DNA of 64,000 nt. It comes from Sphingomonadales bacterium. Lineage in GTDB: Bacteria; Pseudomonadota; Alphaproteobacteria; Sphingomonadales; Sphingomonadaceae. A program made the translations under genes and the position numbers. Positions 1 through 64,000 of this stretch are shown here, in pieces. The stretch covers positions 1-64,000 of the forward strand of contig SBGG01000059.1 in assembly GCA_006226685.1 (NCBI GenBank). The letters run 5' to 3'. Below the pieces are notes generated by a model that did no database searches, had not been told where the DNA came from, and worked only from the letters and a program-made list of their open reading frames with translations. The first letter of the stretch is position 1. Each line of letters opens with the position of its first letter.

Positions 1-443
1 ATCCGGAGCGGAGCGTACTCAAGGTACGTGAGCACCGGAAGCGCGCGAAAGCGCCATTTGCAGGCCGTCAGGGCTGAATGTCGATCCGCCCTAGGCTGCT
101 CTCGGTGAAAGGCGAGGGCATGGCTCTTCTTGTGGTCGTTATGCGTGCAGCCTTTGGTGTGTCGTCTGCCTCCAAAAAGGCTATCGGGCTTCTCTGCTGG
201 CAGGTCGTTCCGATAGGCGTGCCAATGGGATGCCTCAACGGCTCCGCCAGCAGGGGGCAGGATTGCTTTTGGGCACCCCGACGACCTGCAAATCGGGCTC
301 TTTCGTGCTCCCGATGGTAACATATCTGCACGCCCGGTTGAGTTGAAACGAGATGCGTGGTTCGTTTCAACCGGGCATGCAAAATCAGCATTTTGGGCTC
401 ATCATCTTTTGAATGTCGATCAGCCCTGGGGCTTCGGCCCATA

Positions 444-474
444 AAAAAAGGGCCGGAGAAACCGGCCCTTTTCT
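444..474 (-). terminator. Rho-independent terminator of rplM-rpsI
   Basis: AAAAGGGCCGG-agaa-ACCGGCCCTTTT perfect stem with A/T flanks directly after the rpsI stop. Confidence 0.9.
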
Positions 475-496
475 GAAATATGATGGGAAAACCCGA

Positions 497-1030
497 TCAG
501 CGCTTCGAGAACTGGAAGCTGCGGCGTGCCTTGGCGCGGCCGTACTTCTTGCGTTCGACGGTGCGGCTGTCGCGGGTGAGGAAGCCTTCCTTCTTCACCG
601 CGCCGCGCAGAGCGGGCTCATATTTGGTCAGCGCCTGAGCGATGCCGTGCTTGACCGCACCGGCCTGACCGGAGAGGCCGCCACCCTTGACGGTGCAGAC
701 GACATCATACTGGCCTTCGCGGTCGGTGACGGCGAATGGCTGGTTGATGATGAGGCGCAGCGTCGGACGGGCGAAATAGACGCCCTGATCGCGGCCGTTG
801 ACGGTGACCTTGCCGGTGCCGGGCTTCACCCAGACGCGGGCAACGGCATCCTTGCGGCGGCCGGTGGCATAGGCGCGGCCCTGCTTGTCCAGCTCCTGCT
901 GACGCAGCGGAGCTTCGCTGACGACAACCGGTGCGACGGGCGCATCGGCTTCGGGAGCCGGAGCAGCGGCAACGGGTGCGGCGGCGGTCAGATTGCCCAG
1001 ATCGGAAAGGGACTGACGATTATCGGTCAT
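497..1030 (-). CDS. rpsI: 30S ribosomal protein S9 with Ala/Pro-rich N-terminal extension
   Basis: C-terminal S9 signature ([28 protein letters not shown]...RRSFQFSKR). Confidence 0.97.
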
Positions 1031-1509
1031 TATGCACCCACCTTGTTCTTGCGGTTGCGGGAAGCGATGTCGAGCACTTCCGGGTTCTGGGCTTCATGGG
1101 GATGCTCTGCGCCGGCGAAGATGCGCAGGTTGCGCATCTGCTGGCGGCCAAGCGGGCCGCGCGGGATCATGCGCTCAATCGCTTTTTCCAGAACGCGCTC
1201 CGGAAAGCGGCCCTCCAGAACCTTCTGCGGTGTGATCGCCTTGATGCCGCCGGCATAGCCGGTGTGCTTGTAATAGACTTTGTCGGTCAGCTTGCGGCCG
1301 GTGAACTTCACTTTGGACGCGTTGATGATGATGACATTGTCACCACAATCGACATGCGGGGTGAAGCTCGGTTTGTGCTTGCCGCGCAGGATATTGGCGA
1401 CAATGCTCGCCATACGGCCGACGACGAGCCCTTCGGCGTCGATCAGTATCCACTTTTTTTCCACCGTCGCCGGGGTTGCCGGCTTGGTCGTTTTCATCAG
1501 CGCCTTCAT
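1030..1509 (-). CDS. rplM: 50S ribosomal protein L13
   Basis: [38 protein letters not shown]...; internal ATG at 1509 preferred over ORF start 1542. Confidence 0.97.
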
Positions 1510-1636
1510 GGCCCGAAAACTCCTGATTATCCGATGCTCCATGCCGAAATGGCCGGAGGAGATGGGCGCTAATGACGATCAGGGGGTGAAAAGTCAAGCA
1601 AAAGCGGGGCAGATGAGGCGGGTAAAATAATACCTC

Positions 1637-1957
1637 TCAACGATGCACCTGCTCGTTGACCCATTTGGCAAAGCTATGCGGGGCCCGTACGATCGGCCAC
1701 GAAAGGATCGCTGGCACATCATAGGGGTGCATGATCGACAGTTCCTCGATCAGTTGGTCCACACGGGCGGCCGTCGTTTTGAAAATGACGGGGATTTCCT
1801 CATTTTCGACGATGTCGCCTTCCCATTCATAGACTGAGCTGCAAGGGGCGAGGATATTGGCGCAGGCGGTAAGGCCATCGCGAACACACTGACGGACGAC
1901 CCGGAGAGCGGATTCCCGATCGGGAAACATAGTGTAGAGAATCGTGATGCCGCTCAT
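1637..1957 (-). CDS. cutA: Divalent cation tolerance protein CutA1-like
   Basis: C-terminal 106 aa of ORF 1637..2713: MSGITILYTMFPDRESALRVVRQCVRDGLTACANI...YEWEGDIVENEEIPVIFKT; ATGA overlap with ctaA stop. Confidence 0.9.
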   Translation of the reverse strand: MSGITILYTMFPDRESALRVVRQCVRDGLTACANILAPCSSVYEWEGDIVENEEIPVIFKTTAARVDQLIEELSIMHPYDVPAILSWPIVRAPHSFAKWVNEQVHR

Positions 1958-3012
1958 GCCCATTTTCCTTTGTCGCGACCGATGGAATGCGCTGCCCATG
2001 TCGTTGCGACCACTACCAGCGCCCCTACGCCCTGATGCGCGACGGCAAGGGGCAGGGCGATGCCGCTCATGACCGTAGATATGCCCAATACTATCTGAGT
2101 GCCGACAAGTGCCTGGAGCGCGACCGAGGCCTTTCTGTGCCCGCTCCGCTTCGCGCGGCGGGCGAGCAGGATCAGCATTGCCGCCGTCACCCATGCCCAC
2201 CAGCGATGGAAAAAATGGATGAGATAGGGATCGGAACTGACCGTTGCCCAAAGCGATCCATGCCATGCAATTCCGTCTGGAATGAAGCGTCCCTGCATGA
2301 GTGGCCAGTCGCTTGCGACATAGCCCGCATTGAGGCCCGCGACATAGGCGCCCCAGATGAGCTGGATCAGCAATATGAGTGCCGTCGCCATGGCGAAGGG
2401 CGTCAGGCGGGCGGGACGGGTGCGCGGGGCGCGGCTGAGATCGAGCAGGTCGAGCGCGGTCCAGACGAGGCCCGCCGTGATCAACAGCGCCGTTACGAGA
2501 TGGACCGCAAGACGATAATGGCTGACATCGGTGCGATCGACAAGACCGCTGGCCACCATCCACCATCCGATCGCTCCCTGCAGGCCGCCGAGCGCGAGCA
2601 ACGCCAGCAGGCGCGGACCATAGCCTTTCGGGATTGCGCGCCTGATCGCGAACCATAGTAGCGGCAGCGCGAAAGCGACGCCGATCAGCCGGCCGAGCAG
2701 CCGGTGCGACCATTCCCAGAAGAAAATAAACTTGAAATCGTCAAGGCTCATACCCCGGTTGATCTGCCGATATTCCGGGATCTGCTGATATTTATGGAAT
2801 TCCTCCATCCATTGCGCATGAGAGAGCGGCGGGAGGGCGCCGGTTACGGGCTTCCATTCGGTAATGGACAGGCCCGACTCTGTCAGGCGAGTGGCGCCGC
2901 CGACGACGACCATGGAAACCACCAGCGCCGCGACGAAGAACAGCCAGCTGGCCATCCGGCGCGCACCGGAATTAAGGGAATGCGAGGCGAACGGGGAAGA
3001 GGGCGAAGGCAT
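1954..3012 (-). CDS. ctaA: Heme A synthase (COX15/CtaA family)
   Basis: VVVGGATRLTESGLSITEWKPVTGALPPL...; multi-TM protein with conserved His motifs. Confidence 0.93.
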   Translation of the reverse strand: MPSPSSPFASHSLNSGARRMASWLFFVAALVVSMVVVGGATRLTESGLSITEWKPVTGALPPLSHAQWMEEFHKYQQIPEYRQINRGMSLDDFKFIFFWEWSHRLLGRLIGVAFALPLLWFAIRRAIPKGYGPRLLALLALGGLQGAIGWWMVASGLVDRTDVSHYRLAVHLVTALLITAGLVWTALDLLDLSRAPRTRPARLTPFAMATALILLIQLIWGAYVAGLNAGYVASDWPLMQGRFIPDGIAWHGSLWATVSSDPYLIHFFHRWWAWVTAAMLILLARRAKRSGHRKASVALQALVGTQIVLGISTVMSGIALPLAVAHQGVGALVVVATTWAAHSIGRDKGKWA

Positions 3013-3088
3013 GGCTGCATGCCATGCGCTTCCCCCTGATGCTTTGCAAGAGGAGGGAAGCCGAATATAGGCCTTGCTCGTTTCAGGA

Positions 3089-3103
3089 ATGATATATTGT
3101 AAC
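3089..3103. promoter_or_regulatory. Possible Zur-like operator upstream of the MerC-like gene
   Basis: ATGATATATTGTAAC (reverse complement GTTACAATATATCAT) resembles the recalled alphaproteobacterial Zur consensus GTTATAATATAAC. Confidence 0.35.
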
Positions 3104-3150
3104 TTCTATGGCTTCTCTCTATATCTGGGTCCCGCCATTCCGGAGAGGAC

Positions 3151-3525
3151 ATGTTTGATTCTACCAAAAACTGGGTGAGTCTTGATCGCGTTGCGATCGG
3201 TCTGTCGACCCTGTGCGCGGTGCATTGCGTGGCCACGGTCGTGTTGCTGGGGGCATTGTCGTCATTAGGACATTTGTTCACCGCGCCGATTATCCATGAG
3301 GTGGGGTTGGTTCTGGCCATAGTGATCGGTGCATTGGCATTGGGAGCCGGCATTCGGCGTCATCGGTTATTGATGCCGAGCATTGCGGGCGGGATCGGGT
3401 TGCTGGTGATGGCAACCGCGCTGTTCGTACCCCATGGTCTGGGCGAAGCCATCGCCACGATCATCGGGGTTTCGATGGTCGCTGTTGCCCACCTGCTTAA
3501 TATGCGAGCGGATTGCGCCTGCTGA
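3151..3525 (+). CDS. MerC-domain small membrane protein
   Basis: STLCAVHCVATVVLLGAL... four-TM, Cys-containing MerC-like protein. Confidence 0.8.
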   Translation: MFDSTKNWVSLDRVAIGLSTLCAVHCVATVVLLGALSSLGHLFTAPIIHEVGLVLAIVIGALALGAGIRRHRLLMPSIAGGIGLLVMATALFVPHGLGEAIATIIGVSMVAVAHLLNMRADCAC

Positions 3526-3543
3526 ATTCGGTTTTCCTGCCGG

Positions 3544-4929
3544 TCAGTCCTTTTTCATTTTCTGCCCATTGTGAACATGTCGTCGCACAGCGATATGGAA
3601 TAGCAGGAATGTCGTGGCCGATGAGGCCGCGATCGACCATGCCGCGCCTATGGCGCCCAGCGGCGGCAATAGCAGGGCCAGCAGGGCAAGCTGCACCACT
3701 GCGCCGATCAGGCGCAAGCGAAGCACGCTGCCGCCACTCGTCGCGGCAAGCAGGGCCGGTTCATAATTGATGCCGATAAAGTCTATGGAGGCGGCAAGGC
3801 CCAGCACCAGCAGGATCGGATAGGCTCCCGAAAATTCGCTGCCCGCGATCAGCCATAATATCGGTTTTCCAAGCGCCGCTATGACCAACAGCAGTGCAAT
3901 ACCGGCGACAAGCGCGATCCGGTCGGTCTTGCGCAATAATTTGCGCAGGGCCTCATGTCCGTCTGATGCAAGCACATGATTAAGCTCCGCATAGGTGGAG
4001 CGGGAGATCAGCGTCGAAACTTTGGCCAGAGCCCGGGAAAGCTGGAAGGCGAGCCGGAACAGGCCCGCCGCCGCCGGACCGGTAAAGCCGCCGAGCAACA
4101 GCACCGGTGCCTGATTGGTCAGGCCGCCGATCGATGTGCCGAGATTGGTGACCCCCAGAAAGGGCAACAATCCCTTTTCCTCGCGCAGAGTCCTGCGAAT
4201 GGCCAGGCTATATTTCCATGCCAGCGCCGATCTGTCTGTCCGCCAGGCGAGCCACCAGAAGGTGAGGGCAGAGGCCAGTTCGGAAGCCGCCCATGCGATG
4301 AGGAAGCCGGTTACGTCCGGTTTGAACAACAGGGCGGTGACCGTTCCCACCATCCGGGTCAGCGGCACCATGGTTTCGGCATAGGTGGAGAGGTCGAAGC
4401 GATGATGCAGACGCAGCACGCCCATGGGGGTCGAGCGCACGGCACCCAATATGGCGAGGCAATAAAGCAGGGCGTCGCGCGCGGTTTCCCGTTCCCATTG
4501 GCCGAAATGGACCAGCAATGCGGTCGCACTGAGTGCTATGCTGGCGCCAATGGCGAAGCCGATGATGTCGAACAGGCGACAGGCGGCGACGAGCCGACCC
4601 AGTGCATCCTGACGTCCTTCATGGAGATGAGCAGCACCAAAGCGCATCACCACCCGCCAGCAGTCGAACTGGGCGAACAATGCAATTGCGCCGCCCATGC
4701 TGAGGATTAGGGCAAAGCGACCGAAGTCGACGACGCCGAGCGTCCGGGTGGCCACACCAAGATAGACAAGGCTCAATATCGCTGCGACGCCTTTACCGGA
4801 CATCAGCCATAGAAGATTGCGGACGATGCGGGCCAGCGGCTTGTCGGACCCGAGCCATTCGCGCGCGGAACGCCGCGCCGGACCGGAGGCGGAAGGTTGA
4901 GAAGAGGGGAGAGGCCTGGGGTCGGGCAT
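3544..4929 (-). CDS. Oligosaccharide flippase / Wzx-like polysaccharide export protein
   Basis: 461 aa, 12+ TM; LLWLMSGKGVAAILSLVYLGVATRTLGVVDFGRFALILS typical of the Wzx/MOP superfamily. Confidence 0.85.
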   Translation of the reverse strand: MPDPRPLPSSQPSASGPARRSAREWLGSDKPLARIVRNLLWLMSGKGVAAILSLVYLGVATRTLGVVDFGRFALILSMGGAIALFAQFDCWRVVMRFGAAHLHEGRQDALGRLVAACRLFDIIGFAIGASIALSATALLVHFGQWERETARDALLYCLAILGAVRSTPMGVLRLHHRFDLSTYAETMVPLTRMVGTVTALLFKPDVTGFLIAWAASELASALTFWWLAWRTDRSALAWKYSLAIRRTLREEKGLLPFLGVTNLGTSIGGLTNQAPVLLLGGFTGPAAAGLFRLAFQLSRALAKVSTLISRSTYAELNHVLASDGHEALRKLLRKTDRIALVAGIALLLVIAALGKPILWLIAGSEFSGAYPILLVLGLAASIDFIGINYEPALLAATSGGSVLRLRLIGAVVQLALLALLLPPLGAIGAAWSIAASSATTFLLFHIAVRRHVHNGQKMKKD

Positions 4930-5075
4930 GGCGTTTTACGGAAACTGGGGCGATGCGGCCCTTATCCACAACTTTCCTGATTGAGCGTCAATCGCTGCCC
5001 CTTCCCGTGCCCGAAAAGCGTTGTTCATGCAAAACTTGTTTTGCCCGGGGGCATAGTTGGCATTATGGCGCGCTG

Positions 5076-5843
5076 ATGACCGAAAGCTTCACGACGCCTG
5101 TCAACAGGGCCATCATCCTGAGCGCGGGGCAGGGATCGCGCCTGCTTCCTTTGACCGCCGAAATGCCCAAATGTATGATCGATTGTTCGGGCCGGACACT
5201 GATAGAATGGCAGATTCTGATGCTTGCCGCCTGCGGTGTGACCGATATTCATGTCGTCACCGGCTTCATGACCGAGGTGGTCGAGGCGGAATTGCGGCGG
5301 CTGGAGCGGCCGGGCCTGACCCTTACCGCTCATTTCAACCCCTTTTATAAGGTTGCGGACAATCTCGGCAGTTGCTGGATCGTGCGTGAGGTGATGGAAG
5401 GCGACTTCCTCATTCTGAACGGCGATACGCTGGTATCGCGCCCGATCGTGGAGCGGGTGCAGCAGGGCGGGGCCTATCCGATTTGCGTTACCGTTGATGT
5501 GAAGGATGGCTATGACAGCGACGATATGAAGGTCGAACGGGCCGATGGTGGCAAAAGCGAGCGGCTTGTTCATATCGGAAAAACATTGTCGGCGGCGCAG
5601 AGCAATGCCGAATCCATCGGCTTTCTGGCTTTTCGCGGGGAAGGCGGCCAGTTGTTCCGCGACACGGTCGAGGCGGTGATGCGGACCAGCGCAGGGGTGG
5701 AAAACTGGTATCTGAAGGTGATTGACCAGATCGCAGCGACCGGCAGGGTCGGCACCGTCTCTATCGAGGGGATGGAGTGGGGCGAGGTGGATTTCCTCAA
5801 CGATGTCGAGGTCGCGGAGCGATTGACCGCCGGTTGGGAATAA
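5076..5843 (+). CDS. Nucleotidyltransferase of the LicC/phosphocholine or inositol-phosphate cytidylyltransferase type
   Basis: ILSAGQGSRLLPLTAEMPKCMIDCSGRTLIEWQ (GxGxR...PK motif); ATG at 5076 within ORF 4953..5843. Confidence 0.82.
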   Translation: MTESFTTPVNRAIILSAGQGSRLLPLTAEMPKCMIDCSGRTLIEWQILMLAACGVTDIHVVTGFMTEVVEAELRRLERPGLTLTAHFNPFYKVADNLGSCWIVREVMEGDFLILNGDTLVSRPIVERVQQGGAYPICVTVDVKDGYDSDDMKVERADGGKSERLVHIGKTLSAAQSNAESIGFLAFRGEGGQLFRDTVEAVMRTSAGVENWYLKVIDQIAATGRVGTVSIEGMEWGEVDFLNDVEVAERLTAGWE

Positions 5844-5886
5844 TGCTTTCGAAAAAACACGGGCGAAAAACTCGGGGAAGGGGCGC

Positions 5887-6324
5887 TCAGGGCGTTGTCG
5901 CCCAGATATCCTTCAGCCAGTCGCGTAGCGTTTCGATCTGTCCCTGTCCCAGCGGGGTTGCCGCTTTGAGATCGGGCGGCCCCGGCCAGTCGGCATCGTC
6001 CAGTTCAAGTCCGGCTTCCTGACGTGTCCCTTCATAGCGCGGGAACACATGAAAATGGACATGAGGGTCCACCATCATCAGCATCAGCCAGTTGATCCGC
6101 TGATAATCGACGGCCTTACGCAACATCGATTCGACCCGTGCGGTAATGATCGCGAGATCGGCATGGGCCTGCGCCGGCAGATCGCCAAAGGCGGTCGCAT
6201 CCGATTTCGCCGCGACCACCAGCGATCCCAATGTCACCTGCGTCGGGCGTAGCAGTACGACCCAGTGATCGCTCTCGCCGATCAGCGTATCGGGCCAACC
6301 GAATTTCGTGATGGTTTCGTTCAT
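5887..6324 (-). CDS. HIT family protein
   Basis: DPHVHFHVFPRYEG histidine-triad motif; start MNETITKFGW at 6324. Confidence 0.88.
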   Translation of the reverse strand: MNETITKFGWPDTLIGESDHWVVLLRPTQVTLGSLVVAAKSDATAFGDLPAQAHADLAIITARVESMLRKAVDYQRINWLMLMMVDPHVHFHVFPRYEGTRQEAGLELDDADWPGPPDLKAATPLGQGQIETLRDWLKDIWATTP

Positions 6325-7376
6325 GCCTTCTGCTCCAGCCAGCTCCGGATTTCCTCGCCACGGCGCCGGGCGTTCAGCATCTGGACCACCTGTACCCCAT
6401 GGACGACGAGCGACAGCACCGTCCACCATGCCAGTGCGATCAGGCCGATATCCGGGCGTCCCGCGATCAGACTGGCAACGAGGATTACCATGTTCGGGTT
6501 CCGCCGCGCGGTGATGAGGCGGAACCAGCTATCGAACGGCCGCCACACATGCATGTCCATCCGCACGGTTTTGAGGAAAATGCCCTCGAACAGGCGTTGC
6601 ACCACATAGCCGATCAGGATTGCCGCCATGATCGCGGCAAAGGTCGCGTTCGAAAGGCCAAGGCCGACCTTGCCGAGCCCGACGCCCCAGGCATACCACC
6701 AGAAGGGCGGATGGACGAGGTCGATCCCGTGATCGAATATATTGCCCCATTTGCTTGATGTAACGGTGCAGCGGGCCAGTTTGCCGTCCACCGTATCGAG
6801 CACCATGAAGACAAAACCGCAGGCGATGCCCGCCCAGAACTGCCCCTGATAAAAGAGGATTGTGGCGACCACGCACAGCGTCGCGCCGATGCCTGTGACC
6901 ATATTCGGCGTCATTTTGAGCGAAGCGGCGAGGCGGGTCAGGTGAAAGGCAAGTTCCGGCCACAGATATTTGGTGAGGAGATCGGTCACGCCCTTATAAG
7001 CGCCGAAATAGCTGGCGCGTTCGATCTGGTAACGGGTCTGCGGCGTCAGGCGCATCGCGAAAGGGGTTTCGCTCTTGCGGAGTTGCTCATTGTAGAAGCT
7101 GGGCGAGGTCGAGAGGTCCACCGTGCGTTCCGGCGCATCCTTCCACTGGCCGATCACCGGGTCCGAGCCATGGACGAAGGCTGTGCCCGGCATCCGCAGC
7201 GCAAGGCGCATCAGCAGTGGGTCGAACGCATAGTCGAGATTGACGTGCAATGTGCACCCGTCGGCGACCGGTGTTTTCGCGCTTTCCTGCTGGAAAAGGC
7301 GGCGAACCCGCTCGGCGGAGGTCATGCCCCAGATGAGGCCGTCGGCATCGCCCGAAAATGATACAGGATCTTGCAT
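6321..7376 (-). CDS. CDP-alcohol phosphatidyltransferase/phosphotransferase family protein
   Basis: Complete motif DTVDGKLARCTVTSSKWGNIFDHGIDL (DxxDGxxARx8GxxxDxxxD); extra ~140 aa N-terminal region. Confidence 0.9.
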   Translation of the reverse strand: MQDPVSFSGDADGLIWGMTSAERVRRLFQQESAKTPVADGCTLHVNLDYAFDPLLMRLALRMPGTAFVHGSDPVIGQWKDAPERTVDLSTSPSFYNEQLRKSETPFAMRLTPQTRYQIERASYFGAYKGVTDLLTKYLWPELAFHLTRLAASLKMTPNMVTGIGATLCVVATILFYQGQFWAGIACGFVFMVLDTVDGKLARCTVTSSKWGNIFDHGIDLVHPPFWWYAWGVGLGKVGLGLSNATFAAIMAAILIGYVVQRLFEGIFLKTVRMDMHVWRPFDSWFRLITARRNPNMVILVASLIAGRPDIGLIALAWWTVLSLVVHGVQVVQMLNARRRGEEIRSWLEQKA

Positions 7377-7438
7377 TCGACTGTCAGGTCTTCCGTGAAA
7401 TTTTGCTTGCGCGCGGCTTATAACCCTATATCGCCGGA

Positions 7439-8572
7439 GTGCGACCAGATTTTCTAATGAGAAAGTTGCTACGCTATATGAAGCAGCGGGACCTGCGTTA
7501 TTATTGGCATGCCGATCGGTGTGATCCTCGAATAGCCAGTGTCAGATTACGTTTGTTGCATCCCGTCGCTTTTTTGCAGTCTGCGGGTGTTTCGGTCGAT
7601 ACCAGCGATGTTGTATTCGATCCGTCGCGACATGACGTGGTTTTGTTTTGCAAATCGGTGAGTGAGGGGGCGCTGGAGATCGCTCTGCGGGCGAAAGCGG
7701 CGGGAAAGTTCGTCGTTTATGACATATGTGACAATGTCTTTGCGGGTAAGGATAATAAGAAGACTGCTCGCAGGTCGGCGGCGGTACGCAAGATGCTGGC
7801 TCTGGCCGATCATGTGACCTTTACGACCGAGGTGCTGCGGCAACAGATATTGGAACAGGTGCCGTACGATATCGGGAAGACTTCGGTGATCGCCGATTGT
7901 CTGGATTGTTTTGAGCAGGGCGGCAGCAGTCGTTCGGTTCAAAGCCTTCGTGCTTATCATCGAACGGCGAATTTTCTGCGCAGAAACGAGGGAGCTCTCC
8001 ATTGTATCTGGTTCGGGAAGAGCCAGGGGAAGAAATCGGGTCTGGCGCACTTGCAGGCGGCCGTTCGCTATCTCGAGGGTTTTTCGAAAAGATTTCCGGT
8101 TACGCTGACTATCCTCAGCAACCGTCCTTTTCGATATTGGCTTTATTCCCGTTCCTGGAAAATACCCCATCATTACGAGGCCTGGGATCTGAATAATTTC
8201 GGCGACATTCTGGCGATGCATGATGTCACGGTCATCCCTCTGGAACAGAATGAATATACGCTCGGCAAAACCATAAACAGGCCGGCAACCGCCATCATGG
8301 CGGGGCTGGGTGTTATTGCCGATTCTATCCCCGCTTATGAGGAATTACGGCCTTATATTCCTCTTGATGACTGGTCTGCCCAGTTAGAGCGTTATTGGAA
8401 TTGTGCTCCGTCCGGGGATCCGCAACTGGCGCAGGCTCGCCTCTATCTCGAGAGTCGATATGGCAAGGAGCAGCTGGGGCGCCAGTGGCTTGAACTTTTA
8501 TCGATGCCTTCGTCCATGGCGGCGGGCGGCCGTGCTGCTGAGGAAGTTCAGCCGCGCGATCTGCCGCTATAA
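7439..8572 (+). CDS. Putative glycosyltransferase (GT4-like fold)
   Basis: FVVYDICDNVFAG...HDVTVIPLEQNEYTLGKTINRPATAIMAGLGVIADSIPAYEEL pattern; GTG at 7439 or ATG at 7457. Confidence 0.65.
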   Translation: MRPDFLMRKLLRYMKQRDLRYYWHADRCDPRIASVRLRLLHPVAFLQSAGVSVDTSDVVFDPSRHDVVLFCKSVSEGALEIALRAKAAGKFVVYDICDNVFAGKDNKKTARRSAAVRKMLALADHVTFTTEVLRQQILEQVPYDIGKTSVIADCLDCFEQGGSSRSVQSLRAYHRTANFLRRNEGALHCIWFGKSQGKKSGLAHLQAAVRYLEGFSKRFPVTLTILSNRPFRYWLYSRSWKIPHHYEAWDLNNFGDILAMHDVTVIPLEQNEYTLGKTINRPATAIMAGLGVIADSIPAYEELRPYIPLDDWSAQLERYWNCAPSGDPQLAQARLYLESRYGKEQLGRQWLELLSMPSSMAAGGRAAEEVQPRDLPL

Positions 8573-8575
8573 TAT

Positions 8576-9655
8576 TTATCGGATGTCGTTTCGTTCTGCG
8601 AAATCAAGAATGATCCGTGCCTGACGCAGTGAGGCGGAGTCCGAACTGCGGTCGATGGAGCGGGCGACGGCGGCCTCCTGCGCGGCAATGAAATGCGGTT
8701 GTTCTTGCCGGGCCCGATCCAGTGCGGCGGGCAGGTCGGAAAGATCGTTCAAGACCTGCCCGAGTTTCCAGTGCGAAAAGCTCGGATCATCGGCATAGTC
8801 GATATGGTCAAGGTTCAGGAACAGGCAGGGGCGCGGGCGCAGCAGAAATTCGTAGACCTGACTGCTGATGTCGCCCAGATAAATATCCGCGCTGTTGGTG
8901 TAGGACATGTCGATGGAATGGCGGCTGCCCATATCGACGCGGATATGGGGGCTGTCGCTGCGGATCGGCGCGATATTTTTGGCGATCTTGGTGTGTGGCG
9001 CAATGATGACATTATAACCGCGCAGGTCTTCGAGAGCTTTGAGCACTTCCGGTCCGTGGGTGTACCAGGAGGATAGTTTCCGGTCGAAATGCGGGTTGTA
9101 GAGGATGACCGGCTTGTCATCGGCGAAGAAATGCTGCGGTTCCGCCATCAGCTCGAACTTGGGGTAGCCGCCGACAACGCAGTTCGCTTCGGTCGTAAGA
9201 CCGCGTTCGATCAGGCGTTGCCGATCTTTTTCACCGCACACCAAAGTCAGATCGAAGGCTGCGTGGCGTTTCTTATATCCACCCTCACGATCGCCCGCGC
9301 CATGCTTGATATGAATCATGCGGGATGAAAATCCGGGCATCCGGTAGAGCCAGGCGCTCGATGTCTCGGTGGTGACGAGCAGAGGGAAGCGTCGGATGGT
9401 GGGGTAGTTGAGGATCAGCGTTGCGAGGCGCGAGGGGAAATGAAACAGCGAGTCCGGGCGTAGCGACGGCCGCCGCAGCCGGATCAGATGCAGCTTATGG
9501 TCCGGGTCGTAGCTGGCGACCAGATCGAGCAGCTTTGAGGAAGGGGACAATATGCTGACCTGTGCGCCGAAATCATAAGCCAGGCGCAGGGCGGCGGGTA
9601 GCCAATGATAGAGTTGCTGGGCCTCTGCCAGGGCGAGGAAGGCGATGGGCGGCAC
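8576..9655 (-). CDS. CDP-glycerol glycerophosphotransferase-like polymer transferase
   Basis: HIKHGAGDREGGYKKR..., SADIYLGDISSQVYEFLLRPRPCLFLNLDH resembles TagB/TagF-type C-terminal motif. Confidence 0.75.
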   Translation of the reverse strand: MPPIAFLALAEAQQLYHWLPAALRLAYDFGAQVSILSPSSKLLDLVASYDPDHKLHLIRLRRPSLRPDSLFHFPSRLATLILNYPTIRRFPLLVTTETSSAWLYRMPGFSSRMIHIKHGAGDREGGYKKRHAAFDLTLVCGEKDRQRLIERGLTTEANCVVGGYPKFELMAEPQHFFADDKPVILYNPHFDRKLSSWYTHGPEVLKALEDLRGYNVIIAPHTKIAKNIAPIRSDSPHIRVDMGSRHSIDMSYTNSADIYLGDISSQVYEFLLRPRPCLFLNLDHIDYADDPSFSHWKLGQVLNDLSDLPAALDRARQEQPHFIAAQEAAVARSIDRSSDSASLRQARIILDFAERNDIR

Positions 9656-9889
9656 GAAAGAGGGGCTCCGCTGGGCAAGGGATGGGATGCGATTTCCTTA
9701 GCCTCCGCTGCATTTTATGCAAGTTTCGGAGATTTCCGGGCGGTACTTCGTTCCGAAGGAGGGAGCGATCTTTATGGGGGGCAGGGAAATATCTCCTCTG
9801 AAACTGGACCTTTTGCGATTTTTTGATATGCGGGAGCGGACTCACCTCTTATTTGCGTCGCAGAACACACTCATTCAGGATATCGGTCG

Positions 9890-10672
9890 ATGGCTCAATT
9901 CACGCTTCCGCAGAACAGCAAGATCACCGGCAAGAGCAAGGTGCATAAGGCGGAGGGCGCCACCAACGTCAAGAAGTTCAAGGTCTATCGTTACGATCCG
10001 GACTCGGGCGAAAATCCGCGCTATGACATGTTCGAGATCGATCTCGACAAGTGCGGGCCGATGGTGCTCGATGCGCTGCTCAAGATGAAGAATGAGCAGG
10101 ATTCGACGCTGACCTTCCGTCGTTCCTGCCGCGAAGGTATTTGCGGTTCCTGTGCGATGAACATCAACGGCAAGAACGGCCTTGCCTGCACCACCGCGAT
10201 CGAGGATTGCAAAGGTGAGGTTCGCATCACGCCGCTGCCGCATATGGACGTGATCAAGGATCTGGTGCCTGATTTCACGCATTTCTACGCGCAATATGCG
10301 TCGATCCAGCCCTGGCTGAAAACGGTTTCGACCACGCCTTCGGGTAAGGAGCGGCTTCAGTCGCCGGAAGATCGCGAAAAGCTCGACGGTCTGTACGAGT
10401 GCATTCTCTGCGCCTGCTGCTCGACGAGCTGCCCGAGCTACTGGTGGAACAGCGACAAGTTCCTTGGCCCGGCAATCCTGCTGCAGGCCTATCGCTGGCT
10501 GGCCGACAGCCGTGACGAATTCACCGGTGAGCGTCTCGACGAGCTGGAAGATCCGTTCCGTCTCTATCGTTGCCACACGATCATGAACTGCGCCAATGTC
10601 TGCCCCAAGGGGCTGTCCCCGGCGAAGGCGATTGCCGAGACCAAGAAGATGATGGTGGAGCGCGCCCTCTAA
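9890..10672 (+). CDS. sdhB: Succinate dehydrogenase iron-sulfur subunit
   Basis: [60 protein letters not shown]. Confidence 0.98.
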
Positions 10673-10676
10673 GGAA

Positions 10677-11123
10677 ATGGGCGGGGTCGTTACGCATATC
10701 GTCGAATCCGGTCCATGGGCCGGGTGGATCAGCTGGTCCGATCATGATTTTCGCGGGTTTCTGCGGGTTGTTGGGCCGAGCTATGCACGGGTTCTCGATG
10801 GGGCCCGTGCCCATGTCGTCATCATGACCGGGGCGGACCATGCGAACCGGCTCGATACGCTGCATGGTGGATTTCTGGCCGGTTTCGCCGATCATGCCTA
10901 TTTCGCCGCACTCGCCGCGCTGGGCCGGGAGGATCTGGTTCAGGGGGTGACGATTGACCTCACCATGCAATATTTCGGCGCGGGCCGGGTCGGCTCCAAC
11001 CTGGAAGCGGAGGTGGAAGTGTTGCGCGAAACCGGCCGTATGCTGTTCATGCGTCTGCAATTGATGCAGGACGGGCAGGCGATCGCGGCCTCCACCATCA
11101 CCATCCGCAAGCCGTCTCGCTGA
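10677..11123 (+). CDS. PaaI-like hotdog-fold thioesterase
   Basis: RLDTLHGGFLAGFADHAYFAAL...GVTIDLTMQYFGAGRVGSNLEAEVEVLRETGRMLFMR. Confidence 0.85.
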   Translation: MGGVVTHIVESGPWAGWISWSDHDFRGFLRVVGPSYARVLDGARAHVVIMTGADHANRLDTLHGGFLAGFADHAYFAALAALGREDLVQGVTIDLTMQYFGAGRVGSNLEAEVEVLRETGRMLFMRLQLMQDGQAIAASTITIRKPSR

Positions 11124-11129
11124 GCTGCG

Positions 11130-12242
11130 ATGCCGGATATTCTCTCTCGCTATCATCGGCTGGTCGAAGCGGGCGAATTGCGCGCCGACCCCGATCAGGC
11201 GGCTGCCGCGGCCCGTCTCGCGACTTTGCAGGCCGAACTCGAAGCAGTACCGCCGCGCGGCAGTACGCTCTGGAAGCTGTTGCGTCGTGTGCCCGAGCCG
11301 CCGCGCGGGCTGTACCTCTGGGGTGGGGTCGGGCGCGGCAAGTCGATGCTGATGGACCTGTTCTTCGACAGCGTGCAGGTGCAGCGCAAGCGACGATCCC
11401 ATTTTCACGAATTCATGCTGGATGTTCATGCGCGCCTGCGCGAGGCACGCAAATCCGAAAGCGGCGATCCGATCCCGCCGGTGGTGGCTGACCTTGCCGA
11501 ACAGGCGCGGTTGCTTTGTTTCGACGAGATGGTCGTCAACAACATGGCCGATGCCGCGATCATGTCGCGCCTGTTCACAGGGTTGCTGGAAAAGCGGGTG
11601 ACGATCGTCACCACATCGAACCGCGTGCCCGATGATCTGTATAAGGATGGGCTCAACCGGCAGCTTTTCCTGCCCTTCATCGAACTCATCAAGTCAAAGC
11701 TCGATGTGATGAGCCTCAACGGCCCCACTGATTATCGGCGTGACCGGCTCGGCAATGCGAAATTATGGCATGTGCCCAACGGCCCGGAGGCGACCGAGGC
11801 CTTGTCGGCTTCCTTCTTCCGTCTGACCGATTATCCGGTGGAGGATCGGGCCCATGTACCGAGCGAGGATATTCCGGTACCGGGTGGGCGCATTTTGCAT
11901 GTGCCCAAAGCGCTGAAGGGCGTGGCGGTCTTCTCCTTCAAGCGTCTATGTGCGGAAGCGCGGGGGGCCGTCGATTATCTGGCGATCGCCCGGCACTATC
12001 ATACGGTCATCATCGTCGGCATACCTGTTCTGGGTCCGGAAAATCGCAACGAGGCGGCGCGCTTCGTCACGCTGGTCGATGCGCTTTACGAATATAAGGT
12101 GAAGCTGCTGGCCTGTGCCGATGCCGAACCGGACAATCTTTATCCCACAGGGGATGGCGCGTTTGAATTTGAGCGCACGGCTTCGCGGTTGATGGAGATG
12201 CAGTCCGACGATTATCTCGCTCGCGGGCATGGCGAGGAATGA
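11130..12242 (+). CDS. zapE: Cell division protein ZapE (AFG1-like ATPase)
   Basis: GLYLWGGVGRGKSMLMDLFFDS, RRSHFHEFMLDVHARL, LLCFDEMVVNNMADAAIMSRLF. Confidence 0.95.
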   Translation: MPDILSRYHRLVEAGELRADPDQAAAAARLATLQAELEAVPPRGSTLWKLLRRVPEPPRGLYLWGGVGRGKSMLMDLFFDSVQVQRKRRSHFHEFMLDVHARLREARKSESGDPIPPVVADLAEQARLLCFDEMVVNNMADAAIMSRLFTGLLEKRVTIVTTSNRVPDDLYKDGLNRQLFLPFIELIKSKLDVMSLNGPTDYRRDRLGNAKLWHVPNGPEATEALSASFFRLTDYPVEDRAHVPSEDIPVPGGRILHVPKALKGVAVFSFKRLCAEARGAVDYLAIARHYHTVIIVGIPVLGPENRNEAARFVTLVDALYEYKVKLLACADAEPDNLYPTGDGAFEFERTASRLMEMQSDDYLARGHGEE

Positions 12243-12539
12243 AGGCCGTATAGGCCGTCTGAGAGAGTTCTTTGCCTGCTCTGCGATGGGGCGTTGGGAA
12301 TTTCCATAAAGATTTCAGGGGGGCAGGACCTTCGGGGCGACCGGTTGGGCTGACCCGGAACGGGCGTTTGTGCCATGCTGCTGGTCGTGATCGTTATCTT
12401 CATAATGTCATGATTGCCGGTCATGATCCGAGCCGAACTTCCTTTTATGGAATGAGGGAGGCGGGTTCTGATCATGTCTCCCGGTGGGATAACCAAGGAG
12501 AAGTGAGCGTTTTACCCCCGGAAAGATACGGTATCGCAC

Positions 12540-12584
12540 TTGCGAATTAATTGCAATAAATTATTGAATATCCGCATAATGCGG
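12540..12584. promoter_or_regulatory. Three adjacent palindromes in the mdh upstream region
   Basis: TTGCGAATTAATTGCAA (12540-12556, imperfect), CAATAA-A-TTATTG (12554-12566), CCGCAT-A-ATGCGG (12572-12584). Confidence 0.5.
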
Positions 12585-12612
12585 TGTTGAAACCTTAAGG
12601 AAATGGGCCTAA

Positions 12613-13629
<1,017 letters not shown>

Positions 13630-13714
13630 ACGAGCTGCACTCCCTCCCCAGGAAAGTGTGCGGCCCGGGGAGGGATAATCGTAAAATGCCACACCACCTG
13701 AAACAGGGGTTAGC

Positions 13715-14599
13715 ATGTCCATTCTCGTCAACAAGAATACCAAGGTCATCACCCAGGGGATGACCGGTGCCACCGGCACTTTCCATACCGAGCAGGCGCT
13801 TGCCTATGGCACCCAGATGGTTGCGGGCGTTACGCCGGGCAAAGGGGGAACGACGCATATCGGTCTGCCCAATTTCGACACGGTGGCTGAGGCCAAGGCC
13901 GCGACCGGTGCCGATGCCTCCGTTATCTATGTTCCGCCGCCATTTGCCGCGGATTCGATCCTCGAAGCGATCGACGCGGAGATTCCGCTGATCGTCTGCA
14001 TCACCGAGGGCATTCCGGTGCTCGACATGGTGAAGGTGAAGCGCGCCCTTTCCGGCAGCAAGTCGCGCCTGATCGGGCCGAACTGCCCGGGCGTGCTGAC
14101 GCCGGGCGAATGCAAGATCGGCATCATGCCGGGCAACATCTTTAAAAAGGGCAGCGTCGGCGTGGTCTCCCGCTCCGGCACACTGACCTATGAAGCGGTG
14201 TTCCAGACCTCCAATGCGGGCCTTGGTCAGACCACAGCCGTCGGCATTGGCGGCGATCCGGTCAACGGCACCAACTTCATCGACGTGCTGGAAATGTTCC
14301 TCGCCGACGATGCGACCGAGAGCATCATCATGATTGGTGAAATCGGTGGTAATGCCGAGGAGCAGGCTGCGCAGTTCCTGATCGACGAGGCGAAGAAGGG
14401 CCGCAAGAAGCCTATGGCTGGCTTCATTGCAGGTCGTACCGCGCCTCCGGGGCGCCGTATGGGCCATGCTGGTGCGATCGTTTCCGGTGGTCAGGGCGGC
14501 GCAGAGGACAAGATTGCGGCAATGGAAGCAGCCGGTATCAAGGTTGCCTCCAGCCCGTCCGAGCTGGGTACGACCCTTCTGGAAGTTCTCAAGGGCTGA
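13715..14599 (+). CDS. sucD: Succinyl-CoA ligase (ADP-forming) subunit alpha
   Basis: [45 protein letters not shown]...[13 protein letters not shown]. Confidence 0.98.
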
Positions 14600-14690
14600 T
14601 GTTTCGGTGCTTTCCCGGTGCTGGTGACATCCGGCATCGGGAAGGCTTCCGTTCCCCGGCTGGAAGCGGGGCAATAGGGCGAAGGACAAG

Positions 14691-17513
14691 ATGATGGGCT
14701 ATGAAGGCCAGGATTTCGAAGCGCTTGGAGAAGCCGAGCAAGGGCCGAGCTGGGCGCGTCCCAACTGGCCGCTGAGCACGACCGACGATCTGACCGCCGC
14801 GCTCGATCCGACCCAGATGCAGGTTGCCGTGAAGGCCGCGGCCAAGGCGTCGGGCAAACCCCTTTCGGAAAATGAACTGGCCGGTGCCGCCGCCGACAGT
14901 ATCCGGGCGATGATGCTGATCCGCACCTATCGCGTGCGCGGTCATCTGGCGGCCAATCTTGATCCTCTGGGCCTGACGAAGCGGGATCTGCCTGCCGATC
15001 TTACGCCCGAATATCACGGCTTTACTGGCGCCGATCTGGACAAGAAGGTTTATATTGGCGGTGCGCTGGGTCTCGAATGGGCCACGGTGCGCGAGATTGT
15101 CGATATTCTCCGTGCCAATTATTGCGGCAATGTCGGCTTCGAATATATGCATATCGCCGATGTGGAGGAGCGCCGCTTCATTCAGGATCGTATCGAGGGC
15201 GGTGACAAGTCGATCGACTTCACGCCCAACGGCAAGAAGGCGATCCTGTCCAAGGTGATCCACGCCGAGCAATATGAAAAATTCCTCGGCAAGAAATATG
15301 TCGGGACCAAGCGCTTTGGCCTCGACGGCGGGGAGTCGATGATCCCGGCGCTCGAAGCCGTTATCAAATATGGCGGTCAGCTGGGCGTGCGCGAAATCGT
15401 TTACGGCATGGCGCATCGCGGCCGTTTGAACGTGCTCGCCAATGTGCTGGCCAAGGGCTTCCGCGTTATCTTCCACGAATTTTCCGGCGGCACCGCGAAC
15501 CCCGAAGATGTCGGCGGGTCGGGTGACGTCAAATATCACCTCGGAACCAGCACCGACCGCGAGTTTGACGGTATCAAGGTGCATATGAGCCTGGTACCGA
15601 ACCCGTCGCACCTTGAAACGGTCGATCCGGTGGTGCTGGGCAAAGTGCGCGCGCAGCAGGTGTTCCACGATGACATCGGCCCGGGTAAGCATATGCAGGC
15701 TTTGCCGGTGCTGATCCATGGCGACGCGGCTTTCGCAGGGCAGGGGATCGTCTGGGAATGCTTCGGCTTTTCGGGCGTGCGCGGTTATAATACCGGTGGC
15801 TGCATCCACTTCGTCGTCAACAACCAGATCGGTTTCACGACCAGCCCGCAATTTTCGCGCGGTTCGCCCTATCCGTCCGATGTGGCGAAGGGCGTGCAGG
15901 CGCCGATCCTGCATGTGAATGGCGATGACCCCGAGGCCGTGACCTTCGCTTGCAAGCTCGCGATCGATTATCGCCAGACCTTCCATCGCGACATCGTGAT
16001 CGACATGTGGTGCTATCGCCGCTTCGGCCATAATGAAGGCGATGAGCCGGGCTTCACTCAGCCGTTGATGTACAAGGAAATCCGCAAGCATCCGCCGGTC
16101 AGCGAAATCTATGCGACCAAGCTGAAGGGCGAGGGCGTGATTGATGACGCTTTTGCCGCCGGGGTGACGCAGGAGTTTACTGACCATCTCGAGCAGGAAT
16201 TCGAAGCGGCAAAGACCTACAAGTCCAACCACGCGGACTGGTTCGCCGGTCGCTGGTCGGGTCTGCATCAGCCCGCCGATATCGAAACCGCGCGCAAGAA
16301 TGTCGAGACGGCGATCGAGAAAAAGCTGTTCGACAGCCTCGGCCGCACGCTCACGACCGTTCCTGAAGGTCATAATATTCACAAGACCTTGCGCCGCGTT
16401 CTTGATGCCAAGGCGGAGATGTTCAAATCCGGTGAGGGTTTCGACTGGGCAACCGGTGAAGCGCTGGCTTTCGGCGCCTTGTTGTCGGAAGGCTATGGCG
16501 TGCGCCTGTCTGGACAGGACAGCGGTCGCGGTACCTTCAGCCACCGTCACGCCGTCTGGGTTGATCAGGATACGGAAGCGAAATATGTCCCGCTTTCGAC
16601 AGTGCCGCACGGCAATTTCGAGGTCTATGACAGCCCGCTTTCCGAATATGGCGTGCTGGGCTTCGAATATGGCTATGCAATGGCCGATCCGAAGAGCCTC
16701 GTGATCTGGGAAGCGCAGTTCGGCGATTTCGCCAATGGCGCGCAGATCATGATCGACCAATATGTGGCCGCTTCCGAAGCCAAGTGGCTGCGCGCCAACG
16801 GCATCGTTATGCTGTTGCCGCATGGTTATGAAGGGCAGGGACCGGAGCATAGCTCGGCGCGTCTCGAACGCTATCTGCAATTGTGCGCCGAGGGGAATAT
16901 CCAGGTCGCCAACTGCACCACCCCGGCCAATTATTTCCATATATTGCGCCGCCAGATGCTGCGGCCGTTCCGCAAGCCGCTCATCATCATGGCGCCTAAA
17001 TCGCTGCTGCGGCATAAGGCGGCGGTGAGCAAGGCCGAGGATTTCATGGGCGCGCAACACTTCATGCGCATCCTGTCCGATCCCCATGCTGCGGCCGATA
17101 CGGAAACGCGGCGTCTGGTACTGTGCAGCGGAAAGATTGCCTATGACCTGTTCGATGCGCGTGACGCGGCGGGAGACAAGGACATACAGATCGTCCGTGT
17201 TGAACAGCTTTATCCGTTCCCGACCGAGGCGCTTGCCGTCCGCCTGAAACGGATGACCAATCTGGAAGAGGTCGTCTGGTGTCAGGAAGAGCCCCGCAAC
17301 AATGGCGGCTGGTTCTTTGTCGAGCCCTATATCGAGGACGCGCTGAAGCAGGCCGGAAGGGCGCCGATGCGGGCTCGTTATGCGGGTCGCAAGGCAGCGG
17401 CTTCGCCCGCGACCGGACTTGCCAAGCGTCATGTCGCCGAACAGGGCGCGCTTATCGCCGATGCGCTGGGTCACAGCGTCCGTACCGAAATCAAACGTCA
17501 GCAGAAAGGCTGA
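14691..17513 (+). CDS. sucA: 2-oxoglutarate dehydrogenase E1 component
   Basis: 940 aa; MAHRGRLNVLANVLAKGFRVIFHEF, SGQDSGRGTFSHRHAVWVDQ. Confidence 0.98.
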   Translation: MMGYEGQDFEALGEAEQGPSWARPNWPLSTTDDLTAALDPTQMQVAVKAAAKASGKPLSENELAGAAADSIRAMMLIRTYRVRGHLAANLDPLGLTKRDLPADLTPEYHGFTGADLDKKVYIGGALGLEWATVREIVDILRANYCGNVGFEYMHIADVEERRFIQDRIEGGDKSIDFTPNGKKAILSKVIHAEQYEKFLGKKYVGTKRFGLDGGESMIPALEAVIKYGGQLGVREIVYGMAHRGRLNVLANVLAKGFRVIFHEFSGGTANPEDVGGSGDVKYHLGTSTDREFDGIKVHMSLVPNPSHLETVDPVVLGKVRAQQVFHDDIGPGKHMQALPVLIHGDAAFAGQGIVWECFGFSGVRGYNTGGCIHFVVNNQIGFTTSPQFSRGSPYPSDVAKGVQAPILHVNGDDPEAVTFACKLAIDYRQTFHRDIVIDMWCYRRFGHNEGDEPGFTQPLMYKEIRKHPPVSEIYATKLKGEGVIDDAFAAGVTQEFTDHLEQEFEAAKTYKSNHADWFAGRWSGLHQPADIETARKNVETAIEKKLFDSLGRTLTTVPEGHNIHKTLRRVLDAKAEMFKSGEGFDWATGEALAFGALLSEGYGVRLSGQDSGRGTFSHRHAVWVDQDTEAKYVPLSTVPHGNFEVYDSPLSEYGVLGFEYGYAMADPKSLVIWEAQFGDFANGAQIMIDQYVAASEAKWLRANGIVMLLPHGYEGQGPEHSSARLERYLQLCAEGNIQVANCTTPANYFHILRRQMLRPFRKPLIIMAPKSLLRHKAAVSKAEDFMGAQHFMRILSDPHAAADTETRRLVLCSGKIAYDLFDARDAAGDKDIQIVRVEQLYPFPTEALAVRLKRMTNLEEVVWCQEEPRNNGGWFFVEPYIEDALKQAGRAPMRARYAGRKAAASPATGLAKRHVAEQGALIADALGHSVRTEIKRQQKG

Positions 17514-17519
17514 TCCATC

Positions 17520-18746
17520 ATGGCCACTGAAGTCAAAGTGCCCACTCTGGGCGAGTCCGTTACCGAAGCGACCGTCGGCGCATGGTTGAAGAAGCCGGGC
17601 GAGGCCGTCGCGGTTGACGAACCCATTTGCAGCCTCGAAACCGACAAGGTCGCGGTCGATGTTCCGTCGCCCGTTGCCGGTGTGATGAGCCAGCATCTCG
17701 TCGCCGAGGGCGATACGGTAAATGTCGGCGCTGTGATCGCGATTGTCGAGGAAGGCGCAGCTGCCGCCAAGGCTGCTCCGGCCGCCGCTGCCCCGGCAGT
17801 TTCCGCCCCCGCAGCGCCGGCACCCGCTGCCGCTCCGGTTGAGGAAAGCGGTTCGGTCACTCTGTCTCCCGCAGTACGCCGTCTGGTGCTTGAGCATGGG
17901 CTCGATCCCAGCCGCATCAAGGGCACCGGCAAGGATGGCCGCCTGACCAAGGATGATGTGATGGCTGCCGTTGCCGCCGGAACGGCGAAGGCGGAAGGGG
18001 CTGCTGTAGCGGCTGCTCCGGTCGCTGCGGTCGCTTCCGGTCCGTCGCGCGCTCAGGAAAGGGTGAAGATGACCCGCCTGCGCCAGACGGTCGCCAAGCG
18101 CTTGAAAAGCGCGCAGGAAACCGCCGCTTTGCTCACCACCTTCAACGATGTGGATATGAGCGCGGTGATTGAGGCGCGTGCCAAATATAAGGATCTGTTC
18201 GAGAAGAAGCACGGCGTTCGCCTCGGCTTCATGGGCTTTTTCACCAAGGCGGTGTGCATGGCCCTCAAGGATGTTCCGGCGGTCAATGGCCAGATCGAAG
18301 GCGATGAGATCGTTTATAACGATTTTGCCGATATCTCGGTCGCGGTCAGCGCGCCCAACGGTCTGGTCGTGCCGGTGATCCGCAATGCCGAGAGCATGAG
18401 CGTCGCCCAGATCGAAAAGACCATCGGCGATTTCGGCAAGCGCGCCAAGGAAGGCGCATTGACGATGGAAGATATGAAGGGCGGTACCTTCACCATTTCA
18501 AACGGCGGCGTTTTCGGTTCGCTGATGTCGACCCCGATCATCAATCCGCCGCAGTCGGCTGTGCTCGGCCTGCACCGGATCGAAGAACGCCCGGTCGTCG
18601 TCAACGGGCAGATTGTTGCACGCCCGATGATGTATCTGGCGCTGTCCTATGACCATCGCCTGATCGACGGCCGTGAGGCGGTTACCTTCCTCGTCGCGGT
18701 CAAGAATGCGATCGAGGATCCGACCCGCCTGCTGATCGACCTTTAA
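17520..18746 (+). CDS. sucB: Dihydrolipoyllysine-residue succinyltransferase (E2)
   Basis: Lipoyl domain [12 protein letters not shown], Ala/Pro linkers, catalytic [16 protein letters not shown]. Confidence 0.97.
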
Positions 18747-18763
18747 GAGACGGAGAGCCTGCC

Positions 18764-20164
18764 ATGGCCGATTTCGATTATGACGTTCTGGTGATCGGTG
18801 CCGGGCCCGGCGGTTATGTCGCGGCCATTCGCGCGGCGCAGCTGGGCCTGAAGACCGCCTGCGCCGAAAGCCGGGGCACATTGGGGGGAACCTGCCTCAA
18901 TGTCGGCTGCATCCCTTCCAAGGCGTTGCTGCATGCTTCCGAGAAATATGAGGAAGTGCATTCGGGCGTTCTCGCCAAATATGGCGTGAAGGTGAGCGGC
19001 GCGGAGCTGGACCTGCCGACGATGATGTCGGAAAAGGATAAGGTCGTCAAAGGCCTGACCGGTGGTATCGAGTTCCTGTTCAAGAAGAACAAGGTCGACT
19101 GGCTGAAGGGCCATGCGACCTTCACCGGGCCGAATGCCGTCGTTGTCGAGGGCAAGGCGGTGACCGCGAAGAATATCGTGATCGCGACCGGTTCTTCGGT
19201 GACGCCGTTGCCGGGGGTCGAGATCGATAACGCCAAGGGCGTGGTGGTCGATTCCACCGGCGCGATCGCGCTGGAAAAGGTGCCGGGCCATATGGTCGTG
19301 ATCGGCGGCGGCGTGATCGGGCTGGAACTCGGCTCGGTGTGGCGGCGTCTGGGAGCACAGGTCACGGTGGTCGAATATCTCGACCAGATCCTGCCCGGCA
19401 TGGACGGCGATGTGCGCAAGGAAGCGAACAAGCTGTTCAAGAAGCAGGGTATCGAGATCAGGACCGGGACCAAGGTGACTGGCGTTGCGGTCAAGGGCAA
19501 GAAGGCGACCGTCAGCGTCGAGCCGGCCGCTGGAGGCGCGGGTGAGGCCATCGAAGCCGATGTCGTGCTGGTTGCTATCGGCCGCAAGCCCAATACGGAC
19601 GGGCTTGGCCTCGACAAGATCGGTCTTGCGACCAATCAGCGCGGTCAGATCGAAACCGACCATGATTTCGGTACGGCTGTGCCGGGCGTCTGGGCGATCG
19701 GCGATGTCATTCCGGGGCCGATGCTGGCGCACAAAGCCGAGGATGAAGGCCTTGCCGTGGCCGAAAATATTGCGGGCCTGACCGGCATCGTCAATCATGA
19801 CGTGATCCCGGCGGTCGTCTATACCCAGCCCGAAATCGCCAGCGTCGGCCTGACCGAAGAAGCGGCGAAGGAAAAGGGCAAGATCAAGGTCGGCAAGTTC
19901 CCGATGCTGGCGAACAGCCGTGCGAAAGCCAATGACGAGCCCGATGGTTTCGTGAAGATCATTGCGGACGCCGAAACCGATCGCGTGCTCGGCGTTCATA
20001 TCATCGCTTCGGTCGCGGGAACGATGATCGCCCAGGCGGCGCAGGCGATGGAATTTGGCGGAACGTCGGAAGATATTGCCTATACCTGCCATGCTCACCC
20101 GACGCACAGCGAGGCGGTGAAGGAAGCGGCAATGGCCGTGCAGGGCAAGCCTATCCATATGTGA
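18764..20164 (+). CDS. lpdA: Dihydrolipoyl dehydrogenase
   Basis: [22 protein letters not shown] motifs; [14 protein letters not shown]. Confidence 0.98.
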
Positions 20165-20189
20165 GATCTGAAATATTTTCAGACGGAAC

Positions 20190-20227
20190 CGACCCGGCGG
20201 AGATGCATGATTTCCGCCGGGTTTTTA
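20190..20227 (+). terminator. Rho-independent terminator after lpdA
   Basis: ACCCGGCGGA-loop-TCCGCCGGGTTTTTA. Confidence 0.88.
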
Positions 20228-20357
20228 ATGGCCGAAACACCCGTCCGGACGGTTTCGGCCATTGGCGGGCGCTGGCTGTTGACCCCGGCGGGAGATGGTG
20301 GCTGCTGGGGGGGCGGGGCCGCTCGACAGCTTCCCCGGTTCGGGATAGGGCGATGAT

Positions 20358-21011
20358 ATGACAATTCCGGATGCTATTGTTCCCACAGGCCCGCTGCTCG
20401 CGGTACTGCATATTCTGGGCACGGCCGTATTTGCCGCATCCGGGGCGCTGGTGGCGGCGCGTCTTCGTCAGGATGTGGTGACCTTTGCCTTTTTCGCGCT
20501 GGTAACCGGTGTTGGGGGCGGGACGGTACGCGACCTTCTGATCGGCGCGCCGGTTTTCTGGGTTCATGATCCGGTGCTGGCGATCGTTTGCTGCGTCGCT
20601 GCGTTCGTGGTTTGGTTTACGCCGGTTCGCTGGTGGAGCCCCAAGGCACTGGACTGGCTCGATGCGGTCGGTCTTGCCGCTTATTCGGTGTTCGGAACGG
20701 CGAAGGCGATGAGCTATGGGATCGATCCGTTCATCGCTGCGCTGATGGGGATTTTGACCACCTGTGTCGGCGGCATCATTCGGGATCTTCTGGCGGGTCA
20801 GCCCACGATCCTGTTGCGGCCCGAAATCTATATTACTGCTGCGACGCTTGCCGCAGGACTTTACCCTGTGTTGCTGGCAATCGGCCTTTCCAGTGCAGTG
20901 GCCGGCTGGCTCGCGGCGCTCGCGGGGTTCGGTTTGCGGGCGCTCGCCTTACTAAAAGGGTGGTCGCTCCCGACATATCATTTTGATCGCGATCAGGAAG
21001 GAGAGGGGTGA
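20358..21011 (+). CDS. TRIC cation channel family (UPF0126/YicG-like) membrane protein
   Basis: GTAVFAASGALVAARLRQDVVTFAFFALVTGVGGGTVRDLLIG duplicated motif. Confidence 0.9.
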   Translation: MTIPDAIVPTGPLLAVLHILGTAVFAASGALVAARLRQDVVTFAFFALVTGVGGGTVRDLLIGAPVFWVHDPVLAIVCCVAAFVVWFTPVRWWSPKALDWLDAVGLAAYSVFGTAKAMSYGIDPFIAALMGILTTCVGGIIRDLLAGQPTILLRPEIYITAATLAAGLYPVLLAIGLSSAVAGWLAALAGFGLRALALLKGWSLPTYHFDRDQEGEG

Positions 21012-21023
21012 GCCTTCTCTTGT

Positions 21024-21428
21024 TCAGACGGGTGGAAAATCTTCATAACAGGGCAGGTCATCCGCAAGTTTCAGCCAGATCTGCTTGCTCGCAGTGAAAA
21101 TATGCATGGTCGGTTGAAACCGGTCAGGATCGTCAAGGCTGCCCATGGTAAGGCCAATGCTGTTCGTTTCCGCCCGTTCGGAAAAGAGCGACGTGCCGCA
21201 TCGGGGGCAAAAACCGCGACGCAACCCTTCGGAGGAAGAATACCAGCCGATGGGGCCTTTGATGCTCAGCTGATCGAGCGGCACCCGAACGCGGGCGTAA
21301 AAGGGCGCACCCGTTGCCTTCTGACAGATGCGGCAATGGCAGGCGCGTATGTCGATCGGGGCGGCCCGGGTGCTGTAGGCGCAGGCGCCGCACAGGCAGC
21401 CGCCGCTGATGATGCCATCCTTGGCCAT
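21024..21428 (-). CDS. GFA (glutathione-dependent formaldehyde-activating-like) family zinc protein
   Basis: SGGCLCGACAYSTRA...ACHCRICQKATGAPF...FCPRCGTSLF; start chosen at MAKDG. Confidence 0.9.
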   Translation of the reverse strand: MAKDGIISGGCLCGACAYSTRAAPIDIRACHCRICQKATGAPFYARVRVPLDQLSIKGPIGWYSSSEGLRRGFCPRCGTSLFSERAETNSIGLTMGSLDDPDRFQPTMHIFTASKQIWLKLADDLPCYEDFPPV

Positions 21429-21439
21429 GGGAGTGTCCC

Positions 21440-23347
21440 TCAATTATGGCCGATGAACAGGGCGAGCATATGCATCAGCGGCCCGCTTCGTTCCGTTCCT
21501 TCGCCCGCTTTCGGGGCCGCGGGTACATAGGTGGCGCATTCGAGGCAGGAAAGCTGCACCGATCCTCCGCGGGTCAACAGGCTTGCGTCATGCAACGCGC
21601 GGCGGAGTAAAGCCTCTTGCGATGCTGCTTGCCGCGCGAGCAGGTCGCCTGCGCGACTACCGGCCTGTCGTGCCGAGCGCTTTTGCATCCAGTCTTCGAT
21701 GAATTGGGTGAACGGGTCCACCGTGGGTTCGATATAATAGGGACGGGCGGTTTTCGGATCGAGCTTCGCCAGTTTTGCGGCTTCGGCAATGGCTTCCTCC
21801 AGCCCGCCATAGCCGTCGATCAGGCCGATCTGACGGGCGGTGCCGCCATCCCAGACGCGGCCCTGGGCAATACCGTCCACTTTTTCCGGCGACATTTTGC
21901 GGGCCTTGGCGACCAGGCCGAGAAAGCGGCTGTAGATGTTCTCGATACCGAGTTGGGTGATACGGCTGAAATCGCTGCCGATCCCGCCCGTTATATTGGG
22001 TTCGCCGGAAAGAGGTGTCGTTTTCACCCCGTCGGCAGAAACCCCCAGCTTCGCCAGCAGCCCTTCGAAGCTGGGCAATACGCCGAAGACGCCGATCGAT
22101 CCGGTGATGGTCGAAGGTTCGGCCAATATGCGGTCGGACGCGGTTGATACCCAATAGCCGCCGCTGGCCGCGACATTGCCCATGGAGGTGACGACCGGAA
22201 TGCCGCTGGCCTTGGCCGCAAGAATGGCGCTGCGGATCCGTTCGGAGGCGAGCACCGAACCGCCGGGGGAATCGACGCGCACCACAAGGGCCTTCAGATT
22301 TTGCTTTTTCATTGCCGTGTCGAGCTGATCGGTGATGCTGTCACCTGCCGCGGTTCCGGGGCCGGCTTCCCCATCGACAATGTCCCCGGCCACGGTCAGG
22401 ACACCGATCTGGCCGTCATTGGCGGGGCGCTTTGCGCGGACATAATCGTGCAGGTCGATGGCGGCGAAGGAGAGGCCATCGCCATCCTTGCCTTCCCCGG
22501 CAATCCCGGCGACGCGGTCGGCAAAGGCGCGATCGTCGCCCAGCTTGTCGACCAGCCCGGCGGTCAGCGCGGCGTTGGGAAGATCTCCCTTCGCAGCCTC
22601 GATCACCGACAGCGGATTGGCGCTATATCCCTCGATCTTTGCCTTGGGGCGGGCGCGACCGACATCTGCCTTCCAGTTCTGCCAGAGATGGTCGGCAAGG
22701 GCCTGTGCCGCGGCCTTGGCTTCCGGCGACTGGTCGCTGCGCATCAGCGGCTCGACAGCGCTTTTATAGGTGCCGACGCGGAAAATATGGGCGGTGACGC
22801 CAAGCTTGTCGAGCAGGCCCTTATAATAGAGCTGGGATCCCCCCGGACCGGTCAGCGCGACGCCTCCCAGCGGGTTGAGCCATATTTCCCCGGCATGGGC
22901 GGCGAGCTGATAGCCGTCATCTTCATAGGCGGTGGCATAGGCAAGGACCGGCTTCTTCGCCGCGCGCAGGGCGTCGAGGGCCTTGCCGATGCGGGTGATG
23001 GCGACCTGTCCGCCGCCCATGAAGCCGTTGAGGTTCAGCACGATCGCCTTCACATTGGGATCGGTGCGCGCCGCCTCCAGCGCGACGACGATATCGCGTA
23101 GCCGATATTGGCGCACCGGAGCTTCGCTGCCGAGCAGGGCGGACACGGGATCTGCCTGTTGCGGCTGTTCGACGACAAAGCCATTCAGATCGACCAGCAA
23201 TGCCCCCTGATGCGCCTTGACCGGCCTTTCCCCGCTGGAAAAGCTAAGCGCGGCATAGAGGCCGCCGAAGAAAAGCAGCAGGAAACACAGGACCAGCACG
23301 TCCTTCACGCCCATGATGAAACGCCAGATCGCTTTCAGAAATACCAT
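21440..23347 (-). CDS. sppA: Signal peptide peptidase SppA, 67K type
   Basis: Duplicated S49 domains; VRVDSPGGSVLASERIR, VAASGGYWVSTASDRILAEPSTITGSIGVFG. Confidence 0.94.
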   Translation of the reverse strand: MVFLKAIWRFIMGVKDVLVLCFLLLFFGGLYAALSFSSGERPVKAHQGALLVDLNGFVVEQPQQADPVSALLGSEAPVRQYRLRDIVVALEAARTDPNVKAIVLNLNGFMGGGQVAITRIGKALDALRAAKKPVLAYATAYEDDGYQLAAHAGEIWLNPLGGVALTGPGGSQLYYKGLLDKLGVTAHIFRVGTYKSAVEPLMRSDQSPEAKAAAQALADHLWQNWKADVGRARPKAKIEGYSANPLSVIEAAKGDLPNAALTAGLVDKLGDDRAFADRVAGIAGEGKDGDGLSFAAIDLHDYVRAKRPANDGQIGVLTVAGDIVDGEAGPGTAAGDSITDQLDTAMKKQNLKALVVRVDSPGGSVLASERIRSAILAAKASGIPVVTSMGNVAASGGYWVSTASDRILAEPSTITGSIGVFGVLPSFEGLLAKLGVSADGVKTTPLSGEPNITGGIGSDFSRITQLGIENIYSRFLGLVAKARKMSPEKVDGIAQGRVWDGGTARQIGLIDGYGGLEEAIAEAAKLAKLDPKTARPYYIEPTVDPFTQFIEDWMQKRSARQAGSRAGDLLARQAASQEALLRRALHDASLLTRGGSVQLSCLECATYVPAAPKAGEGTERSGPLMHMLALFIGHN

Positions 23348-23561
23348 GGGCGGCTCCTTGCCGGAAACAATAGTGAAAGCCGAGGGCTAGCCTTCCCGGC
23401 CTTTTCCGGCAAGAGGGGAGTCGCGCAGGTCCGGAATCGGAAAGCGTGGGATGGTGGCCGCGACACGGTTCGTCATCAGGAAAGAGCGGCCTGTCGGTTC
23501 GCGTGAATTTTCTTTGCATCAACTCTTGATCCTTCTTCCCTGCCACCCATATGCACTCCGC

Positions 23562-23586
23562 TGGCACTCTCCGGTTGGGAGTGCCA
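23562..23586. promoter_or_regulatory. CIRCE element (HrcA operator) upstream of groES
   Basis: TGGCACTC-N9-GAGTGCCA, 107 bp before groES ATG; matches core of TTAGCACTC-N9-GAGTGCTAA. Confidence 0.9.
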
Positions 23587-23692
23587 AGGATGTTTGTTGG
23601 GGGATTATTCGCTGCCCGAAAGTCTTTTCTGCCCATGGGCGGAAAGGGTGAGGCAGGAGGAGATTCTCCCATTAAAAGAGGAAGGCACATTT

Positions 23693-23980
23693 ATGGGATT
23701 TCGTCCTTTGCATGATCGTGTCCTCGTTCGCCGCGTAGAGGCCGAGGAAAAGACCGCCGGTGGCATCATCATCCCCGACAGCGCCAAGGAAAAGCCGCAG
23801 GAAGGCGAAGTCGTCGCCGTCGGCACCGGCGCGAAGAGCGAGGATGGCAAGGTGACTCCGCTGGACGTGAAGGCAGGCGACCGCATCCTGTTCGGCAAAT
23901 GGTCGGGCACCGAGGTGAAGGTCGACGGTGAGGACCTCCTCATCATGAAGGAATCGGACATTCTGGGCATTGTCGCCTGA
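23693..23980 (+). CDS. groES: Co-chaperonin GroES
   Basis: [44 protein letters not shown]; internal start in ORF 23594..23980. Confidence 0.98.
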
Positions 23981-24021
23981 ACGGACTCGTCCGAACCATT
24001 TCAACCAGATCGAACGAATAG

Positions 24022-25692
<1,671 letters not shown>

Positions 25693-25762
25693 TAGTCGCC
25701 TGTCCCTCTGCGGGTGGAGGGGAGCGGTTTCGTTCTCCCTTCTTCCGCAAATGGAATTCAAG

Positions 25763-25796
25763 ACGGAGGTGCCGATATCGGTGCCTCCGTTTTTTA
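25763..25796 (+). terminator. Rho-independent terminator after groEL
   Basis: ACGGAGGTGCCGATATCGGTGCCTCCGTTTTTTATTT. Confidence 0.9.
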
Positions 25797-25898
25797 TTTG
25801 TTTTCGGCCCGATCGATGCCGATCTGCGATGATCGCCATTGACTGCGGCAGCGCGCTTCATCATCAGTCACAGTTCAGGAGATTAAGAGGGTAATGAA

Positions 25899-26414
25899 GT
25901 GGCAGAACAGGCGAACATGATGGATATGGACCTTGCAACCGCGCTCAAAACTGCGATGCGCGGTTTCGCCCAGTCGGTTACCATCATCACGACCGTTGAT
26001 GATGAGGGGCAGCGTTACGCGATGGCGGCCACTGCGGTCACGCCGCTGAGCATGGATCCCCCCTCGATGCTGATCTGCGTCAACCGGTCGGTTTCATCGC
26101 ACAAGATATTGGAAGGCGGCGCGAATTTCTCGCTCAACATATTGTCCGTGGAGCAGAATGACGTCGCCCATTGTTGTGGCGGCGGGGCGCGGGGCGAAGA
26201 TCGTTTCGCCGTCGGTAACTGGACGAATGACGAGAACGGCATTCCCTTCCTTGCTGATGCGCAGGCGGTGATACGCTGTCACCAGCGGCAGCGCATTTCC
26301 TATGGCTCTCACGATATTTTCATCGGTGATGTGCAGACGATACAGCTTGCGGGGGAAGTCGACCCGCTCATCTATCTCGATGGTGCCTATCGCCGTATCG
26401 GCCCCAAGCTCTGA
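25899..26414 (+). CDS. Flavin reductase family protein (HpaC/NADH:FMN oxidoreductase-like)
   Basis: MRGFAQSVTIITTVDDEGQRYAMAATAVTPLSMDPPSMLICVNRSVSSH. Confidence 0.9.
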   Translation: MAEQANMMDMDLATALKTAMRGFAQSVTIITTVDDEGQRYAMAATAVTPLSMDPPSMLICVNRSVSSHKILEGGANFSLNILSVEQNDVAHCCGGGARGEDRFAVGNWTNDENGIPFLADAQAVIRCHQRQRISYGSHDIFIGDVQTIQLAGEVDPLIYLDGAYRRIGPKL

Positions 26415-26423
26415 CGCGCCGTC

Positions 26424-27500
26424 GTGATGGGGCGTCGTCTTGAGGATAGGGTTTTCCTGACGCTGGTCGTCGCGGCGACGGCCGCGTTCCTTTGGCTTTG
26501 CCTGACTTTTTTCAATGCGATCATCTGGGCCGTGGTGGCGGCGATCCTGTTCGCTCCCATGCAGCGCTGGCTGGTGGCGTGGATGCCCACGCGGCCGAAC
26601 ACGATGGCCGCGCTGACATTGCTGACCCTGATTGCCATCGTCATCGTGCCGATGATCATATTGGGCGGACTGCTGTTGCAGGAAGCGGGTGCGCTTTATG
26701 ACGGTATTCAGTCGGGCCGGATCAATATCGCCAGCTATTTCCTTCAGGTTCAGGACGCCTTGCCGGACTGGGCGAGCGAACAGCTTAATCGGCTGGGACT
26801 CACCAATATAGAGGCGGTGCGGGATCGGATCGGATCCGGCCTTTCGGCCAGTTTCGAAACATTGGCGTCACAGGCCCTCAATATAGGGCAGCGGGCCTTG
26901 TCCTTCTTCGCATCGCTCGGCGTGATGCTGTACCTCACTTTCTTCCTGTTACGGGATGGCCCCGCGCTCTCTGCGCTGGTGGTGAACGCGGTGCCCCTTC
27001 ATCTCGGTCAGCGGCGGGCACTGGCGCAGAAGTTCATTGCCGTGGTTCGCGCCACCATCAAAGGCAATATGATCGTGGCGATCGCTCAGGGCGGGCTCGG
27101 CGGCCTGATTTTTTGGGGGCTCGGTATCGGTGGCGCGTTGCTTTGGGGCGTGTCGATGGCCTTTTTCTCGCTGCTGCCGGCTGTCGGTACCGGGCTCGTC
27201 TGGGTGCCGGTTGCCATTTATCTGTTCGCTACCGGAGCGATAGTGAAGGGCAGCATATTGGTCTTTTGCGGCCTGTTCATCATCGGCATGGTGGACAATG
27301 TACTGCGCCCGATACTGGTCGGCCGCGATACGCGCATGCCAGACTATGTGGTGCTGATATCGACGCTGGGCGGGCTGGAGTTGTTTGGCCTGTCGGGTTT
27401 CATCGTCGGTCCGGTGATCGCCGCCCTGTTCATCGCAGTGTGGGAGATTTTTATCGCCTCGCGGCGGCCTGCCATTGAGCAGGAACAACGGCAGGATTGA
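26424..27500 (+). CDS. AI-2E family transporter (UPF0118 permease)
   Basis: Multi-TM; SMAFFSLLPAVGTGLVWVPVAIYLFATG...VDNVLRPILVGRDTRMPDYVVLISTLGGLELFGLSGFIVGPVIAALF. Confidence 0.92.
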   Translation: MMGRRLEDRVFLTLVVAATAAFLWLCLTFFNAIIWAVVAAILFAPMQRWLVAWMPTRPNTMAALTLLTLIAIVIVPMIILGGLLLQEAGALYDGIQSGRINIASYFLQVQDALPDWASEQLNRLGLTNIEAVRDRIGSGLSASFETLASQALNIGQRALSFFASLGVMLYLTFFLLRDGPALSALVVNAVPLHLGQRRALAQKFIAVVRATIKGNMIVAIAQGGLGGLIFWGLGIGGALLWGVSMAFFSLLPAVGTGLVWVPVAIYLFATGAIVKGSILVFCGLFIIGMVDNVLRPILVGRDTRMPDYVVLISTLGGLELFGLSGFIVGPVIAALFIAVWEIFIASRRPAIEQEQRQD

Positions 27501-27508
27501 CGGGACGG

Positions 27509-28249
27509 ATGGGAAGGATGCGGCATTTTCTTATCGCGCTGACGATGGCGGCGGCGTTCCCGGTCACGGTAATGGGGCAGGAGGCGGCGTCCTCTTTACC
27601 AGAGACGGCGCAGGCAGTCGCGCAGACCGCTGAACCCAGACCGGCGACTATTTTCGTGAGGCTTCAGACCAGCGACGGACCGATCGTGCTCGAACTGGAA
27701 GAGGAACGTGCGCCGCAGACTGTCAGTGCTTTCCTCAAAAATGTCGACGGCAAGCGTTATGATGGCGGGAATTTCTATCGCGCCCTCAATATGGCGGAGG
27801 ATTTCGGCCTGATACAGGGTGGGATTGCGCCGTTGAAGCCGGGGCAGAAGCTGCCGCCGACGATTCCGCATGAGCCCACCAGCCAGACGGGTCTGGTGCA
27901 TCGGACGGGTACCATATCGATGGCGCGCGCGGAGCCGGGATCGGCGCGCACCGATTTCTTCATTACCGTCGGGAACATGTCGAGCCTTGATGCCCACCCG
28001 GATCAGCCGGGCGATAATCTGGGTTTCGCCGCCTTCGGCAAGGTTGTCGAGGGGATGGATGTGGTGTTGAAAATCATGCGATCCCCGATTTCCCCGACGC
28101 TGGGGGAAAAGGAAGGGATGAAGGGGCAGATGCTGGCCGCACCGGTGATCATTTTGTCGGCCCGACGTTCATTGCCTCCCAAAGCTGCGCCGACCGAGGC
28201 CGGGCCGGGCGCCGCCGAGCCTGCCGCCGCACCGATGGTGCGCCCCTGA
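27509..28249 (+). CDS. Exported cyclophilin-type peptidyl-prolyl isomerase
   Basis: Signal peptide, VFLEL-type N-terminus (IVLELEEERAPQTVSAFLKNV), TGTISMARAEPGSARTDFFITVGN; start 27497 (TTG), 27509 or 27518 possible. Confidence 0.9.
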   Translation: MGRMRHFLIALTMAAAFPVTVMGQEAASSLPETAQAVAQTAEPRPATIFVRLQTSDGPIVLELEEERAPQTVSAFLKNVDGKRYDGGNFYRALNMAEDFGLIQGGIAPLKPGQKLPPTIPHEPTSQTGLVHRTGTISMARAEPGSARTDFFITVGNMSSLDAHPDQPGDNLGFAAFGKVVEGMDVVLKIMRSPISPTLGEKEGMKGQMLAAPVIILSARRSLPPKAAPTEAGPGAAEPAAAPMVRP

Positions 28250-28322
28250 ACTTAGAATATGCGGGGCAGGGGCGCCGGTTGCGACGCCTGGCCCCGATAG
28301 AGAAATAAGGAGAACCCAGATC

Positions 28323-29624
28323 ATGACCAGCGACCGCAAGCTTCATCCCGAAACGCTCGCCCTGCACGCCGGATGGCGCGCGGACCCGGCGACCGGATCG
28401 GTGGCGCCGCCGATCTTTCAGACCACCTCCTATCAGTTTCAGGATGCCGGTCATGCGGCGCGTCTGTTCGCATTGCAGGAACTGGGCAATATCTATACCC
28501 GGCTCGGCAACCCGACCACCGCGATACTGGAAGACCGGATCACCGCCATTGAGGGCGGCGCGGCGGCACTTGCCGTCGCATCGGGGCAGGCGGCATCGGC
28601 CTATGCAGTACAGAATCTGGCGCGCGCGGGCGACAATATCGTCAGCGGGACCGATCTTTACGGTGGCACTTATAATCTGTTCGCCAATACGCTGCGGGAC
28701 ATGGGGATCGAGACGCGTTTCGTCGATCCGTCCGATCCGGATGCCTTTGTGCGGGCCAGCGATGATCGCACCCGTGCCTGGTATGTCGAAACCCTGCCCA
28801 ATCCGAAGCTCGTAGTCTGCCCGATGGCTGAGATCGCGGCGGCGGGGCGTAAGATCGGCATCCCGCTGATCGTCGACAATACTGCGGCGCCGCTGATCGC
28901 ACGGCCGTTCGATCAGGGCGCGGCGATCATCGTCTATTCGGCGACCAAATATATTGGCGGGCATGGTACGTCGATCGGTGGCCTGATTGTCGATGGCGGC
29001 AATTTCGACTGGACCACCTTCCCGGAACGTCATCCGACGCTCAACACCCCCGATGCGAGCTATCATGGCGCGGTCTGGACGGAGGCGGCCAAGCCGCTCG
29101 GGCCGATCGCTTATATATTGCGGGCACGTACCATATTGTTGCGGGATCTGGGCGCGGCGCTGTCGCCGTTCAACGCATTCCAGATATTGCAGGGGATGGA
29201 AACGCTGCCGCTGCGTATGCCGCGGCATTGCGCCAATGCGGAACAGGTCGTTCAGTTCCTGTCCGCCCGGGCCGATGTGACGCGGGTGATCCATCCTTCG
29301 CTCCAGATCGGGGCGGAACGCACCCGTGCGGAAAAGGTGCTGACCGGCGGCTTTGGCGGCCTTCTTGGTTTCGAACTGAAGGGCGGCCGCGTGGCGGGCG
29401 AACGCTTTATCAATGCGCTGCAGCTTTTCTATCATGTCGCCAATATCGGCGATGCGCGTAGTCTCGCCATTCATCCGGCCTCGACCACCCATTCGCAGCT
29501 TTCGCCCGAGGAGCAGCTCGCCACCGGTGTGTCGGAAGGCTATGTCCGCCTCTCAATCGGTCTGGAACATATTGACGATATTCTCGCTGATCTCGAGCAT
29601 GCGCTCGACATGGCCGCCGAATAG
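28323..29624 (+). CDS. metY: O-acetylhomoserine aminocarboxypropyltransferase/sulfhydrylase
   Basis: LHAGWRADPATGSVAPPIFQTTSYQF...YSATKYIGGHGTSIGG PLP-lysine motif. Confidence 0.92.
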   Translation: MTSDRKLHPETLALHAGWRADPATGSVAPPIFQTTSYQFQDAGHAARLFALQELGNIYTRLGNPTTAILEDRITAIEGGAAALAVASGQAASAYAVQNLARAGDNIVSGTDLYGGTYNLFANTLRDMGIETRFVDPSDPDAFVRASDDRTRAWYVETLPNPKLVVCPMAEIAAAGRKIGIPLIVDNTAAPLIARPFDQGAAIIVYSATKYIGGHGTSIGGLIVDGGNFDWTTFPERHPTLNTPDASYHGAVWTEAAKPLGPIAYILRARTILLRDLGAALSPFNAFQILQGMETLPLRMPRHCANAEQVVQFLSARADVTRVIHPSLQIGAERTRAEKVLTGGFGGLLGFELKGGRVAGERFINALQLFYHVANIGDARSLAIHPASTTHSQLSPEEQLATGVSEGYVRLSIGLEHIDDILADLEHALDMAAE

Positions 29625-29647
29625 GCGCCGGATAGCCGAGTGAAAAG

Positions 29648-29687
29648 AAAGGCGGGAGAGGGCGTCGTGCCGTCTCCCGCCTTTTTG
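29648..29687 (+). terminator. Terminator after metY-like gene
   Basis: AGGCGGGAGAggg...CGTCTCCCGCCTTTTTG. Confidence 0.85.
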
Positions 29688-29707
29688 TATCCGAACGGGA
29701 AGATGCT

Positions 29708-31087
29708 TCAGCTTCCCGAGAAATCTGCGCCGATAACCCGATAGAGGGTGATGCGGTTGGTTATCGCGGCAAGATCGGTGGCGATCGCGGTTTTCTCCGC
29801 CGAATATAGGGTGCGCTGGGCGTCGAGGGCGGTCTGATAGTCATCGATACCGCCGCGATATCGCCGGTCGGCAAGGTCATGATATTTCCGGCTGGCGACG
29901 ACGAGCGAGCGTTGTGCCGCCTGCTGATCGTCGATGGTTCCCGCCCGCGCCAGCGCGTCGGCCACTTCTTGAAAGGCGGTCTGGATCGCGCCTTCATATT
30001 GGGCGATCATGCGTTCGCGCTCGGCTTTCGCATAATCGACATTCGCCCCTTTGCCGCCGCCGAAGATCGCGTAGCGGGCCGAAGGGGTTGCCGATGCCTC
30101 GAACTGGTCGTTGGTGAACAGCGAAGAGAGGGCGGAACTGGCGACGCCAAGGGCTGCCGTCAGGCTGATCGTCGGAAAGAGCGCGGCGCGCGCGGCGCCG
30201 AGGTCGGCATTGGCGGCCCTGAGCTGGTGCTCGGCTTGCTGCACGTCCGGGCGGTTGAGCAGTACCGAGGAAGAGAGGCCCGCCGGAACTTTGCCGATAT
30301 GCGTCGCAAGCGCATCGAGCGATTGCGGCAGTAAGGCATCCTCGACCGGACCGCCGCTCAGCAGTTCCAGTGCGTTGCGGTCCTGCGCGACCTGGGTGGT
30401 GGTGGATGCGACGTCGGATCGAGCCCGTTGCAGCACGGTCTCGGCCTGCCGCATGTCAAGGCCGCTGACGAGGCCGGCCTTGTGCAGGGTTTGCGTCAGT
30501 TCCAGCGATCGTTGCGCGCTTTCGGCCGTCCGCTCGGCCAGCGCCCGCAACTGCTGATCTGCGGCGAGCGTCGCATAGGCGGTGGCCGTTTCCGCGACGA
30601 GGCTTATCTGCGCCGATCGTGCCCCTTCGCGCGTCGCCAGCCAGCTTTCGAGTGCGGACCGGGATTCGTTGCGAACCCGGCCGAACAGATCGATCTCGAA
30701 AGCGCTGATGCCCAGTTCGGCAACGTAGTTTTCCGATGTGCTGCCGTCACTGCGGGTGATGGTGGTTGCGCCGGTCGCATTGATCGTCGGCAATTGCGCC
30801 GAACGGGTCGAGCGGTAGCGGGCGCGGGCGGCCAGCACGCTGGCCATCGTCGCGCGCAGGTCGCGATTGGCGGTCAGCGCGCGGTCGATCAGCGTAGTGA
30901 GGCGGGCGTCGCTGATGAAATCCTGCCAGGGCAGGCCGGCGGGGATGGTGTTGTCCGGTGGTGTCGCGGCATAGGCCGGGCCCTGCGGCCATTGCGCCGG
31001 TATCGGCGGCTCGGGCCGTATATTGGCCGGGGCCATGTTGCAGGCGGCGAGCGACATGAGCGGAGCCGCTGCAAGGAGCCGTTTCAT
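29708..31087 (-). CDS. RND efflux outer-membrane factor (NodT/OprM family lipoprotein)
   Basis: Lipobox LAACN; TolC-like coiled coil; ALFPTISLTAALG. Confidence 0.93.
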   Translation of the reverse strand: MKRLLAAAPLMSLAACNMAPANIRPEPPIPAQWPQGPAYAATPPDNTIPAGLPWQDFISDARLTTLIDRALTANRDLRATMASVLAARARYRSTRSAQLPTINATGATTITRSDGSTSENYVAELGISAFEIDLFGRVRNESRSALESWLATREGARSAQISLVAETATAYATLAADQQLRALAERTAESAQRSLELTQTLHKAGLVSGLDMRQAETVLQRARSDVASTTTQVAQDRNALELLSGGPVEDALLPQSLDALATHIGKVPAGLSSSVLLNRPDVQQAEHQLRAANADLGAARAALFPTISLTAALGVASSALSSLFTNDQFEASATPSARYAIFGGGKGANVDYAKAERERMIAQYEGAIQTAFQEVADALARAGTIDDQQAAQRSLVVASRKYHDLADRRYRGGIDDYQTALDAQRTLYSAEKTAIATDLAAITNRITLYRVIGADFSGS

Positions 31088-34000
31088 GCTTCCGCTCCTT
31101 CAGTGCCCGAAACGGAGGCCGGGGGTTCTTTCCCGAATAGCCGGTTGATCGTCACGAAGAACAGCGGGACAAAGAAGATGGCGAGCACCGTCGCCGCGAT
31201 CATGCCGCCGACCACCGCCGTGCCGATGGCGATGCGCGACTGGGCGCCCGCGCCGGTGGCGATGGCAAGCGGTATGGCACCGGCGATGAAGGCGAGCGAA
31301 GTCATCAAAATCGGCCGGAAGCGCAGCTTGGATGCCTCCATCGCGGCGTGGAATATATCCGCCCCGCGTCGCCGGGCCTGATCCGCGAACTCGACGATCA
31401 GGATCGCGTTCTTCGCGGCAAGCCCCATGGTGGTGAGCAGGCCGACCTGAAAGAAGATATTATTGTCGAGACCACGCAGCGTCACCGCGACGACGGCGCC
31501 GAACAGGCCGACCGGGATAACCAGCATTACCGCGAACGGAATGGACCAGCTTTCATAGAGCGCGGCCAGACACAGGAAGACGACGAGAACTGACAGTCCG
31601 TAAAGTATCGGGGCCTGCCCGCCGCTTAGCTGTTCCTGAAAGGACAGGCCACTCCAAGCATAGCTGGTGCCCGCAGGCAGCTGCCCTTGCAGCGCGACCA
31701 GGCTGTCCATTGCCTCGCCGGAACTCACTCCGGGGGCGGCCTGTCCCTGAATTTCATAGGAAGGCAGGCCGTTGAAGCGGGAAACGGTGCTGGGTCCCAA
31801 CACCCAGCGGGTCTTGGCGAAAGCCGAGAAAGGCACCATTTCTCCGGTATTGCGGTTACGTACCTGCCAGTTGTCGAGATCCGCAGGCAGCGCCCGAAAC
31901 GGTGCGTCGGCCTGAAGATAGACGCGCTTCACGCGGCCCCGGTCGATGAAATCATTGACATAGGTGGTGCCCCAGGCGGAACTCAACACATCGTCGACGT
32001 CACTCTGGGTCAGGCCGAGGACGGCGAGTTTCACCGAATCGATATCGACCTTGAGCTGGGGCATGTCTTCAAGCGTACCGGAACGGACGGCGGCCAGATT
32101 CGGATCTTTGCGGGCGGCGGCAAGAAACTGGTTACGCAGTTCCAGAAAGCGTTCACGGCTCAATCCGCTGCTGTTGAGCAACTGGAAGGAAAAGCCGTTG
32201 GACTGACCCAGCCCCTGAATGGATGCGGGTGTCAGCGCGAAGATACGGGCGTCGCGGATCGCAGAGAGTTCCTTCATCGCACGTTGGGCAATGGCGGGTG
32301 CGGCGTTCTTGCTTCCTTTGCGCTCATCCCATGGGATGAGGGTGACAAAGGCCTGTCCGGCATTTTGCCCTTGCCCGGCAAAGCCGGTGCCGATGATCGA
32401 CATCACGAAATCGACATTGTCCCGTTCGTCGTTCAGGAAATAATTCTGAGCGCGCTCGGCCACCGCCTGGGTGCGACTGGAAGTTGCGCCGGGCGGCAGA
32501 TTATATTGCATCAGCACCTGCCCCTGATCCTCGGTCGGTACGAAACTGGTCGGCAGGCGCACGAACAGCCCCCAGAGAAGCACGAGCAGGATGGCGAAGC
32601 TGCCCCAATAGATCCGACGGCGCCCGAGTACCTGACCGACGCGCCGGGAATATCCCTCACTGAGCCGGTCGAACCAGCGGTTGAAGCGGGCGAGCGGCCC
32701 GGTGCCTTCATGAGCATTGGTGGACCTTGGGCGCAGCAGCGTTGCGCACAGGGCAGGGGAGAGGATCAGGGCGACCAGCACGGAAAGCAGCATCGAAGAG
32801 ATGATGGTAACCGAGAACTGGCGATAGATAACGCCGGTCGATCCGCCGAAAAACGCCATGGGAAGCATCACTGCGGACAGGACGATGCCGATGCCGATCA
32901 GCGCGCTGTTGATCTCTCCCATCGATTTGGCGGTGGCGTCATGGGGGGAGAGCCCTTCTTCCTCCATGATGCGTTCGACATTTTCGACCACGACGATGGC
33001 GTCGTCGACCAGCAGGCCGATGGAGAGCACCATGCCGAACAATGTCAATGTATTGATCGAATAGCCGAGCACGGCGAGTACGCCGAAGGTGCCGAGCAGC
33101 ACGACCGGAACGGCAATCGCCGGGATCAGGGTCGCGCGCCAGCTTTGCAGGAACACGAACATGACGATGATGACGAGAATGACCGCCTCAAGCAGGGTCT
33201 TGACCACTTCCTCCACCGACAATTTGATGAAAGGTGTGGTGTCGCGGAAGAACAGCACCTCAAATCCGTCGGGCAGGTCGCGGGACAATTCCATCGCCTT
33301 GGCCTTGACCAGATCCGAGGTTTTGAGGGCATCCGCGCCGGGGGCCATCATGATTGCCATGCCCGATGCCGTCTGGCCGTTGACGAAAGCGGTGACATTG
33401 TAATTTTCGGCGCCCATTTCGACGCGGGCGACATCGGAAAGGTGGACGACCGATCCGTCCGTCTGCGTTTTGAGTATGATGGAACGGAATTGTTCGGGCG
33501 TTTCGAGGCGCGACCGCGCCGTCACCGTGGCGTTGATCTGCTGATTGTCCGGTGAAGGATTCTGGCCGATCTGTCCCGCCGATACCTCGACATTTTGCGC
33601 CCGGATGGCGGATTCGACATCGGACGGCATCAACTTGACCGCAGCGAGTTTATAAGGGTCCAGCCAGACCCGCATCGCATATTGGGAACCGAAAACGCGG
33701 GTCGACCCGACCCCTTCCAGACGCGAGATCGGATCCTGAAAATGGTTGACGATATAATCGGAAATATCGGTGCGTTCGGCCTTGCCGGTCTTGTCGATGA
33801 TCGCCACGATCATCAGGAAGTCGTCCTGGGTCTTGGAGACGACCAGCCCCTGTTGCTGCACCGCATTGGGCAGGCGGCGCAGCGCCTGCTGCACCCGGTT
33901 CTGGGTCTGCACCTGTGCGGTATCCGGGTCCGTTCCCTTGTTGAAGGTAACGGTGATGCTGGAGCCGCCGTTCGAATTGGACGTGGAAGAAAAGTAAAGC

Positions 34001-34227
34001 AGGCCGTCAAGGCCGGTGAGCTGTTGTTCCAGCACCTGCGTGACGCTGGCTTCCACGGTTTCCGCCGAGGCTCCGGGATAGGTGGTGCTGATCCGCACGG
34101 ACGGAGGCGCGATATTGGGATATTGCGCGATGGGCAGGCTGAAGATCGCGCCGATGCCGGCGAGCATCACACAGATTGCAATGACCCATGCGAAGATCGG
34201 GCGGTCGATGAAGAAGCGGCTGAGCAT
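31084..34227 (-). CDS. RND multidrug efflux permease (HAE1/AcrB-MexB family)
   Basis: 1047 aa; MLSRFFIDRPIFAWVIAICVMLAG..., LVDDAIVVVENVERIMEEEG. Confidence 0.97.
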   Translation of the reverse strand: MLSRFFIDRPIFAWVIAICVMLAGIGAIFSLPIAQYPNIAPPSVRISTTYPGASAETVEASVTQVLEQQLTGLDGLLYFSSTSNSNGGSSITVTFNKGTDPDTAQVQTQNRVQQALRRLPNAVQQQGLVVSKTQDDFLMIVAIIDKTGKAERTDISDYIVNHFQDPISRLEGVGSTRVFGSQYAMRVWLDPYKLAAVKLMPSDVESAIRAQNVEVSAGQIGQNPSPDNQQINATVTARSRLETPEQFRSIILKTQTDGSVVHLSDVARVEMGAENYNVTAFVNGQTASGMAIMMAPGADALKTSDLVKAKAMELSRDLPDGFEVLFFRDTTPFIKLSVEEVVKTLLEAVILVIIVMFVFLQSWRATLIPAIAVPVVLLGTFGVLAVLGYSINTLTLFGMVLSIGLLVDDAIVVVENVERIMEEEGLSPHDATAKSMGEINSALIGIGIVLSAVMLPMAFFGGSTGVIYRQFSVTIISSMLLSVLVALILSPALCATLLRPRSTNAHEGTGPLARFNRWFDRLSEGYSRRVGQVLGRRRIYWGSFAILLVLLWGLFVRLPTSFVPTEDQGQVLMQYNLPPGATSSRTQAVAERAQNYFLNDERDNVDFVMSIIGTGFAGQGQNAGQAFVTLIPWDERKGSKNAAPAIAQRAMKELSAIRDARIFALTPASIQGLGQSNGFSFQLLNSSGLSRERFLELRNQFLAAARKDPNLAAVRSGTLEDMPQLKVDIDSVKLAVLGLTQSDVDDVLSSAWGTTYVNDFIDRGRVKRVYLQADAPFRALPADLDNWQVRNRNTGEMVPFSAFAKTRWVLGPSTVSRFNGLPSYEIQGQAAPGVSSGEAMDSLVALQGQLPAGTSYAWSGLSFQEQLSGGQAPILYGLSVLVVFLCLAALYESWSIPFAVMLVIPVGLFGAVVAVTLRGLDNNIFFQVGLLTTMGLAAKNAILIVEFADQARRRGADIFHAAMEASKLRFRPILMTSLAFIAGAIPLAIATGAGAQSRIAIGTAVVGGMIAATVLAIFFVPLFFVTINRLFGKEPPASVSGTEGAEA

Positions 34228-34233
34228 GGCGCG

Positions 34234-35367
34234 TTATTTGCCGTTCGAAACCGGAACCGGTTTCACCGTGTCGCCCACGGCCACCTTGTCGGTCCCTTCG
34301 ACGATCAGGCGATCGCCGGCTTTCATGCCGGTCATGACCAGCCATTTGTCTCCGATCGCCCGGTCGGCGGTGAAGGTGCGTTTTTCCACCTTGTTGTCGC
34401 GAGAGACGATAAGCGCGGTCGCATTGCCTTTCACATCGCGTTCCACCCCCTGCTGCGGAACCAGCAGCGCGTTGGGCACCACCGATTGCGGCGCGACGAC
34501 GCGGACGAACATGCCGGGCAGCAATGTCCCTTCCGGATTGGGGAAGCGGGCGCGCAGCGTCACCGTGCCGCTTTCCGGGTCGACGATCGGTTCGGAAAAC
34601 TGGATTACGCCGCTTTGCGGATAATCGGTGCCGTCCTCAAGCTTCAGCCGGATGGTGGCGCTGGCGGGCAGAACCTTGCCCGAAGCAAGCGCCCGGCGCA
34701 GTTCAAGCAGCTTGGTGCTCGACTGGGTGATGTCGACGAAGATCGGGTCAAGCTGCTGGATGGTTGCCAGCGCGCTGGTCTGGTTCGCGGTCACCAGAGC
34801 CCCCGGCGTGACCAGCGAGCGGCCGATTTTTCCGTCGATCGGCGCATAGACGCGGGTGAAGGCCAGATTGACTTCGGCGGTCTGGAGATTGGCGCGCGCC
34901 TGTTCCACCGAGGCTTCGGCCTGACGGGCGGCGGCGATGACATCGTCCCGATCCTGATGGCTGACGGCGTCGCTGTCGGCGAGCGAGCGATAGCGTTCGG
35001 CCTTCGCTCTGGCGGCGGCAAGGGTCGCGAGCGCGCTGCTCAGCGCTGCCTTCGCCTGATCGCGGGCGGCACGATAGAGGCGCGGGTCTATCTGGTAGAG
35101 TTGCTGCCCTGCGCGGACATAGGCGCCTTCGGTGAACAGCCGCTTTTCAAGAATGCCCGAAACCTGAGGCCGCACTTCCGACATCATGGTGGAGGTGGTT
35201 CGTCCGGGCAGCTCGGTCGAGACGGTCACGGGGGCGGCCTGCAAGGTGACGATGCCGACCTCAGCCGGTCCCTTGGCCGGGGCCTCTTTCTCTCCACAGC
35301 CGGCCAGTGCCAGACAGCCGGGAAGAAGGAGGGTCAGAAACGCTGCCTGCCGGAAGCGAGAAGACAT
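34234..35367 (-). CDS. RND efflux periplasmic adaptor (MFP)
   Basis: Lipobox LALAGCGEKE; VRPQVSGILEKRLFTEGAYVRAGQQLYQIDP; start MSSRF at 35367. Confidence 0.94.
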   Translation of the reverse strand: MSSRFRQAAFLTLLLPGCLALAGCGEKEAPAKGPAEVGIVTLQAAPVTVSTELPGRTTSTMMSEVRPQVSGILEKRLFTEGAYVRAGQQLYQIDPRLYRAARDQAKAALSSALATLAAARAKAERYRSLADSDAVSHQDRDDVIAAARQAEASVEQARANLQTAEVNLAFTRVYAPIDGKIGRSLVTPGALVTANQTSALATIQQLDPIFVDITQSSTKLLELRRALASGKVLPASATIRLKLEDGTDYPQSGVIQFSEPIVDPESGTVTLRARFPNPEGTLLPGMFVRVVAPQSVVPNALLVPQQGVERDVKGNATALIVSRDNKVEKRTFTADRAIGDKWLVMTGMKAGDRLIVEGTDKVAVGDTVKPVPVSNGK

Positions 35368-35763
35368 GGGAAGGGCGCGCGATATCATGGGACTGCGGTC
35401 CTTAGAGCAGGAGAAAAGGCATGGCACTGGGACGGATGACGTAGTGACCCGCACAGGGGGTTCCGGACGACCGGGAGAAACTTATCGCCGAACGAAGAGC
35501 GGGACGATGAAAAGGTCATGATCGTGCGTGGAGGCGGCGCATTGGGGGAACTCCATTTGTCGTTCGGCGTCCGTTCGGCGGAAGAGCCCTGGCACCGGTT
35601 GGCATCGCGGTGTCATAACGGCCTGCCGATCGTCTGACCTTTCTATATTTTCGATGGAGTCCTTAGTGGAACTTCCCCCAATATTTCGTATCCTTTTGTA
35701 TCAATGGGTATCCCTCTGGGGAAAGGCGCAGACTTGGCATGATATTCGGGTTAGTCGGTCGAT

Positions 35764-36498
35764 ATGGATGACGCATCAGCGATACACCCGCCAACGATCG
35801 TGGTCGTCGAGGATGATGAGGATATACGCGACCTGATCGTCAGTCAGTTCGCGCGGGAAAATTACCATCTTCTCGCTGCTTCCGGCGTTGCCGCGCTCCG
35901 CGACATATATGCGCGGGAAAAAATCGACCTCATCATTCTGGATCTCAACCTGCCCGACGGGGATGGCCTGTCGTTATGCCGGGACATGCGGAGCGAGGGC
36001 ATGGAAACGCCGATCATCATGGTGACGGCGCGCGGGACCGCGATCGATCGCGTGCTGGGGCTGGAACTGGGCGCCGACGATTATCTCACCAAGCCGTTTG
36101 AGCCGCGCGAATTGCTGGCTCGCGTGCGCAATTTGCTGAAGCGTTCGCGCGGGGAAGGGCAGGGCAAGGCCGTGTCCGGTCAGCGCAGGCTGGCGCGTTT
36201 CGGCCCGTGGCGGCTGGATCTTTTTCAGCGGCGGCTGATCGCCCCGGATGACAGTCTGGTGATGCTGTCGGCGGCTGAGTTCCGCCTGCTCGGCCGGTTT
36301 ATCGATGAGCCGAACAAGGTGCTGTCACGCGAGGAGCTATTGCCGGAAAGGCGCGCCACCGTGGCCTTCGACCGGTCGATCGATCTGCAGGTCAGCCGGC
36401 TTCGGCAGAAGCTGGCGGCGATCGAGGGAGGGGATGCGCTGATCCTGACGGTCCGCAGCGAAGGCTATGTGCTGGCAAGCCCGGTTGCCTATGAGTGA
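35764..36498 (+). CDS. OmpR/PhoB-family response regulator
   Basis: VVVEDDEDIRDLI...LDLNLPDGDGLSL...GADDYLTKPFEPRELLARVRNLL plus winged helix. Confidence 0.95.
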   Translation: MDDASAIHPPTIVVVEDDEDIRDLIVSQFARENYHLLAASGVAALRDIYAREKIDLIILDLNLPDGDGLSLCRDMRSEGMETPIIMVTARGTAIDRVLGLELGADDYLTKPFEPRELLARVRNLLKRSRGEGQGKAVSGQRRLARFGPWRLDLFQRRLIAPDDSLVMLSAAEFRLLGRFIDEPNKVLSREELLPERRATVAFDRSIDLQVSRLRQKLAAIEGGDALILTVRSEGYVLASPVAYE

Positions 36499-37864
36499 TA
36501 TTTTTCGCCGCTATCGCTATTATGTCGTTCCGGGGTCGATGGCCGGACGGATTTTCGTCCTGCTGGCAGCAGGCATTGCGGCAAGCGCCATCATATCGCT
36601 GTTCATCGCCAATATGATGCGACGGGCCGATTTCGACCATATCAGGGCCGAACGAGTCATCGCCAGCGCCGTCGATGTGGCGGAACGGCTGCGACAGGAC
36701 CCGGGTGGAACCGAGGAAATGTTGCGGCGAAGGCTGATTTTCGGCGCGACGCTGGCGCCGCTCGGAGTCGGCATCAACCGTCCTGAAGCGGGTCTGGCCC
36801 AGGAACTGGCGGAGCGACTGGGGCCGGGCTCCCTGCCGGAAGTCGGGCAGGTGCCGAGCGGCCTCTGCTTTAAACGGAAACGCGGGCCGCTTGGTCCCGC
36901 AGCGGCGGGCATCGCCGATTTGCCGCCACCCGATTGCTGGATCGTCCGCTTTACCGATCCGGGGGGGCAGCGGCGCGCGATCGCCCTTGGCCTGCCCCGG
37001 CTCTCCATGCCCACCGATGCGACATTCAATCTGATCGACCTGCTGCCCATCATCGCGTTGAGCGCGGTGTTGTCGATCATCGTTTCGCGCCAGATCGCAA
37101 AGCCGTTGCGCCGTCTGGAAAAGGCGGCGGCGGATTTTACCCTGTCGCATGACCCCCGGGCCATACCCGAGGAAGGGCCGGACGAGGTGCGTGCTGCGCT
37201 GTCCACCTTCAACCTGATGCAGGAGCGGGTACGGGCGGGCTTTCGGGAGCGGACCCAGTTGCTGGCCGCGATCAGTCATGATCTGCAGACGCCCCTTACC
37301 CGTCTGCGCCTGCGGCTGGAGCAGGTGAAGGACAAGGAATTGCGCGAGCGCCTGCTGGAGGATCATCGCGCGATGCAGAATCTGGTGCGCGAAGGGCTGG
37401 ATCTTGCCGGTTCGGTCGAAGTCCGGGAGGATTGGGCCGTCATCGACATCGATTCCCTTCTCACCAGCATGGCCGAGGATGCAGAGGATGTCGGGCAGCC
37501 TGTGCAATTCCTCTCCGGTTGCGGCGGTGTGGCGCGGGTGAAGCCCAATGCGCTGACGCGTTGTGTGGGGAATCTGGTCGATAATGCGGTAAAATATGGC
37601 GGCAGTGCGGAAATTAGCTGTACGCGCGGCAATGGGCGCATCACCATATCGGTTCGGGATCATGGCCCGGGGATCGACGAGAAGGACCTTGATGAAATGT
37701 TCGAACCGTTCACCCGTGGTGAAGCGGGGCAGCCGGGCGGACGGCCCGGTACCGGTATCGGCCTTACCATTGCCCGCACGCTGGCGATGACGTTCGGCGG
37801 ATCGGTCGCGCTGGCCAATGCTGAGGGCGGCGGCCTGATCGCGATGGTCGATTTCGAGGAATGA
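36491..37864 (+). CDS. Sensor histidine kinase (HAMP-HisKA-HATPase)
   Basis: AISHDLQTPLTRLRLRLEQ H-box; NLVDNAVKYGG N-box; RDHGPGIDEKDL; ATG at 36491 overlaps RR stop. Confidence 0.94.
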   Translation: MSDIFRRYRYYVVPGSMAGRIFVLLAAGIAASAIISLFIANMMRRADFDHIRAERVIASAVDVAERLRQDPGGTEEMLRRRLIFGATLAPLGVGINRPEAGLAQELAERLGPGSLPEVGQVPSGLCFKRKRGPLGPAAAGIADLPPPDCWIVRFTDPGGQRRAIALGLPRLSMPTDATFNLIDLLPIIALSAVLSIIVSRQIAKPLRRLEKAAADFTLSHDPRAIPEEGPDEVRAALSTFNLMQERVRAGFRERTQLLAAISHDLQTPLTRLRLRLEQVKDKELRERLLEDHRAMQNLVREGLDLAGSVEVREDWAVIDIDSLLTSMAEDAEDVGQPVQFLSGCGGVARVKPNALTRCVGNLVDNAVKYGGSAEISCTRGNGRITISVRDHGPGIDEKDLDEMFEPFTRGEAGQPGGRPGTGIGLTIARTLAMTFGGSVALANAEGGGLIAMVDFEE

Positions 37865-37886
37865 TGAGGAACAAGGGGGCGAGGTT

Positions 37887-39014
37887 ATGGCGGTGAAGAA
37901 GGATGCGGAGGCCCAGCGCCGTTATCGTTCCAACCTTCAGGGGGAGGTGGACGGCGCTGCCGTTTATGCCGCGCTGGCCGACAGCGAGAGCGATCCGAAA
38001 TTGTCAGAAGTGTTCCGCCGCCTCGCTGCGGTGGAGCGGGCCCATGGCGATTTCTGGCGCAGCCGCATGAACAAGGCGAGCGGCGGATTCTCACCGGCAC
38101 CATCGGTGCGCGCGCGCATTCTCGGCTGGCTGGCCCGGCGTTTCGGCCCTGCCTTCGTATTGCCCGCCATCGCCGCTGGTGAAGTGCGTGACAGTGCCGC
38201 CTATGACAATCAGCCCGAGGCCCGCCAGGCCGGATTGCCGGTCGATGAGCGGTCCCATGCACGGCTGATGCAGGCGGTTGCCGGGCAAAGCGGGTTGCCT
38301 GGGCCCACGCTGGCCTTGATCGAGGGGCGTCATCGCGGCGGCGGCAACAGCCTGCGGGCGGCGGTGCTGGGCGCCAATGATGGCCTTGTTTCCAATATGA
38401 GCCTTGTCATGGGGGTCGCCGGCGCGGTTGCGGATGGGCGCACGCTGTTGCTGACGGGGCTCGCCGGGCTGATTGCCGGGGCCTGCTCCATGGCGATGGG
38501 GGAATGGCTCTCGGTCACCAGCTCGCGGGAACTTTACCAGAGCCAGATCGCGACCGAAGCGGAAGAATTGCGCGAGGTGCCTGACGAAGAGCGTGAGGAA
38601 CTGGTCCTTATCTATCAGGCGAAGGGGATTGACGAGGCGCAGGCGCGAGCGCTGGCCGATCGGTTGCTCAGCAACAAGGATACCGCGCTCGATACGCTGG
38701 CGCGCGAGGAACTCGGCATCGATCCGGATGAACTGGGCGGGTCGGCATGGGGTGCGGCGATCAGTTCGTTTCTACTCTTTGCCGTCGGGGCGATCATCCC
38801 GGTCGCGCCCTTCTTCTTCCTGTCCGGCAAGGTTGCACTGATCGCGAGCCTCGTGGGCAGCGGTATCGGTCTGGCGCTGATCGGGGCGGGGACCAGCCTG
38901 TTCACCGGGCGGCCGATGATCCTTTCCGCGGCGCGTCAGCTCGTCATCGGTCTGGCGGCGGCTGGTGTGACCTATGGCGCCGGTGCGCTGGTCGGGGTGT
39001 CGCTGGCAGGCTGA
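37887..39014 (+). CDS. MbfA-like membrane-bound ferritin: N-terminal ferritin-like diiron domain plus C-terminal VIT1/CCC1 transporter
   Basis: YRSNLQGEVDGAAVYAALADSE...AAVERAHGDFW (E/ExxH) then LRAAVLGANDGLVSNMSLVMGVAGA VIT1 signature. Confidence 0.88.
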   Translation: MAVKKDAEAQRRYRSNLQGEVDGAAVYAALADSESDPKLSEVFRRLAAVERAHGDFWRSRMNKASGGFSPAPSVRARILGWLARRFGPAFVLPAIAAGEVRDSAAYDNQPEARQAGLPVDERSHARLMQAVAGQSGLPGPTLALIEGRHRGGGNSLRAAVLGANDGLVSNMSLVMGVAGAVADGRTLLLTGLAGLIAGACSMAMGEWLSVTSSRELYQSQIATEAEELREVPDEEREELVLIYQAKGIDEAQARALADRLLSNKDTALDTLAREELGIDPDELGGSAWGAAISSFLLFAVGAIIPVAPFFFLSGKVALIASLVGSGIGLALIGAGTSLFTGRPMILSAARQLVIGLAAAGVTYGAGALVGVSLAG

Positions 39015-39030
39015 ACTTTATGTCTGCGCT

Positions 39031-39070
39031 CCTCATGCCGGGGCGTCGGACGGCGCCCCGGCATGAGGAT
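39031..39070. terminator. Perfect 16-bp hairpin between convergent genes (bidirectional terminator candidate)
   Basis: TCCTCATGCCGGGGCG-tcggacgg-CGCCCCGGCATGAGGA. Confidence 0.7.
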
Positions 39071-39091
39071 ATGTCAGCAACAGCCCCGCGT

Positions 39092-40648
39092 TTATCCCTT
39101 GTAGGGGGAATGGGCTGATGGCCAGATGCCGTGATTGCCCGGAGACAATATCCCGGCCGGATCGAGAGCGTCCTTGAGCCGCGAATAGGTCCGCGCAAGC
39201 ACATGATTGTTGAAATCGAACTTCGATGCCGCCTGTTCGACCAGTGCGACATGGGCGCGATAGGGCGCGCAGCCCCATTCGGCCGTCCGGTCGTACATTT
39301 CGCGGACTGCGGTACGAACCGTTTCGACCTGCGTTGCATCCGATGCATCGAACAGGATCATGTTGGCGCTGATCATGCTGCGTGGGGTAAGCAACATGCC
39401 GAACGGCCCGACAAGTCCATATTTGTCGAGTATGCCACGCACCAGCGTTTCCGCGCGTTGCGCGGCCGCACCGGTGCAGGGCAGCACCGGCGAAAAGTCC
39501 ATATGGCCCAGCGTTTCGCCGAATGTCTGCTTCAGCCGTTCGATCAGCACCATATTGGGGATGCCGGAGGAGATGAGATCGCGCGGTTCCACATCTTCCG
39601 GCGCGACATCGCCGGAATAGGTGCGCAGTTCCAGCTCTGCGCCCGGGATCGTCGCGACCGCCTGTTCGAGGATCGCCCGCCGCGCGGCGACCATATTGCT
39701 GCGCCCGTAAAGGCCGATGCGTGCATTCCAGCGGCCGGGGCGCAGCACTTTCCGCAAATTGCTCATCGTGTAGTTGCCGGTGCCCGTCTCTTCATTTTCG
39801 CCCTTTTCAGGGGTTCCGACGATCATCGGAATGCCTTGCAACACGCCTTCCTGAAGGAGCGGGCGCAGCAGGTCATCGATCATCGGCACGATGTCGTTAT
39901 CGCCATGGCACAGGATCGTTCCGGTCGAGAAGATTTCGGGGCGCGGCATCAGCCAGACCGCCGCCTTTGTCACCACGCCGAAATTGGATTGTTTGAAAAG
40001 ATCGTCCAGCGCCGGCCCGAAACCGCGGCGATGGCAGGACCAGAGCGGGCTGTTGCTGATGCCGCCTTGCCCCGTGCGCAGCAGTTCGCCATTGGCCAGC
40101 ACCACCTCCAGGCCGCAGACGGCGGAAGCGTGGTCGCCCATCACATTATAGCCATAGCCATGTTCAAGCGAATTGCCGATCATGCTGCCCCAGCCCAGAT
40201 CGGGCACCGACATCATCAGCGGAATATCATCCTTGCGCAGCGCTTCGTAAAGCTGGTGGAAGGTGACGCCCGGTTCGAGCAGGGCAAATCCCTGCTTCGC
40301 GTCAATGTCGAGAATGCGGTTCATCCGCCGCAGGTTGAGGACCACGCCGCCGTTCACCACCGGGGCCGAGCCGCCATAACCGAAATTGCGCCCCATAGAG
40401 GATGTCCACAGGTGCACGCCCAATTCGGTCGCCATCTTCATGATCGCCTGAATCTGCTCGACATTTTCGGGCTGGAGCAGAAGCGAGGGCTGATGTCCGT
40501 GGGCGGCGGGGCCTTCGAACGGATCATGAAATTCCGCGAACAAAGAGCCTTCGAACTGGACGGCATCGCTGCCGAGCAGTCGGGTGAATTCGGTGCGGGC
40601 CCGGTCGAGAAGTTCCGTTGAGGGCGAGGTGGGGTCGATACTGGTCAC
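39092..40648 (-). CDS. VAO/4-cresol dehydrogenase (hydroxylating)-like FAD-linked oxidase
   Basis: QPENVEQIQAIMKMATELGVHLWTSSMGRNFGYGGSAPVVNGGVVLNLRRMNRI...GWGSMIGNSLEHGYGY. Confidence 0.88.
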   Translation of the reverse strand: MTSIDPTSPSTELLDRARTEFTRLLGSDAVQFEGSLFAEFHDPFEGPAAHGHQPSLLLQPENVEQIQAIMKMATELGVHLWTSSMGRNFGYGGSAPVVNGGVVLNLRRMNRILDIDAKQGFALLEPGVTFHQLYEALRKDDIPLMMSVPDLGWGSMIGNSLEHGYGYNVMGDHASAVCGLEVVLANGELLRTGQGGISNSPLWSCHRRGFGPALDDLFKQSNFGVVTKAAVWLMPRPEIFSTGTILCHGDNDIVPMIDDLLRPLLQEGVLQGIPMIVGTPEKGENEETGTGNYTMSNLRKVLRPGRWNARIGLYGRSNMVAARRAILEQAVATIPGAELELRTYSGDVAPEDVEPRDLISSGIPNMVLIERLKQTFGETLGHMDFSPVLPCTGAAAQRAETLVRGILDKYGLVGPFGMLLTPRSMISANMILFDASDATQVETVRTAVREMYDRTAEWGCAPYRAHVALVEQAASKFDFNNHVLARTYSRLKDALDPAGILSPGNHGIWPSAHSPYKG

Positions 40649-41085
40649 GGCTTGTGTCTATCCTCTTCCTTATGGTCGTTCCGTGGCTGGCACGCCTTCC
40701 GGAACGGAAGCCGGTTGTCGGTCAGGCGGTTCTGTCACCTGGTCGTTGGGAACGCAGTTTACTTTGAAATTCTTTTGAACAGAACGCTATTCTTTTATTT
40801 TGCGGAACGCTTACTGTCAATTGCGCAGAACGGCCGTATTCACCTTGGCAAATCTGCGTTTCTCATCTTCTCGTAAGCCACAGGCGTTCTCATTGTCCGC
40901 CGATTCACTGTAACAAAGCAGGGCTGGCCCCCTATAAGTGCCGTGCTCCGCCATCAGCCGCGTCGTCATCGGATAGACGAAATTGCTGCCCTGGGTGGGG
41001 CGCTATCTGAAGATGCCGTGTTTCGGTTCGCCGACGAGCGCGCCACCCCGGATCGACCGGTTTACGCGGTCAGTCTCCACACCGA

Positions 41086-41118
41086 GAAAACCCCGCCCGG
41101 CATGGTGCCGGGCGGGGT
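41086..41118 (-). terminator. Terminator of the autotransporter gene
   Basis: ACCCCGCCCGGCA-tgg-TGCCGGGCGGGGT; on the minus strand followed by TTTTC. Confidence 0.85.
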
Positions 41119-41151
41119 CCCCTGATGATGGGCAGCAGGGTGGGGGAGGGG

Positions 41152-44100
41152 CTAAATACCCATCATCAGACTTGCGCGCAGGGTGAACGCGGCCCGGCCT
41201 TGTTGTTCTTCGGCACCGGCTTCTCCTGCGATCCTGAAACCGTTGCGACCGCCAATGGCGCGCAACTTGCCGGTCCATCCACTGGTGCGGTCATCGGGAA
41301 CCAGCGTGAAATCCTGCCCGCCGCTGAAATGGGCGGTAGTAACGCCGAGCGATCCACCCACAAGCTGACGTCGGCCGCCTTCGGCTTCGAGGCGGAACCA
41401 GCCGCTGTCGGGATCATGGCTGCCCCATTCGAGAGCGGTCGCGACCGATGCCGATACCGCCAGTTCGTCGCTGGTGCGGCTGGCGACGGTCAGGTTGAAA
41501 GCGTCGCCGCCGCCTTTCTCGCCATAGCCGTCCTCGCGCAGCCGGAAATAATCGAAGCCGACCGACGGGCGCACCCGCAATAATCCCCAGCTGGTTTCGT
41601 AGGAAGCACCGGCCGCCGCCGAAGTCAGGGTTCCGTTCCATTTGCCCTCGGCCGTTCGTTTCACCACTTCATTGCCGATGGCGCCGGAAAAAATGCGCTT
41701 GCCCTTGAAGTTGACGGTTGCCAGCGATCCGCGTGCATAGGCATTGAAGGGGCCCCAGCTGCCGCGCCAGTAGAGTGCGGCTTCATATTGGTCCGAATCC
41801 ACCTGATTATCGGTTCCGCCATCGGAGTTGCCGCCATGCAGATAGGCGATGGACAGGCCGAAATGGCCGATACCGGTCTTATATTCGCCGCCGGTGCCGA
41901 TGCCCCACCCGGTGATATCATAGGATGCCGTGTCGCCGATGCTCTTTGCCCGTCCGAAGCCCACCTGCTGAATCCAATATCCCCATTTGCCCTGATCGGC
42001 GAAGGGCGCATTGGGGTCGGCAATCATGCCGGTCATCGCGCGGGAACCGAGGCTGGTGGCTTCGAATGCTCCGCCTGCATGGTCGGGTAGCATCTCGCGC
42101 ACCTGCCTGCGGAAGCTGTCGCCGTCGATCGTGCTCAGATAGGCGGCCGCGACTTTTTCATCCTTTGCCAGAGCGGCATAAATGGCGTCATAGGCCGATG
42201 CCTGAGACCGGTTGAGCCCCAGTTCGGTAGCATTTTTGCGGGTGATGTCGATCGCGAGCCGGGTGGGAGACATGGTCGCCACCGCACCCTTGAACATATA
42301 GGGCAGCAAGGCGCCGTCGGTGACGAGCTTCGCTGCCCCGGTAATGGAATCGGCTTCCAGAAAACTGTATCTTCCCTCTGCGCCGGTAATGCCGTTGAGC
42401 CTGATCGCCACTTTGGCGCCTTCCGCAAAGGTCGCGGCGCCGCTGACGTTCAGGACCGTGCTATCCTTGTGCGCGGTGTCCAGCGTGACGCCCAGAACGC
42501 CCTGTTCCGCGACATTGAGCGTGCGCAGCGATGCCGTGCCGTTGAGGTTCAGGCGTCCGCCATTGATTGTCAGCGCAACCCCGCCGCCATTGGCAATGGC
42601 TCCCGTGAAAACGGCGTTCCCGGAAAGCGTCAGGCTGTCGGCGCCACCGCCGAAATCGGCGTTGCCCGTAAAGCTGCTGGTTCCGCTCAATTCCATGCTG
42701 TCATCGCCCGAGCCGAACGCGGCATTACCGGTATAGGTGGCATCCCCTGACAGTTTCAGTGCATTGTTGCCTGCCCCGAATGTGGCGTTGCCGGTGACGG
42801 TGCCGTCGGCGATATCGAAAAGGTCGTTGCCGGATCCGAACTTTATCGCGCCGCTGATCGAGGGGGCAGCCGCGCCGCTGGTCACCGCCGTCTGCCTGAT
42901 GGTCGCGCCACTGCTGTTGGCGGAGAGATTTATCGCCGTTTCGCCCGATATGGCGCCGGCATTTTCGATCGTCGTCAGCGTGCCGGACAGGTCCGTGATC
43001 GCGCTCGAACTGCTGCCGGTGCCGTTGCCCGCAGCCTTGATCGCTCCGCTGTTGCGGATGGCGGTGGTGGTCGCTCCAGCCGCGATCAGAATGGCGGTCG
43101 CGTTCTTACCGGACGCTTCGACAATGCCGCCGACCCGGACTTCCGGCACGGTGCTTCCGCTACCGATCCGGATTGCCGTGGCGGTAGCGCCGTTCGACAC
43201 CGCCGACACCCTGCCGTTGACCGTGAGGCCGCCGGCAATGTCCACCTGACCGCCCATGCCACCGATCTGCAGGCCATTGCCGTCGACGCCGGCATAGACG
43301 CCGCTGCCCGTGACGATGCCGTCGATAATCAGGCCATGGCCAAATGCGGTTCCGGCGACCGCACCGATCGCGATGTCATGGTCCGCCGCACCGATCCGTA
43401 CCGCCGCTGCGGATCCCAGCGATGTGATCGCGGCCGATCCTTCCTTGCTGTCTTCGATCCCGTCCTTGTCTTCATCATTATCGGTCGTGCTGCTGTCCTT
43501 GGGCGGTATGGCGAAGATAATGCCACCGCCGACATTGCCCGCGATGTTGATGGCCGGGCCGCCCTGCAACAGATCGTCGGCATCGAGCTTGCTGGTGTCC
43601 GACGGCGGGGTCGTATAGCGATATCCTGTCGCACCGATGCTTCCCTGAAACTCCAGTGCGCCGCTTACATTGCCGTTGATGGCGACGGCGCTGGCGTCCT
43701 TGCCTGCCGCCGTAACGGTACCTGCGATCCGTGCGCTGCCATTGATGTCGCCCGTCGCGATACCGATGGAGCGGTCGCCGGTAATGGCGACCTTTCCGTC
43801 GCTGACCAGTCGGCCCGTCAGGGGGCCACCCAGTCTGATGCCATAGGAATCATTCCCTTCGACCGTGATTTCGCCATTATTGGCGACAGCGCCAGTATAG
43901 CTTCCGAGGGTCCGGATGCCCGCCCGGCCGGTTCCGGTGGCAAAGGGGCCGTCCAGGTCGCCATCCTTGTCGGTATCGACCGGACTATAGGTTTCATCGA
44001 TGATGATTTTGCCCGCGCTCGCGTTGGTGACGCCCCCACTGGCACCACTGGCGGCTTCAATTCCCGCGGCGCCATCCACATTGGTTTTCTGGATGGTCGT

Positions 44101-44184
44101 GCTGTTGCTTTGCGCCTGGGCATTACCCGCCGCGATCATCGCGGCCATTGCCGCCAGACAGGTCGAACTCTTCCAATTCGGCAT
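41152..44184 (-). CDS. Autotransporter (type V secretion) with beta-solenoid passenger and C-terminal barrel
   Basis: Signal peptide MPNWKSSTCLAAMAAMIAAGNAQAQ, ~21-aa solenoid repeats, C-terminal autotransporter beta-domain (KWGYWIQQVGFGRAKSIGD...). Confidence 0.92.
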   Translation of the reverse strand: MPNWKSSTCLAAMAAMIAAGNAQAQSNSTTIQKTNVDGAAGIEAASGASGGVTNASAGKIIIDETYSPVDTDKDGDLDGPFATGTGRAGIRTLGSYTGAVANNGEITVEGNDSYGIRLGGPLTGRLVSDGKVAITGDRSIGIATGDINGSARIAGTVTAAGKDASAVAINGNVSGALEFQGSIGATGYRYTTPPSDTSKLDADDLLQGGPAINIAGNVGGGIIFAIPPKDSSTTDNDEDKDGIEDSKEGSAAITSLGSAAAVRIGAADHDIAIGAVAGTAFGHGLIIDGIVTGSGVYAGVDGNGLQIGGMGGQVDIAGGLTVNGRVSAVSNGATATAIRIGSGSTVPEVRVGGIVEASGKNATAILIAAGATTTAIRNSGAIKAAGNGTGSSSSAITDLSGTLTTIENAGAISGETAINLSANSSGATIRQTAVTSGAAAPSISGAIKFGSGNDLFDIADGTVTGNATFGAGNNALKLSGDATYTGNAAFGSGDDSMELSGTSSFTGNADFGGGADSLTLSGNAVFTGAIANGGGVALTINGGRLNLNGTASLRTLNVAEQGVLGVTLDTAHKDSTVLNVSGAATFAEGAKVAIRLNGITGAEGRYSFLEADSITGAAKLVTDGALLPYMFKGAVATMSPTRLAIDITRKNATELGLNRSQASAYDAIYAALAKDEKVAAAYLSTIDGDSFRRQVREMLPDHAGGAFEATSLGSRAMTGMIADPNAPFADQGKWGYWIQQVGFGRAKSIGDTASYDITGWGIGTGGEYKTGIGHFGLSIAYLHGGNSDGGTDNQVDSDQYEAALYWRGSWGPFNAYARGSLATVNFKGKRIFSGAIGNEVVKRTAEGKWNGTLTSAAAGASYETSWGLLRVRPSVGFDYFRLREDGYGEKGGGDAFNLTVASRTSDELAVSASVATALEWGSHDPDSGWFRLEAEGGRRQLVGGSLGVTTAHFSGGQDFTLVPDDRTSGWTGKLRAIGGRNGFRIAGEAGAEEQQGRAAFTLRASLMMGI

Positions 44185-44307
44185 TCCATATCCTTCCCTG
44201 CGAACGGAGGGCGGGTCGTGCGACACCCATTCCCTTCCTTCGTCAGTCAGGACGGTGTCCTCATCCCCCAACCTTGGCTGGGATGGAAATTTTTTGCCGG
44301 AGGGGTA

Positions 44308-46674
44308 TCAGAAGGCGGTATCGATACCGACGCGGATGGTGCGCGGGCGCAACGGCGTGACCTGATGGCCGAATGTTGCGCCCAGGGGGGTGCCCAGCGC
44401 GAAGCGGTTGCCCACCTCGTCATCGAGATTGGTGAGGCTCAGCGTGATACCGAAAGCGGGGGTGCCGATCCGTGCGGTGAATCCGCTGTCCAGATAATCG
44501 CCCTGTTGTTCGCCCAGCACCGGCCCGATCCCCAACCGGGATTTGCCGACATAGCGGAGCCAGCCGTTCAGATGCAGTTCCGCCTTATCGTTCAGTACCG
44601 GGGCGTGATAATCGAAACCCGTGCGCCAGCTTATGTTCGCGACATTGGGAACCTGCGCGACATCCTGAAATGCAAAAGCTCGCAACAGCGCCTCAGACGG
44701 TTGCGTCACCTTGCTGTCGTTCATCGCCGCGGATGCTTCGATCGACAGGCGCTCCGATGCTTGCCATCGTCCTGTGCCGCTGACCGACCATATTCGCCCG
44801 TCGCCGATATTTTCAGTGCTCGGAAGGCCGGCGCTGTCGATGAAATCGGCCTGAATATCCTGCCACTGGCTATGAGCGATGGAGAGCGACAGGGCCACCC
44901 CGCCACCATTTGAGGGAAGGTGCCTGATCCCCGCTTCCAGCGTTCGTACCCGGTCGTTGCGGAAGCGGCGGACGAACGGCCCCTCAATCGCAAGGCCGCC
45001 GGGCCGGAACCCCTGTTGATAGCGGGCATAGAGCGTTGTGCCCGAAAGCGGTTCGGCCGATACCGCAAACGACGGCAGCAGCCGTTCCTCGGTACGCTTT
45101 GCCGTGATCGTCCGTCCGGCCATTATGAAGGCGGGCGAGACATCTTCTCCTCCACCGTTCAATATGGTGCGGGAATAGCGCAACCCGCTGGTCAGGGCCA
45201 GCGCGGGTATCGGTTCCACGGTGGTCTCGCCATAAACTGTCGCTTCGCTGACCTTATTGGTAACGCCCGTGACTGGAAGCGGCATGTCGGGGGCGCCGAA
45301 CGCCCGACCCAATGTCGTGGTATTGTGGACATAGCTCGCGCCCGCGACCCAGCTCAGGCCGTTCTCTGCCGCATATGACAGCCGGTTCTCGGTGGTGAAG
45401 AAACGCGTGTCGTTGTTCTGGCGGAAGATTTGTGGCGGGCCATCGGGTATCGTGGCGTCATAGCGTTCGTCCAGCTTTTGCCGGACATAAGCGGTCGACG
45501 AATGCAGTTCTATGGTGTTCCATCGTTTTTCGACGAGCAGGCTTGCCATGCGATAGCGTGCGTCGAACCCGCCGCCGATGGTGCCCGAACGGGTCAGCGG
45601 CGGCAGGGCAGGGTCCGCATATTGGTTGTCGGCGCCATGATTATTCTGAAGGATGCCGCCGATATCGATGGTCCACCCATTTCCGCCATCGACCCTTATT
45701 GTGGCACGGCCGCCTTCGACATGCGTGCGGTTGATGTCGTTCCGGTCGCGACCGATATCGTCAATATATCCACCCTCGGTAACGGCATATGCGGTGAGCC
45801 TGAGGCCAATGCGTTCCCGCATAAGCGGCAGGTTGATGGTTCCGCCGATGTCGGCGCCGGGGGTGCCATGCTGCGTCGCCGACAGACCGCCTGAAAGCTC
45901 GGCCCCGGTCCGCTCCAGATCGGGAGTTTTGGGGACGATCCGGATGATGCCACCCAGCGAGCCCGCGCCGTAAAGCGTACCCTGCGGCCCTTCCAATATC
46001 TCCACCGAACCGATGTCGTACAGCCGCAGGTCGGGATCGGGGGCGTTGTAGCTGAGCCGCAGATCGCCGAAATATTGCCCGACGGTCGATTGGGTCGGGC
46101 CGGTGAAGCTGGAATCGGCAATCCCGCGAATGAATAATTTATTGCGCCCGGAACCCAGATGGGTGGATGACAGGCTGGCGATCCGCGCGATGAGACCGTC
46201 GGTTCCCTGCGCGCCGCCAAAGGTGAGGTCGGTGCCGTCGATCAGGTTCACCGTCCCGGGAAAACGGGTGAGCATCGTGTCTCTTTTGCTGGCCGTCACG
46301 ATGATCGGCGCCGGAGCGGGTGGGGGGCTGGCCACTGCCGGCGATGCGGGGCGGGGCGGCGCTGCTGCTCGACGCGGGGAGGATTGCATCTGCCGGATGC
46401 TCCACCCGTTCGAACCTAACCGCACCGCTTTCGCGCCGCTGCCTTTCAGAAGCCGGTCAAGTGCTTCCCGCGCGCTCATCTGGCCGCGAAGAGAGCCGAC
46501 CGGCCGGTTCCAGAGAGTGTCGCTTTCGATGCGTACGCTCAGGCTCGTCTGTGCCGCCAGCGCCGCCACCGCATCGCCCAGCGTTCCGGCCGGAAGGTCG
46601 AGCGGTTGCCGATCCCGCGCCACTGCGGGCGTTGCAACCATGGCCGCACATAACAAGATCGGGAAGGTACGCAT
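44308..46674 (-). CDS. TonB-dependent receptor with N-terminal STN (secretin/TonB short) signalling domain
   Basis: N-terminal LPAGTLGDAVAALAAQTSLSVRIESD (STN), plug IIVTASKRDTMLTRFPGTVNLIDG, C-terminal barrel. Confidence 0.93.
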   Translation of the reverse strand: MRTFPILLCAAMVATPAVARDRQPLDLPAGTLGDAVAALAAQTSLSVRIESDTLWNRPVGSLRGQMSAREALDRLLKGSGAKAVRLGSNGWSIRQMQSSPRRAAAPPRPASPAVASPPPAPAPIIVTASKRDTMLTRFPGTVNLIDGTDLTFGGAQGTDGLIARIASLSSTHLGSGRNKLFIRGIADSSFTGPTQSTVGQYFGDLRLSYNAPDPDLRLYDIGSVEILEGPQGTLYGAGSLGGIIRIVPKTPDLERTGAELSGGLSATQHGTPGADIGGTINLPLMRERIGLRLTAYAVTEGGYIDDIGRDRNDINRTHVEGGRATIRVDGGNGWTIDIGGILQNNHGADNQYADPALPPLTRSGTIGGGFDARYRMASLLVEKRWNTIELHSSTAYVRQKLDERYDATIPDGPPQIFRQNNDTRFFTTENRLSYAAENGLSWVAGASYVHNTTTLGRAFGAPDMPLPVTGVTNKVSEATVYGETTVEPIPALALTSGLRYSRTILNGGGEDVSPAFIMAGRTITAKRTEERLLPSFAVSAEPLSGTTLYARYQQGFRPGGLAIEGPFVRRFRNDRVRTLEAGIRHLPSNGGGVALSLSIAHSQWQDIQADFIDSAGLPSTENIGDGRIWSVSGTGRWQASERLSIEASAAMNDSKVTQPSEALLRAFAFQDVAQVPNVANISWRTGFDYHAPVLNDKAELHLNGWLRYVGKSRLGIGPVLGEQQGDYLDSGFTARIGTPAFGITLSLTNLDDEVGNRFALGTPLGATFGHQVTPLRPRTIRVGIDTAF

Positions 46675-47603
46675 CAGCGAGGGGTCAGTATCCAGCCCAT
46701 TGCGTCCTGCCGCATATTGACATTCAATATGGGAGCGAGCGTTTCGATCTTTTCCTTCGGCGGCAAGCTGAGCACGCCTCTGAAGCCTTGTCCCGCTATG
46801 GCGGGCGTGACGGCGATATTTATGCCATAATAGCGGCTGAGATCCGCGGCCACCCGTTCGAGCGATTGCCCGTCATAAACCAGCCGTCCCTGCCGCCATC
46901 CCGCGACCGTGCTACCCGGAATGTCGTCGAGCATATAGGTGCCCGTTTTGTCGTCGGCATGGAGCCTGTGTCCGGCGTCGATCCGAACGGCCTCCCGTCC
47001 GGGGTTGTAGAGGACGGCGCCCTCGCTGACTGCTATATCGATCTGCCCGTTGTCGCGCAGCACGTTGAATGCCGTACCGATATCGACCAGCCTTGTTTCC
47101 CCGGCCTGAACTTCGAAGGGATGGTCGGGGTCATGGCTGATGGTGAACATCGCCTCGCCGCGTTCCAGCGAAGCGGTGCGCGGATTGGCGTGATCCAGCA
47201 TGACCCTTGTTCCGCCGTTCAGGGCAATATTGCTGCCGTCGGCCAGCGTCACTGTCCGTCGCACGCCCGGCGCGGTTTCGACCGCCCAGGGATCGCTACG
47301 CGGCACGTAAAGATACAGGGAAACCGCCGCGACGATCGAAGCGGCGAGCGCGCCGCCGATCCATGCCCGCCGGTTCAGGCGGGCAGGTTCCGGCATGGCT
47401 GTCATTTCCTGCACGGTAGGGAGGGACGTCAACAGGTCATCCAGCCCCTTATCGGCCGCCGCCATGGCATGATAGGCGTCGGCATGGGCCGGGTCGGCCT
47501 CCAGCCACAGGACGAAGGCACCCCAGTCGTCAAAGCCGGGGTCGCGCTGACGAATGATCCAATCAAGTGCGGTTTGTTCTGTCATGGCCGGTTCCTGTGC
47601 CAT
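46674..47603 (-). CDS. FecR-family anti-sigma regulator
   Basis: N-terminal ALDWIIRQRDPGFDDWGAFVLWLEADPAHADAYHAMA; FecR domain VETAPGVRRTVTLADGSNIALNGGTRV. Confidence 0.94.
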   Translation of the reverse strand: MAQEPAMTEQTALDWIIRQRDPGFDDWGAFVLWLEADPAHADAYHAMAAADKGLDDLLTSLPTVQEMTAMPEPARLNRRAWIGGALAASIVAAVSLYLYVPRSDPWAVETAPGVRRTVTLADGSNIALNGGTRVMLDHANPRTASLERGEAMFTISHDPDHPFEVQAGETRLVDIGTAFNVLRDNGQIDIAVSEGAVLYNPGREAVRIDAGHRLHADDKTGTYMLDDIPGSTVAGWRQGRLVYDGQSLERVAADLSRYYGINIAVTPAIAGQGFRGVLSLPPKEKIETLAPILNVNMRQDAMGWILTPR

Positions 47604-47655
47604 TCATTCCCCCTCAGCCATGACGGAGACGCGGTTCGCCAGCCTCGAAATTTGT

Positions 47656-48167
47656 TCAGACCTCATCGAAACGTCTCCTGAGGTCGATCATGGTGCGATA
47701 GGCAAGGCGCAGGTCGCTCTCGACCGTACTCAGGCTGATGCCCAGTTCCGCCGCAATATCCTTTTGCGCGATGCCGTCGATCCGGTGACGGCGAAATATT
47801 CGTGACGCCCGTTGCCCGAGGCTGTCCAGTGCCTGCTGAACCTGTTCCAGCTGCTGTTGTGCGATAATCTGTCGCTCACTCAATGGCGCATCGGATTGCC
47901 CGGCTTCGCCCGAAACGCTTTCCGACCAGGCGCGATCGCGTTTTACGGCCTGTGTCGTTGCCCGATGTCTGTCGATAACGAGATTATTCGCGGTACGATA
48001 CAGATAGGATAGCGGGTTGCCTACTGGGCCGGGAGGCGCGGCTTCTATTTTCAACCACAGTTCCTGCAACAGGTCTTCTGCCGCATCGCCGGCACCATGT
48101 GCCGCCAGAAAACGCAGTAGGCGTTCCCGGTTGGCGATGAAAATGGCGTTGAGTCCGGACTTCGTCA
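47656..48167 (-). CDS. FecI-like ECF sigma factor
   Basis: GDAAEDLLQELWLKIEA...SYLYRTANNLVIDRHR...IDGIAQKDIAAELGISLSTVESDL; start MTKSGLN. Confidence 0.93.
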
Positions 48168-48386
48168 TTCGTTGTTGTCGGCCGCCGCGAACTAGTAGGC
48201 GAGTCGGATTACATCTGTTGCGGGTTTCAGGCCAGTGCTCATCAGTTTTCGATGTATCGCCAAGATAGATTGGCGGATTGTTCCATGGAGATGGCGGGGA
48301 GCGATAATGGCAATTTACGCCTCTTACCGCCGACACCTGATTTGAGGACCTTGCCGCCCCATGGGCATCGGGATGTGAAGGTCAGG

Positions 48387-48731
48387 TCAGCCGTCTGCGG
48401 GAATGACTTCGATGTTTAGCGGAGTGCCACCGGAGACGATGGCGAACAGGCGGTCTATATTCGGGTGCGCGCCCGGGCGGTTGCGGGCATCGGCCGTATG
48501 CTCGGCGAACAGGAGCAGCCCCTGTTCGGCTGCTTCCGTATTGAGCATTCCGAAGGAGCATTTCAGAGAGTGGTAAACGGCGAGAGAGCCTTGTTTACCC
48601 GGCTGATTTTCGATGCTGGCAACGACAAGCCCTGTCTCGTCGATAAGATCAATGCGGCGCAGGTCATCGACAGACGGCAACTGCTGCAGATTTTCCTTGA
48701 ACGTCGCACCTGTTTGAATCGTCGTGGGCAT
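48387..48731 (-). CDS. Small conserved protein, possibly DUF2322-like
   Basis: ATFKENLQQLPSVDDLRRIDLIDETGLVVASIENQPGKQGSLAVYHSL; family recalled, not verified. Confidence 0.6.
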   Translation of the reverse strand: MPTTIQTGATFKENLQQLPSVDDLRRIDLIDETGLVVASIENQPGKQGSLAVYHSLKCSFGMLNTEAAEQGLLLFAEHTADARNRPGAHPNIDRLFAIVSGGTPLNIEVIPADG

Positions 48732-49017
48732 TGGTTGGATTCCCAAGTTGTTTGCGGGCGGGGCCATAGCAGCTTCCCGGGGTCTTCGCCATGAGGTGCC
48801 GTCAGGCTTGCTTTCAAAACCGCCGTGGCCGGCAATTAAGGAAAGTCACGAACGCTTGTGCAATGCACCGGAATGAGGCGGCAGATGGCGGACCGTTGAA
48901 ATTTCCCCCGCGTGGTGCGAGGGCGAACAGGCGCCGCTATTTTACGTGCTATCATTGCCGGATAGCGCGGGTTGGTCCTTATCCTGCCAACGTGATGCAG
49001 ACTCCTGAAATTCGAAA

Positions 49018-49094
49018 TGGTGACCCCGGCGTGATTCGAACACGCGACATTCGGTTTAGAAGACCGATGCTCTATCCAGCTGAGCTACGGGGCC
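49018..49094 (-). tRNA. tRNA-Arg (anticodon TCT)
   Basis: GGCCCCGTAGCTCAGCTGGATAGAGCATCGGTCTTCTAAACCGAATGTCGCGTGTTCGAATCACGCCGGGGTCACCA: complete cloverleaf with encoded CCA. Confidence 0.96.
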
Positions 49095-49313
49095 CCGATA
49101 TAGTTGGCTACACGGTTCGCTGGAGAACCGGTAGCGGCTATTCCCATCCGTTTCGCGGCCGGGATGCTTCGTTCAACAGGCGAATAGTCTCTCCACCCGG
49201 ATTTTGAACGTGCATTTCGATCCGCAGATGCGGGATGACGGATGGTTCCGGTCGTGACCGATGCCGGAACCGTTTGTCGCATAGCGTGGTTTGCGCGTCA
49301 GGCAAAGCCGGAT

Positions 49314-50069
49314 ATGAAAGAGCAGATGAGTTCTCGCCATTTCCCGAAGCATGTCGCCGCTTCCGCAACTGCGGGGCAACGGTTGCGCTATTATGATTTC
49401 ATCATGGCGGCGTTTGTCGCGATCCTGCTGCTTTCCAATATCATCGGGGCGGCCAAGCGGTCGGAAATCGATTTGCCGTTGATCGGAACATGGTCCTTCG
49501 GTGCGGGGATCATGTTCTTTCCGTTGAGCTATATCATCGGGGACGTGCTGACCGAGGTTTATGGCTATGCGCGGGCGCGGCGGGTGATCTGGGCTGGTTT
49601 TGCCGCGCTGATCTTCATGGCGTTCATGAGTTTCGTCGTCGTGTCCCTGCCTCCGGCGCAGGGTTGGAACGACCAGTCCGCCTATGAGGCGGTGTTCGGC
49701 AACAGCTGGCGCATCGTGATCGCTTCGATCGCCGCATTCTGGGCCGGTGAGTTCGCCAATTCCGTGGTCATGGCCAAGATGAAGCTGCTGACCGAGGGGC
49801 GGTTCCTCTGGATGCGCACCATCGGGTCGACGATAGTGGGGCAGGGACTCGACAGCCTAATTTTTTATCCGCTGGCCTTTTACGGCCTTGCCGGATGGCC
49901 GCTTGATCAGCTGGTGCAGGTCGTCGTCTCTCAATTCATTCTCAAGACCTGTTGGGAGGCGTTGCTGACCCCGGTAACCTATCTGGTCGTGGGTACGCTG
50001 AAACAGCGCGAGGGGCTCGACATTTATGATGAGGGCACGGATTTTACGCCGTTCAGGACACGGGTCTGA
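49314..50069 (+). CDS. Queuosine precursor transporter (YhhQ/VUT family)
   Basis: LLLSNIIGAAKRSEIDLPLIGTWSFGAGIMFFPLSYIIGDVLTEVYGYARARRVIW. Confidence 0.92.
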   Translation: MKEQMSSRHFPKHVAASATAGQRLRYYDFIMAAFVAILLLSNIIGAAKRSEIDLPLIGTWSFGAGIMFFPLSYIIGDVLTEVYGYARARRVIWAGFAALIFMAFMSFVVVSLPPAQGWNDQSAYEAVFGNSWRIVIASIAAFWAGEFANSVVMAKMKLLTEGRFLWMRTIGSTIVGQGLDSLIFYPLAFYGLAGWPLDQLVQVVVSQFILKTCWEALLTPVTYLVVGTLKQREGLDIYDEGTDFTPFRTRV

Positions 50070-50157
50070 CGGGCCGTATTAACTTGTGTTGCCAAAGGAC
50101 GGGCTTTGTGTAACTTTCGTGACGGGAGAGGATGGTTAACCCAGAGGGAGCTGTCCG

Positions 50158-50373
50158 ATGCACAATTCCGATGGAATGCAACGTGCGGCATGTCGTGAGA
50201 CTGGCCTGCTGATCTTCAAGGATTATTGTTATGCGCTCCGTCGCGATGACGGGGTGGAACTGTGGCTGGAGATGGACCGGATACCTTGCCATCTGACCGA
50301 ACATTATGTTCGGATCGAAGGTAAGCTCTATGGGTCCGACCTGGTAAGCGTGGATCGGATCGGTCCTGCCTGA
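50158..50373 (+). CDS. Small protein resembling sphingomonad DUF5818
   Basis: ETGLLIFKDYCYALRRDDGVELWLEMDRIPCHLTEHYVRIEGKLYGSDLVSVDRIGPA; family recalled, not verified. Confidence 0.6.
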   Translation: MHNSDGMQRAACRETGLLIFKDYCYALRRDDGVELWLEMDRIPCHLTEHYVRIEGKLYGSDLVSVDRIGPA

Positions 50374-50481
50374 ACGTCATTTTCCGGTTATGGCCGGGAA
50401 CAGGGGTGTTTGCACGTTTCAGATGCGCTGAAATGCGTATCGACGGGGTGTTTCCGGGCGCCGTCTCGGGGCAGGGCCGGG

Positions 50482-51156
50482 TCAGGCCGTGGCCATCAGT
50501 CCTTCGACCAGCCCCTGAAACAGCCGCGCCCCGTCCAGATTGCCGTGTGCCGGTTCGCTGGCGCGTTCCGGGTGCGGCATCATGCCCAGCACATTGCCGC
50601 CTTCATTGAGGATGCCGGCAATATCCCGGGCCGAACCGTTGACATTTTCGGCATAGCGGAAGGCGACGCGGCCTTCGCCTTCGAGCCGGTCCAGCGTTGC
50701 CTCATCGGCGAAATAATTGCCGTCATGATGGGCAACCGGAATGACGATCCGTTCGTCCGCCTCATAGCGGCTGGTGAACAGGCTCTGATTATTCCCGACT
50801 GTCAGCGCGACGTCGCGACAGACGAAATGAATGCCCGCATTGCGCATCAGCGCACCGGGAAGCAGGCCGGTTTCGGTGAGTACCTGAAACCCGTTGCATA
50901 CGCCGAGCACGGCGACACCTCGTTCGGCCGCGGCCTTGACCGCCGCCATCACCGGCGAGCGGGAGGCCATCGCGCCGGACCGCAGATAGTCGCCATAGGA
51001 AAATCCGCCCGGTACGGCGATCAGGTCGGTTCCGGCAGGAATTTCCGTTTCGCGGTGCCACAGCATGACCGGCGCAGAGCCGCTCGCCTGCTCTATGGCG
51101 ACGGCCATGTCGCGATCGCAGTTGGAGCCGGGAAAGACGATGACGGCGCTTTTCAT
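50482..51156 (-). CDS. purQ: Phosphoribosylformylglycinamidine synthase subunit PurQ
   Basis: [22 protein letters not shown]...[19 protein letters not shown]. Confidence 0.97.
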
Positions 51157-51178
51157 GGGACAGCCCTTCCTTGCTGGT

Positions 51179-51412
51179 TCAGGCGATCTTTTCGATGCGG
51201 TAATTTTCGATCACCGTATTGGCGAGCAGCTTGCTGCACATGGCGTCGATATCGGCATCGGATGTGCCGTCGGCAAGATCCAGCTCGATCAGCTTGCCCG
51301 CGCGGACATCATTGACACCGGAAAAGCCGAGCCCTTCCAGAGCATGGTGGATCGCCTTACCCTGAGGATCGAGCACGCCGCCTTTGAGGGTGACGAAGAC
51401 ACGGGCTTTCAT
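51179..51412 (-). CDS. purS: Phosphoribosylformylglycinamidine synthase subunit PurS
   Basis: [30 protein letters not shown]. Confidence 0.95.
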
Positions 51413-51502
51413 GAGGGCGACTCCCTTTTCTCGCAGGTCGATAGGCTTGAGCATGCCCCTATGCCCGGAGGGGACGAAGGGCAAGCCCGCAGCGGTCAAA
51501 AA

Positions 51503-52285
51503 TTAGCTGCCGCGCTTTTTCCGGTGCGTATCGAGATCGAGGACCGTCGGTTCTCCATCATCTTCCTGAAGCAGGCCGAGACGGCGCGCAACCTCCTGAT
51601 AAGCCTCGACTTCGCCGCCCAGATCGCGACGGAAACGGTCCTTGTCCAGTTTTTCGCCGGTGGCCATGTCCCACAGGCGGCAACCGTCCGGGCTGATCTC
51701 GTCGGCCAGGATGACGCGGCTATAGTCGCCGTCCCACAGGCGGCCGAATTCCAGTTTGAAATCGACCAGACGAATACCGATTCCGGCGAACAGGCCGCTC
51801 ATGAAGTCGTTCACGCGGATCGCCATATCGGCAATATCGTGCATCTCTTCCTGGCTGGCCCAGCCGAAGCAGGCGATATGTTCCTCGGTGATCATCGGAT
51901 CGCCGAGCGCATCGTCCTTATAATAATATTCGATCAGCGTGCGGGGAAGGGGGGTGCCTTCCTCAAGGCCGAGGCGCGTCGAGAGCGACCCTGCCGCGAC
52001 ATTGCGGACGACCACTTCGATCGGCACGATCTCGACCTGCCGTACCAGCTGCTCGCGCATATTCAGGCGGCGAATGAAGTGGGTCGGTACGCCGATATTC
52101 GAAAGCAGCGTGAACACATGTTCCGAAATACGGTTGTTGAGCACGCCCTTGCCGTTGATGGTGCCTTTTTTCTGCGCGTTGAACGCGGTGGCGTCATCCT
52201 TGAAATATTGGATAATCGTGCCGGGCTCCGGACCTTCGTAAAGGATTTTTGCCTTGCCCTCGTAAATCTGGCGGCGACGGACCAT
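51503..52285 (-). CDS. purC: SAICAR synthetase
   Basis: [48 protein letters not shown]. Confidence 0.98.
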
Positions 52286-52513
52286 TTTCGGGTGCCTACT
52301 CGTTCATTGGGTACGAAAAACAATGCGCCCCGGCGCGCGAATCATGGGCAGATCAGCGATGCCGGGGCCGGTTCGCAACGCCCTTATACCAAAGCGGGGC
52401 AGGGTGCAAATCGTGCCGCTTCCCGATTGTCGCTGCAGGGGATATTGTGCGCTGCAGGAGAAATTGTGCGCTGCGGGAGACAGGGCGCGCGGATCGTGAT
52501 ACGGGGCGCGGCC

Positions 52514-53152
52514 ATGACGACCCCCAAATCCACACGCCAGACCGTTTCCCATGGTGAAGCCGTTCCGCACGGCAGGATTGAAGACGGCTATGCGATGTTG
52601 ACGGCGGCGGGCCTGATCGTCCTCGGGCTGATCTTTCTGAAGGCGTCGGGCCTTGTTACCGGGGGCATAGCGGGGCTGGCGCTTTTTCTTTCCTATTGGA
52701 CGGGGGTGCCGTTCGGGGTCCTTTTCCTGATCGCCAACCTGCCCTTCATGATCTTCGGATTTTTCGCGATGGGGCGGGATTTTGCGGTCAAGACGGTCCT
52801 GCTCAGCCTGATGGTGCCGGCGCTCTCGCTGATTGCGCCTGCCTATATCGGGATCGGTCATATTCACCCCGGAGTCGCGGCAATCATGGGGGGCACACTG
52901 GTCGGCTATGGTCTGCTGGCCGCCGCGCGCCACAATGCGAGCGTCGGCGGAATCGGCATTGTCGCCCTGTGGTTGCAAAAACGCGGGATTGCGAAGGCAG
53001 GCTATATCCAGCTCGGCTTCGATCTGCTCCTGCTGCTGATTGCGATCCTCCGGCTCTCCCCGATGCAGCTCTTCTGGTCGGCGCTCAGCATGGTGGCGAT
53101 CAGTGCGATTCTGATCGTCTGGCACCGGCCGGGGCGGTATATCGGATATTGA
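52514..53152 (+). CDS. YitT-family membrane protein
   Basis: C-terminal ~212 aa of ORF 51065..53152; ASGLVTGGIAGLALFLSYWTGVPFGVLFLIANLPF; the rest of that ORF is antisense to purS/purC. Confidence 0.85.
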   Translation: MTTPKSTRQTVSHGEAVPHGRIEDGYAMLTAAGLIVLGLIFLKASGLVTGGIAGLALFLSYWTGVPFGVLFLIANLPFMIFGFFAMGRDFAVKTVLLSLMVPALSLIAPAYIGIGHIHPGVAAIMGGTLVGYGLLAAARHNASVGGIGIVALWLQKRGIAKAGYIQLGFDLLLLLIAILRLSPMQLFWSALSMVAISAILIVWHRPGRYIGY

Positions 53153-53188
53153 GAGCCGACAGGCACTGCCGCACGGGCCGGGCGCGTC

Positions 53189-53968
53189 CTACATCACGCC
53201 GGGAAAGGCACCCCCATCCATCAATACGCTCTGGCCGGTAATATAACCGGCATGGGCCGAGCAGAGAAAAGCGCAGGCGGCGCCGAACTCCTCGGGCGTG
53301 CCGAGACGCTTTGCCGGAATGCTCTCCTCGCGTTGCGCGCGCATTACTTCGGCAGAGGTGTCGTTGTCGGCGGCGCGCTTCCGGTCGAGGGCGACGATCC
53401 GGTCAGTATCGAATGAGCCGGGCAGCAGATTGTTGATCGTCACATTGGCATGAGCGACCTGCCGCGCGACCCCGGCGAGGAAACCGGTCAGGCCGATGCG
53501 GGCACCGCTCGACAGGTCGAGACCGGGGAGCGGCATTTTCACCGAACCGGAGGTGATGTTGACGATGCGTCCGAACCGCCGTTCGATCATGCCGTCGATC
53601 ACCGCCTGAATGAGGGCGATCGGCGTCAGCATATTCGCTTCCAGCCCGGCAATCATCCGGTCATGGTCAAGCTCCCGGAAATCGGCCGGGGGCGGCCCGC
53701 CATTATTGTTGACCAGAATATCGACCGCGCCCGCCGCCGCCAGCAGCTTAGCGCGCCCCGCCTCGGTGCCGACATCGGCGGCGACGGGGATGATGTCCGC
53801 GCCGGTCGCAGCCCTGATCTCGTCCGCCGTCCGGTCGAGCCGTTCGGCGTCCAGTCCGTTGATGACGACCCGCGCGCCCTCATGGGCAAGGGCGGTCGCG
53901 CAGCCGCGCCCGAGCCCCCGGCTGGAGGCGCAGACGAGGGCGGTTTTTCCAGTGATGCCAAGATGCAT
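53189..53968 (-). CDS. Short-chain dehydrogenase/reductase
   Basis: GKTALVCASSRGLGRGCATALAHEGARVVI...DILVNNNGGPP; ends YITGQSVLMDGGAFPGVM. Confidence 0.92.
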   Translation of the reverse strand: MHLGITGKTALVCASSRGLGRGCATALAHEGARVVINGLDAERLDRTADEIRAATGADIIPVAADVGTEAGRAKLLAAAGAVDILVNNNGGPPPADFRELDHDRMIAGLEANMLTPIALIQAVIDGMIERRFGRIVNITSGSVKMPLPGLDLSSGARIGLTGFLAGVARQVAHANVTINNLLPGSFDTDRIVALDRKRAADNDTSAEVMRAQREESIPAKRLGTPEEFGAACAFLCSAHAGYITGQSVLMDGGAFPGVM

Positions 53969-54136
53969 GAGCAAGGTCTTTCAATGATGACGGACGGGAT
54001 GGAGCCGGGTGAAGCTGTGCGGTAATGGGAATTAGACCGACCCAAGCCTTTCGTACAAGTGCCCGCTGCGCAAGTCTCCCCGTCCGTTGTTCACAAGGCC
54101 ATCGACGCAGGCCCCGCCGCTTGCTATCCGATCTCC

Positions 54137-56428
54137 ATGTCCGATTTTCGCGATCCGTTCGACAGCATCAAGAACCATCCTTTCGACGAAGCCCTGTCCC
54201 AGCGTTATCTGGTTTATGCGCTTTCAACCATCACCGCGCGGTCCCTGCCGGATTTGCGCGACGGGCTGAAGCCGGTGCATCGTCGTCTGCTCTGGGCGAT
54301 GCGGCTGCTGAAGCTGGAACCGGCGGGCGCCGCGCCCGATGTGCTGATCGCCAATCCGGCACGTAATAATACCGGTTACAAGAAGTGCGCGCGCGTCGTC
54401 GGTGATGTGATCGGTAAATATCACCCGCATGGCGATGCCAGCGTTTATGATGCGATGGTCCGGCTGGCCCAGGAATTTTCGCTGCGCACGCCGCTGGTCG
54501 ACGGGCAGGGCAATTTCGGCAATATCGACGGCGATAATGCGGCGGCGATGCGTTATACCGAGGCGCGGCTGACGCAGGCCGCAGCCGACCTGATGTCGGG
54601 TCTGGATGAGGGCACGGTCGATTTTCGCCCGACCTATAATGGCGAGGAAGAGGAGCCGGAGGTTTTCCCTGGCCTGTTCCCGAACCTGCTGGCCAATGGC
54701 GCATCGGGCATCGCGGTCGGCATGGCGACCAGCATTCCACCGCATAATGTCGCCGAGATCATCGATGCGGCATCGTTGCTGATCGAACAGCCTGACGCCG
54801 ATCATGCGCAATTGATGGAGATCGTCCGCGGGCCGGACATGCCGACCGGCGGTATGCTGGTGGATAGCGCGGCGATCATTTCCGAAGCCTATGCGACCGG
54901 GCGCGGCAGCCTGCGTATCCGCGCGAAGTGGCACAAGGAAGATGAGGGGCGCGGGGCGTGGGTCGCAGTCATCACCGAAATCCCCTATCAGGTCCAGAAA
55001 TCCAAGCTGATCGAGCAGATCGCCCATCTCATCACCGACAAGAAGCTTCCTATTCTTGCCGATGTGCGGGATGAGAGCGACGAGGCGATCCGCATCGTGC
55101 TGGAACCCCGGTCGCGCACGGTGGAGCCCGATGTGCTGATGGACAGCCTGTTCCGCCTGACCGATCTTGAAACCCGTTTCGGTCTCAATATGAATGTGCT
55201 CGATGCGGAGCACAAACCCGGCGTGCTCGGCCTGAAGCCGCTATTGTCCCAATGGTTGACGCATCAGATCGATGTGCTGGTGCGCCGGGCGAAGCATCGG
55301 CTGGACAAGATCGCCGCGCGTCTCGAACTGCTCGATGGTTATATCATCGCCTATCTTAATCTCGACCGGGTGATCGAGATCATCCGCACAGAGGATGAGC
55401 CGAAGCTGGTGATGATGGACGAGTTTCAGCTTACCGACAGGCAGGCCGAAGCGATCCTCAACATGCGGCTGCGTTCCCTGCGCAAGCTGGAGGAAATGGA
55501 GCTTCGGCGCGAACATTCCGAATTGCTGAAGGAACGCGATGAGCTGGAAAAGCTGGTCGAGAGCCCGGCGCGGCAACGCACCCGTCTGAAACGCGATCTG
55601 GCCGAACTGCGTAAGCGTTACGGCCCGGAAACGGAGATTGGCCGCCGCCGGACATTGGTGGAGGAGCAGGGACCGGCGCGTGAAATCCCGCTGGAGGCGA
55701 TGATCGAGCGCGAACCGATCACCGTCATCCTGTCTCAGCGCGGCTGGATCCGGGCGATGAAGGGGCATGTCGATCTGGCCTCGACCGAAACGCTGAAATT
55801 CAAGGAAGGGGATGGCCCGGCCTTCGCTTTCCATGCGCAGACGACGGACAAGCTGCTGCTCGCCTGCGCCAATGGCCGTTTCTATACACTGGGCGCGGAC
55901 AAATTGCCGGGCGGGCGCGGTTTTGGTGAGCCGGTACGCCTGATGGTCGATCTGGATGGCGATACGGAGATTATCGCGCTGCTGCCCGCCAAGGCGGAAG
56001 GGCGGATGCTGCTGGCGGCGAGTGACGGGCGCGGCTTCGTCGCAGCGATGGATGATGTGATCGCCGAAACGCGCAAGGGCAAGCAGGTGGTCAACCCCCG
56101 CAGCGGCGCCCGGTTGGCGGTGGTCCATATCATCGCCGATGGCGCGGACAGTGTCGCCGTGGTCGGTGAAAATCGTAAGCTGCTGGTTTTTCCGCTGTCC
56201 GAACTGCCGCAAATGGCGCGGGGGCAGGGGGTGCAGTTGCAACGCTATCGCGATGGCGGCCTCTCGGATGCGATTGCCTTCCGTATGGAAGACGGGTTGA
56301 GCTGGACCATGGGCGGAGAAAGTGGGAGGACCCGGACGGAAAGTGATGTTTCGCCATGGCGTGTGGCGCGCGGTGCGGCGGGGCGAATGCCGCCTCAGGG
56401 CTTCCCGCGCAGCAATAAATTCGACTGA
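54137..56428 (+). CDS. parC: DNA topoisomerase IV subunit A
   Basis: [33 protein letters not shown]...[39 protein letters not shown]; start MSDFRDPF. Confidence 0.96.
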
Positions 56429-56588
56429 ATTTCGGGCCGCGATAAAATTGTTCAGACCCGCACGATCTTAACCGCGCGACAAGAAATGAGATTTAAAGGG
56501 GGAGATTGGGTGCGCCCGGATCGATCCCCCGGAATCGGAACGGCACGCCCTGGGATCAAGAGTTCAGGGATCGGTCTTAATAGTCGTT

Positions 56589-58358
56589 ATGGACGGACTA
56601 CCGCCAGATTTTTGGACGGGAACGGATCATGTTCCTCCCTGTGACGCGCCGCGAAGCCTGCGCGGCGATGCAGCTATGGCACCACCCTGGCTGACCGCCT
56701 TGCCGCAACCGGCTGCGCTGGTCGAATGGCGGGGTAACAGCATATGCTTCGAATATTGGAACGATCCGTTCGAACGGTATTTCGGGGAAATGGCGCGGGG
56801 CAACAGAGAGCAGGACCCGGAACGTTTCGGTCGGCTCGAGGCTGAACTGATCGGTTTCGCCCTGTCAGGGCATCAGGTCAGCCGTTTCGAACTGGAGCGG
56901 CTGACGACACTGGGTACCGAGGCTTTTGATTGCACCCTGGCCTGGGTGCATCATGCGGAACCGGGAAAAAGCCGCATCCTCATCAGTGCTATCGACCGGA
57001 CGGCCGATCGAAGGGTCGAGGAAAGTCTACGTCGCGAACTGATTTCCGACGCATTGACGGCGCTTCCCAACCGGACGGGATTCGGCGAAGCGATCGAGAT
57101 GATCCTCGGGCAGGAAGACCATGCTGACGCTGCGCAGATCGGCGTCATGATTATCGACCTCATGCGTTTCAGCCGGATCAACGAAGCTTTGGGCACCATG
57201 GCGGGGGATGAACTGATCCTCTCGGTCGCGGCGCGTCTCAAATCCTGCATGGGGGATGAAGGCGCGACGGTGGCGCGGCTGGGCGGCAATGAATTCGGGG
57301 TCTGTCATGTCTTCAAAAATGGCGTGACTGACCTGATGGATATGGCGGCGCGGATCAAGGCGGCGATTGCCATGCCTATCCGCTTGTCCAACCTGCAGAT
57401 TTCGATCAACTGCGCCATCGGCGGCGCGCTGATCCGCATTTCCGAAGCGGAGGCGGACGAACTGGTTCGGCAGGCCCAGACGGCGGCACGCGCCGCGAAG
57501 AAGAGCGATCGGCTGGAAATCTATCGCGCCGGGGAATTGGGGGCTGCGCGGCAGCGTTTCTTCCTCGAAAGCCATTTGCGCGACACGTTGCAGCAGGGAG
57601 GGCTTCACCTGCTCTATCAGCCGATAATCGACCTGAGTGATGGTCAGGTGAGGGGGTTCGAAGCGCTGGCGCGCTGGAGCCACCCGGTGCTCGGCCCGAT
57701 TTCGCCCAATGATTTCATTCCGGTCGCGGAGGAATCGGGACTGGTCGTGCAGCTTGGTCGATGGGCGCTGCATGATGCGATGCGCCAGTTGCGTCTGTGG
57801 GACGAGGCGTTGGGTGAGCCTATGCCGGTCAAGATGAACGTCAACCTTTCCCCGATCCAGATGGCGCGGGACGATGTGCTCGGCACCATCAGCGATGCGC
57901 TGCGGTTGAATGGCGTCAACGGCGACCGGCTGATGATCGAACTGACGGAAAGCGCAGTCGTCGGCGATCCGAATAATTGCGGCATGTTGCTCGATGCGCT
58001 GAAGCGGTCGAATGTGGCGGTGGCGATGGATGATTTCGGCACCGGCTATTCGAACATGGCCAGCCTTCAGAGCCTGCCGATCGACCTTTTGAAGATAGAT
58101 CGCAGCTTTGTCACCGATATGATTGCGGACCCGGACAAGCTGGCCATCGTTCGCGCGATCCTGTCACTGGCGAAGACACTGGGGATGAGGACGACGGCCG
58201 AAGGCATCGAAACCGCCGATGTTGCGTATAAGCTGCGCGAGATGGGCTGCGATTATGGCCAGGGCTATTATTTCGCGAAGCCGATGGGCGCGGATGAGGC
58301 CTATGCCTGCTGGATGGAGCGGAGAAATATTTCGACGCGTCTGGCGGCCAGCGGCTGA
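56589..58358 (+). CDS. GGDEF/EAL tandem-domain c-di-GMP protein with degenerate GGNEF motif
   Basis: LGGNEFGVCHVF; EALARW, DDFGTGYSNMASLQSLPIDLLKIDRSFV, GYYFAKP. Confidence 0.94.
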   Translation: MDGLPPDFWTGTDHVPPCDAPRSLRGDAAMAPPWLTALPQPAALVEWRGNSICFEYWNDPFERYFGEMARGNREQDPERFGRLEAELIGFALSGHQVSRFELERLTTLGTEAFDCTLAWVHHAEPGKSRILISAIDRTADRRVEESLRRELISDALTALPNRTGFGEAIEMILGQEDHADAAQIGVMIIDLMRFSRINEALGTMAGDELILSVAARLKSCMGDEGATVARLGGNEFGVCHVFKNGVTDLMDMAARIKAAIAMPIRLSNLQISINCAIGGALIRISEAEADELVRQAQTAARAAKKSDRLEIYRAGELGAARQRFFLESHLRDTLQQGGLHLLYQPIIDLSDGQVRGFEALARWSHPVLGPISPNDFIPVAEESGLVVQLGRWALHDAMRQLRLWDEALGEPMPVKMNVNLSPIQMARDDVLGTISDALRLNGVNGDRLMIELTESAVVGDPNNCGMLLDALKRSNVAVAMDDFGTGYSNMASLQSLPIDLLKIDRSFVTDMIADPDKLAIVRAILSLAKTLGMRTTAEGIETADVAYKLREMGCDYGQGYYFAKPMGADEAYACWMERRNISTRLAASG

Positions 58359-59524
58359 ACCGCTTCACGCGGCGGGAAACCCGCGGCGATCCAGTCTTCC
58401 TTGATTTCACCGAGCAGGCGGGCCACGGCAGGTCCCGGCATTACCCCCATGGCCAGAAGGTCTTTCCCACCGATCGGGAAATCGGGCATTTCCCAATGAC
58501 GCAGCGAGGCAAGGTCAGTTAGCGGCCGTGCGGAATCCAGCAGCAACTGATCCATGGCGCTTTCCTTGCCGATACGAAAGGCCAGTTCGCGGGCGCTGCC
58601 ATGCGGCGGCGGCGGAGCCAGGGCGGCGGCAATGCGTTTGCGCGCCTTGTTCGACAGTTTCAGCCGGGCGGCAACGCGTTCTCCGGTTGCGCCGTCCTGC
58701 GGCAACAGGGCGGCGAGCCGGATGAGCGGTGAAGGCGCATCTATATTCGCATCCTTTTCTCGCGCGATCAGCTGTGTCAGCCGTTCCAGCCCGTCCCGGT
58801 CGATTTCAGGCAGTACCGGTTTCAATATGTCGCCGTCGATCATCAGGCGGGCCACCGCCGAAGGATCAGGCAGCGCCAGCAATTTCAACACTTCATCGGC
58901 AATACGCTCGCGCGAGAGCGCCATCAGGCTGTTCGCGTGATCGATACAGGCTCTGTAGGCCTCGACATCGGGCGGCAAGGAACCGAAGCGCGCGAGGAAC
59001 CGGAAATAGCGCAATATCCGCAAATGATCCTCGGCAATGCGGGCGGCGGCATCGCCGATAAAACGTACCCGGCGCACCGCCAGATCTTCAAGCCCCCCGA
59101 AATAATCCTGCACCTCGCCGGTCAGCGGGTTGGCGTAAAGAGCATTGATGGTGAAGTCGCGGCGGGCCGCATCTTCGCGCCAGTCCTCGGTATAGGCCAC
59201 GGTGGCGCGCCGCCCGTCGGTGCTGACGTCGCGGCGCAGCGTTGTGATCTCGACCGGGCGATGGTCGATTATCGCCGTTATCGTGCCATGGGCAATGCCG
59301 GTCGGCACTGCCTTTATTCCGGCTTTACCGAGGCGCTGCAGGACCTCTTCCGGGGAAAGGCTGGTTGCAAGATCGATGTCGTTTACATCAAGGTGGAGCA
59401 GGCCGTCGCGCACTGCGCCGCCGACAAGACGCACCTTGTCCTCCTCCGCGCCGAGCAGGCGGCACAGATTGTCGAAACCGGGGCGGTGGCGCCAGGGCGC
59501 GTCAGGCAGGATCATTCCCGTCAT
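58301..59524 (-). CDS. CCA tRNA nucleotidyltransferase / poly(A) polymerase family
   Basis: VRLVGGAVRDGLLHLDVNDIDLATSLSPEEVLQRL...RRDFTINALYANPLTGEVQDYFGGLEDL. Confidence 0.94.
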   Translation of the reverse strand: MTGMILPDAPWRHRPGFDNLCRLLGAEEDKVRLVGGAVRDGLLHLDVNDIDLATSLSPEEVLQRLGKAGIKAVPTGIAHGTITAIIDHRPVEITTLRRDVSTDGRRATVAYTEDWREDAARRDFTINALYANPLTGEVQDYFGGLEDLAVRRVRFIGDAAARIAEDHLRILRYFRFLARFGSLPPDVEAYRACIDHANSLMALSRERIADEVLKLLALPDPSAVARLMIDGDILKPVLPEIDRDGLERLTQLIAREKDANIDAPSPLIRLAALLPQDGATGERVAARLKLSNKARKRIAAALAPPPPHGSARELAFRIGKESAMDQLLLDSARPLTDLASLRHWEMPDFPIGGKDLLAMGVMPGPAVARLLGEIKEDWIAAGFPPREAVQPLAARRVEIFLRSIQQA

Positions 59525-60107
59525 AGCCCAGCCGTTTTGACAGGTTGGCGATGATCGCAGCGGTAACGCCCCATATGCGGTGCTCTTCCCATAATATCTC
59601 GTAATATTGATGGAGCGCGCCGGAAAACAGCACCTCCTTCCTTGCCCTATTGGCAGGGGAGAGCAGAAAGTCGAGCGGAACCTCGAATAATGTTTCGACT
59701 TCCGCTTCATGTGGCCGGAAGGGAAGGTCCGGCGGAATAACGCCGATCACCGGCATGATGTCGAAGCCGGTGAAGGTGCGGTAGCTGTCCGATGTGCCGA
59801 TAATTTCGACCTGACCGGGCGGCAAAGTGATTTCTTCTTCCGCCTCGCGCAGGGCGGCGGCAATCGCATCTTCATCCTGTTCGTCGATCCGCCCGCCCGG
59901 AAAGGCGACCTGACCGGCATGTTTGCGCAGGTGGGAGGCTCGCTGGGTGAGGATGACCCCTGGTTCCGGCCGGTCGGTGATGGCGATCAGTACCGCCGCC
60001 GGGGCAAAGCGCATCGGTTGCCTGATCCGCTGATCTTCGTCGATGATGGAGATGGTGCGGGAGTGACCCTGTTGCAATGCTGTCCGCAAACGCGCGGCCA
60101 GTTTCAT
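59502..60107 (-). CDS. NUDIX hydrolase, CoA pyrophosphatase-like (NudL)
   Basis: VAFPGGRIDEQDEDAIAAALREAEEEI NUDIX box; start MKLAARL at 60107. Confidence 0.93.
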   Translation of the reverse strand: MKLAARLRTALQQGHSRTISIIDEDQRIRQPMRFAPAAVLIAITDRPEPGVILTQRASHLRKHAGQVAFPGGRIDEQDEDAIAAALREAEEEITLPPGQVEIIGTSDSYRTFTGFDIMPVIGVIPPDLPFRPHEAEVETLFEVPLDFLLSPANRARKEVLFSGALHQYYEILWEEHRIWGVTAAIIANLSKRLGYDGNDPA

Positions 60108-60673
60108 CGGCGGGGTTCCAGCGGGAAAAATATACCGTAACTCCAAAGGCCTATGGGGCCCTCTACGGCCTCCTGCTCATGCATGGCCATATGGGCAAGT
60201 TCATAGAAAAGTGGCCGGGAGACAAGGGCGTCCATGCCGCCGCGTACATGAAGATAGGGGCGGGGCTCATCTGGTGTTCCCCGGATTTCCAGCCGGTGAT
60301 CGGCATCGCAGACGATCAGGTCACCGGTATTGAGACGGAAGGCGAGGCGGCGCTCGCTCCTTCGCCCTTCGCTGTTCAGTTCCACCGCGACAAAGGGGGC
60401 GTCCTCTACTTCGATCGAGAGCTTCTCAACCGGGGTTACCAGCACATGGGAACCGTCTTCCTCGCGCCGCAATATGGTGGAAAACAGGCGAACCATTTCC
60501 GTCCGGCCGATCGGGGATTCCTGATGATACCATGTGCCGTCGGCGGCGATCCGCATCTCGCTGTCGCCGCAATGCTCCGGATTCCATTGTTCGACGGGTG
60601 GAAGCCGGCGTTCCTTTACGAGAAGCGCTACATCGCTGAGAGAAAGAGTGGCGAGATCAGGGAAAGGCTCCAT
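60104..60673 (-). CDS. DUF1285 domain-containing protein
   Basis: MRIAADGTWYHQESPIGRTEMVRLFSTILRREEDGSHVLVTPVEKLSIEVEDAPFVAVEL. Confidence 0.85.
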   Translation of the reverse strand: MEPFPDLATLSLSDVALLVKERRLPPVEQWNPEHCGDSEMRIAADGTWYHQESPIGRTEMVRLFSTILRREEDGSHVLVTPVEKLSIEVEDAPFVAVELNSEGRRSERRLAFRLNTGDLIVCDADHRLEIRGTPDEPRPYLHVRGGMDALVSRPLFYELAHMAMHEQEAVEGPIGLWSYGIFFPLEPRR

Positions 60674-60741
60674 CGGCGTGGATGGAAGATAGGAAATATT
60701 GGACGAGTTTGCAATATTTCGTTGGAAATTGGCAAATGAAC

Positions 60742-62067
60742 TCAAACATTTCGTCGCATTTTTCGCAGGTCGTTCCACCAGGCAATGCGCTCTGCGATCC
60801 TTTTTTCGAAACCACGGTCGACGGGTATGTAGAAAGTTTCGGCTTTCATCCCTTCCGGCCAGTAGTTGTCGCCGGAAAATCCGTCGGGGGCATCATGGTC
60901 ATAGGCATAGTCGGCGCCATAGCCGATATCCTTCATCAGCTTGGTCGGCGCATTCAATATATTCGCGGGGGGCATGAGCGAGCCCGTTTCCCGCGCCGAT
61001 TTCCAGGCGGCCTTGTATGCTTTATAAGCCCCGTTCGACTTGGGGGCAGTCGCGCAATAGAGGCAGGCCTGCACAATCGCCAGTTCGCCTTCGGGCGATC
61101 CGAGAAATTCATAGGCATCCTTGGCGGCAAGGCTCTGGATCAGGGCTTGCGGGTCGGCAAGGCCGATGTCTTCGGTGGCGAAACGCACGATCCGGCGCAG
61201 CACATAGAGAGGGTCTTCCCCGGCCACCAGCATCCGGGCGAGCCAGTAGAGTGCGGCTTGCGGGTCTGATCCGCGCAGGGACTTGTGCAAGGCGGAAATG
61301 AGGTTGTAATGCCCCTCCCGATCCTTGTCGTAAACCGCCATACGCCGATGGAGCAATGCGGATAGCCCGGCGGGATCGAGCGGGGCGTCGATCTGCACCG
61401 AAAACAGCGTTTCGGCCTGATTGAGCAGGAAGCGACCATCGCCATCGGCCGAGGCGATCAGCGCCTCTCGGGCGGCCTCATCGACCGGAAGCGTGCGGCC
61501 TGTCAGCGCTTCTGCGCGCTCCAGCAGACGCCCCAGCGCTTCGGCGTCGAGTCTGCGCAGGATCAGAACCTGAGCACGGGAAAGTAGCGCGGCGTTGAGT
61601 TCGAAGCTGGGATTTTCGGTGGTCGCGCCGACCAGCGTGATCGTGCCGTCCTCGACATAGGGAAGGAAACCATCCTGCTGCGACCGGTTGAAACGGTGGA
61701 TTTCGTCCACGAACAGCAGGGTGCGCTGGCCCAGTCTTGCATGGTCCCGCGCCGCGGCGAAGATCTTCTTGAGATCGGCAACGCCGGTGAACACCGCCGA
61801 CACCGGTTCGAACCGCATGCCGACCGCATCGGCGAGCAGACGGGAAATGGTCGTCTTGCCGGTGCCGGGCGGCCCCCAGAAGATAATGGAGCTTAGCTTG
61901 CCTGCCGCGACCATGCGCCCGATCGCGCCTTCCGGACCGGTCAGATGTTCCTGACCGACGACATCCTCCAGCCGGGTGGGGCGCAACCGGTCGGCGAGTG
62001 GCGCAGTGTCGGGCACCGTGCCGGGGGAGGGGGCTTCCGGCCCCGAAGAACCGAAGAGATCGGCCAT
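60742..62067 (-). CDS. rarA: Replication-associated recombination protein A
   Basis: LADRLRPTRLEDVVGQEHLTG...IFWGPPGTGKTTISRLLAD...LFVDEIHRFNRSQQDGFLPYVE. Confidence 0.97.
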   Translation of the reverse strand: MADLFGSSGPEAPSPGTVPDTAPLADRLRPTRLEDVVGQEHLTGPEGAIGRMVAAGKLSSIIFWGPPGTGKTTISRLLADAVGMRFEPVSAVFTGVADLKKIFAAARDHARLGQRTLLFVDEIHRFNRSQQDGFLPYVEDGTITLVGATTENPSFELNAALLSRAQVLILRRLDAEALGRLLERAEALTGRTLPVDEAAREALIASADGDGRFLLNQAETLFSVQIDAPLDPAGLSALLHRRMAVYDKDREGHYNLISALHKSLRGSDPQAALYWLARMLVAGEDPLYVLRRIVRFATEDIGLADPQALIQSLAAKDAYEFLGSPEGELAIVQACLYCATAPKSNGAYKAYKAAWKSARETGSLMPPANILNAPTKLMKDIGYGADYAYDHDAPDGFSGDNYWPEGMKAETFYIPVDRGFEKRIAERIAWWNDLRKMRRNV

Positions 62068-62075
62068 GACCGGCC

Positions 62076-63254
62076 TCAGGGCACCGGGCTGGAGCGCTGC
62101 ACCGCGCCGCGCTGACGCTGGGCGATGATGCGGCTATAGGTGTCGAGCAACGCCTGATTGACCTGATCCCAGCCATAGCGCTCGGCAATCGCCTGCGCTG
62201 CCTGTCCGGCCGCGTTCCTCATATCGGCTCGCGCGCAATATTCGGCGAGCGCATCGGCAAACTCGCCGACCGCGCCCGGACGGATCAGGCGTCCGGTCAC
62301 GCCATCCTGCACCAGGCTTTCGCTGCCGGTGGCGCGGGCGGCGACAGTCGGCAGGGCGCAGGCCATTGCTTCAAGGGTGACATTGCCGAAGGTTTCGGTG
62401 ACGGACGGGTTGAACAGCATGTCCATGCTGGCCACCGCACGGCCAAGGTCGGGGCCGCTCTGGAAGCCGAGAAAAGTCGCATCGGGCAGGCGGCCTTCGA
62501 ACCATCCGCGCGCCGGGCCGTCGCCGACGATCATGACGCGGTGGCGAACCTGTCGCCGTTCGAGTTCCGCTATGGCATCCGAAAAGACGTCCAGTCCCTT
62601 TTCCATCACCAGCCGCCCGACAAAGCCGATCACCGGTTCATCCGCCCCGATGCCGAGCCGGCTGCGCCATGCCATGTCGCGCTTGCCGGGGTTGAAGATG
62701 CTCTGGTCGATGCCGCGCGTCCATATGCCGACATCATAGTTCATGCGTTGTTCGCGCAGCAATTGCGCCATCGATTCCGACGGGGCGACGATCGCATCGC
62801 ACCGTCGGTAGAAACGACGGAGCAGCGCCTCCACCATCGGCTCCAGAAAGGCGAGACCATAATAGCGCGGATAGGTTTCGAAGCGCGTATGGACCGAGGC
62901 GATGGCGGGCAGATTCTGCCGTCTTGCCCAGCTGACTGCGCCATGGCCGAGAGGATCGGGGCTGGAGACATGGACGATATCGGGGGCGAACCGTTTCAGA
63001 TCCCGCTTCAGCCGACCGGAAAGGCACAGCGGTACACGATATTCGGCACGACCGGGGATCGGCAGCGAGGGCGCGCTGATCAATTCCCCGGCGGGTTCGA
63101 ACGCGGGGGTGTCGGTTGTCGGCGAATAGACGCGCACTTGCACGTTTTTGCCGAGCAGAAAGGCGACGAGGCGGTTCAGCGCCTGATTGGCGCCGTCGCG
63201 CACATAATTATAATTGCCGCTGAACAATGCAATGCGGAGGGGGGCGGTCGACAT
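62076..63254 (-). CDS. Glycosyltransferase family 4 (MgtA-type mannosyltransferase-like)
   Basis: FSGNYNYVRDGANQALNRLVAFLL...FVGRLVMEKGLDVF...NPSVTETFGNVTLEAMACALP; start MSTAPLRI. Confidence 0.9.
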   Translation of the reverse strand: MSTAPLRIALFSGNYNYVRDGANQALNRLVAFLLGKNVQVRVYSPTTDTPAFEPAGELISAPSLPIPGRAEYRVPLCLSGRLKRDLKRFAPDIVHVSSPDPLGHGAVSWARRQNLPAIASVHTRFETYPRYYGLAFLEPMVEALLRRFYRRCDAIVAPSESMAQLLREQRMNYDVGIWTRGIDQSIFNPGKRDMAWRSRLGIGADEPVIGFVGRLVMEKGLDVFSDAIAELERRQVRHRVMIVGDGPARGWFEGRLPDATFLGFQSGPDLGRAVASMDMLFNPSVTETFGNVTLEAMACALPTVAARATGSESLVQDGVTGRLIRPGAVGEFADALAEYCARADMRNAAGQAAQAIAERYGWDQVNQALLDTYSRIIAQRQRGAVQRSSPVP

Positions 63255-63356
63255 CGGGCCTCTATAAACAGGGACCGGGCGAACGCAAAGCAAAGTGAGA
63301 AAGCTAGGGGCTTCAGAGGCGGTTTTGGCCGGAACTGTGGCGAAAGGGCTGCAACG

Positions 63357-63590
63357 ATGCGGGATGGAAGCGAAGAAGACGACACCTGCTGGCTATGCGG
63401 GCGACTATTGGGGCGCAGAGTCGAATGGCATCACCCGGTACCGAAAGGCCGGGGAGGGCGAGAAAAAGTGCCGGTGCATCCCATTTGCCACCGGGCGATC
63501 CACGCGCATTTCACCAATGCAGAACTGGCGCGCCCGACCTTCCGACCCGGGGGGGGGGGCGGTTCGATGAGAGGGAGAAGCAGGCGATAG
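63357..63590 (+). CDS. Small HNH domain protein, possibly 3'-altered
   Basis: DTCWLCGRLLGRRVEWHHPVPKGRGGREKVPVHPICHRAIHAHFTNAELA; reading frame crosses a G11 tract. Confidence 0.75.
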   Translation: MRDGSEEDDTCWLCGRLLGRRVEWHHPVPKGRGGREKVPVHPICHRAIHAHFTNAELARPTFRPGGGGGSMRGRSRR

Positions 63591-63593
63591 ACC

Positions 63594-64000
63594 TCAGCTT
63601 TTCCCGAACATCCCGCGTTTGGCCAATGCCCGGTCGATTGCCACCGCTATCGCACCAACGACTATAAAGGCAGTCAGCAACAAGGCGATGCTGACCGCCA
63701 TCTCTCCTGCCGAAAGGCGGCGGGGATCGAGGAACCAATAGGCGTGCCAGCCGTCCAGTGCGCCCCGCGCCATTGTATAGGCGAGATAGGTCACCGGCAG
63801 GACAAGCGCCGTTGCCAGCGCTCGCCAGCGGAGCCCCGGATGGGGAGCGGAAAGCCAGGCCGCGGCATAGAGCAGCGGGGAGATGTCATGCAGCACAAAG
63901 TCCGCCAGCTTCTGCCAGTCCGTTGGGTTCCAGACCGACCGCAATGCGATTGAATAGGTCAGGCCGACAATTGCGATCGCACATAATATGGCGTGGCGCG
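63594..64000 (-). CDS. Pr6Pr-like membrane protein (5' end beyond window)
   Basis: ...LTYSIALRSVWNPTDWQKLADFVLHDISPLLYAAAWL...TYLAYTMARGALDGWHAYWFLD; frame stays open to 64000. Confidence 0.7.
   Translation of the reverse strand, partial: RHAILCAIAIVGLTYSIALRSVWNPTDWQKLADFVLHDISPLLYAAAWLSAPHPGLRWRALATALVLPVTYLAYTMARGALDGWHAYWFLDPRRLSAGEMAVSIALLLTAFIVVGAIAVAIDRALAKRGMFGKS

Follow-up and report, generated by a model that had tools for sequence, protein, structure and literature searches.

A sphingomonad gene cluster that probably encodes the phosphoglycerate head-group arm of a bacterial phosphosphingolipid (CPG/CPG2) pathway

The window analyzed here, a 64,000-nucleotide stretch of a draft Sphingobium-like genome (G000, contig C77), carries six neighboring genes that raise the question of which pathway they serve. 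A preliminary description had read them as a teichoic-acid-like or wholly novel pathway, in which a small phospho-alcohol is activated with CTP, transferred as a head group and exported. All six open reading frames were found in place by ORF listing and a Pfam family search, which also confirmed the proposed families, the glycosyltransferase match falling below its cut-off and the TagF-type match being weak, albeit above it. After correction, the nucleotidyltransferase and HIT genes start at ATG 5076 and ATG 6324, respectively. The features are as follows:

3544..4929, minus strand: Wzx/MOP-type flippase (PF01943, Polysacc_synt, E 1.1e-11), a candidate for export of the completed lipid or glycan
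5076..5843, plus strand: putative CpgD-type CTP:phosphoglycerate cytidylyltransferase (255 aa from ATG 5076; NTP_transferase, E 1.5e-12)
5887..6324, minus strand: HIT-family protein (PF01230, E 9.5e-6; HVHFHV triad at 6049-6063)
6321..7376, minus strand: putative CpgA-type CDP-alcohol phosphotransferase (PF01066, CDP-OH_P_transf, E 4.5e-10; catalytic motif at 6720-6797)
6321..6324, minus strand: 4-nt ATGA overlap of the cpgA stop and the HIT start, from the start and stop positions
7439..8572, plus strand: divergent GT-B type glycosyltransferase (Pfam match below cut-off; GC3 0.57)
8576..9655, minus strand: TagB/TagF-like CDP-alcohol:acceptor phosphotransferase, GT-B fold (PF04464, Glyphos_transf, E 3.6e-6, 26.6 bits against a cut-off of 22.1)

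The nucleotidyltransferase proved to be 45-54% identical to proteins of other alphaproteobacterial families, several of which are encoded inside ceramide/CPG2 clusters. In the stretch designated L083, the nucleotidyltransferase returned the window protein as its reciprocal best hit. That single stretch encodes an acyl-ACP synthetase, CerR, serine palmitoyltransferase (SPT), a CpgC-like protein, ceramide kinase, a CDP-alcohol transferase, a metallophosphoesterase, the nucleotidyltransferase, a CofC-like protein, a fatty-acid hydroxylase, LptF/G and a HIT protein, and where CerS would be expected it has a GNAT protein; clusters in L079, L076/L097 and L082/L101 contain the same components. Clusters bearing nucleotidyltransferase relatives match CC_1152-CC_1165 of Caulobacter in gene content and order, CC_1159 being CpgA, and their gene names (CpgC, CerS and so on) were assigned by domain content and order. 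Compact ceramide/CPG2-like clusters were also seen in two alphaproteobacterial MAGs (L039 and L041), together with CpgA and a more distant (37-38%) nucleotidyltransferase.

CpgD of Caulobacter (CC_1152) is a CTP:phosphoglycerate cytidylyltransferase that makes CDP-glycerate (PMC12275187). The residues reported to bind CTP/CDP-glycerate in that enzyme (G12, R16, K26, N90, T93, N110, G111, D112, M147, K161, S170 and W201) are matched in the 255-aa window protein by G18, R22, K32, N96, S99, N115, G116, D117, M151, K169, S180 and W211, with Ser replacing T93; these equivalents were placed by motifs and spacing rather than by alignment to the CpgD sequence itself. The equivalents of N90, M147 and S170 are altered in the outlying homologue L042, and that of N90 is altered in L029. 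The latter protein (L029:12220-12897, Sphingobium sp. CECT 9361) is a 34%-identical nucleotidyltransferase in the cpgD place with Ser at the N90 equivalent, and its sequence makes it a candidate for a changed substrate; the HIT gene was not found at the L029 locus. In the nucleotidyltransferase tree the window protein grouped firmly with its other Sphingobium relatives, and the deep forks were not firmly resolved.

The preliminary description had also credited the CDP-alcohol phosphotransferase with a full DxxDGxxAR...GxxxDxxxD motif, which was indeed complete and was invariant in 17 homologues. The protein is 38% identical to its counterpart in the L083 CPG2 cluster and carries an N-terminal soluble domain ahead of the membrane domain. 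It is one of three CDP-alcohol transferases in its own genome, the others being PgsA, which scored over its cut-off, and a PssA-like protein, which scored below. The nucleotidyltransferase (5076-5843, plus strand) and the CDP-alcohol phosphotransferase (6321-7376, minus strand) most plausibly represent CpgD and CpgA orthologues and not teichoic-acid enzymes, the orthology being to clusters of Caulobacter-like make-up and not to Caulobacter sequences directly.

Occurrence across genomes pointed the same way. The nucleotidyltransferase was present at ≥45% identity in 9 of 142 genomes of the class, each of which also had SPT; SPT itself was present at ≥47% in 17 of the 142. The 9/9 overlap corresponds to a hypergeometric probability of 5e-10, for thresholds that were chosen after the hits had been seen and for genomes that are related, though nearly all of different genera. 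The partner genes were likewise found in the genome that contains the window. Its SPT exceeded the equivalog cut-off (790.8 vs 670) and lies on contig C95 with ceramide kinase, CpgC, CerS, LptF/G and a desaturase-type protein, and a CofC-like protein, the counterpart of CC_1153, is encoded at G000:C22:3309-4076 (44% identical to the L038 homologue, E 1e-59). CofC-like genes lie within the cpgD/cpgA cluster in other sphingomonads. The cpgD and cpgA genes of the window lie apart from the ceramide genes of their own genome. The window and the examined stretches of C95 and C22 showed no CC_1158-like metallophosphoesterase; CC_1158 is reported to be non-essential and to be absent from S. wittichii.

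Homology, gene linkage, co-occurrence and the presence of partner genes were thus all observed for the CPG2 reading, and we consider it probable (roughly 0.75) that the locus encodes the phosphoglycerate head-group branch of a bacterial phosphosphingolipid (CPG/CPG2) pathway. Weighing against it are the distance of the window genes from the ceramide genes, the two genomes of the genus with no CpgA-type match, the Sphingosinicella loci that have cpgA-HIT but no nearby cpgD, and the limited resolution of the deep nucleotidyltransferase forks. From the sequences we infer the following substrates and products. The CpgD-type enzyme would convert CTP and phosphoglycerate to CDP-glycerate, from which the CpgA-type membrane enzyme would transfer phosphoglycerate onto ceramide-phosphoglycerate, the precursors of the latter coming from enzymes whose genes lie on another contig, namely serine palmitoyltransferase, ceramide synthase, ceramide kinase and CpgC. 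The chemistry of the preliminary description, in which CTP activation of a small phospho-alcohol precedes transfer by the CDP-alcohol phosphotransferase and export, therefore stands in outline as a prediction from orthologues in ceramide/CPG2 clusters, while its teichoic-acid-like or wholly novel identity does not, since orthologues of the nucleotidyltransferase, the phosphotransferase and HIT lie in those clusters. Its statement that no characterized sphingomonad pathway holds such a set overlooked CPG2, for which PMC11324152 lists Sphingomonas wittichii orthologues.

Other products were weighed against this reading. Were inositol-1-phosphate the activated alcohol, the CDP-alcohol enzyme would make di-inositol phosphate or a lipid bearing inositol, a route found in Archaeoglobus and proposed for some Bacteroidetes. 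Both proteins match the IPCT/DIPPS fusion weakly (NCBIfam), a similar gene pair has been proposed for CDP-inositol in Bacteroidetes, and the transferase model (pLDDT 86) matches the folds of AF2299 and AfIPCT-DIPPS, AF2299 (4o6m/4o6n) being the best PDB match over the whole length (TM 0.58-0.70). The IPCT resemblance does not discriminate, however, because the best structural match of CpgD itself is IPCT (PMC12275187). Moreover, no myo-inositol-phosphate synthase (MIPS, PF07994) was found in the draft genome, which is 97.8% complete, although the expected control genomes were positive, and the relatives sit in ceramide/CPG2 clusters instead. We rejected the inositol pathway as the main reading on the absence of MIPS, and regard it as very improbable. 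A teichoic-acid-like phospho-alditol polymer, which the TagB/F-like protein would build from CDP-glycerol or CDP-ribitol and Wzx would export, strikes us as barely credible. It draws on the Wzx neighbor, on the above-threshold TagF-family match and on the model of the TagB/F-like protein (pLDDT 89, GT-B fold), for which TagF (3l7i) was among the best matches at TM ~0.66. The other best matches were further GT-B enzymes, a fold widespread in glycosyltransferases and epimerases; the core genes belong to ceramide clusters; and glycerol-1-phosphate gave no product with CpgD (PMC12275187). We rejected this polymer because TagD, the glycerol-3-phosphate cytidylyltransferase family (TIGR01518), had no match in the window's own genome.

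Closer to the CPG2 reading is a redirected use of CDP-glycerate, whereby CpgD together with CpgA or the TagB/F-like protein would place phosphoglycerate on a glycosphingolipid, capsule or other glycan instead of making CPG2. The separation of the window genes from the ceramide genes would suit such a module, as would the coupling to a TagB/F-like transferase and a Wzx flippase and the variable glycosyltransferases or ATP-grasp protein found at the same spot in related loci. The genome nevertheless also encodes CpgC, ceramide kinase and the CofC-like protein, which one would expect for CPG2 itself, and we judge redirection to be unlikely.

Conservation of the gene neighborhood, which the preliminary description had put forward as a check, was found for most of the six genes in Sphingobium and its relatives, arguing that the cluster is not a product of chance. 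The CDP-alcohol transferase was present in 23 of 25 genomes of the genus, own genome counted, the CpgA-type match being absent from the other 2. Across 19 same-genus stretches of ~18 kb each, the CDP-alcohol transferase gene was adjoined by HIT in all 19 and had the nucleotidyltransferase nearby in 15 and a TagB/F-like gene nearby in 16; in 15 of the 19 the latter lay upstream of cpgA, overlapping it or at most 20 nt away. The proposed linkage of the flippase also held, with a Wzx-type gene close to the cytidylyltransferase in 15/19. In a survey of 33 loci (the window, L026-L038 and L109-L127), cpgA and HIT overlapped by exactly 4 nt in 30. Most of the cpgA-HIT loci compared share an sdhB-sucA flank. 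Within the window, a 1207-aa open reading frame runs antisense to sucA (14589-18212, minus strand) and most likely reflects a spurious reading frame in GC-rich DNA; further along, three genes at 41152-47603 resemble, by sequence, a TonB-receptor/FecR-type uptake system. In four Sphingosinicella loci (L034, L035, L036 and L037) cpgA-HIT was kept and cpgD was not found nearby; in L034 an ATP-grasp protein (PF14397) precedes cpgA. As far as the accessible published accounts show, two arrangements are new, namely the near-universal cpgA-HIT overlap and, in Sphingobium, a TagB/F-like gene coupled to cpgA, although sphingomonad gene neighborhoods may already stand in supplementary tables of the 2024 paper (PMC11324152).

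The glycosyltransferase (7439-8572) departs from this pattern. It lies between the TagB-like and cpgA genes on the strand opposite to both, its GC3 of 0.57 is below the 0.64-0.78 of the other cluster genes, and a related gene turned up in just one further neighborhood (L123, 45%); it is therefore probably an insertion. In L123 (G011) it likewise lies between the TagB-like and cpgA genes, and a second TagB-like gene (35%) is present there.

Roles for the remaining proteins are conjecture. The HIT protein, whose HVHFHV (HxHxH) triad is intact and whose gene recurs in the ceramide clusters of L076, L079 and L083, might cleave or recycle a cytidylylated intermediate. Gene order in L079 suggests that CC_1157 is probably the HIT gene of Caulobacter; our literature search for the identity of CC_1157 found none. 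The published Caulobacter work calls CC_1157 probably unrelated to the pathway and reports its mutants to be without high cofitness, which, if CC_1157 is HIT, argues against an essential HIT role. The Wzx-type protein might flip the product. A 28%-identical homologue lies beside cpgD-cofC-cerS in L082; the Caulobacter flippase CC_1166, sought among the cluster neighbors, was not found beside the acyl-ACP synthetase, where each protein checked either had no assignment or was identified as a pyridine-nucleotide oxidoreductase, a mechanosensitive channel or an ELM1-like protein. Because most Sphingobium loci couple cpgA to the TagB/F-like gene, an additional step of the TagF type is possible. The HG and APH histidines of the TagB/F-like protein are invariant in 7 homologues. 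This protein might use the same CDP-glycerate to place phosphoglycerate onto a further lipid or glycan acceptor, the absence of TagD making CDP-glycerate a likelier substrate than CDP-glycerol. Only tentatively do we extend this to a larger CPG2 system in Sphingobium, in which the TagB/TagF-like enzyme would add or polymerize phosphoglycerate from CDP-glycerate, not CDP-glycerol, on a sphingolipid or surface glycan, the adjacent Wzx would export it, and HIT would be a hydrolase or transferase devoted to the CDP intermediate.

Sphingomonads are known for sphingolipids that replace LPS. In Caulobacter, CPG2 supports survival without LPS (PMC12275187). Putative CpgD and CpgA in a conserved sphingomonad cluster offer a way to ask whether sphingomonads bear the same anionic phosphosphingolipids, and HIT, the cpgA-coupled TagB/F-like transferase and the Wzx-type flippase are possible partners for further head-group transfer and export.

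Among known systems, IPCT-DIPPS/AF2299 shares the transferase fold, including the N-terminal soluble domain, but at an identity of only 14-17%, and no inositol-phosphate synthase was found in the present genome. Wall teichoic acid synthesis by TagD/TagF shares a TagB/F-like protein and, by analogy, a CDP-activated three-carbon unit; the setting here is instead Gram-negative and sphingolipid-based, TagD was not found, and the cytidylyltransferase is of a different fold (PMC13228409). S. wittichii, also of the Sphingomonadales, has the same predicted gene set scattered over its genome, so that the CPG2 core was already known in sphingomonads when its orthologues were listed in 2024 (PMC11324152, Fig 7); the portions of that account at our disposal mention neither a TagB/F-like gene nor a HIT overlap. 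The closest known system is CPG/CPG2 of Caulobacter crescentus (CpgA-D, CC_1152-CC_1161; PMC12275187, PMC11324152, PMC13228409), with which the Sphingobium-like genome shares a CpgD-type protein with the reported pocket residues, a CpgA-type protein, a CofC-like protein, ceramide kinase, CpgC and the ceramide genes, HIT also being present in clusters with the Caulobacter gene order. In contrast to Caulobacter, the genes are here scattered over at least 3 contigs, cpgA is coupled to HIT, most relatives also have a TagB/F-like gene coupled to it, and a Wzx-type flippase adjoins cpgD.
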